Source: Agapetus fuscipes (Eukaryota > Arthropoda > Insecta > Trichoptera > Glossosomatidae). From it: a DNA stretch of 64,000 bases. Below are positions 1-64,000 of the stretch, piece after piece. The position numbers and the translations under genes are program-made. Under the pieces are notes generated by a model, which saw nothing but the letters and a program-made list of their open reading frames with translations, made no database searches and was not told the DNA's origin. Location: contig OX637332.1 in the NCBI GenBank assembly GCA_951799405.1, positions 17,675,001 through 17,739,000 on the forward strand, read 5' to 3'. Each line of letters begins with the position of its first letter. Position 1 is the first letter of the stretch.

Positions 1-86
1 TATAAATTTATATTGCCGGACTTTATAATCTTCCACTTTATTCTCAAACACATTGAATTATGTCGACTGACACAATTAAAAAAAAA

Positions 87-370
87 GGCTGATTTATTTG
101 GTGAGCGCTGTTTTTGTGTGTATCGCACCTCAAGAGCCCTCTGCAAGCTTGTTCATCACTGTAGAAAGAGCCAATTTTCAAGCAAGACCTAGTTGCTGTT
201 AAGCTGGATGAGCCTTTTGATGACCAGTCTTTGGTAAAGGTTTATGAATTTTTCAACCCAGCGAAGAGCAAATTTGAAAATATAAATGATATATTTTTGT
301 GATCCCCCAGGATTCGAACCCACAACCTTCCATTTACGAGTCCGAAGTGTTACCCCTGGACTACGGACCA
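87..370 (-). repeat. SINE family S2, full copy
   Basis: This is a tRNA-derived SINE read on the minus strand. The tRNA-like head is at the right end, with an A-box-like TAGTCCAGGGGTAACAC and a B-box GGTTCGAATCC. The tail at the left ends in AAATAAATCAGCC. Near-copies lie at 5647, 17130 and 46116. Confidence 0.85.
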
Positions 371-3178
371 ATGACTTATACCACAAAACGCCTGCTCTTA
401 CATGGGTGCTGTGGTATTGTGGATTTGAAAATGTATACTATTTGGCATACTGATAAAGACAATATGGTTTACTTTTCTGAATATATGTATTTTTGAAGAA
501 CTTACATTGCTGCAAAATACTCAAAATTTTCAAAACAAAAAAAAACTCTCTGAATAGAAGAGAATGAAATTGTGGGTAAAAGGTACCTATCTTTGGATGA
601 AGTATAATATATTTCATTCAACGATTTTGTATCTGACGGCAGAGAAACAGAGACAGGGGATAAACATTCCGTGATCTGTGGGATAAACCGCGGAAGTCCA
701 TTTTATTTGTATTGTAAAATAGTAAACGGTCAAATAAAATCGCAATTAAATAAAGATAAAATACAAACAGTCATTACAAATCAAAAATATTTCATCTAGT
801 TTAGAAGTTATGATGGTTTAAAGTGCACATTTTCACAAAAACTCGTCTCCTGCACATTTAGAAAAAAGGGACTGGGTATCGCCGTTTAAATTTGTACCAT
901 AACATTCGTGAACCAGTAACACACTGGGGCCATGAGTAACATTCAAGAAAACGTAAAAATCGTGAATTAAAATGAAAGATACGTTACTAAGGTATATGCA
1001 AAAATACTCAACTTTAAAAACGCTTGACTATTTTGATCGTATCATGCCATCAAAGGGTCAAAAACGGATTGGGGACATGTAAAATTTGTATGAGAATGGA
1101 AAAAAGGCGATTTTGTTTTATTTTTTAATAACATCGCCACTTCATGCTTTTTTTTTGTATTTCGATACGCTTTTTAAATACTTTACTTTAATAAATCTAG
1201 AATTCAGTTGAGATCACCAGTTTTTATGAAAAAGCTGAAAATCGACACACGCACGAAAATAGTGCGAAAAATTGTGCTGCATGTTCGAGACAAGAGAAGA
1301 AATATTTGGCTCAGTTTGTACTAAATTTTAAGCGTGAAATTGAAAAAAAGTTTTATTTAATTTTTTACTATGTATTTTCTATGACCATGACTGCTTGCAC
1401 TGCTGCACCTTAAGAAGCGTCGCGTACCACTGTTGGTACGCGTACCATAGTTTTGGAATCACTGCTCTAAGGTTCAGATATATGAGAAACTATTTCAATT
1501 TGAAAATTTCATGTTACTGGAGAATTTATGTTCAAACTAAAAACAGATTTTATGCTTGAAAAAGAAAAATATTTACCAACTTCAACTCTGCGAATTCCTG
1601 TCCCTTTTAATAAACCACTGCCAACGCTGTCTCCCCATGACCTATCGCTCCACTATCCCACCCATCTACTGCCACTCCTTCCAGCCACCTTGATCCAGTT
1701 CTACCCACTGTCTTGTGTCCTCCTTAGTTTGACATCACAATTGTATTATATTTGTGCTTCTATGGTCATTTTGTTTAATATTTTTCTAAACTATTGTCGG
1801 AGTAGGTAGTATATATTCTTACTTAATTATGTTTATTTATTAAATTACTGCTTTTGCCAATTCTTTATTCATATGGACCCGTTTCATAGTTCCTTTATTA
1901 TTCTTATCTTTCCCATCCCTTTGCTCGTTTTTTTTTAAAAAATAATAATAATAATAACCATATGAAAAAGGCACAACTAAGAAAACTTTTTATTGACAAG
2001 ATTTTTGAATTGAACAATGATTTTTTTATCTCCATGTAATCAAACAGGGTTATTCACAACACATTTGATCCATAGCTGATCCATCCTTCCATCATCGTTT
2101 TTTTTATGGACAGTTCACGTTAAGTGGTGGTTGAGACATGGATTAGTTGTCTGGGATTAACACCGAAGAATTCAGTCCAGGAGTAAGCTTACCATCAATT
2201 TTTGTCTCACCAGAAAAATGTTGGAGATGGTAGTATCTTGTTCTGGAGAAGTGAATAATATCCAAAGGCGGAAGAACTTCCTCAGGTAACGACATATTGG
2301 ATGTGAAAAAATAAGAAAACTACCTCATTTAAGGCGCAAGAAAGGAAAACCAGTAAAATGAGCTTGTCTTGATATATGCTGTTTCTCTTACGAGGAGCTA
2401 CAAAGGATTGTTTTGGATAGAGAGAAAAAAGGCGGATTAAGATTTCTGCAAACTAATCCTTGGATTAAAACAGTGGAAGAATAATACCTACGAAAAACCC
2501 TTACATAAAAAAAAACAACTAGAAAAACTAAACCAACAAGATATTTCGAACATTTTCTGAATGTGAAGGTCGTTTTTCCATTTGGGGTTTTTATAGGTAC
2601 ACTAGCAGACCGACCGTGCTGTCGTACGGTTGGCTGCTAGGCCCTACGAGCAGTTTTAAGTCTGGCTTCGCAATCATTTTTACCTTTACCTTCTTTATGT
2701 GAATTAAATGCTTTAAAATGGAATTTGAAAAATTTTGGCGGTATAAAGATAATTGAGCTCTTTTTATGTTATGTGGATGTTATGTGAATCTCCAATGTAA
2801 CATATCTTTGCAACTTAGATTAGATGTTCTGAGTATCTTAGATCCATAGATAACGCATTTAAGTTGAATTTGAAAACATTTTTTGCAGTTGAAGAACCTG
2901 TAATGTTAGAATATGTAATAGCTAAGTTAATTTCAGTAACTTATAAAGAAAAGACAGACATTATATCGCCAAATTAAAGGTAAAACTGAATAAGTGCTTC
3001 ATTCACTGGTTTGCGAAATCGTGAATAAAACATTTCATTGCGAAGAATTTTTCATAGTAAGTGAATGAATTACAAGAAAATGATCATGAAAACTTCTAAA
3101 CTACAGGGCTTTTACACTCGTTTAGTGTTTTCTCTCGTAAAAAATACGAAAAAAGTTTCATATATCACACTTGACTAA
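371..3178. other. No gene recognised
   Basis: This is AT-rich sequence with short open frames only. I recognise no coding homology. A pyrimidine-rich stretch lies near 1590-1720, a short TAA microsatellite near 1940-1957 and one strong hairpin at 2602-2640. Confidence 0.6.
2602..2640. repeat. GC-rich hairpin
   Basis: CTAGCAG at the left and CTGCTAG at the right begin arms of about 15 bp that pair with one bulge and one mismatch around an 8-nt loop. It is much more GC-rich than its surroundings. No function is assigned. Confidence 0.6.
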
Positions 3179-3356
3179 TGTTCCCCTTGTTTCTGAAAAA
3201 GGCCAAAGTTGCAGGGTTAATGTTCATTAGAGGCCTTAATTTTTATTTGTAAGTTCACGTGCAGCATTTATAAGCGCGAACTCACTCGTGTCTCCAGGGG
3301 GGCATGCATTGAATATGAATTATAAAAGTTATTGTATCTGTGCAACTTAGATTGTA
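3179..3356 (+). repeat. Repeat family R3, diverged copy
   Basis: It matches the R3 layout: TTGTTTCTGAAAAAGG, then GTTGCAGGG, TAAGCGCGAACT and GCATGCATTGAATATGAAT, ending at GCAACTTAGATT. A further partial piece (about 3415-3530) follows. Confidence 0.6.
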
Positions 3357-4009
3357 TATTCTAATATTAAAAACATCAAGCGCCACAACTATATGTTAGC
3401 GTGAAATGAAATTTGCCAGCTTGTGGGTGTGCATTCAATTTAAATCATCAAATAACTTTTTTCGCAACTTTACATTATAAATTAAGATTTACGTTGTTTA
3501 AGGATTTTCTAACTCAAATTCCTTGACTTATAGGTTAGAATGAGCTATGAAAATAATAATTAAGGGACGAACAAATGAATTGCGATTTTAAAAACACAAA
3601 TATATGAGTAAATAGCTGTATAAATTTGAATTTTAAATTCTTAATCAAAGAAGAGATATTTGAAATCAAAGTGGCCAGCACCTACGGCAAAACGCCAATT
3701 TCATATGTAAGGACCTAACACCATCACAAATTTGAAATTTTAATATGGCAGTAACTCCATTTGAATGATAAATCCATCACATTTTTTTCTACTTTCGACA
3801 TATCTACACACTAACAAAAAAAAGATACTTGTAGTAGTACGAGTACTCTGAATTTTACTCAGAAACTTTTTTCAATGAAAAGCGTTTGAATTTTTTCTTT
3901 GATATTGCATATCATTGAAACCATGAATGGGGGATTCTATGAAAACATTCCAACAAATGGACTTTGGAATAGACATGCTTTTTAATCACAGCTGCTCATG
4001 GCATTTTAT

Positions 4010-4195
4010 AATGTTATCTTTAATCTGCGTTGTGAAAATTCATATTTGATGCACACCCACAAGCAGACAAGTGTAAGTTTTCGCTTACAGACATGTGTAC
4101 TTATAAAATAAAAATCCAGAAGAGCGTATAAATCTCTGTCACTTTTGCCACCCTTCCTTGTACCAGGGGTAAAATAACCAAATATTCTATTTTTA
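4010..4195 (-). repeat. Repeat family R3, diverged copy
   Basis: On the minus strand it shows the R3 blocks CCTGGTACAAGGAAGGG-like and CACAAGCAGACAAGTGTAAG-like, in the usual order. It is truncated at both ends. Confidence 0.5.
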
Positions 4196-4307
4196 ACAGT
4201 GGAGTTGATAAGCCTAATACCAATTAAAGATGTTTGCCCTTCAAAAGGAGAAAAATGTTTTGTTGCGGCCACATAATAGAAAATCAGAAATACTAGGTTT
4301 TACCTTG

Positions 4308-4600
4308 TCCGGTCGATAGCTCAGTTGGTAGAGTGCATGCATTCCATGCCGTAAGCCCGGGCTTGAATCTTATCGAGGGTTTTAGAAACAATTTACCGTT
4401 TCGGAGTTTATTTCAAACCCCTAAATGAAATAACCGCAATGTTTACTCAACCTTTGCAAGAAATCAGTTCCAGTCCTCTCGGGAGCTGGGAACCCCCACT
4501 TCAACTGAAGTGGTTGACGTAAGGCCGATTCCGTTACCCGTGAAAATAAATAGGTCGTGAATCGCCGCAGCAAGAGGTTACATTATAAGTGAAGCTTAGA
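4308..4600 (+). repeat. SINE family S1 copy
   Basis: A tRNA-like head carries the A-box TAGCTCAGTTGGTAGAG and a B-box-like GGGCTTGAATC. It is followed by the S1 body (the blocks ACTTCAACTGAAGTGG and AAAATAAATAGGTCG). The same body recurs at 5281, 54095, 61738 and 62201. The internal pol III boxes mark it as a SINE rather than a host tRNA, because the body is repeated too. Confidence 0.85.
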
Positions 4601-5280
4601 AAAAAAAACATATCAGCATACATGGATGTATTGGGAAACCACAGACTCCAGGTCAAAGGGTATCTCGGTAAAGAACCAAAGACAGTGGTTTGACAGAAGC
4701 ACAATATTTCTCTCTTGTCTCGCGCAGCAACATCGTAGGTGCAAATTGCCATTATGATCGCCGATCTTCACCAAAGTAACACAACAACAATAAGAGTCGA
4801 TGAACTGCACATTTCAAATATATCTCCTTCAAAATATTTAGCCAACCAAAGAGTGATTATTTACGAGCTTAGTAATCTAAAACATTATCATCATCATTTG
4901 CTGGTCAAATAAGGGTTGGAATTAGCAACCCTCGTCAATCTCCCCCTTAGCCACACCTACCCTGTGTCTTTGGCTTCACTCAATGTTATAATATCATCTT
5001 TATCTCTAATGTTTGTTCTTCTATTCTCTGGAATCTAGATGTATTTCAGACTTTGATTCTCACAACACGACCGCATCATCAAAGATAGAAAGGAAACTTT
5101 ACATGATGTTATCAGCTCATCTAACACGTGCTTCTCTTTCAGAATGAGATCTCAAAGAAAACAGAGGCAACAACAGTTTTGGTGTTTGTATTTAATTATT
5201 GATTGTGGGGTTGATAGTTTAATTTCATTTCCGATTTTTATTCAGACTTGTTCATTATTATTGTGAGATTGTGATACAAA

Positions 5281-5601
5281 AACGCAACTAAGCTACACAT
5301 AGAGTGTAACTTCTTGCCGCGTTATCCCCAAAGAGGCGTAAGTAGTGAGTCGAACCTATTTATTTTTACATGTAAGGAGGCCGGCCTTTCTCCAACCACA
5401 TCGGTTGAAGTTGGGGTTTTCCAGCTCAATAGTAGGCTGGTACTCATTTCTTGTGAAGACTGAATAAGCTTTGCCAGTATTTTATTTTGGAGTTTGATTT
5501 CAACACCGAAACGGGAAATCATTTTTGACACCCTCGGTGGGATTCGAACCCGAGCTCACGGTATCGAATGCAAACAATCTACCAACTGAGCTATCGACCG
5601 G
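5281..5601 (-). repeat. SINE family S1 copy
   Basis: Minus-strand S1 copy. The tRNA-like head is at 5535-5601 (B-box GGTTCGAATCC read as GGGTTCGAATCCCACC). The tail CGCAACTAAGCTACACAT is at the left end. It lies only 45 bp from an S2 copy in the opposite orientation. Confidence 0.85.
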
Positions 5602-5646
5602 AAATTGACAATGATTTTAAGTGAAAAGATGATTAATTATTTCATG

Positions 5647-5935
5647 GACCGATCCGTTGTCCAGTGGCAACACCTCGGACTCGTAAATGGAAGGTTGTGG
5701 ATTCGGATCCCGGCGGAGCACAAAAAATATACCATTTATATTTCGAATGTGCTCTTCGCTGAGTTGAAAAATTAATAAACCTTTACCAAAGACCGGCCAC
5801 TTAAAGGTCCATCCAACCTTACAAGCACTGGGTCTTGCTTGAGAATTGGCGCTTTCTACAGCGACGACCAAGCTTGCAGAGGGCTCTTGAGGTGTAGTAC
5901 ACACAAAAACAGCGCTCACCAAATAAATCATCCTT
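5647..5935 (+). repeat. SINE family S2, full copy
   Basis: Plus-strand S2. The head has TTGTCCAGTGGCAACACC and a B-box-like GGATTCGGATCCC. The body contains GACCGGCCAC. The tail ends GCGCTCACCAAATAAATC, followed by an ATT-rich microsatellite. Confidence 0.85.
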
Positions 5936-5999
5936 ATATTATTATTATTAAGATTATGATGTAATTCGAACATTGGAGACTTACTTATATGAATTGTAA

Positions 6000-7144
6000 A
6001 AATTACATGTGTGTAATGACAAACAGATCTTTAAAATTAATAAGAGTTTTAGGCTTACACGGCCGGCTGATGATGCTGGAATGATGCTCCAGCTCCCACA
6101 GACCACGGCAACAGATCCCGGAAAACATCACTCCAGCAAGATCTTAAAAATATTCTTGCGAGTTATTGTTTGTTTAAAAACAACATGCGAATTTCAGATT
6201 TTCAGTGAATCGTTTGATGTGATTAAAGTTAATGAAGTCATGCGCACTGCGCTATTTGGATTAAAAAGTACTTTTACTAAAAATGCATTTACTTAACTAA
6301 CAATGTATTAAATTTTTGCTGAGTGAGTGCAACTAGGATTATGTCATATGTATTAATTATTTTTCATTTATGCCCATGCGTCTAGTTTGTCGATTTCAAA
6401 ATGCTGATAAGGTTCAAGGACAATTATAAACCATTAGCAGACACATTGATTATTTGATTTCGGAAATGAATGTTAAATACACCGACAATTCCATTGTGAA
6501 AATCAATGGTGTCATACTGTAACTGTAACTCTGTCGTAATTCCACTAGAGGTGGCCAGAGCCTCTGCAGAGCTTCCTTCATTTCTTCCTATCCTTACATA
6601 CCTCTTTCAGTTCATTCATATCCATCACCTTTTCCATGCATTTTCTTCTTTTACGCTCGCTTTGTACATTCCATTCTTTCATAATCTCCTCATACTGATC
6701 ACTCCATAATTATCTCGGTCGTTCTTTACCTCTTTTTCCTTTCACACTTCCTCTGTATATGAATTTCTGATACACTTTTAAAGAATATTTTCGCATATTC
6801 CGATGAAAATATTGGTGGAGCGTATTATAAAACTGCTTGCGATTTGGAGTTTATATTCAAGCAATATTATAAGCGCTTGAAGGGAAAATCCGCTAAAGGG
6901 ACAGAGCCCGGATACGACTTCAATCCTGGAGTTTCATATTTCATCGATCACCATAGATCACAATGGCGTTTGGGCTTGCATGAAATTATAACATACTCAA
7001 AAAAGACAAATCTGTCCATTATTGAACATAGACCTCTTTCTTATCAAGATCTCATAATACTTTTTTTTATTGAGGTATTGGCAGAACTCAAAATAAACCT
7101 TTATCGTCTTTTTAAAGACATTTGAATATTTGTCCGTAGTCAAG
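6000..7144. other. No intact gene; LINE-like relic near 6545-6700
   Basis: The minus strand of 6545-6700 could encode a lysine-rich stretch like the C-terminal end of LINE reverse transcriptases (pattern MEKVMDM...KEVCKDRKK). A similar relic is at 52690-52810. Stops break it and no other part of the element is seen. The rest shows nothing recognisable. Confidence 0.35.
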
Positions 7145-7148
7145 GTAC

Positions 7149-7407
7149 TGTGAGGGTTTTTCTTCTGTCCTGCTGATTGACACAATTAATAATTAACAGC
7201 CACTTTAATATGTTTATTTTTATTCCTTTCACAATGTATACACAATAAACCACAGCACAATAATATTCTTTATTCTTAATTACACATGCTTGTGGCTATC
7301 CCGCCAGGCAAGCTTCTCCTCTCTTTCTGCCTTCCTTTGTTTTCCTTTTCATTCAAATTCAAATCTCATGTTCCATTTTACCAAACAAACAAATCCATCT
7401 CGTTACA
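7149..7407 (-). mobile_element. Solo-LTR-like element, copy 1
   Basis: Bounded by TGTGAGGG and CGTTACA, so the ends are TGT...ACA as in LTRs. It is a close inverted copy of 14280-14534. The flanks are GTAC on the left and ATAC on the right, a one-mismatch 4-bp target duplication. There is no internal coding region, so it is a solo LTR or a small non-autonomous LTR-type element. Confidence 0.7.
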
Positions 7408-7411
7408 ATAC

Positions 7412-10175
7412 TTAACGTTATAAACAGTAGGTAGAGCCGTAGAGGGCTTTAATGCTAGCGAAGTAGGTACAAACAAACAAATTTTCAAATATGCTCTTTA
7501 ACTGGTTAAAAACCCCATGTGGCTTGACCAAATACCTAAATCTAAATCTCAATCTAAGCTGCGAAGATATGTATTTATCATTTAAAATTCATATGAAACG
7601 CATTCTTACAAGCAGACAGGCGGTACACAGCACACAGCAGGCGGTACACAGTGGCATACTTTTACCCACCTTGATGTATGGAAGCGAAGCCAGGCCGGTT
7701 TTTCCCATTTTCCAAGAAATGTAGATAAAATTTTCCTAACTCGTTTCTATCAATTCTTTTAGTTAAGCATTAATTTAACTGTGAACACTATTGCGTCCTT
7801 TATTTAAAATTGAAATAATTCACTTTCAACGTTTACTTTGCACCTTGATTCGTCTCTCAATTTCACGGAAATGGAGTCAAGTAATAAGAATTGAAAGGAT
7901 GGCAAATATTGTGGGAAGTTGATAGTGGGGAATAAAGCAGTCACACCAGCATAAAACACGGAGTGTGCAGGCTGTAGTTTGTCACTTTATTTTGTTTTAT
8001 TTTCAGTATATTTTTAAAAAATTTAACGAAATTTATTTTCACATATAACAAATTATTTAATGTGGGCTTATATTCATTTGAAATCGTGTTTTTATTTCGT
8101 AAATACAAATGCAGTATGTGGAATCGCGAACTTGCACGTATCTACTTGTAAGCATGCATTTAAAATTAATATATATTTATCGCAAAAAGATTTCTTTTAG
8201 TTTCTGAATATGTGCCTTATTTTTTTACGCTATAACTACATTTAAAACGTTTTTAATTGCCTATTAAGAATAAGAGTAAAATAAGAAATTATGCTACTTC
8301 CGTTTCAGCGGCAAAAGTTGCTGCTTTGATATTTTAAGTTCTGAAATTTTATTTTGTTAAGGCATACACTAAAACTTATCTGCTTATCTTGTATTAAATG
8401 TGAATCTGTAATGCAATTTATCCTTGGAACCTTACACATAGATCACATTATATCCTACCCTCGCTGAATTTAATTATGATTGATTTTCCTTATTAGTTCC
8501 GGGGGCTAGTCACTTTATTTGAAAATGAAAAGGTTCCACCCACCGTATGCGACTCCTTCGGGAACAACGAGGTGAGAAGTTGCACTACTTATGCAGCCTT
8601 GTTGCGTGTACGTTATGCATTATAATATCAACAATTAAAATTAAAACCCAAGCACAGAACAAATATCTATTAGGCTACCAAAGTGTGAACCATTTTCCAA
8701 TGCCATACGTTAATAAGGACGAATAGGTACAAAATTTATTGTATTTCTACGTACATTATTATTTGTAACTGTAATTTTGATACCAATCTGCTGGAAGAGG
8801 CTAGATCCTTTGTTGCCCTACCTCTTTAAAGTCATTTATATTTATTAATGTTTTTAACACATTTACTTCTGTTACATTCTTTCGTTATGTCAAGTCTTAT
8901 CAGCTTCACCAAGCTAATCCTGGCTTAATTTTCTCGACTTTTCTTTCACATTTCTTCTTCATTTCATTTAACATTCTATTTTACCAGTCATAGTCCTTGC
9001 TTGCCATCTATGTTGAAAACAATACTACATTCGTTGTGTACCGGCATTCGTAAAAAAATTTCAATAGCGAAAATCTTTTCATCACCCATCCGATTTTTAA
9101 ATGTAAATTACCTTCAACGTTTTTACAAAGGATTAAATTTCAAAAGGTAAATGGAAAAAAGATTAAACGTGGAAAATCGAATGGGAAGTTTATTGCATTT
9201 ACATTGATTGCGTATCTACGTACATATTGTAGCAAAGCTTGTTTATCCAATACTACATATGTGCAGTACGCTAGCCATTTCATAACTTAATACAACCATT
9301 AGCAAGAAAAAATTCCGTGAAATACGTAACAACCAGAATTTACTTTTTTAGAATTTTATCTCCTTCTTCTGGGCTTCTTGATATATGTTGGTAAAAACCT
9401 TATGTTCAAAACCAGAGGGTTCGATCGCCACTTACTCTTTCAGAAATGACCTTACGTTTTGTTAGTTTATTTTACACCATAAAATTTATAAAACCGGCAA
9501 GAATAACTCAGCCTTCGAATACCTCGACCTCGTGTTTTCAATAAATAAGCTTAATCACAGTAGCTTAAGTTACATTTTCATACTGTTATTGTGGTCAACC
9601 TCATTCCTACTACCTATAAGTCAAGGCAAATTCTTGTATATTTCATTTTGTAAGTTGAACTTTGATTTTAAGTATTTTAATTTATATGAAACAAAATTAA
9701 GATAGTAAAACAAAGCATCCAAGCCGGGATAATAAGTGCGAAGACTTAAGTACTTTGTAAATTCGGTTGTATGGCAAGACAACAGGTGTACTAAACCTAC
9801 GTTGTTGTTATTGTACGTAGACGTTATTCTAGGTCATGTTTTCCGAGGCTTGCTTTCGGTATAACCTGTTGATGGTTGTCCCTGACACCCACCCCACCCT
9901 CTCTTCTGCCGACCCCCCGCTTCCTTTCCACCCCCACAACAGTAAACCTCCCCTCCCGCCTCCTCCCACAGAAAGCCGCCCCTTCTATACTACGACACAC
10001 TCCCTTGTACCTAACTTCAATACAAATAATATGTTTTGAAACATGCCGAGCATGCTCAATTGACTCTTCTTAGAAAGTGATTGTTGTGTGATTGGTACAA
10101 TATAAACGATCGCCAGGGTTGTTCATCGAAATTATAGCGCAAGTTTAGATAAGTTTAAAAAGTCGCCTAAATCGA
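7412..10175. other. No gene recognised
   Basis: AT-rich sequence with a few repeat scraps: an S1 tail fragment near 8525-8610, an R3 fragment near 8100-8170, and a CAGCAGGCGGTACACA short duplication near 7612-7652. A C-rich stretch at 9885-9970 has open frames with no recognisable protein. Confidence 0.5.
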
Positions 10176-10177
10176 AT

Positions 10178-10434
10178 TTATATAATCTATAATCTAAGTT
10201 GCAAATATATGTTAACATTTAAGGTTTATATTAAATGCATGCTCTCAGACAAGTATATGTAGGTACGCGCCTCCATATTCTGCATGTGTGCATACAGATA
10301 AAAAAACCTCACATAAAAATTAACCTTGCAACTCCTGCCGCCTTTTCCTGAATCCGGGGTGGCATTGGCCGAAACAATTTTTACAGCACGGGGAGTCCGC
10401 CTCATACTAACCTATGAGTCAAGGAACACTTGAT
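10178..10434 (-). repeat. Repeat family R3 copy
   Basis: Begins with the tail TATAATCTATAATCTAAGTTGC and ends with ATGAGTCAAGGAAC, as the other minus-strand R3 copies do. The tail is a short tandem repeat, as on RTE-type retroposons. Confidence 0.8.
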
Positions 10435-10526
10435 GAGAGATGAGGAGTACCAATGATGATAGAAAGACCCATTTCTTCACCGCCGCGTCAAGCTTGAAAG
10501 CGCCCTTGCAGTGACACGGAATGTGG

Positions 10527-10708
10527 CCAAATCTAAGTTATGATGATTTTTATAGCGCCGTTCCGTGACCACTGCAGCCCACTGCAGACCCCTGCAGACC
10601 ACTGCAGACCACTGCAGACCCACTGCAGACCACTGCAGACCACTGACGCCCTTGCAGTGGTCACGGAACGGCGCTATAAAAATCATCATCATCATAACTT
10701 AGATTTGG
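10527..10708. repeat. Foldback element with PstI-site tandem core
   Basis: Inverted arms (10527-10577 and about 10652-10708) begin CCAAATCTAAGTTATGATG at the left; the right arm reads back as the same sequence with one extra ATG/CAT triplet. Between them are seven or eight tandem copies of a roughly 10-bp unit CACTGCAGAC, each with a CTGCAG site. CTTGCAGTGACACGGAA just outside the left arm (10505-10521) echoes the right-arm junction. No coding region. Confidence 0.8.
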
Positions 10709-10711
10709 AGA

Positions 10712-11692
10712 TGGTGTAAAATGGTGTGATGGTGTAAAAGGTTTAGGAATAAGTCAAATATGAATATTATTTATAAACTCAGAACAAGGAGTTGTTGAGT
10801 TGATTTAGAATTTAACGGTGCTATTCTTAGACATTTTCGTCGTCCGTTGAGCCCACGTTTTGCTTAATTTTGATTCTTGAACATTCCTGCAGGAGTAAGG
10901 CTTGCGTCCCAAGCTCAACGGACACCCAAACCTAACCTGCAAATGTATGCCAACTTAGGCTGACACAAATCCAGCTCAGAGATGATTTAAATGGCCAGCA
11001 GTCGATTTTGACAACTGTCATAGTTAATATTACATCGTATTTACTTTATTACAATATTGTTTTGTGATTTGTTTTTGCCATTTTAGTAAAACTGACAGAA
11101 TTCAGCACCTTTTTGCTAGTAAATTGCTTTGTGGCGCACAAAACACACAAAACTAAAAAGCAAAAGAAATCATTTGAAATATTGAATCACGGCTCACGGA
11201 AAATTTCTTAATATGACTACATTTTACAAAACTGAAGTTAGGAGATAGTTTAAAATGCATGGAGAGAATATTCAACACTCAAACACATCGTCTTTGCAAG
11301 GAACCATATAAAGTCAGAGTGATTTTTTTATGTGGATCCCGAAAAGAAACAGAGTCGACTCTGACTTGTAGTTTAAGTATTATTGGAGTTTAGGTTGAAT
11401 GACAATTTTACTTTATATTCATGCTGGAGTTGTGGCGAGCTCAGATTTCAGAATAGACTTTTAAGTTGGAGTTAGAGTCGGCCTTGCTGAAACCGACATC
11501 GATTTTTCGTCTTTAATCTTACAATGAGTCGTTTTTTCAAAAAGGAATATGAATATCTTCTTAAATATAAAACTAGAGGCGTTGCCCAACCCCTTAACAT
11601 TTGGGGAATGTGTATATAGCGCATAGTTTCCTCGCGTTAAAATTCGGAAAACATGTAAATTAAGAACATGCAGTCTTTGTTAAAGAAAATCG
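10712..11692. other. No gene recognised
   Basis: AT-rich, with no open frame or repeat that I recognise. Confidence 0.5.
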
Positions 11693-11867
11693 ACCACCCA
11701 TCCTTTAAAAAATGGTTCACTTTGCAAATTTCACCTTTGTTTCAGGGAAGGCTGGCAAGAGTTGCAGGGCTTATGTTCATTTGAGATTGGGTTTTTATGT
11801 TGTAAGTCAACATGCATTATGTGTAAGCGCGAACTTACAAATGTCTACTTGTGGGAATGCATGTAAT
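11693..11867 (+). repeat. R3 copy, 5' part, split by a LINE
   Basis: Plus-strand R3 from CACCCATCCTTTAAAAAATG to GGGAATGCATGTAAT. The 3' part resumes at 15470. The break is the insertion site of the LINE at 11868-15469. Confidence 0.85.
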
Positions 11868-11881
11868 CTTCTTCTTCTGTT

Positions 11882-14279
11882 TCAATCCTGGGATTGGTTT
11901 GCAGCAATATCTTGTACTCTTGATCTCCATTCCTCCCTGTCTTGTGCGGCTCTTTTAAGCTCTGCATATGTTGAGCAGCGCACGTCCACCAGCAGGTCCT
12001 CCAGGTACTCTTGGCGTGGGCGTCCCCTAGAGTTGGTTCCCTCGGTCATCCCCTCCATTATGGCATGCAAGAGACCTTCTTGCCGTATTACATGGCCGAT
12101 CCATCTTGCACGCCTTTCGGACAAAGTCCTGAGCAGGTGCCTTCCTCCTTGGATTCTTTGGAGAACCTCCTCATTTGTGGTGTGGTCTCTCCAGGAAATT
12201 CCTAGAAGCCTTCTATACGACCACATCTCGAAAGCCTCTAGTCTTCGTTTATCCCTTTTGGATAGGCACCATGTCTCGCAGCCGTACATCAAAATACTCC
12301 ATACATATGTTTTGATGAGGAGTAGTCTCAGTTTCAGGTCTATGTTGTTTGATTCTATTATTTTTGCTTTTTTATTAAATGCAAGTCTAGCCTGGTGTAT
12401 ACGGCTGTCGATGTCGCTCTTTGACCGTCCGTCCCACGTTATTTTACTGCCAAGGTAGACAAACTCCCTTGTGTTCCCCAATGGCACTCCTGACATAACT
12501 ACTCCCATCCGATGCTGCACTCGGCCCACAGTTAGCAATTTTGTTTTGTCTTTATTTATCTTCATATTGTAGTTATTTTGGAGAATGCTTTCCATAGTTG
12601 TTAAGGCCTCCTGCAGTTCTTCTTCACTTTCAGCAACCATAGCAATATCGTCAGCAAACCTTATCATATCCACCTTTTCACCGTGTATCCTTACACCTTT
12701 TTTGTGGCTCATTCTTTCTCGCAAGTCATCGATCGCACTTTGTATATAAGCGTTAAAGAGAAGAGGTGACAGAGCGCATCCCTGTCTTACCCCTTGTCTT
12801 ATATTAGCTTCCTTTGTGTCATCGTCACATCTGATTATGGCGGTCTCATTCTTGTATAGCACCTGGATTATACGTCTATCTCTGTATTTTATATCAATTT
12901 TCTTCAAAGTCTCGAAGAGTTTTCTCCATTCTACTTTGTCAAAGGCTTTCTCCAGGTCTATAAATGCGATGAACGTGTTTTGGTTTCTTTTTATTCTCTT
13001 TTCTAGTAGCATTCGTAAAGACAGTATTGCTTCTCTGGTTCCTACACCTCTTCTGAAGCCACATTGGTCTCTGGAAAGAATGCTCTCTACTTTTGGTTCA
13101 ATTCTCTTCAGAATGATATTAGTCAATATTTTTGAGGCATGGGATATTAGGTTGAGAGTTCTGTGCTGTTCACACTTTGTCGTACCTGCCTTCTTTGGTA
13201 ATGTGACAATTAGGCATTTCTCGAAGTCCGCTGGTATCTCTCCAGTTTTATATATTGTCTGTATCATTCTAAACAGGGCATCTGTGGTTCCTTTTCCTGC
13301 TGATTTAATTAGTTCGGCTGGGACGTCATCGATTCCGGGTGCTTTACCGTTTTTGAGTTTTTTTAGTGCGAGGTCAAACTCTTCTCTAATGATTGGATCT
13401 CCCAGATCGTCCTCGTCTACCTCATTTTCTCTTTCTATCAATGTTTCGCTGTCAATATTAACCTTGCCATTGTACAACATTTCGAGATATCCTTTCCATC
13501 TCTCTCCTATTTGGTCATTTTCGAAAAGAATTTTGCCGTCTTCTCCTTCTATTGCATAGCCCTTTCCAATTCTCATCCCAAAGAAATCTTTCACCGCAGC
13601 GTGAGCTTTTTCTACATTTCCTCTCTTGAGGTCGTCATTTATCTTTTTGCAGTTATTCTGGTAGTATGTTTCTTTTGCAATTCTTGACTCTCTGTTTATT
13701 TTATTTCTTAGCACTTTGTATTTCTCTTGTGATTCAGCTCTTGTATCATTTTTGAGCTCTCTTCTTTCTTTTATCATATTTAGAATTTCATCAGTTATCC
13801 ATTCCTTCCTTGCTTGGGGTCTTTCCCTGCCTACAATTTCCTCTGCCGTAGTTTTTATCTTCGACTTTATCTCTTCCCAGATCGTATTCACGTTCTCCTC
13901 TTCCATTAGGTGGCATTCTTGTGTCTTTTCTCTAAAAGTGTCATTGACTTCTTTTGTCTCTAATAGTTTTGTATCCCATTTGAAATTATTTTTATTTTTT
14001 ATTTTTTTCAGTTTTAGAAGACTTTTGGCCATTACCATATTATGATCAATATCTATATCGGGGCCGGGATAACTTCTACAGTCTTTTATTTGGTTTTTAA
14101 ACCTATATCTAACCATTATATAATCTATTTGCAGTCTTTGTCGATCTCCAGGGGATTTCCAGGTATATCGCTGTCTTGGGTGGTGTTGAAAACAAGTGTT
14201 TGCTCTTATTAATTTGTGTTTTTCGCAGAATTCTGTCAATCTGTTTCCTCTGTCATTTCTTGCACCTAGCCCAAAAGGC
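11882..14279 (-). pseudogene. LINE endonuclease C-terminus and reverse transcriptase
   Basis: An 822-residue open frame. The first 24 residues are read from the inserted solo LTR and are not native; native coding starts at about residue 25 (PFGLGARN). The end of the AP-type endonuclease follows, with IDYIMV near residue 75 and DHN at residue 102. The reverse transcriptase spans about residues 335-610, with the first catalytic Asp in FIDLEKAFD (D465), RQGVRQGCALSPLLFN, and FADD at 565-568 supplying the other two Asp. The C-terminus has the ...RWIGHVIR...GRPR pattern common in RTE-like and 'craniofacial development protein 2-like' insect elements. It would copy the element's RNA at a nicked target. 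The reading frame is open and the catalytic residues are present, but the endonuclease is cut off. Confidence 0.9.
14276..14279. repeat. Left target duplication AGGC
   Basis: AGGC abuts the TGTAACG end of the solo-LTR-like element and is repeated at 14535-14538. Confidence 0.8.
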
Positions 14280-14534
14280 TGTAACGAGATGGATTTGTTT
14301 GTTAGGTAAAATGGAACATGAGATTTGAATTTGAATGAAAAGGAAAACAAAGGAATGCAGAAAGAGGAAGAAGCTTGCCTGGCGTGAGAGCCAGAAGCAT
14401 GTGAATTTTGTTATAATTAATATTATTGTGCTGTGGTTGTGTATACATTGTGAAAGAAATAAAAGTAAACATATTAAAGTGGCTGTTAATTATTAATTGT
14501 GTCAATCAGCAGGACTAGAAGAAAAACCCTCACA
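14280..14534 (+). mobile_element. Solo-LTR-like element, copy 2, inside LINE
   Basis: 255 bp with ends TGTAACG...CCTCACA (TGT...ACA), flanked by a perfect 4-bp duplication AGGC. Removing the element and one AGGC joins the two endonuclease parts in frame. A possible AATAAA poly(A) signal lies near 14458-14463. Copy 1 is at 7149-7407. The ends and the 4-bp duplication fit an LTR made by recombination of a Gypsy- or BEL-type element. The parent element is not in this window. Confidence 0.8.
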
Positions 14535-14538
14535 AGGC

Positions 14539-15226
14539 CCTACGCAAGTTCCTTCGCGTCCTTCTCCTACAACAGCATTCCAATCTCCTAGGAGAATCAG
14601 ATTTTCACCTGCTTTTATCTCTAAAATAAATTTATCTAGCGCACTGTATACATCCTCCACCTCTTCATCATTACAGTGTCAGTGGGCTTAGTTTCTATTT
14701 TGACCAGAATAATTCTTCCGCTATATTGCACGTATCCCTTAACCCGTCTTCCCCACTCCTTGCACAGCACAACGCCAACTCCTCCTTGACCAGGTTTATC
14801 CTTTATGCATCCTGTGTGGATGATTCTGTAGTCACCACTCCAGAAATCTCCACAATTGGGCCATCTCATTTCTGCTATACCTAGGGCATTTAGGTTTACG
14901 TTGTGCATTTCTGCTTTCAGGTTATCCAGTTTGCTGTTTTGCAGTAATGTGCGGACATTCCACGTTGCCCATCTCGCTATTTCGTTCTTTGTATTTGACT
15001 TTGTATTTGACTTTGTTTTTGACTTTGTATTTGACTTTGGTTTCACTACCGATTTTGTGTTTCTATAATCTCGAGTAGTCCCCACCCGGAGATCCGAACG
15101 GGGGACTGTTTTACCTCCGGAGAATTTTACTAGAGATTTAGTCATAATTGCTGGTTCTTGGGATGCCACTTGGGCCTTTAATGTGGTAGTTTCCCGTTTC
15201 TTTCCACATCCTATGCCGTTGACCAC
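14539..15226 (-). pseudogene. LINE endonuclease N-terminal part
   Basis: The open frame at 14636-15226 begins MVNGIGCGKK. It has a KSNT-type repeat (15000-15045) and then the AP endonuclease start WATWNVRTLLQ with the catalytic-type Glu in GIAEMRW. The frame is lost near 14671-14680 by a one-base shift. In the next frame, coding resumes with an LLGDWNAVVG motif (the endonuclease D-x-N site) up to the solo-LTR insertion at 14534. Upstream, 15227-15469 is probably the 5' untranslated region. Inactive as it stands. Confidence 0.85.
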
Positions 15227-15469
15227 GAAGGTTCTTCCGCCTTTGGAGATTATTTACTTCTCCAGGACAAGAGGGTGCCCTAGCCAACATTTGTCTAGTG
15301 AGACAAAAGTTGGTTGTCAGCTTATTCCGGCCAACGCTCGGTCCCCTTTCTGTTTAGCCGCCATTACGCGTTTCCATCTTCACCACAGGGAGGTACAGAA
15401 TAGGGATTTTTGTTTCATTGTGGCTGGGACCATAAGGCATTACTCAGTCACTCCACAGCTTGAAGACAA

Positions 15470-15522
15470 ATGTAATATGAGTCTCAAATGTAATACATCT
15501 TTGCAACTCAGACTAAGATTTA
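15470..15522 (+). repeat. R3 copy, 3' part
   Basis: ATGTAATATGAGTCTC through CTTTGCAACTCAGACTAAGA completes the R3 copy that began at 11693. The first seven bases are the LINE target duplication. Confidence 0.85.
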
Positions 15523-15819
15523 AATACATTTTTATCTCGTTTGTTTTTTTTTAATTTTGAATCAAATAAAAGAAAATATAAAAAAAAGCTTTTCGATTCT
15601 GCCGCTAGATGTCAATATATTTTCATACATATTTCGATACAAACACAAAAGGGTCTATAATGGTTTATGAGTGTATTTTAGTAGGCGGTTCAAACACATA
15701 CGCGAATACTCGCAGCATTGCAGCATATATACAAAATTTTATTCTCTATACATTGGGAGTGTGTGTCATCTGCTATGGAGGCATTAATTTTGAAAATCGA
15801 ATCTCCAAGCAATTGACGA

Positions 15820-16088
15820 CCACGAAGGACAATATAATAGAAGATTCTCGCGTCAAAATGTTTGTGGACAAACTCCTCCTAAACGGCCATACGGATCCTT
15901 ATGAAATTTTGTAGGCTTATTTAATTTGTATCAAAATCGGAACACAAGTATATTTCATTTAGCCATATGATTAAATCAGTTTTTTCGACGAATTTTTTTT
16001 TGTTGTATTTTTTTGTTATTAGTCATCATTACATTCATAAGATCTGAAATTTTCTTAAGAGGAATAACTCCTTTTTCATACATCAGCT
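15820..16088 (+). repeat. Helitron-like repeat, upstream partial copy
   Basis: The block CTCGCGTCAAAATGTTTGT, a TCCTCCTAAACGGCC block and ATGAAATTTTGTAGGC match the downstream copy at 16107-16240. The terminal bases are not identified. Confidence 0.5.
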
Positions 16089-16445
16089 CTATCTTATATA
16101 CAAAATTCTCGTGTCAAAATGTTTGTTGTCAAAGTCCTCCGAAACGGCTTTACGGATCCTCATGAAATTTTGTAGGCTTATTTTATTTATATCAGAATCG
16201 GACAACAAGTATATTTTATACAGCCGTATGATTAAGACGAGCGTACACAGATTTCTGTTTTCATTTTTTTCAAAGAAATATGTTATTTTTATTTTGTTTT
16301 TTGTTATCTGCAGTTATATATACCTATGTGATCGGCGGTTATCATCTACAGCAATTCTTTTTTCTCTTTGTCTACATTTTATTCCCACACACTCACTTGA
16401 AATAATGTAGGTATATGTCAGAACAACGTTTGCCGGGTCAGCTAG
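16089..16445 (+). mobile_element. Non-autonomous Helitron-like element
   Basis: Begins TCTATCTTATATAC and ends GCCGGGTCAGCTAG followed by T. This fits the Helitron rule of a TC start, a CTAG end and insertion before T. The internal CTCGTGTCAAAATGTTTGT...TCCTCCGAAACGG block is one I recognise as a common insect repeat of this type. No Rep/helicase is present. Helitrons give no target duplication, so the 5' edge is less certain. Confidence 0.6.
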
Positions 16446-16761
16446 TAACTTATAAGATAGAGTAGTCCGATTCAGAAAAACAAAGCTCATTTCTTGCCAA
16501 ATGTTTCTATTTACAGATTTAAGCACTTCTCTTCTTCTTGACAGGAAGATGTGATAAAATATCGTTCGGATATAAATTATATATTTGATCTTAAAATGGC
16601 ATAGGTACTCAATACAACAATCAATAAAATATTGAGCTTGTGATCGTGCTCTTTCAAACGAAGTTCAACTTACATAGCATAGAAAGTTGAATTTAAAGAT
16701 TTATTTGGTTTATTTAAAAAAACAACAATATTTGCTGTTTAATATCTTATACAATAACTCA

Positions 16762-17026
16762 ATTATCTAATCTAATCTAATCTAAGTTGCAAAGATATGT
16801 TATATTGGAGATTCACATTACATGCATTCTCACAACCAGACATGTACCAGTTTGCGTTTGCACATGCCTCATGTGAGCCTACAACATAAAAACCAAATCT
16901 CAAATGGACATATACCCTGCAACTCTTGCCGTCCTTCCCTGTAACAGGGGTGACATTGGCAAAGTGAACCATTTTTACAGTATGGGTGGTCAGCCGCATA
17001 CCAACCTATAAGTCAAGGAACAATAA
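16762..17026 (-). repeat. Repeat family R3 copy
   Basis: A tail of three tandem TCTAATC units, followed by the full R3 body ending CCTATAAGTCAAGGAAC. It is one of the best-preserved copies. Confidence 0.85.
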
Positions 17027-17129
17027 TCCAGGTATAAATCAATAAATCCAGAGAGCGGCTAGGGGGGGGGGGGGGTAGGCTCAAGTTTCAGAAAACTATC
17101 GCCGCCTTGTCGATCTATCAAATTAAATT

Positions 17130-17413
17130 AGGCTGATTTATTTGGTGAGCGCTGTTTTTGTGTGTATCACACCTCAAGAGCCCTCTGCGAGCTTGGTCGT
17201 CGCTGTAGAAAGCGATTCTCAAGCAAGACCCAGTTGTTGTAAGGCTGGATGAACCTTTTGATGACCGGTCTTTGGTAAGGTTTATGAATTTTTCAACCCA
17301 GCGTAGAGCAAATTTGAAAATATAAATGGTATATTTTTTGTGCTCCGCCGGGATTCGAACCCACGACCTTCCAGTTACGAGTCCGAAGTGTTACCACCTG
17401 CACTACGGACCGG
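17130..17413 (-). repeat. SINE family S2, full copy
   Basis: Minus strand. The tail GGCTGATTTATTTGG is at the left. The head at the right carries GGGATTCGAACCC and GGACCGG. Confidence 0.85.
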
Positions 17414-17525
17414 TCAAAATCGCCCCTCAATCGCCCTCCACGTAATTTTTGTCCCCTTAAAGACCAAAATCGTTCCCAGATTGGGAACCACTGTTGCAGC
17501 ATGTTTAAGGAGCTTGCAACTAACT

Positions 17526-17715
17526 CGCAACTAAGCTACGAATGTAGTGTTACTTCTTGCCGCGTTATCCTTAAAGGGTTTTGCATGTGGCGAGTGGATA
17601 CGTTTTTGTTTATTACAGGTAAGAGGGCCGTCCAACCACTTAAGTTGAAGTGGCGGTTTCTCAGCTCCTGAGGGGGCTGGTACTAATTTCTTTTAAAGGC
17701 TGAGTAAGCCTTGCC
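17526..17715 (-). repeat. SINE family S1, 3' part
   Basis: Has the S1 tail CGCAACTAAGCTACGAAT and body through GGCTGAGTAAGCCTTGCCGG. The tRNA-like head is missing. Confidence 0.75.
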
Positions 17716-17859
17716 GGTATTTTATATTTATAGAGTATAAATGGCGATAATCACTTTACAGATATACCATTTATCTGCATTCCGTTCGAAGCTTAGAGAC
17801 ATTTAATCTAATCTAATCTTATCTCCCATAGTTCTACGATAATTCATTATTTTGTTGTT

Positions 17860-18172
17860 TATGCACAAGCAAACAATCGCGTTTCCAAAGTATGTTTTTG
17901 GTGTAATCGACAAAATTTTAGCCTTTTTTGTCCTAAAGACGCTTGTGACATAAGAAAAAATCGTACTACATCATAAAACCAAATTAATGGGAATGCCAAT
18001 AAATGCATTTTAATTTTAATTTTAGAGCTGTTATAACGATATAATAACTATCTTAACGATATGATAAAAAATAAATCAGTTATGCCATTTTTCAGCAATC
18101 TCAAACTTTAAACAGCTCTCCTGAATGATAAAGTTGTTGTCGCTTATGCCCTATTGCCTTTAAACCGTCAAT
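17860..18172 (+). repeat. Repeat family R6, copy 1
   Basis: About 310 bp that recurs in inverted orientation at 47128-47425. Shared blocks include AAGCAAACAA, GCTTGTGACATAAG, ATCTCAAACTTTAAAC and GCCTTTAAACCGTC. There is no coding region, and the ends are not defined by a target duplication that I can see. Confidence 0.75.
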
Positions 18173-21100
18173 ATTATAGGTTACAAGATGAAGTACAACC
18201 GTAATTATGGGAGTGCTTGAGAAGCCGATAGTTTCTCACTATCGTCGATAATTCCTTGGTCTCCCATTGTGAGATGATTATAAAATTCTCAGTTGACGAC
18301 TTATACGTACATTCCACATATTGTTCGGTTCAAGTATTTATGGTGTAGAATTATTATTAAAATGTTCGTATTTTGGGATTCCCACTGTCCACTCGCATTC
18401 TTCTGCGATGGAATCTTGGTGGATCGGAATTTTCAATCATTTTTTTACACGTCATAAAAATGACTTTTTGCTTGGAACGAATGTATGGATTTTCCTTTTT
18501 TATTGCGTCGCGCTGTTGAGACCCTATTTGCGCAACAACGGGTAATCGTACAAACCATAAAAATAGCAATTTTCTATTATTTATCATCTTTTTTTTTAGA
18601 TATTTTTTGTAAAAAAATAATAAATATGATGAAACTCAACTTATAGGTGAAACATTTTTTCAAAAACATAATAGTTTTTTACTCTTATACCTTTATTTGA
18701 AAATCAAAGCTGCTGTTTGAAGCTTGCCATGCCATGTAATATCAATTTCAGCCTTTCATTACATAGGTATTATCAAACACTTACTTTTCGATATTGGTTG
18801 CTTATATTTTTTAACTCGACTCTGTTTTGATGATGTTTGAAATTGATATATGTAAGTACCTACCAAAAGGCAAATTTTAATTTTGTTGATTGATTGTAAG
18901 ACGAGAATAAACCTATAATGTTGTGACTTCCAGAGTTGACTTTCATTTGTCGAGGTTTTTCGACGTTTAAACACGCTATTTTCAAGAGAATAACTGTCCC
19001 TCAAAACATAATTCACATCCCCCTTGCTAATAACTCTTTTCCTACCTCATCCCTGGAACTTTCTAGTGAATACACTTTTGTAGATTAAGGATATTGTTTT
19101 TTTTTTTAATTCAGTCGTTCTCTTGAAAATGACGTGTTAATAAGTGCTCGAAAAAGGCAACTAAAAAAATACGTTTTTTTTTTCATTTTGATTTACTCAG
19201 TCAAATTGAATATTTTAAATGTGAATTCACCAACTCTTAAACTTTTACAAATCATGTATTAAACTTCAACCTGTACATAATTACGTTGCAATAAGATACT
19301 CATTAAAATTATTATATTTTGAGTCTGGTAGATAGGTAATATATTTCTTGCTCATGTTTCACTTATGTAATATTTACTAATGTAAATCATAAACAGTGTT
19401 TTAAAGTTATTAAGGTGTTATTTATTTATATAACAATCATAAAATAAGTCATGGAACATCTTATATTCTATAATACAGCAGCGTTTGATCACCCAAACTA
19501 AGGATTAAAGATTAAATAAAGTTAAAGATGCTTGTTTTACGACAGAGTAAGTATTAATTACTCTTCATTGTGTATTTAAATGTAACAGTAAACAGCGTGT
19601 AAACAGTTTTTAAAGCCTTTCAATGGATTGTTTAGCGATTGATTACAATATACCTAATATACACTTTTACTCTACAAACAAATAAATGAAAAATTAATTG
19701 AAAGCTTTCACGCTCATTAAGGCAGTCTTCTCTTTCGTTCCTCCCACGCAACGGCTGCCGACGTAATGTTATTATTTTCCGTAGCCCAAAAGTCGCTGAG
19801 TAAATTTCTCTCTTGTTTCAAAATAGCCTCATGTCCGTGACGCTACGCCGCTTAGACTGGGGCGAGGGAAGCGAGCGTGCTTCATTGTCTCTAAATATAA
19901 GCTGTGCGCGATCTCCACCAACACTGACAATTCCCGTTAGGAAACACAAAATGACTTTAAATTGAGTTACGGTCGTTTTCCTCATTTACCGTTGATTACT
20001 TTTTAAAAAGTCATCTCTACGATAATAGCATTGTTTTTTAATGAAGCATCACAAAATTATGCAACTCTGATGTTCTTTTATAAGACGGCTAGTTCCACCC
20101 TTAGATTGTTCTAGACATAATGTTTCTGGATTTTGCAATTCGGGTTTTTTCGAGTTTTTCAGGTGTAGATAGTAACGGATCATTACGATAAAAACGAATG
20201 CAATAAACAACTGATGGAAATAAAAAAAAACAAGATAAAACCCTTTTGGAGGAAAAAACAAAAAAAATGGAATATTTAGAGTGGTTTTTTGTACACTTGC
20301 AAAATAAATAAAAACAAACAGTAAAATACATCTATTTGTTAAATTATGTGTGAAATATGTATAATGAATTATAATATTACACAAATGTGAAAATCAATTC
20401 GTCTTGAAATGTGTTCTTGCGGATACGTAAGTAATTCTATCAGTATTGTTGTGATGCTCGAAATGTACCTAATTGTTTGAATAATACAAATTTAATCTCT
20501 TTAGAGATTGGTTGAGTAGACTCTACAAACAGTGGCGATAGAATTATACGTGCCTATTCGAATAATGATAATGCGTGATGAAATATGAATATATCGATGT
20601 ATGTACATTCAAAATCAAGCTTTCGCTATTAATAACTATAGGAAAAAATAGTTGGTTTTAACATCAATTGGGAAATTAACACCATTGGAAAAATATATAT
20701 GAGGAAGGTAAAATAAAAATAAAATATAGTGTTTACGTATTTTATAGACAGGTGTAATCGTGAACATTATAATAAAAGGAAGATTTCATAAAAATCTTTA
20801 CCCGCAACCAGTGGCAGTATTTGTAAAATATTTTGTTCTTAAATTATCATGTATTACCTATTTTAATTCAGGTACTTCTAATAATTTGTAATATTTTTTG
20901 TGTATTACAAAAAAATGAGTTGTGGAGAAAATAAACATTTAAACAGTGACTTTTTTAAGACTCTTATTTTAATGAAATAGAAAACGTTTTTTACACATCG
21001 GCATATAAAACGCAGTGCAAAATACATACATACCTACAACGCCCTTGGAAGGGGTAGTGCGACTAAACGACGCTATATAAAAAAATGACCAGTTATTATT

Positions 21101-22560
21101 ATTAGGCAAATATTTGAAGAAGACACAATGAAAGATAAATAGGAAAATATTTAAGTTTGTGATCTATAAACGGCAAATTATACGCACAAAACGTAGGTAG
21201 GTACGAAGCAACAAAAACATATCAAATAGATGTTCAGGATACAAGCGGCAGTGAAGGAATGCCTATAACCAGCAGAAGATTTACTGAAACTCACAAACAA
21301 CAGAATGTCTAGCCCTACAAAATAGTGTGTGCTTTAATGCGAGTTGTGAAAGCTTACTTTGGTACTTATATTATACGAAAATATATACGTATACGTTATC
21401 TTTTTTTCCTTTTTGGGTTATTTGAATTTCACTTAAAAGGCTACTCCACTTTGACTGGGTGAAGTGAGTAATTTAAGCACACGCATGCCGTCTCACTATG
21501 AACATTCCGCAACCAACGTGTGCGAAAGGAAGAATTGAAGCGTTTATTGAAATTTGACTAGTTTTTACTCTAAAATTCACGTATTCACAGTCAACACCCT
21601 CAGCATACTAAATAATGAAATTCTCAAATTTCGGATCCATCTTTAAGCGCTTAGAATTTTCCTAAATAAATACTGACGTAACCAAATGTTGAAAAAAAAA
21701 GATGGTGCGTCATCAAATAAGAAGAGCCATATTATACTTATTTTTGACGAATTCATTTAAAATCATTTTCTCAATTACTTTTTTATCATGAAAAAAATTA
21801 ACACAAATATAAATTACCTATAAAAGTAGAACAATAAACACTATATTTTATTTTTATTTTACTGTTAAAAGTGTGATTGTTTTTAATTACCACCTCCAAT
21901 TTGTAAAGATTTACGAGAATATTCTTTGATATGTGTATTTGAATCAACTATACAAACGATTGTTTTTTCACGATGTTGTTTGATATTTTTTTCCTCTCTG
22001 ACTTTTCTAACGCTCTACTAGACAGGCATTTTCGTAAATGCTGAAAATATCCATAACATTGCTGTATTTATGATTATTACCACATGATATTACGAGTATT
22101 ACAAGAACCACAGAAGAAACGCCCGAGGCGAATGAGGAACTCCTCGTGATTATAATGAAGTACAAACATGCTTCATGCGGCCACTGAAACCCGTAACACG
22201 ACTTATTAATAATACTTTATGTTGATATTACAGAAAAATATTTGTAAGGGTTTCATTCATCAATATCTTATGGGCTTCAAGTCAATCGCATTTACTTCCA
22301 TTGTTGTTTCAGGATCTTCGTTCGTTTGTCAGAAGTTGTTTAGTTTGCTTAGCAGTGCCTAGGTATTTGCACACTTTTCTCTTATAAATTCTAGCTTTTT
22401 TTTTATCTTATGCAGGGTTTTATTTGAAATCTTTGTTACTACACGCACGTAAACTACGTAGTTGCACAATTCAAGGAGAAACTTATATCTCTTTATTTTT
22501 TGTTTCGATTAATACGTAAGCAACTATTGAATGAAAAATTAAACAAAAAAATATATAATA
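18173..22560. other. Long stretch without a recognised gene
   Basis: Very AT-rich, with short spurious frames. The exception is a GC- and CpG-richer block at about 19715-19950, treated as a finding. No SINE or LINE piece is recognised in most of it, which makes it the quietest part of the window. Confidence 0.5.
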
Positions 22561-22599
22561 TTTTATAAATATTATATATATTTTTAATATATTATAAAT

Positions 22600-22790
22600 C
22601 TGTTAACACAGTGAAAGTCCATTTTTATAAATATTTAAAAATATAAATGGTACAACATTGTTGTAACTATTCTGCTCCCGAAGATGCCTCATTAGGCGAA
22701 AATATTCGAGCAAAAATAAAAAAATAAAGTGAATTAAAACAATGTTGTACCATTTATATTTTTAAATATTTATAACAAAATATATTCTTT
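22600..22790. repeat. Foldback element with hammerhead-like core
   Basis: The two arms (22625-22662 and 22738-22775) are perfect 38-bp inverted copies. The loop holds CCGAAGA-T-GCCT-CATT-AGGC-GAAA (22678-22701). That layout resembles the CUGANGA/stem II/GAAA core of a hammerhead ribozyme, with C for U in the first box and one extra base before the stem. The leading ACACAGTGAAAGTCCAT is shared with 60794-60809. Confidence 0.75.
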
Positions 22791-23139
22791 CATCACAATC
22801 CACGTGGATGCCATTCTGACATTCCATACTTGGGATTTGCTTTATTTGGATTTTAGTTTTTTGACTGATTCTGGAGTGTCATCCGCATTTCTTTAATTTT
22901 TTTTAACCGGAAAATCTCTGATTCTGTATGAAAATCAGTGCAAGATAAGGTCAGGATGTAAATTGGCCAAGACAATATTGTGTCGTCACCCGGCCGGGTT
23001 GCTAAGGAAAAGGCATACAATTATTTTGTAATTAGTTACAAAGGACGGTGGTCCAATACAAGGCTGATGTTTGCTCACCGAAAAAAAAAATGTTCCGACC
23101 GCATTACCCAATTGGATGTTTTTTCAAGTTGTTGATGAT

Positions 23140-23378
23140 CTATAATCTATAATCTAAGTTGCAAAGATATATTACTTTTGAGATTCATATTAAATGCATT
23201 CCCACAAGCAGACACGTATAAGTTCGTGCTTACACATGCCGCATGTGGGCTTACAATATAAAAACTAAATCTCAAATCAACATAAGCCCTGCAACTCTTG
23301 CCGGCATTCCCTGAAACAAGGATGACATCGGCAAAGTGAAACATTTTTTTCATTATGAGTGGTCAGCCTCATTCTAAC
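23140..23378 (-). repeat. Repeat family R3 copy
   Basis: Tail ATCTATAATCTATAATCTAA at the left. The body shows CCCACAAGCAGACACGTATA and the GCAAAGTGAAACATTTTT block. Confidence 0.8.
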
Positions 23379-24097
23379 TTTGTATTAAAGTTTTCAGTAA
23401 AGCAATACAAACAATCAATTACATTCAGCCATATAAAACAAACAAAAACAAAAAAGGTCTAAATTTACAAAACATCTCTAAAAAACGAAAATTGAAAACT
23501 TCAAAGCTTTTTAATGATGAATACAAATAATGCGAAGAGAAAAAAAAAAAAATTAAGACAAAAAATCTTCTTCAACACAAAATATCAATCATTAAACACT
23601 TGCAATAAATAATAAAATAAAATACTATGTGGTGCAATTTAGATGCGGACATTGGCTGTATGCTTCGTCCGACAAAAATTACATTTATTTTGCGTCAAAA
23701 TGATTGGATATAAATTTACATCGAAATCCATTTTAAATATTATATTTTTTCCATTGATAAATACACTTCGTTTGTGCAATTGGTATTCGATCGATCATTT
23801 ATTTGATTAAAGCATGGTGATTCCCCTTTTACTCCAATACTGGCATGAAAAAAATATTAAGAAGGCTCTGTTTCTGGTATTGGTTATAGAACGGTGTTTT
23901 TACAACAATTTTTTTCTTACAACAAACGTTTTCTATTGACATCAAACATTTATAATCGACGCTGTTTTATCCATTTAAATACTCAAATTTTTCGTTAGGA
24001 ATTTGTACATTTTAATTTTATTATTTGTTATTGTTTGTTTTGTATACTTAATGTAATTAGTTAGAAGTTTTCCTTTACTAATAGCTTGATACAAGGC
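23379..24097. other. No gene recognised
   Basis: AT-rich, with no repeat or coding similarity that I can name. Confidence 0.5.
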
Positions 24098-24275
24098 TGA
24101 CCGGTCAGTAGTCCAGTAACACTTCGGACTCGTAAATGGAAGAAGGTTGTGGGTTCGAATCCCGGCGGAGCAGAAAAAATATACCATATATATTTCCAAA
24201 AATGCTCTTCGCTGGGTTGAACAAAAATCATATACCTTTACCAAAGACCGGTCATCACAAGGTTCATCAATACGT
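24098..24275 (+). repeat. SINE family S2, 5' part
   Basis: Head GGTCAGTAGTCCAGTAACAC with B-box GGTTCGAATCC. The body runs to GACCGGTCATCACAAGG and then the copy stops, so the 3' tail is missing. Confidence 0.8.
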
Positions 24276-24299
24276 GTCTGCTTATGGGATTGCATTTAA

Positions 24300-25255
24300 T
24301 ATGAATTAGGTATAAATTACAGTGTGCATGAAAACAAGCACACAGGTTTGAATGTCTTTTTCCAACATTTTAATAAAAATAATTTTATCTCCCTCTCAAA
24401 CGCCTAAAATCTTACTTAATTACAGCATCTATCTTAAATCTTACAGTAAGTTGTGAGATTTTTCCATTATTTTTTTCATAAATTTTCATTTGGCGTCGCA
24501 GAAAACTACATTTAAATCTTACAAGTAATGCATATTTGCACCTTAGATTCTTATTAAAACGTTTTTCAGTTTTTCAACTCTTTTGTAAGTTGATAAAATC
24601 TCATCATATTTTATTTATTCAACATTAAAGTTAGCATTAAATTCGCTCACTGAGTCAACGTATAATAATTAAATGTAAAAAATTAGGCAAGATACATTTG
24701 CTTCTCTGGTGTGCGCCGTTCCTTCTCTCTAATGAAAATTTTTGTTGGATATTATTCACGGCTTATAAATAATTTAAGACGGTTTCACTAAAATCATACA
24801 TAAATTTACATTTTACCGGAAATTCAAATGTCGGTCAGTAAAGTGTAAGCCCCGCTCGCTCTCTGCTATCTTCCGAGGACTTATAAGCCAACTTGATAAT
24901 ATTTTATTATTTTAACTTGCGCTCTCGAGCATTTAATGTTATTTGACTTTTGATGTGTCTACGCAAACCATTTACTTAATTATATTTACAAAAATAATAA
25001 TCAGGCGTATGCAAAAGGTATAGGCAAATACATTTCAGAATAAATATTTTCTCCCATTCCATTAAAATAACTCATTTGAAATTGACTGAAGTATTAGCGA
25101 TAGCTCCTGTCGAACTTAAATTTTGTTTTTTAAATCTCAATATCAAGTTTCAATGTGTTTTTACCTCGTATTTCCTACCTATTAGGCCATGCACCTGTAT
25201 GGGTTGCACGCCGCTGTGACTAATAGGTTGAAAAGGCTTAACCCCATGCTGGGAA
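24300..25255. other. No gene recognised
   Basis: AT-rich sequence; no feature seen. Confidence 0.5.
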
Positions 25256-25269
25256 AACTTGCCAATGCC

Positions 25270-25450
25270 ACTACGGTTCCAAGGAACGGTGACAGGAGTT
25301 GAAAGGTTTATGCTCATGTGAGGTTTTTTATAAGTGCACATGCAGCATGTGTAAGCGATAACTTACACGTGCCTGCCTGTGGACTAGCATTGAGTATAGG
25401 ACCTAAATGAAAATACATTTTTTCAACAAACTAAAATTATAGATTATAAA
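25270..25450 (+). repeat. Repeat family R3, diverged copy
   Basis: Plus-strand R3 blocks: GGTTTATGCTCATGTGAGG, ATGCAGCATGTGTAAGCG and TGCCTGCCTGTGGAC, ending near AAAATTATAGATTATAAATG. Confidence 0.65.
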
Positions 25451-26102
25451 TGATGAAAGATGGACTTATTAATTTATTTAATTAAAAATTAGTAATATTT
25501 CTTATGGTATGATATTTATTGAAGACGGCACTAGTCATCCTAGAAAAAGCTGAAAGAAGTTTATAAGCACGGAATAAACCAATTCATGATGTACTTCAAA
25601 ACTATCACTAATATTGCTTGTTAAAAAAAAATTCTTTGAAATAAATATTGTTAAGGAATAAATTATGATAATTCTACGTAAATCACTCTTTAACTGGCTA
25701 TAATATTAGACTCAATATTGAAAAATGGGGTTTCCGTGTTTGATAACCTATTTTAATTTGAGGACTTGATTTGTAACAAATAAATAATATTAGATGTCAA
25801 TATATACATATTTGCAAATTATGAAACATAAAAATTCTCAGGGAAGTCTTTTAACAAAAATACCTGAAGTTTAACTGTGGTTGCAAAACAAAATATTGAA
25901 TGCCAAAATTTATTGTATTCAGAACTTTAATGCTTTTGTTAAGGATTTTTATGCAAGGGGCAGAAAATTAAATTAATTCCAAAGCTGAATCACGTTTATA
26001 AAACAAAATAATGCTATCCTTTCCTTTATTGTCTTTCAACAGAATAATTTTTTAGACGCTATTTTATTAATCCCTTCATATAATATATTTTATACACTCG
26101 TT

Positions 26103-26358
26103 TCCTTGATTGATAGGTTGGTATGAGGTTGACCACCCATACTTTAAAAAATGGTTCACTTTGCCAATGTCACCCCTGTTTCAGGGAAGGTCGGCAAGAG
26201 TTGCAGGGCTTATGTTCATTTGAGATTGGGGTTTTTATATAGTAGGTCCACATGCGGCATGTGTGAGCGCGAAATGATGCATGTCTGCTTGTGGGAATGC
26301 ATTTAATATGAATCTCAAATGATACATATCTTTGCAGCTTAGATTTAGATTAGATTTA
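26103..26358 (+). repeat. Repeat family R3 copy
   Basis: Well-preserved plus-strand copy, from TTCCTTGATTGATAGGTTGG to CTTAGATTTAGATTAGATTT. Confidence 0.85.
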
Positions 26359-26379
26359 GTAAGGTAAGCTCATATTTTT

Positions 26380-26640
26380 CGTCGATAGCTCGGTTGGTAG
26401 AATGCTTCACACCCAAAGTAAAATACTGGCAAAACTTACTCAGCCTTTACAAGAAATAAAACCCACCCTTTCGGGAGTTGGGAAACCACCACTTCAAATT
26501 AAGTGGTTAGCAAAAGGCCGTCTCCCTTACCTGTAAAAAATAATAGCTTCCACTCACTACATGCGATTAATTCAGGGAGAACGCAACTAAGCTACACATA
26601 TAATTAACTTCTCCCCAAATCATCACATTTATTCCCTTGC
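26380..26640 (+). repeat. SINE family S1, rearranged copy
   Basis: A tRNA-like A-box TAGCTCGGTTGGTAGAATG is followed directly by S1 body; most of the B-box region is deleted. The right edge includes CGCAACTAAGCTACACATAT in the opposite sense, so a second fragment abuts it. Confidence 0.65.
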
Positions 26641-26709
26641 CTGCGTTATTTCCATGGAAATAAAAGCTAAAGCTAAATATTAATAATAGCTACATAATAG
26701 TTTGCACAC

Positions 26710-26865
26710 ACTACATGCAATCAATTCAAGAACAATGCAACCAAGCTACACGTATAGTTAACTTCTCCTAAAATCATCCCATAATTACCACTTTAGTTTA
26801 AGTAAGGGTTTCCCAGCTCTCAAAGGGGCTGATTCTCATTTCTTGTGAAGGCAAATCAAAAACCT
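26710..26865 (-). repeat. SINE family S1 fragment
   Basis: Minus-strand tail and body pieces: GCAACCAAGCTACACGTATA, CCCAGCTCTCAAAGGGGCTG and CATTTCTTGTGAAGG. Confidence 0.6.
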
Positions 26866-26869
26866 TATT

Positions 26870-28500
26870 AAATATCTAAAAATAGATTATTATCCAAATC
26901 AATCCAATAATCATTTTAATAAAGACTGCGTCTTATAATTTATATTTGTTGATATTTCTGTTAGGGTAAAAATCAAGAAAACTTCTCATCAAATTACAAT
27001 TAGTACTCTACGTGAGGGTCAAGTTCATTTTCTCGGCGACCTTAGAGAAACTTTTATATAAAGTACTATTTTTGAGCGGTTAAGAAAACTTCTACCACGA
27101 CGTTCAATTTCCTGCAGTCTAACCTAGCATCCGGCATACGATTCATGTAGCTCAGTGATTGCGGACCGGTGGTACGCGATCCACTGGTGATTTGCGAGAG
27201 CCTCGGAAGCGATCGACGGTATTATCTTTTATTGAAGAAAAATATAATTTTCAAGAGGAATGTACCTAATTGACAACGTATTTTTCCTGGCCAGGAACAG
27301 TTTTTAACATCATGAATTATTAATCATTAACTATTTCAAATATTTTATGAAATTATAATTTTTATTATTAATCACCCAATCACATCTCGTCCCCTCCAGT
27401 GCTTTTTCGGCTTATAAACCATTTGATTAAAAGATGATATATAAATGAAATTGTCTTAAAAATCATATTCTACACAATCTGAACTAGGAAAACAATATAA
27501 AACACGATAACGTGAGAGTTGTTTTAAATTTTCTTAAAATCAGTTTTCATAAGACACATTGGTCCAGTAAACATACAAACATTGCTGATGTGAAATTATC
27601 CCTGTTGTAAATAAAACAAATAAGCACTAAAGGGACGATCTGCTAAACTATGGTCAGAGCTATCGTCGAGGAAATGACGGGATTCGAAATTACGCTTGTT
27701 TCAATAAATTCGAATGCCAACGCCTTTTCCCTAGACTAGTGTTTGCTATCCTTTTTTTGTCCGTCACCCCTTAATGTGCAATAGATAAGCCCTTCGCGCC
27801 CATCTAAATGGAAATCGATGTGACTTAAGATCCGATATTTGATGCTTTTCTTCATATATAACTTTGATAAACCGATGGTTTCTTGCTTTGCTAGTATTTC
27901 ACCATGTCACAAATACAGAACTTTTTAGAGCAATTAATTTATCCCTAGGATTAGCCAAATTCTGTGAAAAAATATACTTTATTAATACAAGCTGATCCAT
28001 TTAAAGAATAAAAAAAAAGTTCAGTTTAATAGTAGAGTTACCACAAATGGTTGCTTTAGAAAATATTCGATTACTACTTAATCACTATTCCCTACGGCTA
28101 ATTCTCGGAAAACTCAGCATTTATATTCGGCTTTAAAAATTATGTAATTAATAATTTATTGGTCATAAATTATACCATCACGCATGAAATAAGCAATTAT
28201 TCTCTAACATCTCATTCATTTTTTAATGATCACAAAAAAATCTAGGGTTATGAGAAAATAAAATAATGAAGTTCAAGAAATCCTTCTCATATTATAATGA
28301 AAACTGTGAGTTTACATTTTCAAATGCTGAAATCCTTTTCTTGTAACTTTTTTTACGGAGAATACCTGGTTTTGTTCAATTGTATAAAAGCGTTGAAGTA
28401 TTATCATTAAGTTTGTAGTTTTTTGTTCATTGCAAGTTTATTTAAGACAGCTATTCGCTAAAGGTCTAATAGCTTTTGTTCGGTATTGGACGAATCACAA
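26870..28500. other. No gene recognised
   Basis: AT-rich with no coding similarity. A less AT-rich patch lies around 27100-27220. Confidence 0.5.
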
Positions 28501-28504
28501 AAAT

Positions 28505-28772
28505 GGCTATCTATCTATAATCTATATTTTAAGTTGCAAAGATATATAACATATTTTAACATTATTATTAAATGCATTCCCACAAGCAGAGACGGATAAG
28601 TTTGCGCTTAAACATGCCGAATGTGAACCTACAATATAAAACCCAATCTCAAATGAACATAAGCCCCACAACCCTTGCCGACCTTCCGTGAAACAGGGGT
28701 GACATTGGCAAAGTGAACCATTTTTCACAGTATGGATGGTCAGCCTCATTCCAAACTGTAAGTCAAGGAACG
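28505..28772 (-). repeat. Repeat family R3 copy
   Basis: Tail TATCTATAATCTATATTTTA at the left. The right end is ACTGTAAGTCAAGGAACG. Full length. Confidence 0.8.
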
Positions 28773-28774
28773 AT

Positions 28775-29315
28775 AAATGCCGAATAACAAATAATGGCGA
28801 ATGTTTCTAGCATATCTTGGTCTTAGTCAAAAAAGGGTATTAAACCACTGGTAGGTACTAGGTACAGATGTGGGTAAACTACGCCTTAGATTTCTTACAA
28901 TTTCTTCGTTTTGAAATATGTTACCTCAGTGCGCCAGCCTCATTTTACATAGCATGTATTCACAATAATAATATTTTAATCTATGTATACAAAAAAATAT
29001 CGCATGTTCTATGAGCTCAAGTGATATATAACCTTGCCCTTTGACGAGAAAATAAATATTACAGATATGTAAGCAGATGCAAAATTCTAATAAATTGTTT
29101 GGAGAAAAGGTTTGATTTTTGTTTACTTTTATCTGCAAATATAAACTTTTCTGAAAAGATATATAAGGGAACGTTTTATCATAAAGGTATTGCATTTTTC
29201 CAATGTATTTTTGAAAACCTGCCGGAATATATTTTTTTAAATTACATTTTATGTTTTCTTAAAGATGAATCATGACATAATACACTCGTGTGAACGACGT
29301 ATATAAAATAGTCTA
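28775..29315. other. No gene recognised
   Basis: AT-rich; nothing recognised. Confidence 0.5.
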
Positions 29316-29319
29316 CCTT

Positions 29320-29505
29320 TCAATCCATCCCTGTTTCAGAGAAAGTGGACGAGAATCGCAGGGCTTATACACATTTGAGAATTGGATTTTAATTTATTTA
29401 AAGTTCACATTCGGTATGGGTAAGCGTAAACTTATGCGTACTTGCTGGGAGCAAACATGAAAAATGAATGTTAAATGTCAATATATATTTGCGACTAAGA
29501 TTATC
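29320..29505 (+). repeat. Repeat family R3, diverged copy
   Basis: Keeps CATCCCTGTTTCAGAGAAAG, CGCAGGGCTTATACACATTT and GGTAAGCGTAAACTTATGCG in R3 order. Confidence 0.65.
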
Positions 29506-29509
29506 AATT

Positions 29510-30160
29510 ATACTTTTGATTATATATGTCTTTTGTGATTATTTTGATAATCATTACAAGAAACACAAAAATATATTTTGTAAGCACTGTATATAAAGAG
29601 AGTTTCTACGTAGGTTGAACCTTGAGATTTAATTGATTCTGGGATTTTTTTTTTCATTTTTCAAGCTTATGTAACATTTTCAGCGGAATATGAAATAAAT
29701 ACTTCAATAAATAAAAACTTCTTAGAGACTTTGTTTTTGCAATAAACTTTGATGACTTAAATAAATCATACTCAAAAAATGCACCAAACTGCACAAACTG
29801 TCATTTCTTACCGCATTGTCTCTAAAGAAGTTAAAAATCATAGTATATTTTTAGTGCTTCGCTGGATATCGAACTCTTTATCTTTCGATTATTTGTCAGT
29901 ATAGTTGACCACTAGATGAAGACATTTCAAATATAAAAGTTCTTTGAATTTCATTTCCTTTTATTTTAATTTCACATCACTGCGATTCAGCAAACTGAGT
30001 TCTATGTTGTGTTTATTCTATTCAAACAAGGAATTCCCGGTCCAGCTATCTCCATATAAGAGCTTCTCAAGGAGATCGCATCTTCCAATACAACGAACAC
30101 AATATTGATCTTCCTAGGACTTCAATTATGTTTACCCATACAATGCTTTGAATGCTTTTT
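29510..30160. other. No gene recognised
   Basis: AT-rich. A tRNA-like scrap near 29855-29910 is too weak to call. Confidence 0.45.
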
Positions 30161-30165
30161 AACCT

Positions 30166-30285
30166 TACAACAACTGGGTCTTGCTTGAGAATTGGCGCTT
30201 TCTACAGCGACGACCAAGCTCGCAGAGGGCTCTTGAGGTGTGATACACACAAAAACAGCGCTCACCAAATAAATCAGCCTATTTT
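30166..30285 (+). repeat. SINE family S2, 3' part
   Basis: Starts at ACAACTGGGTCTTGCTTGAG and ends GCTCACCAAATAAATCAGCC. Only the LINE-like tail half is present. Confidence 0.8.
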
Positions 30286-30844
30286 TTTTTTTTAATAGCT
30301 TAGAATACCAGGTATTTTTAAAAGCTCAATTATGCCAAAAATATACCTTTAGTAATTAAAATTTACCTTTTGCTATTCAGAATAATGTTAGTACCACTCA
30401 AGTTCTCACTTACACTAAAGGATAAATAAATAAAGCAGACGAAACAAGTTAAAGAGGAATTTTAAAATTATCTCTGTTGGTGTTTAATTTTTCTAAGGCC
30501 GATTTGGAATGTGTCAAGTCTTCAGAAAATGACAAATATCTTCAAAACTAAAAGTCCTATCAAAATAATTGCAAGAATAAAACTTCAAGATAATCACATT
30601 TACCATTTTATTAAATATAATGTAGGGTTATAAAATAAATATTTTTTATTTTACTTGAAAAATCAATGATTTTTTTAGTAAAAATGGGCTATTTTCTCAA
30701 ATATAACGTCGATGAGCCTCACTTTCCCGTTATGTTGTGATCCTGTAACTCCGCGAATATTTTTTTTTAGTCAATTGGCACATTTTAGGGGAAGGCAATC
30801 GACATTCGAACAAAAATAAATCGTTGTAACCATTCTACAGGGTA

Positions 30845-30990
30845 CAAAGACCGGTCACCATAGATCCATCCAGCTGTACAGCAACTGGGGCTTGCTTGAG
30901 AATTGGCACTTTCCATAGCGACGACCAAGCTTGCAGAGGGCTCTTGAGATGTGATTCACATAAAAACAGCGCTCACCAAATAAATGATCT
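30845..30990 (+). repeat. SINE family S2, 3' part
   Basis: AAAGACCGGTCACCATAGAT to GCTCACCAAATAAATGATC, followed by an ATT-rich tail. Confidence 0.8.
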
Positions 30991-31235
30991 TTATATTAAT
31001 ATTATTTATTATTATAATATGCTACGGTTTATAATGTCACAACCATGAAAGTTTTTTTTGTAATCTCAATACCAACTTTCAAAATTTCATTCACGTGCCT
31101 GCGTTAACCTTAACTGTGGATGGAATTTGAATTAATATCATTTTGAAAACATCCTGATGAGACTTGACGTTTTTCAGTGGGCTCTAAAAGCATATGGAAG
31201 GGTGAAACCACAGAAGCTCGCACTACTACAATATT

Positions 31236-31485
31236 ATTCGTCGGGGTTATGGCCGAGGGCTGATCTTTCTAGAGTGTTCAGAATGGAACAAGTTGGTTCG
31301 ATCCCCGCTTGGGGATCATTTGACCATAACTTTGACCCTGGTTCAACAGATGTTATTGGGTAATTATTATTTAATGATTCATTAATATTAACAATAATGA
31401 ATTATTAAATGATGAAATTAATACCTGTTTCTGGCCAGGTAGAATAGGTTGGTGAATTGCTTTCCTCTTTTCAAATCTATTTTTT
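31236..31485 (+). repeat. SINE family S4, copy 1
   Basis: Has a tRNA-like head with GGTTATGGCCGAGGG and B-box GGTTCGATCCC, then GACCATAACTTTGA, an AT-rich stretch, and CTGTTTCTGGCCAGG. The same series is at 60588-60773 and 61006-61065. The head resembles a Ser- or Leu-type tRNA. The repeated body makes it a SINE. Confidence 0.65.
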
Positions 31486-31499
31486 ATTTAATTTAAAGA

Positions 31500-33239
31500 T
31501 TATGATGAAAAACGAAAATCTAAAAGCTGTAATTGTGCTGAGTTAACTTTAATGTTTATTTAACTCATCAGAATATAGTCTAAATAATTTAGTCATGTAA
31601 AAAAATGATTTGTTTTGAGGGATAAATAATTATTTATCTCTCAAAACAACTGCTTTTGCCTTGTTCTTTCTCTCATGTTGAAATAAAAATGCCTGTTAGA
31701 TTATGATTGAATTTTGTACCATTTTTTATAAAAGGCTTACAGCCGCATATTATTGAATGAAAAAATATAAGATTTATTGGTCAGTTGTCTCCAAAGTTTT
31801 CTCCTGTGAAACTGAATACCAATTGGCAGTTCCTTTGATCTTCGGTCTGCATACATTCTTAACAAATGGTCTCTCTAGAAGCGTCATCTATTCCTTCTCC
31901 TCCGTACAACATCCTCAGTCTTACACATTTTTGTTGGATTCCTGTGCTTCTTATTTGGATTTATTATCCACAATGGATTGGATTTTTGTTAGTATCTGAT
32001 GTTCTTCGAGATTTTGCTCGTGTTGTGTCTGCTCTTGATTCCATACTGAAGGGCATTTTTGGTCTTACGGATTTACTACCTTTGTGTGTACGTCAGTATG
32101 TGCATAGTCATGTTATACTTTTGTATAAATTACCAAGATATAAGGTAATTGACGACTCATGTTTAATTTAAGTTCACGCTTACACATGCTGCATGTGTAA
32201 TTACAAATTCGTATGATTCAGATGAAAAATGCGCTCACCATGTATAATGTATTACAGAAATAAGAAACACTTATTCGCTAACAGAATATTTTTAGTATGA
32301 AGTCAGTTTTAAAAATTCCAATTGACTCCTGAATGCTCGCTCTGCATATTTGAAATACTTTTAGCCTGGTTTTCCGTCGAAGAATATGTAAAAGTTGTAA
32401 AATAGTCGATCCAAGTGGTCTATATAAAATTGAAAAACAATGCATTTGAAACAAGGGCACTTTTTCATTCGACTTTTAGTAGCAAAAAATGTATGAAACG
32501 ACAAATATATTTACACACAGGACGGGAAAAACACAAGCGGTTTTTGCATATGCGGATGTGAGTGTATGAATGTTGTGTAATATGATTGTGCTTTTACTGC
32601 ATAGAAAGTAACACCAATTGATGCTCTGCTGACTTTCTACATTTGAATCATTGAAAGTATATCAACGACTTTCACGAATAATATAACTTTTATTTTATTT
32701 ATTCAACAGCCACAATTTGGGTTTGAAGTCATATAAAATTAGTTTTTTAGTTCCTCAAAAGATACATGGCTAACTGAAAGAAAAACGGCTGATTAACCTT
32801 GTCTCATTCAACTTTGATTGTGTTTTTCTGTTGCTTAAACTGGACTTGGATTCATCACTTTACCACCTGGAACTTTATTCTCAGAAATAATTAATCTTTT
32901 TTCGTTTTTATTGGCCTTTTTTATTTTCGCAGATTTAAATTCTATTGAAAAACCAACGCAGCTAGCTGCTTACTCCATTTCATGTTTTTTTTTCCATTTT
33001 CATGAAACTGAAGATTTTTTAATTTATCATCGTTTCTATTCCTTGTATAACTATTTTTTGTACATCTATTTTCACATCTTTTCATAACCTGTATTTCCTT
33101 CTTTGATGTGCAATTAACTGAAATAACTTGCTTGATTACTTGTTCAAACTGTATTCCTGTATTTTGTTTTTTTTTCTATTTCCTGCATTCAGTATGTATG
33201 TTGTCATTTTTATTCAATTCATTTTTTCGATTGTTTCAG
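31500..33239. other. No gene recognised before SCYL2 exon
   Basis: AT-rich sequence leading to a T-rich acceptor at 33239. It contains the palindrome at 31612-31647. The preceding SCYL2 exon, which should encode the start of the pseudokinase N-lobe, was not found here by eye. Confidence 0.5.
31612..31647. repeat. 36-bp near-perfect palindrome
   Basis: The arms start GTTTTGAGGG and end CTCTCAAAAC, pairing 17 of 18 with no loop. Confidence 0.75.
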
Positions 33240-33464
33240 GAATGTTCTATTTTTATATTTGAGAAAAGGACGGCTGAGAAGTTACACAAACCGAAACGCA
33301 AAGAAACCGTCACCGAACTGTTGCGAAATTCCGTGCGACAGTTGGAAAGGCTACGACAACCGAAATTGCTGCTAATCATGCACACCATTGAAGAATGTGT
33401 AGAGACTTTGGCATTTGCGACTGAACCAGTGTTGGCAAGCCTTGCGAACATCCTCGCTTTCCAG
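33240..33464 (+). CDS. SCYL2: SCYL2-like pseudokinase, exon (N-lobe)
   Basis: An internal exon of 225 bp, 75 codons, phase 0 on both sides. The acceptor is TTGTTTCAG and the donor GTACGT. It reads from ECSIFIFEKR to ASLANILAFQ, and the middle (KETVTELLRNSVRQLERLRQ) is the N-lobe of SCYL2/CVAK104-type proteins. In that family a kinase-like fold binds clathrin and adaptor proteins and helps sort cargo between the trans-Golgi network, endosomes and plasma membrane. The usual VAIK lysine region reads SIFIFEK, in keeping with a pseudokinase. The stretch FATEPVLASLANIL is a family hallmark. The preceding exon is not identified, so the protein's start is not shown. Confidence 0.93.
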
Positions 33465-33734
33465 GTACGTTCAAAATAATTTAAACACTTTTCAGAGTAG
33501 GTATACAAGTTCCGGAAAAACTACAACCATTTAAACAGAAAAATGTATGAAGGTTAAAAGAACGCTGTATTTTCTTTTCTACTTACGGATGCTTAAGTAT
33601 TTACGCAATGTTGTATATTACTCAGTGCCCATTTTAAAATTTTGCTTTGTACTGAATATATTTATCTTTGTATTGTGTTTAATTTAATTTACAAAAATGT
33701 AATATCATTATAAGAATTCAGAAGAAAGATATTC

Positions 33735-33882
33735 CCATAAGTAGACACGCATAAACTCGCGCTTACAAATGCCGCATGTGCAAAGTAAAAAATCAAAACT
33801 TTCTTTATAGCCTTCAGCTATAGCAAGAAAGTAAAAAAGGCAATCTAAAATAAACATAAACTACGCAGCTCTTGCTGACCAG
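33735..33882 (-). repeat. Repeat family R3, partial copy
   Basis: CCCATAAGTAGACACGCATA and GCGCTTACAAATGCCGCATG on the plus strand are R3 in reverse. It lies head to head with the next copy. Confidence 0.65.
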
Positions 33883-33887
33883 GCTGT

Positions 33888-34065
33888 CCAACTTTGCCAA
33901 TGTCACGCCAGTTTCAGAAAAGTTAAGCAAGAGTTGCAGGGTTTCATTTTATTTGAGGTTTGTTTTTATTTTATTTTGTAAGTACACATGCTTGCAACAT
34001 TGTACGCGCGAACTTGCTCGGGATCATACTCAGTGCTCGGGATGCTTGTGAGTGAATGAATTTGA
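33888..34065 (+). repeat. Repeat family R3, partial copy
   Basis: Plus-strand R3 blocks: AACTTTGCCAATGTCACGCC, GCAAGAGTTGCAGGG and GTACGCGCGAACTTGC. Confidence 0.7.
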
Positions 34066-34125
34066 GATAAATTCTATTTAAATTTATTCATAAAATTTAA
34101 TTTGGAAGTTTATGAATAATTTTCA

Positions 34126-34241
34126 TACATTTTATAGAATGAAAAAAACGGATTTTACTTACCGTGCAAAAAAGAAGAACGATTTTCTCTACGTTTCGTC
34201 GGAGTCATATCCGACGTCCTCAGGAGGCATGTGTCTGTATC
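34126..34241 (-). repeat. Left inverted arm with hammerhead-like core
   Basis: It is the inverted partner of 37611-37722. On the minus strand, CTGAGGA (34217-34223), one base, a 6-bp hairpin GTCGGA/TCCGAC and GAAA (34194-34197) form a hammerhead-like core. The arm continues into ACATTTTATAGAATG. The paired arms enclose the LINE at 34298-37516. Confidence 0.75.
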
Positions 34242-34297
34242 GTGTGTCAGGAAGACATAATACCTATCGTCCTTCTGTACAAGTGGAGCTATTGTGA

Positions 34298-34510
34298 CAT
34301 CTGTCCAAGGAAGACTTGTTGAATTTTGTCGGATCATTGGTTGATCAAAGGGACAAAATTCAAATCGACACCCTTCAATCCAGAGGAGAATATGCCTCTT
34401 TCAAATTGACACTTAACCAAGACGCATTTGAAAAAGTGTTCAAGCCTGAAGTCTGGCCAACAGGAGTACTAATTAACAGGTACTTTATAGAAAAAAAAGC
34501 TAAAAAATGA
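34298..34510 (+). pseudogene. LINE ORF1, C-terminal remnant
   Basis: An open frame bounded upstream by TGA at 34295. Its end (YASFKLTLNQDAFEKVF, then WPTGVLINRYF) matches the C-terminus of gag-like ORF1 proteins of Jockey/CR1-type LINEs, which bind the element's RNA. It lacks the zinc knuckles and most of the usual length, so the LINE is 5'-truncated. Its stop overlaps the ORF2 start as ATGA (34507-34510), which suggests ORF2 is normally translated by termination and re-initiation. Confidence 0.65.
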
Positions 34511-37419
34511 ACTTAAAAATTTTGTATCAAAATGTGCGTGGACTCAACACAAAAACAGGCATTTTTCTGCATAATGTTCTCGCACAAAATAATGATATTA
34601 TAGCCCTGACCGAAACATGGTTAAACGCCTCTGTACTGTCGCCTGAGCTGTTTGACGGTAGGTACACTGTGTTCAGGCGGGACAGAGGAGCGCGTGGAGG
34701 GGGGGTGTGCATAGCAGTGCGGTACCCGCTCGTGGCGCAGAGACAACCACAACTGGAGAGCGACGGCGAAAACTTATGGATCAAGATTACCAGCAACCAC
34801 GTCTCCTTTTACTGTTGTGTGGTGTATTTCGACTGCAGAGAGGCCCATCAGGCCCGAAGTGACTTTTATGATTGCCTTGATAGGAGTGGTCAAGCTCTAC
34901 AGAGTAAACGTATACTTATCTTGGGAGATTTTAATCTTAATAATGAGAGCGATTCTGTCCTGCTTGACTACTCTTATTTCTTAAGTGCTAATAATTTAGA
35001 ACAGTGTAATACAATCAAAAATGGCTACAACAACATGCTTGATTTAGTAATTAGTAATAAAAATATATTATGTAAAGTGGTGCGCTGCCTGGAGCCCCTA
35101 GTGAGTGAAGATCGCCATCACCCCACGCTTGCAGTCACCGCGAGGCTGAATACTACGCCTCTGGCCTGTGGACGACTGCAAGCACATCCCAGATCCACTC
35201 CTAGCGACGATAGGCATATAAATAATATTCACAATGTGGATAATAATAATTTTAATATTAATGATACCGACTTTGACTATATATTTAGGTGGAACAAAAT
35301 AATTAATTTTAAGTACTTAAACACTGATAGATGTAAGAATATACTTAGTTTTTATGATTGGTCTGACCTATATAATTGTAAACATATTGATACCGCTGTA
35401 AAATACTTTTATAATGTTTTATTGAAAATATGTAATTTGTGTGCTCCATGTAAAAAATACGCTGCCAAATGTAACTCCACTTACCCAGTATGGTTTAATA
35501 GTAGCATCATTGCTAATATCAAGTGTAAGGAACGCTTGCACAAAAATTACTTAAAAAATAAAAGTGTAAGCAATTATAAGGCTTTCTCTACAAAGAGAGC
35601 GCAAGTTAAACATAATATAAAGGAAGCACACAAATTGTATATGAGTAAGATTCAGACTGGGATAGGATGTGATTCCAAGGAATTCTGGTCTTATATCAGA
35701 TCCAGCAAGACCGGTGGTAATACAACTTTTCAGCTTTCTGATGGAGATCAGATTATATCTGATCCCAGAATAATATCGGAAACTTTTGCTAAGTATTTCC
35801 AATCGGTCTACAGCACCCAGACCCCTCACGTAGATTTATCTGAGTCCCCCCATGGTAAGCACGAGCAATCTTCCATATCACTCAGTCCTTTTTCTTTGAC
35901 TGAGGTGGAGACTTATCTGCTTGGATTAAAATCCAATAAAGCAACTGGCCCTGACAACATTCCCCCGAGAATTGTATCTTCTATGGCTAAGCCCCTTGCT
36001 CAACCCTTATGTTTCATCTTCAACTTATCCCTGAAGACATGTACATATCCATCAGCCTGGAAGATAACAAGAGTCATGCCAGTACATAAGTCAAATGATA
36101 AAAGTGATGTTAGAAATTATAGGCCGATTTCTATTTTATCAAGTTTCGCCAAAGTGTTTGAGTGCTTGATACACAAAAACCTTATGTGGCAAATCAAGCC
36201 CCGAATCAACATACACCAACACGGATTTCTGCCCAAGAGATCCACAGTATCAAATCTACTCACCCTCAGTAGAAATATTGCCCTCAACTTGGATTCTCGC
36301 AGGCAAACTGATGTAATATATACAGATTTCTCCAAGGCGTTTGATCGTGTGAATCATGATGTTCTTTTGAAGAAGATGGACGATTTTGGTTTCACAAAAC
36401 CTCTCTTAATCTTTTTCTCTTCATTTCTTAAAAACAGAAGCCAATTTGTGCAAATAAATGACCAACATTCGGCTAATTTTTTTCCAACTTCAGGAGTTCC
36501 TCAAGGCTCTAATTTAGGCCCTCTAGCCTTCATTGTGTTCATTAACGACATTGCGGACAAGATCAAAAATAGTTCTTGTCTTCTTTACGCTGATGACATG
36601 AAAATTTATACAGAAATCAAGGATTTTCAAGACTGTATTAATTTACAGATGGATTTGAACTCTCTGCTGATGTGGTCCAATAATAATGGATTGAACTTCA
36701 ACATTAGCAAGTGTTCTGTCATGTCATTCACAAGATCCGCTTGTCCCATAATCCATGAGTACAGTATTGGTGGGTCGATACTGGCTCGTGTCTTTTCATT
36801 TAGGGACCTGGGCGTAGTTTTTGATCCTGGTCTGAAGTTTACAGAACATATAACGCAGTTGACGACCAAATGCTACCAGTTATTGGGCTTTGTGATCAGA
36901 ATTAGCAATAATTTTGAGTCACCGAGAGCTATGGTGGATGTCTTCAACTGTATTGTACGTTCTAAATTAGAGTACGCTGTCGAGGTTTGGGCCCCGTATC
37001 AGCGGAAGTATGTAGATCTTTTGGAGCAAATTCAAAAAAAGTTTTTGAGGTACCTCCTCATGAGAATACATGGGAATTATCCCAAGTTTATGCACCATGA
37101 GGAATTACTTGAGAAAACCAGCTCCAGGAGCCTGGAATCTCGGCGCAACGGTTCTCTTATGGTGCTTTGTTACAAGATCATTAACGGCTTAATTGACAGC
37201 CCCACCCTGTTAGAGAGTTTTGAGCTTTATGTGCCAGATGGCTACGGCCGGGGAAGACGGCATGAACTTTTTCATGTACCGCTGTCCCGTACCGACGTCA
37301 TGGCACAACATGCCTTAACTCGGAGTGTTACTCTGATTAATTCCGCTGACATAGACATTTTTTACATTAACTTAGAATCATTCAAAGATCTAGTTAAAGA
37401 GCTCCTCCCAGCTTGTTAA
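34507..37419 (+). CDS. LINE ORF2: endonuclease and reverse transcriptase
   Basis: An intact 970-residue frame. Residues 1-230 form an AP-type endonuclease, with QNVRGL at the start, ETWL with E36, GDFNL at 140-144, and the SEDRHHP Asp/His pair near 202-204. The reverse transcriptase covers about 465-760: GLKSNKATGPDNIPP, RPISILSSFAKVFE, D607 in TDFSKAFDRVNHD, GVPQGSNLGPL and YADD at 694-697. The C-terminal region is Cys-poor, with HHEELLEK and a final LKELLPAC-like end. It would nick target DNA and prime cDNA synthesis from it. The motif set places it in the Jockey/CR1 group. It lies in the sense direction within SCYL2 intron 1. ORF1 is truncated, so the protein could work in trans only if expressed. 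Confidence 0.92.
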   Translation: MNLKILYQNVRGLNTKTGIFLHNVLAQNNDIIALTETWLNASVLSPELFDGRYTVFRRDRGARGGGVCIAVRYPLVAQRQPQLESDGENLWIKITSNHVSFYCCVVYFDCREAHQARSDFYDCLDRSGQALQSKRILILGDFNLNNESDSVLLDYSYFLSANNLEQCNTIKNGYNNMLDLVISNKNILCKVVRCLEPLVSEDRHHPTLAVTARLNTTPLACGRLQAHPRSTPSDDRHINNIHNVDNNNFNINDTDFDYIFRWNKIINFKYLNTDRCKNILSFYDWSDLYNCKHIDTAVKYFYNVLLKICNLCAPCKKYAAKCNSTYPVWFNSSIIANIKCKERLHKNYLKNKSVSNYKAFSTKRAQVKHNIKEAHKLYMSKIQTGIGCDSKEFWSYIRSSKTGGNTTFQLSDGDQIISDPRIISETFAKYFQSVYSTQTPHVDLSESPHGKHEQSSISLSPFSLTEVETYLLGLKSNKATGPDNIPPRIVSSMAKPLAQPLCFIFNLSLKTCTYPSAWKITRVMPVHKSNDKSDVRNYRPISILSSFAKVFECLIHKNLMWQIKPRINIHQHGFLPKRSTVSNLLTLSRNIALNLDSRRQTDVIYTDFSKAFDRVNHDVLLKKMDDFGFTKPLLIFFSSFLKNRSQFVQINDQHSANFFPTSGVPQGSNLGPLAFIVFINDIADKIKNSSCLLYADDMKIYTEIKDFQDCINLQMDLNSLLMWSNNNGLNFNISKCSVMSFTRSACPIIHEYSIGGSILARVFSFRDLGVVFDPGLKFTEHITQLTTKCYQLLGFVIRISNNFESPRAMVDVFNCIVRSKLEYAVEVWAPYQRKYVDLLEQIQKKFLRYLLMRIHGNYPKFMHHEELLEKTSSRSLESRRNGSLMVLCYKIINGLIDSPTLLESFELYVPDGYGRGRRHELFHVPLSRTDVMAQHALTRSVTLINSADIDIFYINLESFKDLVKELLPAC

Positions 37420-37463
37420 TGACTGTGTGAGGGTGCACTGTAATAAGGGAAACCTGTTGTGCA

Positions 37464-37464
<1 letters not shown>

Positions 37465-37516
<52 letters not shown>
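37465..37516 (+). repeat. LINE poly(A) tail
   Basis: About 52 adenines follow the ORF2 3' end. The long uninterrupted run suggests a recent insertion. Confidence 0.9.
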
Positions 37517-37519
<3 letters not shown>

Positions 37520-37610
37520 ATGGATGCATCACCGAAGGTTAATAAAAGTACCTACAACCTTTGGCCTCGATCAAACAAAATAATTCAACAGTTCGTGGTT
37601 CTTCTTTGTA

Positions 37611-37722
37611 GAAGACACACGCCTCCTGAGGACGTCGGATATGACTCCGACGAAACGTAGAGAAAATCGTTTTTCTCTTTTGCACGGTCAGTAAAATCCG
37701 ATTTTTTCATTCCATAAAATGT
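37611..37722 (+). repeat. Right inverted arm with hammerhead-like core
   Basis: The core is CTGAGGA (37626-37632), C, hairpin GTCGGA/TCCGAC (37634-37651) and GAAA (37652-37655). The arm ends CATTCCATAAAATGT, the inverse of the left arm. The sequence past GAAA can form a second hairpin (GAGAAAA with TTTTCTC). Confidence 0.75.
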
Positions 37723-38155
37723 CTAACGACCGTAATCATAATTTAACATCTTTAATCACACAAATTTCATACATTTAAAATATCATATTTTGTTTTAACT
37801 CATCATCTCTTTTTTGAGATACACCGGTCATTGGAATTTTGTTGTAAATATTCTCATATTTCATCACGTTTGCGATGCTAGCTCGTTGTATTAATTGCCT
37901 TAAAGCATATTTATAGAAACTACATTAAACAGCCACATTATGTATAGTGGTTTTCTTATTTTATAAATTCTTAAATTTTATTAAAAGCGTTGCTAGAAAA
38001 ATAGCTTTTTATGAGACCAATTCTCAATAATTGTAATTCAAAGTTTTCGAGACTATATTTACTGAATACAAATTCAGTAAATATATTTTTCAATAAAATC
38101 ATAAATTTAAAATAAAATTATTTTTTTCTAAAACGTTTCTACAAAATCTAAAATC

Positions 38156-38159
38156 ATAT
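38156..38159. repeat. Gypsy target duplication, left (ATAT)
   Basis: ATAT abuts the left LTR and recurs at 45203-45206. Confidence 0.8.
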
Positions 38160-38622
38160 TGTTACGAAATTAGGGTTCAATTGTCTTCAAATTAAAAATA
38201 CACAGGTCTTCTTCAATAGTTATTTATTTTACACAGTTACAAAATTTATTTTCACACTACTTTCTCGATTATTCCACTTGGTTTTGGTTCACTGATCAGA
38301 TGACTTCGATGTGTTTGTAAGTCTCTATGATACTGGCGCTCTGCAGGCCATTCCCACCCTTTATACTCTTTAGAGTAGTATGATCTAGACCTAAAGTCGC
38401 TAGACGGTTCGAGCAATTATTACTTCTCGATGATTCACGTACTACCTAGACACAACCAAAATCCTACCTACAAATGTAATACAGTATTCCTATAATTATA
38501 ACAAATACCTACTTAGCCTAGAGAATTCTTATAACTATAACTATCCATACTTATTTCAATATTTATATTTACATAACACTATAACTACCCATACTTATTT
38601 CAATATTTATATTTACATAACA
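38160..38622 (-). repeat. Gypsy 3' LTR
   Basis: 463 bp, TGTTACGAAA...ACATAACA. I see no difference from the 5' LTR by eye. The end nearest the coding region contains a tandem duplication of about 45 bp (TACCCATACTTATTTCAATA-type unit). Confidence 0.95.
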
Positions 38623-38636
38623 CTACCCCCCACCTA
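38623..38636 (-). promoter_or_regulatory. Polypurine tract
   Basis: On the minus strand, AGGTGGGGGGTAG directly precedes the 3' LTR and would prime plus-strand cDNA. It includes the last glycine codons and the TAG stop of the gag-pol frame. Confidence 0.8.
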
Positions 38637-41600
38637 GACTGTTTCGTCCCGGAACAGTCTTGACTCTGTGTAGGTAGGGGCATGCTGATCCACGTCGACA
38701 CCCTGTGGTCAGGAAGAAGTGGCAGTCCACGGATTTCTCCCCACTGGCTCTCGGCTGCGCTTGCTCGCAGCACACCATGACGCTGATGCCGACTCCCGAG
38801 AATACTGCTTCAATCATACTCCGGATTATCCGCCAGTCTCGATTAGCGCGGCCGCCACCCATCTTCGGTATTGCCAGACGCGCCTGCTGATCCTCCAACA
38901 TGTAGTCACGCAGCTCAACAAGGCCGTCCCACAATGCCTTGTAGTCCTCTTCCAGGTTGCTGGAATCCGGGACAACCAGGCAGTATGCTTGTTGACGCCC
39001 CTTCGGTAGTCTCAGAGCTCTTCCTTGCGGGCTGCTCGAGGGTTGCGGTTCTCCGAATTTGTATCGGAAGACCCGTGCAATTCCTCTAGACATATCTAGA
39101 TCTTCCGGTACACTGCATGCCAGTGTGTGGTCCCTAGTGACCTCAAATAAGTCCTTGTGGACTTCTGTGGTCACTCCATGGCGAAACTTCTGCCCTGCCT
39201 TCGCGTTCTCCCAAAACGTCTCAAAGGCTGGTGATCTTTCGGATGCGACGCACTGTCGTACTTTTTGGGCTGGTTGGTCATCATTATCGCCTAGGTATGG
39301 TGAGAGGCGATTGTAGTGCACGACCCTTGGTTTTCCGTTTGGTCTCTTTTTTATGCGGTAGACCACATCGTTGATGCGCTCCAAGATCTCGTACGGCCCG
39401 TCCCAGGAACGCTGAAGTTTCGGACAGTATCCTTGGCGCCTCTTGGGGTCAAAAAGCCACACCCAGTCACCAGCTTTGTACCCCATGCTGTCAGCTCTGG
39501 TGTCATAGCGCTCCTTCATTTGATCGCTGGCTTCCCCGATGTTCATGCGGACCTGATCATGGATGTCATCCAGCCTCCTGCGAAGGTCTGTCACATAGTC
39601 TTCTCCGGCTAGGTCTTCACCTGGTTTGCAGCCAAATTTGAGATCACAAGGAAGTCGCATTTCTCGCCCAAACAGTATGCTGCTGGGAGTCTTCTTCGTC
39701 GTTTCCTGAACAGCCGACCGGTAAGCCAATAAGAACAAAGGCAGATGTCGGTCCCAGTCCCGCTGATGGCTGGACACTACTTTGGCTAAGTACCTCCCCA
39801 CGGTACGGTTCATCCTTTCCACCATTCCATCAGACTGTGGATGTAGCGCAGTGGTCCTGGTCTTGTAGATCCCTAGCCGCTCACACATTTGCTGGAAGAT
39901 AGCAGCTTCAAAGTTCCTTCCCTGATCAGAATGTAATTCCAGGGGTACGCCAAACCTGCTGATAAATTCGGTAACTAGCACTTCAGTCACGGTTACGGCC
40001 TCTTGGTTAGGGATTGAGTAAGCTTCCACCCACTTGCTGAAGTAATCCATCACCACCATGATGTACTTGTTACCCTTCTCAGTTGTAGGAAATGGGCCAG
40101 CTATGTCGATGGCAATTCTTTCAAAGGGGCTGCCAACATTGTACTGACGCATTGGTGCTCGCCTTTTCCTTTGCGGTCCATTGGCCGTTGCACAGGTTAC
40201 ACATTTTCGACACCAATCTTTGACGTCTTCGCTGCAGTTGATCCAGTAAAATCGCTCTTTCACTTTCTCCAGCGTCTTCTTAACGCCTAGATGTCCTCCA
40301 GAAGTTCCTCCATGCAGCAGTCCAAGGATTTCCGGTACTCGGCTCCTCGGAACGAGGGTTTGCTTTCTTCTAAGTGTGCCATCTTCCTTCTCGATCTTTC
40401 GTTTCAGAAGCCCTCCTTCTATCACTATGGATCCCCATTGAGCCCAATAAGCCTTGACAGTTGGTGATAAGGGGGCGAGTTTCTCCCAGGTTGGCCTTTC
40501 TCTTTCTCGCGCCCATTCCATCACATACTTCAAGTCCGGATCATTCAGTTGGTCTTGCGCCAATTTTTCATCTTGCCAGTCCTCATCTTCGGTGGTCGTC
40601 CTTTGGACAATTGCTACCTTGTCCTCCATCCTGCTGCAATGTTTGCAGTCACTGGCGCATGGTCGTCTGGATAATGCATCCGCATTTCGATGAAGCGTGC
40701 CAGGTCTATGTTCGGAGTCATAATCATACTCCTGGAGCCTTTCAATCCATCTAGCCACTTGCCCTTCTGGGTTTTTGAATTTCAGAAGCCAAACCAGTGC
40801 AGCATGATCAGTCCGTAGTGTGAATTTTCTCCCGTACAAGTATTTGCGGAAGTGTTCCACTGATTTTATCACGGCAAGAAGCTCTCGTCTGGTCACGCAA
40901 TAATTTCGTTCTGGCTTGGAAAGCACTTTACTGAAGTAACCCAGAACAGTCTCATGCCCATCCTGTATTTGGGAAAGGACACCTCCTATCCCCACATTAC
41001 TAGCGTCGGTATCCAGGATGAATTTTCCATCTTTTCGTGGGTAGCTCAAGATTGGGGCACTCGTTAATCTTCCCTTAAGCTCTTCAAATGCTTGTGCGCA
41101 GGAATCACTCCAGTGGAAGCGAGTGTTTTCTTCCGTAAGCTTGGTGAGCGGTTTTGCAATGTCCGCAAATCTTGGCACAAACCTCCTGTAATAAGTGCAC
41201 AGCCCCAGGAAACTCCTAGTTTCATGTTTGTCCTTCAGCACGGGCCAGTCTCTTACTGCCTTGATTTTAGCAGGGTCAACCTCAACTCCACGTTGAGAAA
41301 CTATGTGTCCCAAGTAATTTACTTGTTTCTTGAACAGGTTACACTTTTTCGGGTTGAGCTTCAGTCCAGCGTCTTGTAGTCGCCCGAAAACTTGCTCCAG
41401 ATTTCTCAACTGATGGTTGAAGTCCTTTCCTAAGATGATTATGTCATCCAAATATACAAGGCAGGTTTCCCATGACAGTCCTCGCAGCACATTCTCCATC
41501 AGCCTTTCAAACGTGGCGGGGGCATTGCATAAGCCAAATGGCATCACGGTGAACTGCCAAAGTCCAGATCCAGTCGAGAATGCAGTTTTCTCCTTATCTT

Positions 41601-44055
41601 TGGCTTCCAATTCAACTTGCCAGTAGCCACTTTTCAGGTCCAATGTGGAAAAAATGGTGCATCCTGCCAATGTATCCAAGGTGTCGTCAATCCTTGGCAG
41701 AGGGTAACTATCCTTTTTCGTAACATCGTTGAGCAGTCTATAGTCCACACAAAATCTCGTGGTACCATCCTTCTTTTTCACCAGTACAACCGGGGATGTC
41801 CAAGGGCTACTTGATGGTTCTATGATGCCATCCTTGCTCATGTCTTTGATGATCTTGTCGGCTTCTTCCCGCTTTGCAAAGGGTAGTCTTCTTGGAGCCT
41901 GTTTGATTGGTCTTGCTTCTCCGGTGTCTATGCTATGTCGCACTACCTTGGTTCTTCCCAGACGGCCATTAGAGTCCTCGAAAATGTTCTGGTAGCGGCA
42001 GATCAAACTCCTCACTCTAAGTCTGTTTTCCTCGGTTAGACCTTGGGAAGCGTCGTGGACCAGGGCTTCCAATTGTGTCGATAATTTTCTTCCCTCGCAT
42101 GTCATGTTTGTCATCTGTTGCACAATGGAAGTTATCCTCTCACATCTGCCCAAAACAAAACCTTCATTCATTTTAACTGGGTAGCTGTTCACATTCATGA
42201 TCTTGACAGGAATGGTCTCCTGCGCGCGAATCACTGTTCTTGCCACCATGACTCCTTTGTTAACATTGTCCATGTTCTCCGGTTCTATCATACAGATTTG
42301 GTCATTTGTACTACTGGAATCCAGGCGGGCACTCACTATCATCTCGGATCGCCCCTTCACTTCGGTATTCTTGGCTAGGATCACACGTGCAGCCAGTTCT
42401 TTCCGTCTTTGCAGGATGACTTCTTCATTTTCAATTTTAATGGCACCTTTTTTTAAATTTAAGCTGCACCCAAATCTGTCCAGTATGTCCATTCCCAATA
42501 TAACGTCTTCTTCAATGTTGGCCACCAACGTCCGATGATCAAAAGTGGTGCTGCCAATTTGGAAGGTGGCAATCGTCTCCCCATACACCTGTGCTGACTC
42601 TCCCGTGGCGGTGTGCAGAGACCACTTTGTTGGTGCAATCTGCTTACCTCGTGCCACTATGTCGCGTCTCAGAATTGTCCTGGTTGCTCCCGTGTCCACC
42701 AGTAGTTCACGGGTTACTCCATCTATTATGCCATTGATAAAAATGCTGCTGGCTTTTCCTCTCACAGTTGCGACAGTAGCAGCAGATTGTTTTCTGGGTT
42801 TCTGAGGCTTGGGACACTTGGTGCTAAGGTGGCCCAGCTGTCCGCAGTTCCAGCAGCGTGGGTCTCGTCTTCGAGGTCTCAGACGTTCCAGCACTTTTTC
42901 AATTAGCTCCTCGGTTGTAGGTAGCTTGACCTCCTCTGCCTCGACTGCACGAACCCTGGCGTGGCCCCTGATGGACTGTTTGACAGCCTCAAACTCGAGA
43001 GCTTGGCTGAGCGCCTCGTTCAAAGCCTTGGGATGGGCCAGTTTTACGGCTTGTTGCGTCTCCCATTCCCGCAATCCATTTAGGAACTTGTCCACTGCCA
43101 AGCTCTCACAGATGTCGTCGGAGGCTGTCGGGTAAGCGTCTCGTACCAGGCGGGCGATGTCCATTTCAAACTCCTGGAGGCTCTCGTTGGGCTTCTGCAC
43201 CCTTGTGTTCAGCTGCGACTTGTACAGCTGCTCCAGGCACTTGTGGCCATAGCGCATATCCAAGCGCTGCTTCAGCTGCCCAAAGTCACCACGGTTGTCC
43301 AGGGGTATGGCCTGCAGAACCCTGAGAGCGTCTCCTCGGAGCGACAGGCTGAGAACCGAAGCCTTCTTCTGCTGGCTCCAGGCTCCCATCATGGCAGCCG
43401 TCTCAAAGAGGGTCAAATACTCCTCCCACGACGTCTTCCCGTCGAAGGTCGGAAGGTTGTGCTTCGACAGCGAAGGGTCGTCATCCCCTCTAGTGACCCT
43501 GGTTGGAGTTGAGCATCCCTGGTCGGTCTCGTCGTGAAGGCCGTCTTTGGGGGATATTCTGGTGGACTCCATCTGGCACTTGTCAGCCAGCTCGGCACGC
43601 AGACGATCCTCCAGGCTTGCCACACGGGCCTCAATCTCCGACATTGCTCGCGAGCTTTCTGCCACTTTCTTCTCCAGCCCGGCTAGGTTGCTGGTCATCT
43701 TCTCCTCCAGCCCAGTCATCTTCTCCTCCAGGGTCTTGGCGTTGTCAGCCATCTCCGCCTTCAGGGTCTTGGCGTTGTCAGCCATCTCCGCCTTCAGGTC
43801 TTCCCTCAGGGTCTTTGAATTGTCGGCTAGCTCCTCCTTCATAGACTTTGTGATGCTGATATTTAGCTCGTCCAAGGCGCGGTCTCCCCCAGATGCCATG
43901 ACAAAGTATGCTGGGTCTTCGCCTGACTGTTCTAAGGCCTCCATGAGGCGTGCCTGTAAGGCCGCCTTCCCTCCTGAGGTCTCCAGGTCCCTCTCCAGAA
44001 GCTCATTTTTAAGCTCAGTGACTTTGAGGTCCTTGATGTTCACTTTGGTTGCCAT
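38623..44055 (-). CDS. Gypsy gag-pol with SAP, macrodomain and CCCH finger
   Basis: 1810 residues. SAP-like helix-loop-helix at about 5-42 (LKVTELKNELLERDL, then GGKAALQARLMEAL); coiled coil at 65-160 with ADNAKTL repeats; capsid-like Gag at 197-360; CCHC knuckle 401-414 (CWNCGQLGHLSTKC); aspartic protease with DTG at 454-456; reverse transcriptase 740-915 with YLDD near 868-871; RNase H from about D1015; integrase with an H-H-C-C head (about 1248-1285) and D1317, D1377, E1413 (D-x35-E); a GPY/F-like module near 1553. Beyond the usual end, residues 1625-1765 resemble the OARD1-type macrodomain: DLFEVTRDH, DMSRGIARVFRYKFG, AIPKMGGG and WRIIRSMIEAVF. Then comes C-x7-C-x5-C-x3-H at 1778-1796. 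Gag and Pol share one frame with no shift. Macrodomains bind or cleave ADP-ribose, but the expected Asp after the glycine loop reads Ala, so binding is likelier than hydrolysis (inference). Which Gypsy clade it belongs to is unresolved. Confidence 0.93.
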   Translation of the reverse strand: MATKVNIKDLKVTELKNELLERDLETSGGKAALQARLMEALEQSGEDPAYFVMASGGDRALDELNISITKSMKEELADNSKTLREDLKAEMADNAKTLKAEMADNAKTLEEKMTGLEEKMTSNLAGLEKKVAESSRAMSEIEARVASLEDRLRAELADKCQMESTRISPKDGLHDETDQGCSTPTRVTRGDDDPSLSKHNLPTFDGKTSWEEYLTLFETAAMMGAWSQQKKASVLSLSLRGDALRVLQAIPLDNRGDFGQLKQRLDMRYGHKCLEQLYKSQLNTRVQKPNESLQEFEMDIARLVRDAYPTASDDICESLAVDKFLNGLREWETQQAVKLAHPKALNEALSQALEFEAVKQSIRGHARVRAVEAEEVKLPTTEELIEKVLERLRPRRRDPRCWNCGQLGHLSTKCPKPQKPRKQSAATVATVRGKASSIFINGIIDGVTRELLVDTGATRTILRRDIVARGKQIAPTKWSLHTATGESAQVYGETIATFQIGSTTFDHRTLVANIEEDVILGMDILDRFGCSLNLKKGAIKIENEEVILQRRKELAARVILAKNTEVKGRSEMIVSARLDSSSTNDQICMIEPENMDNVNKGVMVARTVIRAQETIPVKIMNVNSYPVKMNEGFVLGRCERITSIVQQMTNMTCEGRKLSTQLEALVHDASQGLTEENRLRVRSLICRYQNIFEDSNGRLGRTKVVRHSIDTGEARPIKQAPRRLPFAKREEADKIIKDMSKDGIIEPSSSPWTSPVVLVKKKDGTTRFCVDYRLLNDVTKKDSYPLPRIDDTLDTLAGCTIFSTLDLKSGYWQVELEAKDKEKTAFSTGSGLWQFTVMPFGLCNAPATFERLMENVLRGLSWETCLVYLDDIIILGKDFNHQLRNLEQVFGRLQDAGLKLNPKKCNLFKKQVNYLGHIVSQRGVEVDPAKIKAVRDWPVLKDKHETRSFLGLCTYYRRFVPRFADIAKPLTKLTEENTRFHWSDSCAQAFEELKGRLTSAPILSYPRKDGKFILDTDASNVGIGGVLSQIQDGHETVLGYFSKVLSKPERNYCVTRRELLAVIKSVEHFRKYLYGRKFTLRTDHAALVWLLKFKNPEGQVARWIERLQEYDYDSEHRPGTLHRNADALSRRPCASDCKHCSRMEDKVAIVQRTTTEDEDWQDEKLAQDQLNDPDLKYVMEWARERERPTWEKLAPLSPTVKAYWAQWGSIVIEGGLLKRKIEKEDGTLRRKQTLVPRSRVPEILGLLHGGTSGGHLGVKKTLEKVKERFYWINCSEDVKDWCRKCVTCATANGPQRKRRAPMRQYNVGSPFERIAIDIAGPFPTTEKGNKYIMVVMDYFSKWVEAYSIPNQEAVTVTEVLVTEFISRFGVPLELHSDQGRNFEAAIFQQMCERLGIYKTRTTALHPQSDGMVERMNRTVGRYLAKVVSSHQRDWDRHLPLFLLAYRSAVQETTKKTPSSILFGREMRLPCDLKFGCKPGEDLAGEDYVTDLRRRLDDIHDQVRMNIGEASDQMKERYDTRADSMGYKAGDWVWLFDPKRRQGYCPKLQRSWDGPYEILERINDVVYRIKKRPNGKPRVVHYNRLSPYLGDNDDQPAQKVRQCVASERSPAFETFWENAKAGQKFRHGVTTEVHKDLFEVTRDHTLACSVPEDLDMSRGIARVFRYKFGEPQPSSSPQGRALRLPKGRQQAYCLVVPDSSNLEEDYKALWDGLVELRDYMLEDQQARLAIPKMGGGRANRDWRIIRSMIEAVFSGVGISVMVCCEQAQPRASGEKSVDCHFFLTTGCRRGSACPYLHRVKTVPGRNSLGGG

Positions 44056-44721
44056 TTTTTTTCAAAATTTACTTCAAAACAAAAATATTTTTAAATTTAT
44101 TTAATACAAGTTTTGAGTTTTATATATATAGCTGTTTTGAATACGTACTTTAGCAAAATAATAATTTATCTGAATACACTGATTGGTAGGTACTGTCTTT
44201 TAATATTTATTTTTAATTCACCAATATTTTTTTTTTTTTTAACATAATAATGTCTGATAGTACATAATTATTTATTTCGTCTCAAGTCTTTCAAACACAC
44301 AGGTAGGTAGTTAATGTACATTCACACACTTGTAAACAAAGGATAGTTATTCAAAAACTTTTTCTCGATGAATCTGGAACGTTCTTTTGTAATATTTTTC
44401 AAGATTTTTATTTATTTATTTTATTTTTTTTTTAATCACACACAATAATAAAAAAACTATGGTCCAATTTGATGACTTTCTCAATGCGGTAAAATAGTCA
44501 TTATGTTATGTCCAGAATTATGTCCAGAATTATGTTCCATATGATGTTCCAGAATTTATAAGCAACTTGCTTTTGCGTCTTTTCTTTTAACAAAAATTTA
44601 TAAACACTTGTTTTCACAAAAGTCAGTTCACACAAAGTTCAATTTGAATAAAGTTCATTTTAACACTATTTAATTTATTTTATTTATTTTTAGACAGAAG
44701 ATCTTAATTTTTCTTGACAAT

Positions 44722-44738
44722 TCCGCACCTGACGCCAA
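44722..44738 (-). promoter_or_regulatory. Primer-binding site
   Basis: On the minus strand, TGGCGTCAGGTGCGG begins two bases inside the 5' LTR. The TGG start complements a tRNA CCA end. I cannot name the tRNA with confidence. Confidence 0.75.
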
Positions 44739-44739
44739 T

Positions 44740-45202
44740 TGTTACGAAATTAGGGTTCAATTGTCTTCAAATTAAAAATACACAGGTCTTCTTCAATAGT
44801 TATTTATTTTACACAGTTACAAAATTTATTTTCACACTACTTTCTCGATTATTCCACTTGGTTTTGGTTCACTGATCAGATGACTTCGATGTGTTTGTAA
44901 GTCTCTATGATACTGGCGCTCTGCAGGCCATTCCCACCCTTTATACTCTTTAGAGTAGTATGATCTAGACCTAAAGTCGCTAGACGGTTCGAGCAATTAT
45001 TACTTCTCGATGATTCACGTACTACCTAGACACAACCAAAATCCTACCTACAAATGTAATACAGTATTCCTATAATTATAACAAATACCTACTTAGCCTA
45101 GAGAATTCTTATAACTATAACTATCCATACTTATTTCAATATTTATATTTACATAACACTATAACTACCCATACTTATTTCAATATTTATATTTACATAA
45201 CA
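44740..45202 (-). repeat. Gypsy 5' LTR
   Basis: 463 bp. On the minus strand a TATAAAG box (about 44939-44945) and an AATAAA signal (about 44807-44812) give the usual U3-R-U5 layout. It reads as identical to the 3' LTR. Confidence 0.95.
44939..44946 (-). promoter_or_regulatory. LTR TATA box
   Basis: GTATAAAG on the minus strand, about 880 bp upstream of the gag-pol ATG. It is a good candidate core promoter; the start site is not visible. Confidence 0.55.
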
Positions 45203-45206
45203 ATAT

Positions 45207-45528
45207 ATACTAGTTAGTGAAGAACCATTTTTTGTGTTGTTTTTGGCGATTTTTTTTTCATATTTTCGTTTTGGAGCTTTACTGTGAAATAATTCTTTAT
45301 AGTTGAATGCCAAAGTTTTTTTTTTCACTTTACAAAGCCGTCAAATCCAGAGGATCGGAAGTGGATTTAATTACTTCAAAGATGTAGAAGGGATTTTTCG
45401 TCTAAATAATATTTTATGTAAAATTATAAATTGTATTTTATGAATTTGTGTAATTTTTTATGGTTCATCGTATTCAGAGTTTTAGCGCTCATGTTCGTTA
45501 AAGATCTGTTTTATTTAGCAATACCATA
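45207..45528. other. No gene recognised
   Basis: AT-rich intron sequence to the right of the Gypsy element. Confidence 0.5.
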
Positions 45529-45529
45529 T

Positions 45530-45605
45530 CATGCAGCACGTGTAAGCGCAAACTTACACAAGTGTGATTGAGGAAATGCACGAAATATAAATACGTTTTA
45601 CATAC
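45530..45605 (+). repeat. Repeat family R3 fragment
   Basis: CATGCAGCACGTGTAAGCGC and the following AACTTACAC belong to the central R3 block. Confidence 0.55.
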
Positions 45606-45835
45606 AAATAATTGTTTTCATAATCACATATTTTCAAATTTTAAAGTAAAAATACATACAGCCAAAAAACATCTAGGTACACACATACGCAAAATGAGAA
45701 ATAATTTCTAACACCTGTTCAATTTGGATTCAAATATCCAGTTTGAATAAAAATAGTCACAAATCAAACTTAATGCATGAATACTTACTTACTATCTATT
45801 ACAAAATCCAGAATTAAAATACTCTCTTTATTAAA

Positions 45836-46081
45836 GGGGGCCGACCGTACGCCAAGTACTTCAGTTCAAGTGGAAGTTGCCCTGTTTCCGAAAGGGCTGG
45901 TTCTCATTGTTTGTGAAGGCTGTGTAAGCCTTATCAGTACCTTTGTTGTTTTGAATTTAAAAATTAAAACTGAAACATAAATTCATTTCTGACACCCTTG
46001 TTGTGAATCGAACCCTTGCTCTCGGCATGGAATGCAAGATAGCCACGATAACACAAGACTACCTCTGAGCTATGTCCGGAC
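45836..46081 (-). repeat. SINE family S1 copy
   Basis: Minus-strand S1. The left part has AGTACTTCAGTTCAAGTGG; the head is at the right, with GTGAATCGAACCC and GAGCTATGTCCGGA. The A-box side has a short insertion (GATAACACAAGACTACC). Confidence 0.75.
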
Positions 46082-46115
46082 TAAATGTCTCATCAATTTA
46101 TAATAAAATAATATT

Positions 46116-46410
46116 AGGATGATTTATTTGGTGAGCGCTGTTTTTGTGTGTATCACACCTCAAGAGCCCTCTGCGAGCTTGGTCGACGCTGTAGAAAGCG
46201 CCAATTCTCAAACAAGACCCAGTTGTTGTAAGGTTGGATGGACCTTTCAGTGACCGGTCTTTGGTAAAGACTTATGAATTTTTCAACTCAGCGAAGAGCA
46301 CATTCGAAATATAAATGGTACATTTTTGTGCTCCGCCGGGATCCGAATCCACAACCTTCCATTTACGAGTCCGAAGTGTTGCCACTACGGACTGCGGACC
46401 GGTCCAAGAT
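46116..46410 (-). repeat. SINE family S2 body joined to 5S rRNA
   Basis: Minus-strand S2. The tRNA-like head ends at GGACCGG and runs through ATCTTGGACC straight into 5S rRNA sequence at 46411. The same junction (GGTCCAAGATGCCAAC) occurs at 58329-58344 and 58555-58570. Confidence 0.85.
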
Positions 46411-46527
46411 GCCAACGACACGCGGTGTACCTGAGCGGTCACCCATCCAAGTACTGTCCGCGCCCAATGTTGCTTAACTTCGGTGATCTATGGGAACCGG
46501 TGCTTTCAACATGGTAACGTCGTTGAC
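46411..46527 (-). rRNA. 5S rRNA-like sequence, head of chimeric SINE
   Basis: On the minus strand it runs from GTCAACGAC to GTCGTTGGC, and these ends pair as 5S helix I with one G-U. Internal 5S blocks are present: GATCACCGAAGTTAAGCA, GTACTTGGATGGGTGACC and GGGCGCGG. It is about 117 nt, close to the 5S length. Because it runs on into a SINE, and truncated copies of the junction occur elsewhere, it is a SINE head supplying a type 1 pol III promoter rather than a ribosomal gene. Confidence 0.8.
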
Positions 46528-46601
46528 AAATAGTATTTAGTAATAGTATGTATTTCATTTAATTATTTCTGAGAAAAAAGTAATTATAAATTTCATTGAG
46601 T

Positions 46602-46785
46602 TCGGTCCATAGCTCGGTTGGTAGAGTGCTTCCATTCCATGTCGTGAGCCCGGGTTCGAATCCCACCGAGGGTGTCAGAAATTATTTCCCATTTCGGTGT
46701 TTATCAGAAAATAAAATACCGACAAGGTTTACTCGGCCTTTATAAGAAATTAGTACCAGCCCCCTCGGGAGCTTTAACATTATAT
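46602..46785 (+). repeat. SINE family S1, 5' part
   Basis: Has an excellent tRNA-like head (TAGCTCGGTTGGTAGAG and GGGTTCGAATCCC), then body to CCCTCGGGAGCT. The 3' part is lost. Confidence 0.85.
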
Positions 46786-46859
46786 GTAGATGCGGTCTCG
46801 TATTTTTTACGACTCGTGGGACAAAACCTTTTGGGAAAATTGTGCGGTTCTCATTGTTT

Positions 46860-47115
46860 TTAGTATATGGGTTACAACAAAAGCGATTGCAGTTCCCAAT
46901 CTACTAATGAACGACGCGACGGTTTTACAGTTCTCGCGCGCTTCGGCACAGAGCGGGGCGATATTGAGGGATAATTGAATTGCGCTACACCGACACAGTG
47001 TAAACGCCCGGCACTCCATATTAACGCGCTGACAATCGCCACAAATTACTCTCGCAGCAATTTCATGTCAACGAATGGGACAAAGCGGATTGCCAGAGCT
47101 CGCAATCTAAATATT
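46860..47115. other. CpG-rich unique block
   Basis: Markedly richer in CG dinucleotides than its flanks (TTCTCGCGCGCTTCGG, CGACGCGACGG). It has no recognised coding or repeat content. It could be a regulatory element or the edge of an unrecognised repeat. Confidence 0.4.
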
Positions 47116-47127
47116 ATATATATCGAC

Positions 47128-47425
47128 GGTTAAAAGGAAGTAGGGCATAAACGACAAAAACTAAATTGTTCAGGAGAGCAGTTTAAAGTTTGAGATTGCA
47201 GAAAAATGGTATAACTTTATTTATTTATTTTTTATCTTATCGTTAAAATCAAAACAGTTCTAAAATAAAAAAAAATAAAAGCATTTTTTGGCATTCCTAC
47301 TAATGAGGTTTTACGATGTTTTACGATTTTTTATGTCACAAGCGCCTTTAGAACAAAAAAAGACCAAAATCTTGTCGGTTACTCAAAAACCATATTTTGA
47401 AAACGCAGTTGTTTGCTTGGGTCGT
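47128..47425 (-). repeat. Repeat family R6, copy 2
   Basis: Inverted counterpart of 17860-18172. It shares GACGGTTAAAAGGAAGTAGG-like, GAGAGCAGTTTAAAGTTTGA-like and ATGTCACAAGCGCC blocks. The R6 edges coincide with GACGGTT at the left and the AACAAAC-type block at the right. Confidence 0.75.
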
Positions 47426-47429
47426 TTCA

Positions 47430-48500
47430 TTATCTACCACACGACGAGGGTGTCTTAACCATAAAGTAGACGATTACACAATTGCCAAAAACAAAACACA
47501 ACCTTCTAGGAGCCAACGACGGATGTTCACCATCAACAAGGAGTACCAGCATCTACCAGCGTTTCTAGATCCCTGATCTACCTTTACCTTCATCATGGAC
47601 CAAGGACTAAGGATCTTCAACAAACTCTCTGAGTGGAAAGTTCTCACCATTTGGAGAACTATAAAGAACATGAATGTCTTGGATGCAGGAGCACGGCCTT
47701 TGGCTCACCTGTACCATAATTTTTGATCCAACCCGGATTTCTTTTCTCTTTCATCAGGGGGGGGAACTCTACAACAACAAAAATCATCGTAGAGCTATGG
47801 GAGTTAGCGCATTAGAAAGAACAGAGAATTTTAAGTGGGATAGCATTCATTACTCATTTTTGACCAAAACGTCGCTTATTCCTTTTAACCGTCGCGTCGA
47901 TATGATGCAGGTGGGTAGTATGTACATATAGGTACTTTCGGTCTGCGGACAAACATTACACAGGTGTGAAGAACAAATGTATTTATGTATCTTAACTTTC
48001 AAAAACGAAATATTTAGCTAGACCGCTGTAAATATTAGGATCAAATTAAAAAAGGAAGATTACTTTCAAGATTGATCTTGTGAAGTTTCATGCTGGATTT
48101 AAAAATGAAACATTTAAAAAAAATTAAAAGGAAACATTTAAAAATTTTTAAAATGAAACATTTAATAAATTTGATGAAATTTGAGAAAAAAAGTGTTAAC
48201 TACCTTCGAGATGGATCGTTCGAAAGTTCGTGTTGATTGAATGACAAACACACACTTAAATTTTGAAACGAAAGGCTATGATATTAGTTGTTACAACTGT
48301 TATATGAATTACAAGTCAAGTTCATATCCAACAATTCACTTATTTTGATACATATTTTGACCAATCAGATTTCTAGTAGTTTGAATTAAGACTCGTTCTT
48401 GGAAGGTGGTGAGATGAGCTTAATTCCTGTCAAAGGACGACAAAAATATCGTTTAATTAAAAAAAAACACCTATTGTTGATTTAAAACATCTATCTGCCT
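47430..48500. other. No gene recognised
   Basis: AT-rich intron sequence. A few frames of about 80 codons show no recognisable protein. Confidence 0.5.
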
Positions 48501-48502
48501 TT

Positions 48503-48625
48503 ACCGATCGGGTACCAAAAGTCCATCCAGCCTTATGGCAACTTGGCCGTCTCGAGAATTTGTGCTTTCTACAGCAACAACAAAACTTGCAGTAGGCTCT
48601 TGAAGTGTGATTCACACAAAGCAGT
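48503..48625 (+). repeat. SINE family S2, 3' fragment
   Basis: Diverged tail half: CCATCCAGCCTTATGGCAAC to GAAGTGTGATTCACACAAAG. Confidence 0.7.
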
Positions 48626-48629
48626 AACT

Positions 48630-49299
48630 ATAACTATAACTCTGTGGACATTCCGCTAAATGTGGTCAGAGCCTCTGCAGAGCTGCTTCTGCAGAGTGCT
48701 TACTGAAAATATCATCGTAGTATTTTATATCACTTTATTTGTATGGCTTATTACGTATTTTACACACCGCATGACCGTGTTTCAATTAAATTGACATAAA
48801 ACAATGCAAGCTGGCAGGTGAATCTAGCTTTACACTTCTTTGGTTTTATTGAAGCAAGAAAATTGACTACTGTTCATCCCCTTCGAGCTTGTTTTTTTTA
48901 TGCCCATCAGAAGTAATTTCACATAAGCAATGCTTGTATGTGTATTGGACCAATGCCTTATGCCTTATGAATGCTGGAAATTGATTTTAAAAATATTTAA
49001 AATAACTCTCACGTCATCGTGTTTTACGTTTTTTTCTAAGCTCAGGTTGTGTAGAATGTGATTCTTACAAAAGTTCATCTTTGAATCAAGTGGTTGATAC
49101 GTAAAAGAAGCACTGGGGGGACGAGTTCATAGCACAATTATTTTTTTTAATTGCATTATTTTATATTAGCACCTAAGTTTAGTGTTAAATTTCGTCGGGT
49201 TTTTGATTATTGTATGTAGAACCATTCGGAAGCTTCTAGAACATGTTAGATTTTCTTCCTCAGGAATGTGTCTCACCGTTGCGGTGTTTTGTTCCACAG
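48630..49299. other. Intron sequence before SCYL2 exon
   Basis: AT-rich. It contains a short block (ACATTCCGCTAAATGTGGTC) also seen near 6530 and 58905. It ends in the acceptor TTTGTTCCACAG. Confidence 0.5.
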
Positions 49300-49434
49300 G
49301 AGGCAGGCGGCGGGCCTTGCGTGGGACCCCCGGCCACCGGCGCATCGGCTCCTGCGGGCCCCCCCCAACCAAGACCGCAGCACGCCAGGGAGTACTACTT
49401 CATAGACATGGAGATGCGCTACGGACTTCTACAG
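49300..49434 (+). CDS. SCYL2: SCYL2-like pseudokinase, exon (linker to C-lobe)
   Basis: An internal exon of 135 bp, 45 codons, phase 0 on both sides. Acceptor TTCCACAG, donor GTAACA. The first 28 or so residues are a Gly/Ala/Pro-rich linker (GGGPCVGPPATGASAPAG and on). Next comes the conserved segment ending DMEMRYGLLQ, which matches the SCYL2 'DVETKYGLLQ'-type segment at the N-lobe/C-lobe junction. It follows the 33240-33464 exon in frame and supports the same gene. Coding here is strongly GC-rich against AT-rich introns, so part of the linker may be a lineage-specific low-complexity insertion. A short upstream extension of the open frame is intron. Confidence 0.92.
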
Positions 49435-49605
49435 GTAACACCAAACGCATTCTTTAAATTCTTGCACGGCTGGCGGTCAACACTCGAGTTTGCTTTCCGG
49501 GTACAACCGCTTTGCATCATTGCGACGCATGAATGTCACAAAATAAATCTGCCAACCGTCAAACAGAGAAAGCTCATGTACTTTTATGTTTATTTGCCTT
49601 CTCCA

Positions 49606-51946
49606 TTAAGGTGGATCGAAATCGTTTTTTTGGGAATTTCGATTTTGCGTTTTTGCCAAAAGCTGCTCTATATCAATACAAGCAATAAATTGTACTACCA
49701 TTAGGTCGAAATATTTGATCTTATACTGCCCCAAAGACTCGAAAACTTAATAAAAATCATAAAAACTGCTATATACTAAAAAAAAATTTTTATTTATTAA
49801 GAAAAATATAATAGTAGTATATTGAAGTTCAAATTTAAGTACACAGCATGATTTTCTATAAATGATAGAAAAAATACCCTTTTATGGCAAAAAAAATTAA
49901 AAAATGTCTATCAACAGAAGTCTAGATAAAAGTGATTTTAAGAGAATTGGTAATCTTTCTTTAAATTGAAAAAATGCATTATTTGTCGTGATTCCAGGTT
50001 TGTTTTAATAAATCTATCTCTTCTGATAAGACCGCAAACAGCAACTGAAGTTTTTGTTACAATTTTTACTAATCTTTCAGTGGCTAACGTGTAGCAAGAA
50101 AAATGGAAATGGCTTGATATTAGTTCGTCAACAAGCGGTGGATTTTCTTAACAACGTGATGTTAATTAACTGTTCATCCATTTTGTAACAGGCGCCTTGG
50201 TCACATTATTTTCGTGCCAGTTTATAAAGTTTTTTATAATTGTTTCCATCAAAATCAAGTTTTGGCCGATCGTAGTTCGAATTGTCAAAATTGTTTCCTG
50301 TCGCGTTTCAATATTCTTCACAAGGCTAGAACTCATAGAAAGGCTAAGCGAGTAAGATGTTTGTTGGGTAATTGAAATATCCATTTTTCTGTATTATGGA
50401 TGTAGTATCTGCTTTAAATTATCTGTCAAATATCGCGACAGCTAGATTGTCTTGTGTAAGTGCCTAGCACCATTAATACAATGTGGTTAGTTTTGATGTA
50501 AGACCACATAAGAGCATCCGCTTTTATTTTATAATTGATAATATTAACAGCTTGTCAGAAGGCTAAAAAAAAAACATAAAGCCGTAGTATTCTGTGAGCC
50601 ATCTTGAATGCACTAGTTTTCCAGGGTTTCTTTTTAATAAGCTTTGAGAACAATATCCAGACTTTATAGTTATTCTCCGTCTAAAAGGTACATCACATTG
50701 GATAGTTAGAAACGAGACTATTGGAAGCTCTTCACAACTTTTTAATACCTTTTCTATGGGTCCAGAGTAACTTTTTTGTCCACTTGTACAACCATCAATA
50801 TATTCAAATAATTGGCGCGGCAGTTCGTTGGCATGGAGTTGACAAATACACCACTGCAGCGGTTTTACTAGATATTTTATGTACTGTGACCTTGCATCCT
50901 TAATTAGACTAATATGCTCCTGTACAATTATATTTCTCTTATGATCCACCATATTAAAGGTTTTATTTTTACGCCCATCAAAGTATAAACCCAAATCTTA
51001 GTAATCAGAATCAGTTGTGACACCGCTGAACTTAGTTCTCTGCTTTTCACGGGCTCTTCTAATTTTATTTTGATCAAAAACTTTGGATGAATTGTTGCCA
51101 AAACAAGAGCAGCTTCAGTTTTATTGGAAATGACAAATTTATTCACAGGGTTTTCCAGTATGCCAAAATCAATAGTTTTTAATGAATATGAATACGAAGT
51201 TTGAAGTAGCGGTCTCTGAAGTGCTAGTTTTTCTATTACTGTTGAGACTGGTTGTTGAGAGACATCAGTTGATAGGTCAGACAGATTTGGCAATAAAATT
51301 GTAGCTTTTTTTTCGTATGTTTCATATTTCTGTTTCCGGTTTAGTTTTTATTTAATTTCTCGCAGCAGTTTTCAAATCAACACTCCTTATGATCATTTAT
51401 CTTTTGGTTTTTTGATCAATCAGAATATTTTTCAGTTATCGGTACTATAAGATGTTTTGCATAGTTAAATGAAGCCAATCTGTTGCATTAACACGCTTAT
51501 ATATCAAAAATACACTTAAAAGATCTCTCGCAAATTTGTATGCGCAAAAAATATGAGTAGCGTACAACTATAGTCACATCTCTGAGAGCACCGAATGGGT
51601 GACGCGCGTCTGCGCGGAGTAACAAAGTTAGGGGGTGCCTCCACCCACCCCTCTCAAATTACAAGATACCAAACACGTAATAATAACTATTTCATTCATT
51701 TTAAAGAAACAAAATTATATTTCGTTTGATTTTATCCAATAATTAATTCTTAAGCACAGGGGTAAAAATGAGTAGTTTTATGTATTTTTGTAATTTTTCT
51801 GATGACTTGGGGCAGTATAATTAATTAATATTTTGATAAGGTTTTTTTTATATCAGATACTCACCCCATAGAGCAACTTTTCTGCATAACGCAATTACGA
51901 AAAAATGATATTTATTTTTTTCCATACATACAGCGATCCACCTTAT
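49606..51946. mobile_element. DNA transposon with long inverted ends
   Basis: The ends are inverted: AAGGTGGATCG at 49608-49618 and CGATCCACCTT at 51934-51944. Similarity continues inward for about 170 bp, for example ATACTGCCCCAAAGAC against the inverse of GACTTGGGGCAGTAT. The flanking TA at both sides could be a TA target duplication. Inside is a broken minus-strand gene. I cannot assign a superfamily. Confidence 0.65.
50563..51293 (-). pseudogene. Decayed transposase-like gene
   Basis: Two overlapping minus-strand frames (50928-51293 and 50563-50994) appear to be one gene with a frameshift near 50930-50990. The first begins MPNLSDLSTDVSQQ. The second has GLYFDGRKNKTF, PLQWCICQLHANELP, YIDGCTSGQ, and NPGKLVHSRWLT. 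I recognise this set from a family of uncharacterised insect proteins with many genomic copies. With the flanking inverted ends, a transposase origin is likely. Catalytic residues are not identified. The frames are too short and too broken for activity. Confidence 0.55.
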
Positions 51947-52309
51947 TCTCCATCTTATCATAGAAAGACAATCGGACGAAAGGACATCGTGGCTGCACAA
52001 TTTGTGCCAGTGGTCTGGCAAAAACACCAAGTTCCTATTTCACGAGACACATCTGTAGAGATAACGGCCCCTTCTAGTGGAATGTGCGGCTAGATGCAAA
52101 CAAATAAAAAAAAAAGTAATTTAGGATTATACGGCATACTTAGTTTAAAATATTATATTTTGATACTCAATGCCTTAATAATTATTTTAATCAACCATTT
52201 AATTGTTCTGAGAGATTAAGATTATAAATCGAAACTACCACTTCACCCAATTCAACTCAAGTAACTTCCAATGCATCTTGCAAATGCAGCAAGCATAATA
52301 TGAAACTTG

Positions 52310-52566
52310 TTGATCTATATAATCTATAATCTAAGTTGCAAGGATATATTCATTTAAAGCTCTCAGATGTATGCCCACAAACCAACAAGTGTAGTTCGCG
52401 CTTACAAATGCTGAATGTGTACTTACAAATAAAATCCAAACCTCAAATGAACATAAGCCCCACAACTTTTGCCGACCTTCCCTGAAACAGGGGTGACATT
52501 GGCAAAGTGAACCATTTTTTACAGTATGGGTGGTCAGCCTCATACCAACCTATAAGTCAAGGAATA
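52310..52566 (-). repeat. Repeat family R3 copy
   Basis: Full minus-strand copy. It shares the private block AGCTCTCAGATG-like and GCCCCACAACTTTTGCCGAC with the inverted copy at 53143-53393. Confidence 0.85.
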
Positions 52567-52689
52567 TGAATAATAAATTACATTTAAATATAAAAAAGAA
52601 CAAAACCTTACAAAGAAATCTATACAAAAAAAGTCAAAAATTTCCTATGCAAAAAATGTAGCAAATGAATACACCAACATTAGAAATCA

Positions 52690-52815
52690 ACATTGCAGAT
52701 TAGCCGCCACTTCTTCCTGTCCTTGCATACTTCTTTCATTTCATCCAGAGTCATAACCTTTTTCATACAAGTCCTCCTTTTATTATGACTCTGGATATCC
52801 CATTCATTCGCTATT
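52690..52815 (-). pseudogene. LINE C-terminal relic
   Basis: The minus strand can be read as a lysine-rich stretch with EMKEVCKDRKKWR-like ends. It is similar to 6545-6700. The relic is short and has no reverse transcriptase core, so the call is tentative. Confidence 0.3.
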
Positions 52816-53142
52816 TCAGAGATTGCTGAAATCAATATGCTGAAACGAGCAATTGATTTAGTAGCTCGTTGTAATATTATCGGGTTATGTAATCATTATT
52901 AACAGCCTCCATCAAACACATTATTATCAGTAACAACGTTACGAGGATATTTAGGACACTAGAAACATTAAATTGACCGGTGTCTAGTGATTTACCCGGT
53001 CACATCGAGTATAAAACATTGTGTTAAAACTCAAACGTTGCGTGGACGATGGAATCGATTTTTTTTTTTAATACCGTTCGGCTATGTGACGTCACCATGG
53101 CAAATAATTGTTTTTTTTTCAAATTGAAGGGTTATTCTTTTT

Positions 53143-53395
53143 ATTCCTTGACTTATAGGTTGGTATGAGGCTGACCACCCATACTGTAAAAAATGGTTCA
53201 CTTTGCAAATGTCACCCCTGTGTCAGGGAAGGTCGGCAAAAGTTGTGGGGCTTATGTTCATTTGAGTTTTGGATTTTATTTGTAAGTACACATTCAGCAT
53301 TTGTAAGCGCGAACTACACGTGTTTGTAGGTGGGCATGCATTTGAGAGCTCTAAATGAAAATATCCTTGCAACTTAGATTATAGATTATAGAAGG
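53143..53395 (+). repeat. Repeat family R3 copy
   Basis: Full copy, TTCCTTGACTTATAGGTTGG to AACTTAGATTATAGATTATA. It shows R3's complete 5' edge and two-unit tail. Confidence 0.85.
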
Positions 53396-53958
53396 GTAGT
53401 AGACATAATTTTTTTCTACTATAAAGTTTTCTTCTCAACGATATCTTTTAATGAATCATTTTGTAGTTTTAACCATTAAGTACATGTTGTATAGAAAGGT
53501 GATGTAATTTGTTGTTAAATGATTAAATTAATACATAATATTGTCACAAAAAATAATTTGTGTATATTGAGGAGGAAGATACCCAACATTTTTCGAAAGA
53601 TCTGTTACACGCAAAATTGGACTTTCTGGAACACCATCGCCCATATAAATAACGAAGCGTTTTGCGTGACCTGTCTTCATAAGCCAGTTTTTGAGTAGAT
53701 TGATGATATTGTTAAAAATATGTCCAAGAAATCCTGCTGAAAACTAAATACGAACTTATAAATACTTGATCACGTCTGAGTTTTCATTTTTCTAAAAATA
53801 ACTTCATAGAAGACAAATCAGATAACTATCAACAAGGCATGCTTGGCCTTCTGAAGGTCATTGAAATTTCTTCTCATTATTGTTTTTCCTTTTCTTCTGT
53901 GGCAAGGAAACCGCCACTTTGAGTAGTTTTATTTTTTAAAACAAATAGGTTAAGATTG
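53396..53958. other. No gene recognised
   Basis: AT-rich intron sequence. Confidence 0.5.
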
Positions 53959-53959
53959 A

Positions 53960-54094
53960 TCGGTCCGTAGTCCAGTGGTTAGCGCTTAAATTCATAAACC
54001 TTCACCAAAGACCGGTTATCAAAATGTCCATCCAGCCTTACAGCAGGTCTTGCTTGAGAGTTGGCGCTTTGTAGCGCAGCCAAGCTCGTAAAAG
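53960..54094 (+). repeat. SINE family S2, internally deleted
   Basis: Head GGTCCGTAGTCCAGTGGTTA jumps to TTCATAAACCTTCACCAAAG, then the body runs to GCAGCCAAGCTCG. The B-box region is deleted. It abuts the S1 copy at 54095. Confidence 0.7.
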
Positions 54095-54408
54095 TCCGGT
54101 CGATTTCTCAGTTGGTAGAATGCTTGCATCCTATGCCTAGAGCAAAGGTTCGATCCCCATCGAGGGTTTTAGAAATGATTTCCCGTTTTGGTGTTTATTT
54201 CAAAGACAAATACCGGCAAGGTTACTCAGCTTTCACAAGAAATGAGAACCAGCCCTCAAGGGAGCTGGAAACCTCCACTTCAACTGACGTGGTTGGTGTG
54301 AGGCCGGCCCCCTTACCCATAAAAATAAATAGGTCCCGAATCGCCACATGTGACCCCTCGGGTATAACGCAGGCAAAAAGTTACACTAAACGTGTAGCTT
54401 AGTTGCGT
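54095..54408 (+). repeat. SINE family S1, full copy
   Basis: GTCCGGTCGATTTCTCAGTT to TGTAGCTTAGTTGCG. It is the most complete plus-strand S1 copy, with A-box, B-box GGTTCGATCCC and full body. Confidence 0.85.
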
Positions 54409-54409
54409 C

Positions 54410-55018
54410 AAAAATTGCGATTCTCTCGAGGACACACATTAAAAGTTTCGCAATTATAAATTGTTTGCAACTTACTTGTGTATTTGCAAGTATTGGTAAA
54501 TATTCTCAATATGTATCTAATATATTATGTTCTCAAAAGAGGAGTTGTAGCATGGTGGTCTGATACCCGGGGCGGACCTTATTGTTGGTGCTACCCTTTC
54601 CTATGAATGCGGTCAACCTGCACATTTAAAACAACATTTGCCATCTACTATTTACCTCTGACGGAATGAAACATACTGTTACGAACGTATGAGTTCGAGG
54701 GGACATGAGCCTAAACTCGTAGTTTGCTGGTGTGTGTGTCTGTCTCTAGCATAATCTACTATGAGTTCGTGTATACGTGTATCTAGGCACGTAGCTTGCT
54801 GGTGTGCGTAACGTCTCTGGAATAGTGTCGAACAATCCTTTTGGCTTGATCTCGAATACGCGAGAACCAACGGTATGAGCCGTATAAATAGAGGCGGCGG
54901 TTGTTTGAAAAAGATAGTCGCTAAAATCATTGTAACGCAAAAACAAAAAATTGTAACGCATATTGTACTGGTTTGCTGATTCTGATCGGAAACATCTGCT
55001 AGAAAATAGTATGGTAGG
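54410..55018. other. No gene recognised
   Basis: No coding similarity. A duplicated phrase, ACTCGTAGTTTGCTGGTGTG and GCACGTAGCTTGCTGGTGTG (54716 and 54785), marks a tandem repeat of about 70 bp. Confidence 0.45.
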
Positions 55019-55019
55019 A

Positions 55020-55800
55020 TGTATAAGGGAGATTGCGTGATGGATGACACATTGTAGGCTTAAATTAAATCCATCTAAAACAGAGATAATGTCGATCCTT
55101 TATGCGCGCAGACAGCACTTTTGTGGGACTAACTCTATTCCCATTGAGGGTGTGAGTATCAAACCATCCTCTGTCTTAAAATTTCTTGGGGTCTATATAG
55201 ATTCTGCACTTTCACTAGAAATCCAAATATTAAAATCAGTGAGTGCTGGAACGTTCCAGATCAGATTGATCAGGAGCATCAGGAGATGCCTGCCAGTCGA
55301 GGAAACCAAGGTTATTGTTGCTGCATTTGTGCTCTCCCGGCTTGATACAGTGGCTTGCCAGTTGTACAGTTGGGCAGACTTCAATCTGTGCTAATGATGC
55401 GGCACGATTGGTCTCCAATTTAAAAAAATACTGAGCACATCACACCCTGACTCAGGGATCAGCTTCATTGGCTGAAAATAACGGAGAGGGTGAGTTCAAA
55501 ACTTGCTTAACTGTATTCAAGTACTCACAGAATATTACACCACTGTATGTCTCAGAGCCATGTGAGGAAAACACAGAAGAGGGTAGGCGAGGAACTTTGA
55601 GATCTGCATGCAGCACTACTGTGAATAGACTCAGGGTTCCCTGCAGAAGCAACATGCCCAATTATTTAGATCGTGCTTTTTACATTGCCGGCCCTCTGCT
55701 GTGAAATGCCTTACCACACGAGCTGAGAGCTGTGTAGAGTGTAAATGCTTTTAAATCAGGATTGATGTCTGTTCAGGAGCGGATATGGATATGCAGTGCC
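55020..55800 (+). pseudogene. CR1-like LINE reverse transcriptase C-terminus
   Basis: The open frame at 55044-55394 reads CRLKLNPSKTEIM, then LKFLGVYIDSALSLE and IRRCLPVEETKVIVAAFVLS, which are the thumb and post-RT segments of CR1/Jockey-type LINEs. In later frames, YLDRAFYIAGPLL and NALPHELRAV (with stops) match the usual C-terminal end. At least two frameshifts or stops make it dead. The RT core is missing, so it is 5'-truncated. Confidence 0.75.
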
Positions 55801-55804
55801 CTTG

Positions 55805-56400
55805 CGGTGAACTCACAAAACGGCACTGAAAATATTGTCAAATTATTATTATCACTGTAAGCAGAGCGTGAAAAGTACATTGTGAAAAGTAAATGTTGTA
55901 AAATCATTTTTCTACTCCCATTTGGTCATTTACTAATTACAAAACGGCTAACGCAATCACAATGCCATACATTTCTACACCCGTTGCATAATGTTACATT
56001 ATGCAACCGGTAACCGTGTTAAAATGAACATGTGCGCATGCGCATTGTCAGAATTGGAACCATTTTTTAATTTCAAATGTCAACCTTGTATGGGGGTATG
56101 AAGACCTGTCAATCCAAGATGGCCGCAAGCGATCAGCTGATTAGGCTTCATACAATATTAGTGATATTCGGTAGGTAGGAATTACCGTGGTGATGAGACT
56201 TTCAGCCCTGTTCAGATGAAAATAAATAAGTATATTTTATGTGTAGAGTCAAATATAAATTGTTAATAGTGCTAAAATTTATCGAATTTATTTATCGGAT
56301 TGCTCCAAATAAAGCTTTCCTTTTTTCAATGGAAAATAAAAGGCTTGAAAGGAAAACAATACAAAAAATTTCACCGCAAACAATAAACAAACTCAAAAAG
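55805..56400. other. No gene recognised
   Basis: Holds a 33-bp palindrome (55979-56011) and otherwise nothing recognised. Confidence 0.5.
55979..56011. repeat. Palindrome
   Basis: Arms GTTGCATAATG and CATTATGCAAC are perfect around TTA, extending to 14 of 15 pairs. Confidence 0.75.
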
Positions 56401-56404
56401 TTAC

Positions 56405-56628
56405 TTGGTTAATAGGTGAGTATGAGGTTGATCACCTATACTGTACAAATTTGGTTCACCTGCCAATACAACTGCAGGGCATATGTTTATTTGAGTTTTG
56501 GGTTTGAATGCTTAAGCTTATATGCAGGATGTAAAAGCGCGACCTTATACATATGTGTCGGCTTGTGGGCATGAATTCAATATGAAACCTAAATTTAATT
56601 TATTTTTACAACTTAGGTTAGATTAGAT
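56405..56628 (+). repeat. Repeat family R3, diverged copy
   Basis: TTGGTTAATAGGTGAGTATG through GCATGAATTCAATATGAAAC to ACTTAGGTTAGATTAGATAA. It has an internal deletion around the GGTGACATT block. Confidence 0.75.
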
Positions 56629-56629
56629 A

Positions 56630-57915
56630 ATCGAAGGGAATGATAAATCACACGTTTTGACAAAGGTAAGGTTTTAATTACTTCAAATGGGCGAGTACAT
56701 TATAATGACTATTATTCACTATTTTGTTAATTCTCTCATGGTCGTAGAAAAAGTATTGTATGCCACTGCACGTAATTAGTCTTTGTAACACTCGTGCTTT
56801 CTATTGTGCCATTCGGCTGCGCCTCATGGCACAAACTAGCACTCGTGTTAAAAAGACTATCATTACTTGGCAGTGGCATAAATAACTATTAAATCGCAAT
56901 TTAATTGAAAGAACCCCAAGGAAAATAATCTTAATATATATTTTGTCAGGTGAGGGGGCAGAGCCTTTTAATGCAGAATCGAGCAATTTTAGATTAGGTT
57001 GCTGACGTGTAACTTACTAAAAATAAACATTCAGAAAATCCAAATTTGAATTCCATGTTTCATTAATTGGTCATCTTAAAAACCAGTCGACATACTTTTA
57101 CAGATATTCTGCTTACTTCAATGCTTTTCATACCGAACCATGATAATAAAGAAAAAAAACATGGTTGACTAAGATAACCACCAGCGAAGAACTTGAAATT
57201 CCTCGGGTCCACGGGTAGATTCCTTTGAGTTCGGTTTTATTTTTCTGAGTGCGCGCAGTTAGAAACTCTGTAGAGCTTGAAATTTACCACTGACATAGAT
57301 AATTTGGATACCAGCCGCGTTCACTTCGAAGAGGCAAGTGTATACCAGGAATATCTTTTGGCTGCAAAGTTTTCAAGAAAAAAATGGGATACCTGACAAT
57401 ATTTAAAAAAAGTAAAAATCGCCATGGCTTCAAGAGCTGGTTCTGCACTAGGAGTCTCAAATGAAAAGAAAAGAACAGTTTATTTCTCTCAATTCAGATT
57501 TTTTTGATCTTTGTTTCACAAAAAACTTGGTATCGATTCAAGGATAATATTATTAAGATGAGGATGTGCTTTAAAAAATATTTTTGAGATATATGTATCA
57601 CTGATTTGACTTTAATTTTTATAAATATTCTTACATCATGAGATCTTTATTTTAAATGTGAATTTAGAAATATATATTAAATAAGCGTTGTTTTTGGTTT
57701 AGCAGATGAGTAAAAATAGAGTTGAATTTGGAATGGTTAACTTTGCAATATTTAGAAAATTTTCGAACTTTGTTTTCTCATTAAGATGAGTCTCATCTCA
57801 GTCGTTGTAATCAGAACACAAATTTTGTTTCATTTCTAAGAAGTAAAAATTGAATACCACGAAGGGTGTCACAAACACACTTAGGCATTTCAGGTGGTTA
57901 AAATAAAAATAAAAA
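56630..57915. other. No gene recognised
   Basis: AT-rich intron sequence; nothing recognised. Confidence 0.5.
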
Positions 57916-57918
57916 ATT

Positions 57919-58344
57919 AGGCTGATTTATTTGGTGAGCGCTGTTTTTGTGTGTATCACACCTCAAGAGCCCTCTGCGAGCTTGGTCGTCGCTGTAGAAT
58001 GCGCCAATTTTTTTTTTTTTAAGAAATCCTGTGCGGGAGACTCCCTAGATTCTAAAGACTCTAGGGGTCTATGACACTTGTTGTAGTGCCGCAGATGGGT
58101 ACGAGCTTGGTCGTCGCTACAAAGCGCCAATACTCAAGCAAGACCCTAGTTGCTGTAAGGCTGGATGGACCTTTGGTGACCGATCATTGGTAAAGGTTTT
58201 ATGAATTTTTCAACCCAGCGAAGAGCACATACGAGATATAAATGGTATATTTTTGTGCTCCGCCGGGATCCGAATCCACAACCTTCCATTTACGAGTCCG
58301 AAGTGTTGCCACTACGGACTACGGACCGGTCCAAGATGCCAACG
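57919..58344 (-). repeat. SINE family S2 with insertion
   Basis: Minus-strand S2 with an interruption of about 90 bp at 58007-58098 (T-run, then AGACTCCCTAGATTC). A partial repeat of GAGCTTGGTCGTCGCT lies on both sides. The right end has GGTCCAAGATGCCAACG, the first bases of the 5S junction. Confidence 0.75.
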
Positions 58345-58354
58345 AACTTTGGTT

Positions 58355-58598
58355 GAACAAATTCTCAAGCAAGACCCAGTTGTTGTAAGGTTGAATGGAC
58401 CTTTCAGTGACCGGTCTTTGGTAAAGATTTATGAATTTTTCAACTCAGCAAAGAGCACATTCGAAATATAAATGGTATATTTTGTGCTCCGCCGGGATCC
58501 AAATCCACAACCTTCCATTTACGAGTCCGAAGTGTTGCCACTGGACTATGGACCGGTCCAAGATGCCAACAACACGCGTACCTGAGCGGTAACCCATC
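58355..58598 (-). repeat. SINE family S2 with 5S fragment
   Basis: Partial S2 body (58355-58563) followed by 5S sequence: GCCAACAACACGCG, ACCTGAGCGGTAACCCATC. It is arranged in tandem with the previous copy. Confidence 0.75.
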
Positions 58599-58619
58599 AA
58601 CCCGTTAATTTGTACTTAT

Positions 58620-59018
58620 GATCCAGCGTTAGCTATTTGGGATGTCGTCATGTGAGATTGTGGGGAAAGGGGTGTCGGAGGGTCAAGGGCCGGTCAGATG
58701 TCATCCCGGGGTCAATCTGTAGGCATTTGTATGGAGAATCGTCTTTCTATTCTTACAATTTCTTTAATTCTTTGGTCACACCAAACACGTACCTATACTG
58801 CAGGCAACCTGGAGAGACTTGTTTAAACTGGAAGTGACAAAGTCAGAAGTTTAAGGAGCAGGGAGATCAGAGATAATGGATTGTGACTTTAACTTCGCCA
58901 CTATTCCGCTCAGGGTGGTCAAAACAGAGCCAAATAGAGCTCCCTACCATTGTCTCACCAGAGATATCATCTTTTTCTTCTTTGACCGTGATATTTTCAG
59001 AAGATGTCGCATATAAAG
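58620..59018. other. No gene recognised
   Basis: No coding similarity; a GC-richer patch lies at 58640-58720. Confidence 0.45.
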
Positions 59019-59024
59019 AGCGGA

Positions 59025-59160
59025 TCTTATTTATTTTTACAGGTAAATGTATTTAGCATCTGTACGTTAACCACTTCCCTAATTGTTGTCGGTTTTCCCA
59101 TGCTTCTGAGAGAGTGGATTCTCATTTCTTGTAAAGGTTAAGTAAACTTTGTCAGTACCT
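59025..59160 (-). repeat. SINE family S1 fragment
   Basis: Diverged body piece: TTATTTATTTTTACAGGTAA, AACCACTTCCC and CATTTCTTGTAAAGG. Confidence 0.55.
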
Positions 59161-59406
59161 GCAACACAAACGATTTTTGTTAAGCGTGAAATATTAAGTA
59201 TCGTATGGATCAATGTCTTGCGCTCTGGTTTGTATGCAAATATTTTATTAACCATCTGGGCTATCAAATCGGACAATATTGTTCTTCTGTCAAACCCCTA
59301 CCACAATCTTTTCAATTTTACATTCTCTCTTTTCAGGTTTTCTATGTTGACCTGAAGCTCATTGTTTCTATACTATTTTCTTGATGATGATATCAATATA
59401 TATATA

Positions 59407-60178
59407 TAATTGGATAATTTATTTAAAGCGCCGTTTTTGTGTGTAGCACACCTCAAGGGCCCTTAGTATAAAATATATGAGGAATGAGAAGATATGAAGG
59501 GAATAATATAAATAATGGGGTATGTCCATACTCGTATACATGTGAATGCACATACATAATAATCTTACATTATAGGTAAATAATATATTCGTATAGTAAT
59601 ACATAAAAATAAAAATAGTTAAATAAAGTGTAGGATTAATTGGGATATGATACACTGAACAGGTAGGTCTTGAGTTTTTTCCGGAACGTCGACTCTGGGC
59701 TTGCGGTTTTGACATCCAGAGGAAGTCCATTCCACACTGCAGGTGCACCATTGTAGAAGGCTCGGTCGCCGAAGCATGTTCGGTATGGACGATGAGGCTC
59801 ATTTAGTCTTATCCCTCCTGATACAGAGGATCTTAGCACCAGATCACTCTTGTTGGACTGCTGGGATAGCAGTTCAGCCAAGTATGTTGGAGCCTTCCCA
59901 TTGAGTGCCTTGTACACAGTGTAGCATATTTTATAAGCTACTCTCTCTGGAAACTTCAACCAATGCAGGTTCCTTAGTATTGGCGTGATATGACAGAACT
60001 TTCCAGTTCCGAAAATCAGTCTTGCTGCCGAATTAAGGACCGATTGAAGCCTATTGTTTTGCTTTTTTGTTTGTCCTGCGTAAATCGCACTACAATAGTC
60101 TACCCGCGACAGGACAAAGGCATTGACCAAGGTTTTTAATGCATCAGGGGGTAGACATCTGCGAATTGCCTTAATTTG
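59407..60178 (-). pseudogene. CR1-like LINE 3' end
   Basis: On the minus strand, coding runs from about 60178 through the open frame 59636-60130: IRRCLPPDALKTLVNAF, LSRVDYCSAIYAG, NSAARLIFG, PTYLAELL and FYNGAPAVWNGLPLDV, the last being the CR1-type C-terminus. About 230 bp of 3' UTR follows, ending GGCCCTTGAGGTGTG, ACACACAAAAACGGCGC and AAATAAATTATCC. That end matches the tail of SINE family S2. The copy is 5'-truncated with no RT core. Confidence 0.8.
59412..59465 (-). repeat. LINE tail shared with SINE family S2
   Basis: The last 50 or so bases of the LINE 3' UTR match the S2 tail: TTGAGGTGTG, ACACACAAAAAC(A/G)GCGC and AAATAAAT. This is the expected sign of a LINE-SINE pair. Confidence 0.75.
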
Positions 60179-60362
60179 TAAATCAAGGATTTAATAATAA
60201 CTTTTGTGATCCACCTTGACCTATATTAAGTCCTCTACTCTGTTTTACGAAAAAAATTGTACCCTAGACGTGTACTTGAAATTGTTTTTGCTGCTAAATT
60301 ACCTCCATATTGTGCAGCTCCTCCTGGTGCATTGTGCTCCTAATTTAATAATCTTGTTATAG

Positions 60363-60483
60363 ATCACCGAAGCGCTGGCGTTCCTGCACTACAACACCCG
60401 CGTGGTGCATCGCAACGTCTGCCCCACATCCATTCTCATCACGAAGCGGGGAACTTGGAAACTCTTCGGCTTCGAGTTCATCG
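60363..60483 (+). CDS. SCYL2: SCYL2-like pseudokinase, exon (catalytic-loop region)
   Basis: An internal exon of 121 bp: 40 codons plus one base. Acceptor TTGTTATAG, donor GTGAGT. It reads ITEALAFLHYNTRVVHRNVC and then ends at KLFGFEFI. It corresponds to the SCYL2 segment after 'KYGLLQ'. The HRD motif of active kinases reads HRN here and the DFG motif is replaced by GFEF, so catalysis is not expected; SCYL2 itself is a pseudokinase with similar losses. It continues in phase with the exons on either side. GC-rich third positions contrast with the introns. Confidence 0.94.
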
Positions 60484-60587
60484 GTGAGTTTTGCATAAAA
60501 GTAATGTAATGATTTTACAAGGTTCTCTTTTAATTAAACTGCAATTATTTATTTTAACATAATTTATTTTACACAGTTTGGTTGTCG

Positions 60588-60773
60588 GTGTTATGGCCGA
60601 GGGAGCCAAGTGGGCTGATCTTTTTAGCGTGTTTGGAATAGAACAACATTGGTTCGATGCCCGCCTGAGTCATTTGACCATAACTTTGAGCCTGGTTCAA
60701 CAGATGTTATTGAGTAATTATTTATTAATAATTCATAAAAATAAACCATAATTACTTATTAATTGATGATATT
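60588..60773 (+). repeat. SINE family S4, copy 2, 5' part
   Basis: GGTGTTATGGCCGAGGG, B-box-like GGTTCGATGCCC and GACCATAACTTTGAG match the copy at 31236. It is interrupted at 60774 and resumes at 61006. Confidence 0.75.
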
Positions 60774-60989
60774 CTTAAGGGTTTGGTGGTTTACACAGTG
60801 AAAGTCCATTGTATATTAATTTAATAAACAAAGTTTTAATTCACTTATATAATTTTTTATTTTTGTCTAGCCTTTTCACCTACAAGGCATCATCAATTGT
60901 CATTGTCCTGATGATGCCTTGTAGGCGAAAGTGCTAGACAAAAATAAAAAACTATCTAAGTGAATTAAAACTTTGTTTATTAAATTAAT
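60774..60989. mobile_element. Foldback insertion with hammerhead-like core
   Basis: 216 bp flanked by a 16-bp target duplication ATTAATTGATGATATT (60758-60773 and 60990-61005). Arms 60814-60895 and 60909-60989 are inverted copies of about 80 bp. The plus-strand core is CTGATGA (60908-60914), T, hairpin GCCT/AGGC with loop TGT, GAAA (60927-60930); the other arm carries the inverse. A long target duplication and hammerhead-like motifs recall Penelope-like elements, but no coding region is present. Confidence 0.7.
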
Positions 60990-61005
60990 ATTAATTGATG
61001 ATATT

Positions 61006-61065
61006 AATACCTGTTTCTGGCCAGGCAGAATAGGTTGGTAAATGGCATTCTTCTTCACAAATCTA
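61006..61065 (+). repeat. SINE family S4, copy 2, 3' part
   Basis: AATACCTGTTTCTGGCCAGG resumes exactly after the insertion and matches the copy at 31236-31485. Confidence 0.75.
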
Positions 61066-61434
61066 TTTAAAAAAAATAATACAACTGATTTCTAGCTCTT
61101 GCTTTCGACTTTACGGCTCAATGTTGTAATCGACACTCTCCTGCACACGATTTCGGCTTACATTTATACGGACTTTTCTCGAATATAGTGGATGATTCAA
61201 ATACCAGAGCATTGTTCTACCTACATGATAAGGATCACGTATGCACTAATACTACCATGGATCATACTGGACTGTTCTTCTGGACACACTATTGTACCTG
61301 TACAATGTACATGCGTGCGTAGGTATTTCGAAGTTCGTAGTTCGTAGCACTATCATCATCATAGTAGTGCCACACTGTTCTATATAATGCAACAGTGGCA
61401 CGTAGGTAACTTTTGAACTCCTCGTATCACATCT

Positions 61435-61685
61435 TCTGTACCCACTTTTGTACCGACTAAACATAACCAAGCTGCATGTATAGAGAAACTTCTTACCGCA
61501 TCGGTCAAGAAAGGGTCGCATGTTGCGTGTTGAACGCTTATACTTGATGTATGTAAGTGGAAAGGGGACTAAGCGTTACTAAACTTCATGTATAGAGCAA
61601 CTTCTTACCGCGTTAGTCCAGAAAGGGACACGTCATGTTGCGTGTTGAACGCTTACACGAAGTTGAACGCGTGGATAGAAGAACA
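61435..61685 (-). repeat. Duplicated SINE S1 tail fragments
   Basis: Two pieces about 120 bp apart share ATGTATAGAG(A/C)AACTTCTTACCGC and CATGTTGCGTGTTGAACGCT. They resemble the S1 tail and form a local tandem duplication. Confidence 0.55.
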
Positions 61686-61737
61686 AAAATAAAGTACAGC
61701 TAATAATTTTAGAGATAAGGCACTAGAAACATAAAAA

Positions 61738-62060
61738 AACGCAACTAATCTACACATATAGTGTAACTTCTTGCCGCGTTATCCCCGAAGGGGTCGCATA
61801 TGGCGAGTTGAACCTATTTATTTTTACAGGTAAGGGGGCCGGCCTTACGCCAACCACTTCAGTTGAAGTGGAGGTTTCCCAGCTCCTGAGAGTGCTGGTA
61901 CTCATTTCTTGTGAAGGCTGAGTAAACCTTGCCCGTATTTTATTTTGGGGTTTGAAATAAACACCGAAACGGGAAATCATTTCTGACACCCTCGGTGGGA
62001 TTCGAACCCGAGCTTTCGGCATGGAATGTAAGCACTCTACCACCTGAGCTATCGACCGGA
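61738..62060 (-). repeat. SINE family S1, full copy
   Basis: The tail CGCAACTAATCTACACATAT is at the left. The tRNA-like head is at the right, with GGGATTCGAACCC and CTGAGCTATCGACCGGAC. Confidence 0.88.
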
Positions 62061-62200
62061 CTAAACATCGTCATAACAAAACCAAATAAAAAGAAGCAAT
62101 CGAGGCAGTTTAAGTCTATTAAACAAGTGTTGTCACATTCACAGATCCCATTTGAATTCTCTGATCGCTGTCACGACACTGTTACTGCTTTCTTCTAATA

Positions 62201-62510
62201 CGCAACTAAGCTACACATATAGTGTAGCTTCTTGCCTGTGCTATCTCCAAAGGGGTCGCATGTGACAATTCGGGCCCTTTATATTTTTACGGGTAACGGG
62301 GCCGGCCTCACGCCAACCACTTAATTTGAAGTGGTGGTTTCCTAACTCCCGTGGAGGCTGGTTCTCAATTCTTGTGTAGGCTGAGTTAACCTTTTTTTGG
62401 GTTTAAAATAAACACCGGATGGGAAATCATTTCTGACACCCTCGGTGGGGATCTAACCCTTACTTTCGGCATGGAATGCAAGCACTCTACCAACTGAGCC
62501 ATCGGCCGAT
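62201..62510 (-). repeat. SINE family S1, full copy
   Basis: Same layout as the copy at 61738, and in tandem with it. The head is more diverged (GGGGATCTAACCC), with AACTGAGCCATCGGCCGAT at the end. Confidence 0.82.
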
Positions 62511-62514
62511 CTTT

Positions 62515-62605
62515 TTACGAGCTTGGTCTACACTACAAAGTGCCAATTCTCAAGGCTGGATGGACCTTTGTTCTTCGTCCTTGGAAATTCGTTATGAATA
62601 AGAAT
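62515..62605 (-). repeat. SINE family S2 scrap
   Basis: ACGAGCTTGGTCTACACTAC and AGTGCCAATTCTCAAGGCTG are S2 body. The rest is absent. Confidence 0.5.
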
Positions 62606-62941
62606 AGGAACAAGTGGTAAGGGCATGACTCTCTTCCACTAGTGAGCTTAATCCAAGCCGGCTCATATTAACAGAACTAACATTATTATTAAGATTTGTA
62701 GTAGTAATATCAGATAATAAGCTCGAAGCATGTACATATTATTCTACCGAGCTCTCTAAACACAAAATGTAGAACAAAGCTTTTCAGCCAAACATCGTAT
62801 GAAAGTTTTTCCGTACATCACAACGCTACTGTACCCCCGAACTTTTACTTCATGATATATACAATACTTAAATAAACCTGTACACAACAACAAATATTTG
62901 CTTGCTGGTTCTAAGCAAACATTCTTATTTTTTGTCAACAG
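62606..62941. other. Intron sequence before SCYL2 exon
   Basis: AT-rich. It ends with the T-rich acceptor TTTTTTGTCAACAG. Confidence 0.55.
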
Positions 62942-63037
62942 AGCGCATAATTGATATTGAAAGCCCCGACCCGATGCCGTGCGCCGCTTGGTCTTCGAGA
63001 TTTTCAAAGATGGTACAGCCTAACCTGGATTATATTG
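62942..63037 (+). CDS. SCYL2: SCYL2-like pseudokinase, exon (activation-segment region)
   Basis: An internal exon of 96 bp. Its first two bases complete a Glu codon with the last base of the 60363-60483 exon. It ends one base into the next codon at a GTGAGT donor. It reads RIIDIESPDPMPCAAWSSRF and ends VQPNLDYI. In SCYL2 this is the region after the DFG-equivalent, leading to the 'PNLEYLAPE' segment, the remainder of which is expected in the next exon beyond the window. Phase and order agree with the three exons upstream. Confidence 0.9.
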
Positions 63038-63039
63038 GT

Positions 63040-63360
63040 GAGTTGTATGAAAAATTCGATATAATTTACCACCTGTTATGTATGATCTGTGTTGCAAAGA
63101 TACAATCAACATGCAATGAGAAGGTATACATATTTTTTTTTTGAAAACGCAGGCTTTTATTTTCACAGATTGAGCATTTATTTAATCTCAAGTACTCTAG
63201 CTTGCTTATATTTATAAGCAAGCTTAATGTAGATTCTACAATATAGATTCACACTTGATGAAGGTCTGAGGACCAAAAAAAGTAATATTTTACATAAAAC
63301 AGTGGAAATGTTACGAATAAAGAAAACCCTATTTTTCTTAATATTTCATTGAAAAAATGT
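63040..63360. other. Intron sequence with hammerhead-like motif
   Basis: AT-rich. It contains TTGATGA-A-GGTC-TGAG-GACC-AAAA (63255-63278), the same layout as the three foldback cores but with A for G in the last box. AAGCAAGC-type short inverted repeats lie at 63201-63224. Confidence 0.45.
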
Positions 63361-63364
63361 GATT

Positions 63365-63530
63365 CATGTCAATCGCATGTTCACAAGCAGACACGTGTAA
63401 GTACACACTTGGGTACAGAGCCTTCAAAATAAAGACCCAAGTATAGAATAAAAATAAATATATAATTCTTTATATTCATGTGACTTTCTCTGAATCAGCA
63501 GTAACATTGGAAAATGTGAACCAATAATTG
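63365..63530 (-). repeat. Repeat family R3, diverged copy
   Basis: CACAAGCAGACACGTGTAAG and CTCTGAATCAGCAGTAACAT are in R3 order on the minus strand. The ends are lost. Confidence 0.6.
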
Positions 63531-63534
63531 TAAT

Positions 63535-64000
63535 ATAAAAAAAAAATAGTCCTTTATTGTATTGAAATTGCTGCAATTTTACTAAAATGTATGTCTCAAT
63601 TAAATGGCTATGTTAGTAAAATCTAGTTTGGAAAGAATTTGGTAAAAGAAAAATACTAAAGGATTACACTCAATGCACGCTCAGGAGCAAATACATGCTG
63701 CAGTTGTAAAAAAAATCAGATATCTAATTCACGCAAACTAAGATTGAAAAAAATCCTGCTAAATGTAATGAAAAAATACTCAAATCAACGGATCCCCCAA
63801 TATGAGCAATTGTTGAAGAGAGAGGGGGGTAAACAGTTCAGCCTGTTCCTGCCCCTCTTTCTACAAGTTCACCCATAATTAATATAGTAATTGATAGGAG
63901 TAGCGTTGACAAAAGGGAATTAATTTTTACAGGTTAAGTGGTGAGCATCGATTCGACAATCTTCCATCACAAAAAAAAATTAAATCATAGTTTTGCTTTC
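63535..64000. other. No gene recognised
   Basis: AT-rich intron sequence to the window end; no further SCYL2 exon seen. Confidence 0.5.

What the first reader, a model, noticed from the sequence alone, without database searches (positions are those of the whole stretch)
38761..39183. Macrodomain-like region at the C-terminus of a Gypsy gag-pol
Seen: gag-pol continues about 200 residues beyond the integrase GPY/F-like module. Residues 1625-1765 follow the order of an OARD1/TARG1-type macrodomain (DLFEVTRDH, DMSRGIARVFRYKFG, AIPKMGGG, then an RSMIEAVF helix). Known: macrodomains bind or remove ADP-ribose, and some viruses use them against PARP-based defence. Inference: this retrotransposon captured a cellular macrodomain, perhaps to blunt host ADP-ribosylation or to target modified chromatin. 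I know of no such element with confidence.
Basis: partly seen in the sequence, partly recalled or inferred. Interest (0 to 1): 0.93.

Follow-up and report, generated by a model that had tools for sequence, protein, structure and literature searches.

The report
Jumping gene with ADP-ribose-binding-type tail
A very young and abundant insect jumping gene carries, fused to the enzyme that pastes it into chromosomes, a domain of the kind cells use to recognise or remove ADP-ribose marks, and another type of jumping gene in the same genome carries such a domain at a different place, which hints that these marks matter for how jumping genes move.

The parts
38156..38159 (.). target-site duplication ATAT, left copy (right copy 45203-45206)
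   Evidence: flanks read
38160..38622 (-). 3' LTR (463 nt, ends TGTTA...TAACA)
   Evidence: 463/463 identical to the 5' LTR; repeats
38626..38634 (-). polypurine tract GGTGGGGGG; it encodes the last three residues and is followed by the TAG stop (38623-38625) directly at the LTR
   Evidence: sequence
38668..38724 (-). CCCH zinc finger, C-x7-C-x5-C-x3-H
   Evidence: Pfam zf-CCCH 21.6 bits, cut-off 20.5; CPSF4 fingers in PDB search; also in group B, 19.5 bits, just under cut-off
38773..39168 (-). macrodomain of the ALC1-like class, closest to OARD1/TARG1
38845..38847 (-). codon at the TARG1 Asp125 position: Ala
   Evidence: alignments; coordinates
38851..38859 (-). Gly-Gly-Gly at the TARG1 G121-C122-G123 positions (phosphate-loop role recalled)
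38968..38970 (-). codon at the TARG1 Lys84 position: Pro
39169..39258 (-). linker and predicted helix before the macrodomain
   Evidence: model
39295..39471 (-). integrase C-terminal SH3/p58_C (GPY/F-like) module
   Evidence: Pfam PF22938, PF24626
39850..40128 (-). integrase core (rve)
   Evidence: Pfam PF00665 E 3.5e-16
40726..41112 (-). RNase H
   Evidence: Pfam PF17917, PF17919
41299..41781 (-). reverse transcriptase
   Evidence: Pfam PF00078 E 1.7e-37
42475..42738 (-). aspartic protease
   Evidence: Pfam PF13975 E 4e-11
42808..42858 (-). CCHC zinc knuckle
   Evidence: Pfam PF00098
43066..43353 (-). retrotransposon gag region
   Evidence: Pfam PF03732 23.3 bits, just under its cut-off 24.1
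43930..44037 (-). SAP domain at the Gag N-terminus
   Evidence: Pfam PF02037 E 8e-9; weak PDB hits, best E 0.005
38623..44055 (-). single gag-pol ORF, 1810 aa, including stop
44723..44737 (-). primer-binding site TGGCGTCAGGTGCGG (primer tRNA not identified)
   Evidence: sequence next to the 5' LTR; placed by hand
44740..45202 (-). 5' LTR (463 nt)

Best explanation
This is a structurally complete, very young Ty3/Gypsy LTR retrotransposon of an insect. Pol ends in an integrase with an extra reader module: a macrodomain of the ALC1-like/TARG1 class plus a CCCH zinc finger. Identity of the macrodomain: shown, about 0.97. Most likely mechanism, inferred: the macrodomain has lost TARG1 catalysis but kept the ADP-ribose pocket. 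As part of integrase it would bind mono-ADP-ribose or the end of a poly-ADP-ribose chain and tether the integration complex to ADP-ribosylated chromatin, for example at breaks or open chromatin marked by PARP enzymes. The CCCH finger would add nucleic-acid contact. Chromodomains on chromovirus integrases are thought to work this way with a different mark. The confidence given is for this mechanism as a whole.
For: Sequence and fold. Position right after the integrase SH3/p58_C module, in frame; in Ty3 a chromodomain C-terminal to the CTD contacts TFIIIB and target DNA (passages of PMC8632968). Family B has the same IN-macro-CCCH order and, in the one copy looked at, a SAP-type Gag start: macro 50% and integrase 80% identical; macro pN 0.335 vs pS 0.720, Fisher 1.4e-11. 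D20, M40, G43, P118, G121, G123 (TARG1 numbering; pocket roles recalled) are kept in the window copy and in the 5 B rows tabulated; Lys84 is Pro (window) or Arg (B), Asp125 is Ala in both, while 39 of 39 compared OARD1-like proteins keep both. ALC1-like macrodomains include readers as well as erasers (passage of PMC7050489). 150 of 150 scored copies have an identical 211-aa end, so the module travels on a successful element.
Against: No binding or targeting was measured. SCO6735, an ALC1-like hydrolase, is active without Lys84 and Asp125 (PMC9411070), so loss of the dyad does not prove loss of activity. C122 is Gly. dS is near saturation between the two families, so only pN below pS is safe. 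The model was built on an alignment with 39 OARD1-like rows; a model from P0001 and P0003 alone reached only pLDDT 46.8. I did not test insertion-site preference.
Confidence: 0.42

Rival explanations
1. Counter-defence: the domain binds and masks, or by a divergent mechanism removes, ADP-ribose that host PARP-type enzymes place on particles, Gag/Pol, RNA or cDNA ends, as viral macrodomains are thought to do.
For: Alphavirus nsP3 macrodomains are among the fold matches. Group A Gypsy elements carry a TARG1-type macrodomain with Lys84 and Asp125 kept (7 of 7 rows) and selected (L030 vs L033 pN 0.149, pS 0.717), as an eraser would need. SCO6735 shows hydrolysis without the dyad.
Against: In the window family Lys84 is Pro and Asp125 is Ala; in B Arg and Ala. 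The domain sits on integrase rather than in a separate protein. I did not search for PARP-based restriction of insect retrotransposons.
Confidence: 0.27
2. The macrodomain fold is kept for another job, such as RNA or DNA binding or integrase multimerisation together with the CCCH finger, without ADP-ribose.
For: Catalytic dyad lost; CCCH fingers are nucleic-acid binders (recalled); group C keeps a degenerate macrodomain without the G43-A45 and GxG loops in the 4 rows tabulated, so some Gypsy elements retain the region after pocket loss.
Against: In B and the window copy the glycine loops and D20 are conserved, which a purely structural role would not require.
Confidence: 0.22
3. Passenger: a captured host fragment with no function, kept only because the element is young.
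For: In this family alone there is almost no divergence to test selection: 7 of 8 copies differ from the window copy by one and 1 of 8 by two silent changes in 633 nt.
Against: Family B shares the module at 50% identity with clear purifying selection and an intact zinc finger pattern; a passenger would have decayed.
Confidence: 0.05
4. Artefact: false homology to macrodomains or a mis-joined assembly.
For: Pfam Macro does not hit P0001 at E up to 1 nor the B piece at E up to 0.01.
Against: OARD1 hits at E 7e-11 and, for B, 2e-18; 150 of 150 scored copies on many contigs; an ENA contig encodes P0003, 99% identical.
Confidence: 0.02

Closest known systems
TARG1/OARD1 (C6orf130), ALC1-like macrodomain class
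   Different: No Lys84/Asp125 dyad; C122 is Gly; fused to integrase; followed by a CCCH finger
Chromoviruses (Gypsy elements with a chromodomain at the integrase C-terminus; abstract of PMC3605345) and the vestigial Ty3 chromodomain
   Same: Extra module placed after the integrase SH3/GPY-F module, in frame with Pol
   Different: The module is a macrodomain plus CCCH finger; no chromodomain hit in Pfam; the mark would be ADP-ribose
Fish epsilon-like endogenous retroviruses with macro-domain ORFs (Basta et al. 2009, seen only as a sentence in PMC4977317)
   Same: A retroelement that carries a macrodomain
   Different: Retroviruses, with macro domain proteins in additional ORFs according to that sentence; class of macrodomain not seen by me
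Alphavirus nsP3 macrodomain
   Same: Macrodomain in a viral polyprotein (recalled); among the structural matches
   Different: About 11-18% identity in those matches; belongs to RNA viruses
Group A and C Gypsy elements in the same genome (L029-L037, L059-L062, L064, L065)
   Same: TARG1-like domain inside a Gypsy polyprotein
   Different: Located between RNase H and integrase in the copies read; A keeps the dyad, C has lost the glycine loops; no CCCH finger reported next to it in L033

Membership tests
Ty3/Gypsy LTR retrotransposon | LTRs, target duplication, PBS and PPT at the LTR edges | tested here: met
   463/463 LTR identity, ATAT duplication, PBS and PPT read directly
Ty3/Gypsy LTR retrotransposon | gene order Gag-PR-RT-RNase H-IN | tested here: met
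   Pfam on pieces; the Gag model itself is just under its cut-off
ALC1-like macrodomain class (TARG1) | sequence and fold closest to TARG1 | tested here: met
   the model's alignment contained OARD1 rows, the sequence match did not depend on it
TARG1-type ADP-ribosyl hydrolase | catalytic Lys84 and Asp125 | tested here: not met
   Pro and Ala in the window copy; Arg and Ala in 5 of 5 B rows; dyad as given in PMC9411070 and PMC7050489
ADP-ribose reader | binds ADP-ribose | not testable with these tools
   glycine loops and D20 kept; needs an assay
Pfam Macro PF01661 | score over the curated cut-off | tested here: not met
   no hit for P0001 at E up to 1, none for the B piece or the group A piece of L033 at E up to 0.01; the group A piece of L017 reaches 24.3 bits, cut-off 22
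Chromovirus | chromodomain at the integrase C-terminus | tested here: not met
   no chromodomain among Pfam hits of P0001 or P0002 at E up to 1; a vestigial one as in Ty3 could escape a sequence search
Retrovirus/errantivirus | env gene after pol | tested here: not met
   the pol stop codon abuts the 3' LTR, leaving no room
CCCH zinc finger | C-x7/8-C-x5-C-x3-H over cut-off | tested here: met
   21.6 bits, cut-off 20.5; in B 19.5 bits, just under

The most novel reading that the evidence does not exclude
Insect Gypsy elements recruited ALC1/TARG1-class macrodomains at least twice, as an active eraser between RNase H and integrase in one lineage and as a dead reader with a CCCH finger on the integrase tail in another. 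In the second, ADP-ribosylation replaces histone methylation as the chromatin mark that guides integration, so the element lands at PARP-marked sites.
Probability: 0.25. Interest if true: 0.93.

Novelty: new variant of a known kind. Interest (0 to 1): 0.8.

Why it matters
It would add a new class of integrase tether, one that reads ADP-ribose, and would link PARP signalling to where retrotransposons insert. Or it would show retrotransposons countering host ADP-ribosylation. Two placements of the same domain class in one genome, one with and one without the catalytic dyad, make the question directly testable with short purified domains and natural insertion maps.

Tried and rejected
Donor of the domain: a tree of 14 rows was saturated (end branches 10 and 9.41 for the two TE domains; p-AU 0.535 for holding them as one clade), so single or repeated capture is not resolved. 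Identity of the window domain to the host OARD1 is 27%, to the other OARD1-like rows 23-31%.

Relatives elsewhere: viral contigs and genome contigs (bacteria and archaea) gave none for P0001, viral contigs none for the group A piece. The protein database gave only P0003 for P0001 and nothing at E up to 1 for the last 191 residues within a 611-aa piece. Proteins over about 1070 aa were outside the length range of both searches, so annotated full-length relatives in other insects were not tested.

Structure control: P0001 with P0003 only gave mean pLDDT 46.8, not usable. Within-B substitution counts were dropped because the integrase piece shows 459 nonsynonymous differences against 19 synonymous, which I put down to frame-broken copies without checking which; in the same count the macro piece had 29 synonymous and 23 nonsynonymous and the CCCH piece 0 and 18. 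The pairs L031/L037 and L030/L032 were nearly identical and not informative. L061 was sent in a wrong frame and the whole call was rejected; I sent the other four again. Host: 66 matches to PF02949 (its insect-specificity is recalled), so an insect; the order was not established, since the marker query did not complete.

Papers: ten searches were answered (one search was an input error). Eight of them (10, 24, 26, 34, 67, 75, 76, 115) joined macrodomain, macro domain, A1pp or OARD1 with transposon words. I saw the listings (titles and starts of abstracts) and opened passages of PMC4977317, PMC8195603 and PMC5982333; none of this showed a macrodomain in a Gypsy element. The other listed papers were not opened for this question. 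Other passages opened: PMC9411070, PMC7050489 and PMC8632968. The library lacks most subscription journals and two wanted papers.

Full report
What is there. The long ORF at the site is on the minus strand, 38623-44055, 1810 residues. It lies between two identical 463-nt LTRs (463 of 463 positions) flanked by ATAT, with a primer-binding site beside the 5' LTR and a polypurine tract at the 3' LTR. The purine tract encodes the last three glycines and the TAG stop touches the LTR, so the C-terminal module is the last coding part of the element and there is no room for env. Pfam on separate pieces gives, in order, a SAP domain, a Gag region (just under cut-off), a CCHC knuckle, protease, RT, RNase H, integrase core and the SH3/p58_C module.

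Catalysis. In the TARG1 literature Lys84 and Asp125 form the catalytic dyad (passages of PMC9411070 and PMC7050489; the second writes Glu125). I aligned 39 OARD1-like proteins, out of 119 listed besides P0003 and 3369 matched: all 39 have both residues; the window copy has Pro and Ala. D20, M40, G43, P118, G121 and G123 are kept, C122 is Gly (their pocket roles are recalled). So the pocket looks retained and the TARG1 chemistry lost. SCO6735 is a warning: it hydrolyses without the dyad, with Gln85 needed at the Lys84 position.

The family. The window lies in a 618-Mb assembly of 148 contigs. P0001 found 1409 candidates; the 150 scored are all 100% identical over 211 residues, and the rest were not scored. 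In eight fetched copies the 633 nt differ from the window copy by one silent change (7 copies) or two (1 copy). So this is a burst of recent copies. By my hand count 111 of the 150 rows have an open frame of 1422 residues and 6 have 1834 or more; the window copy has gag and pol in one frame. I looked at the gag/pol junction in eight copies, five picked from rows of 1420-1422 and three from long rows: the five are 68 nt longer than the window copy with open runs in different frames, the three read through. That is not a frequency. The host is an insect: 66 matches to PF02949, none in the 14 control genomes.

Not alone. A search with another Gypsy macrodomain found 87 matches among 150 scored of 947 candidates. 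I sort them by score and identity and read only part of them. Group A (9 places including the query's own; the other eight 72-74% identical; L029-L037) has a TARG1-like domain between RNase H and the integrase zinc finger in the copies read. The L017 copy matches OARD1 at E 2e-19 and Pfam Macro over cut-off; the L033 piece gave no Pfam Macro hit. Lys84 and Asp125 are kept in 7 of 7 A rows tabulated, while D20 is Ser there. Group C (9 places) has the same position but a degenerate domain without the G43-A45 and GxG loops in the 4 rows tabulated. Group B (55 places by score, including a few that are cut short) has the window architecture: integrase with SH3/p58_C, macrodomain, CCCH finger, stop, OARD1 E 2e-18. 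About 4.6 kb upstream of one B macrodomain lies a Gag start 56% identical to the window's first 100 residues, SAP region included (the stretch between was not read). Ten weak matches fit the window family by score; they were not read. A further subfamily (X, 71-82% alike over its better matches, most with stops) appears around C4:1391661. Three places are host OARD1 exons with the dyad; there G121 is Ala in the row tabulated. The host gene has an intron inside the domain, the elements do not.

Selection. Between the window family and B the macrodomain is 50% identical over 132 codons, the integrase 80% over 390. Over 143 macrodomain codons pS is 0.720 and pN 0.335 (Fisher 1.4e-11). Within group A, L030 vs L033 gives pS 0.717 and pN 0.149 (3.6e-22); pN/pS is 0.21, as in its RNase H piece (0.20), and two further A pairs give 0.24 and 0.21. 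Synonymous change is near saturation, so I claim only that replacement change is held down. Counts within B were not usable (see Tried and rejected). The domains therefore look like working parts in at least two Gypsy lineages.

How it most likely works. Shown: identity, position, conservation, selection, dyad loss. Inferred: the module binds ADP-ribose and, as part of integrase, steers or holds the integration complex on ADP-ribosylated chromatin. The placement after the SH3 module is where chromodomains sit in chromoviruses (abstract of PMC3605345), and in Ty3 a vestigial chromodomain there contacts TFIIIB and target DNA (passages of PMC8632968). A SAP domain on Gag points the same way, towards chromatin (SAP function recalled). 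Rivals are masking or erasing of defensive ADP-ribose, and a nucleic-acid or multimerisation role without ADP-ribose. Group A, with its dyad kept, favours an eraser role there; group C shows that the region can persist after the pocket is gone.

Novelty. Macro domain proteins in extra ORFs of fish epsilon-like retroviruses are on record (one sentence of PMC4977317, citing Basta et al. 2009, which I could not read). Chromodomain integrases are well known. Eight paper searches showed no report of a macrodomain inside a Gypsy Pol in the listings and the three papers whose passages I opened; the library lacks most subscription journals. I therefore call it a new variant of a known kind.

Noticed in passing
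L017 5479-4874 (-), L030-L037, L059-L062, L064, L065: Other Gypsy groups carry TARG1-like domains between RNase H and integrase: group A with the catalytic dyad kept, group C with the glycine loops lost.
   Followed up: partly
43930-44037 (-) and L070 from 422: SAP domain at the Gag N-terminus; a group B Gag start is 56% identical to it over 100 residues.
   Followed up: partly
about 42400-43300, L021-L028: Gag/pol junction varies: five copies picked from rows with 1420-1422-residue frames are 68 nt longer than the window copy with gag and pol in different frames; three picked from long rows and the window copy read as one frame.
   Followed up: partly
46410-46527 (-): 5S rRNA-like sequence (Rfam RF00001, 91.7 bits) about 1.2 kb from the element's end, between tRNA-SINE-like stretches near 45990-46080 and 46608-46680 (these by eye).
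   Followed up: no
34507-37419 (+) and 11882-14350 (-): Non-LTR-type retrotransposon ORFs: endonuclease plus RT (970 aa) and RT (822 aa).
   Followed up: no
L018, L019, L020: The second coding exon of host OARD1 occurs at three places (C52, two on C31), nearly identical, so apparently duplicates.
   Followed up: no
L009, L011, L016 (G000:C7:18649444-18651198): Exons of a second host macrodomain gene with a MacroD-like GGGGVDGAI motif (the label is recalled).
   Followed up: no
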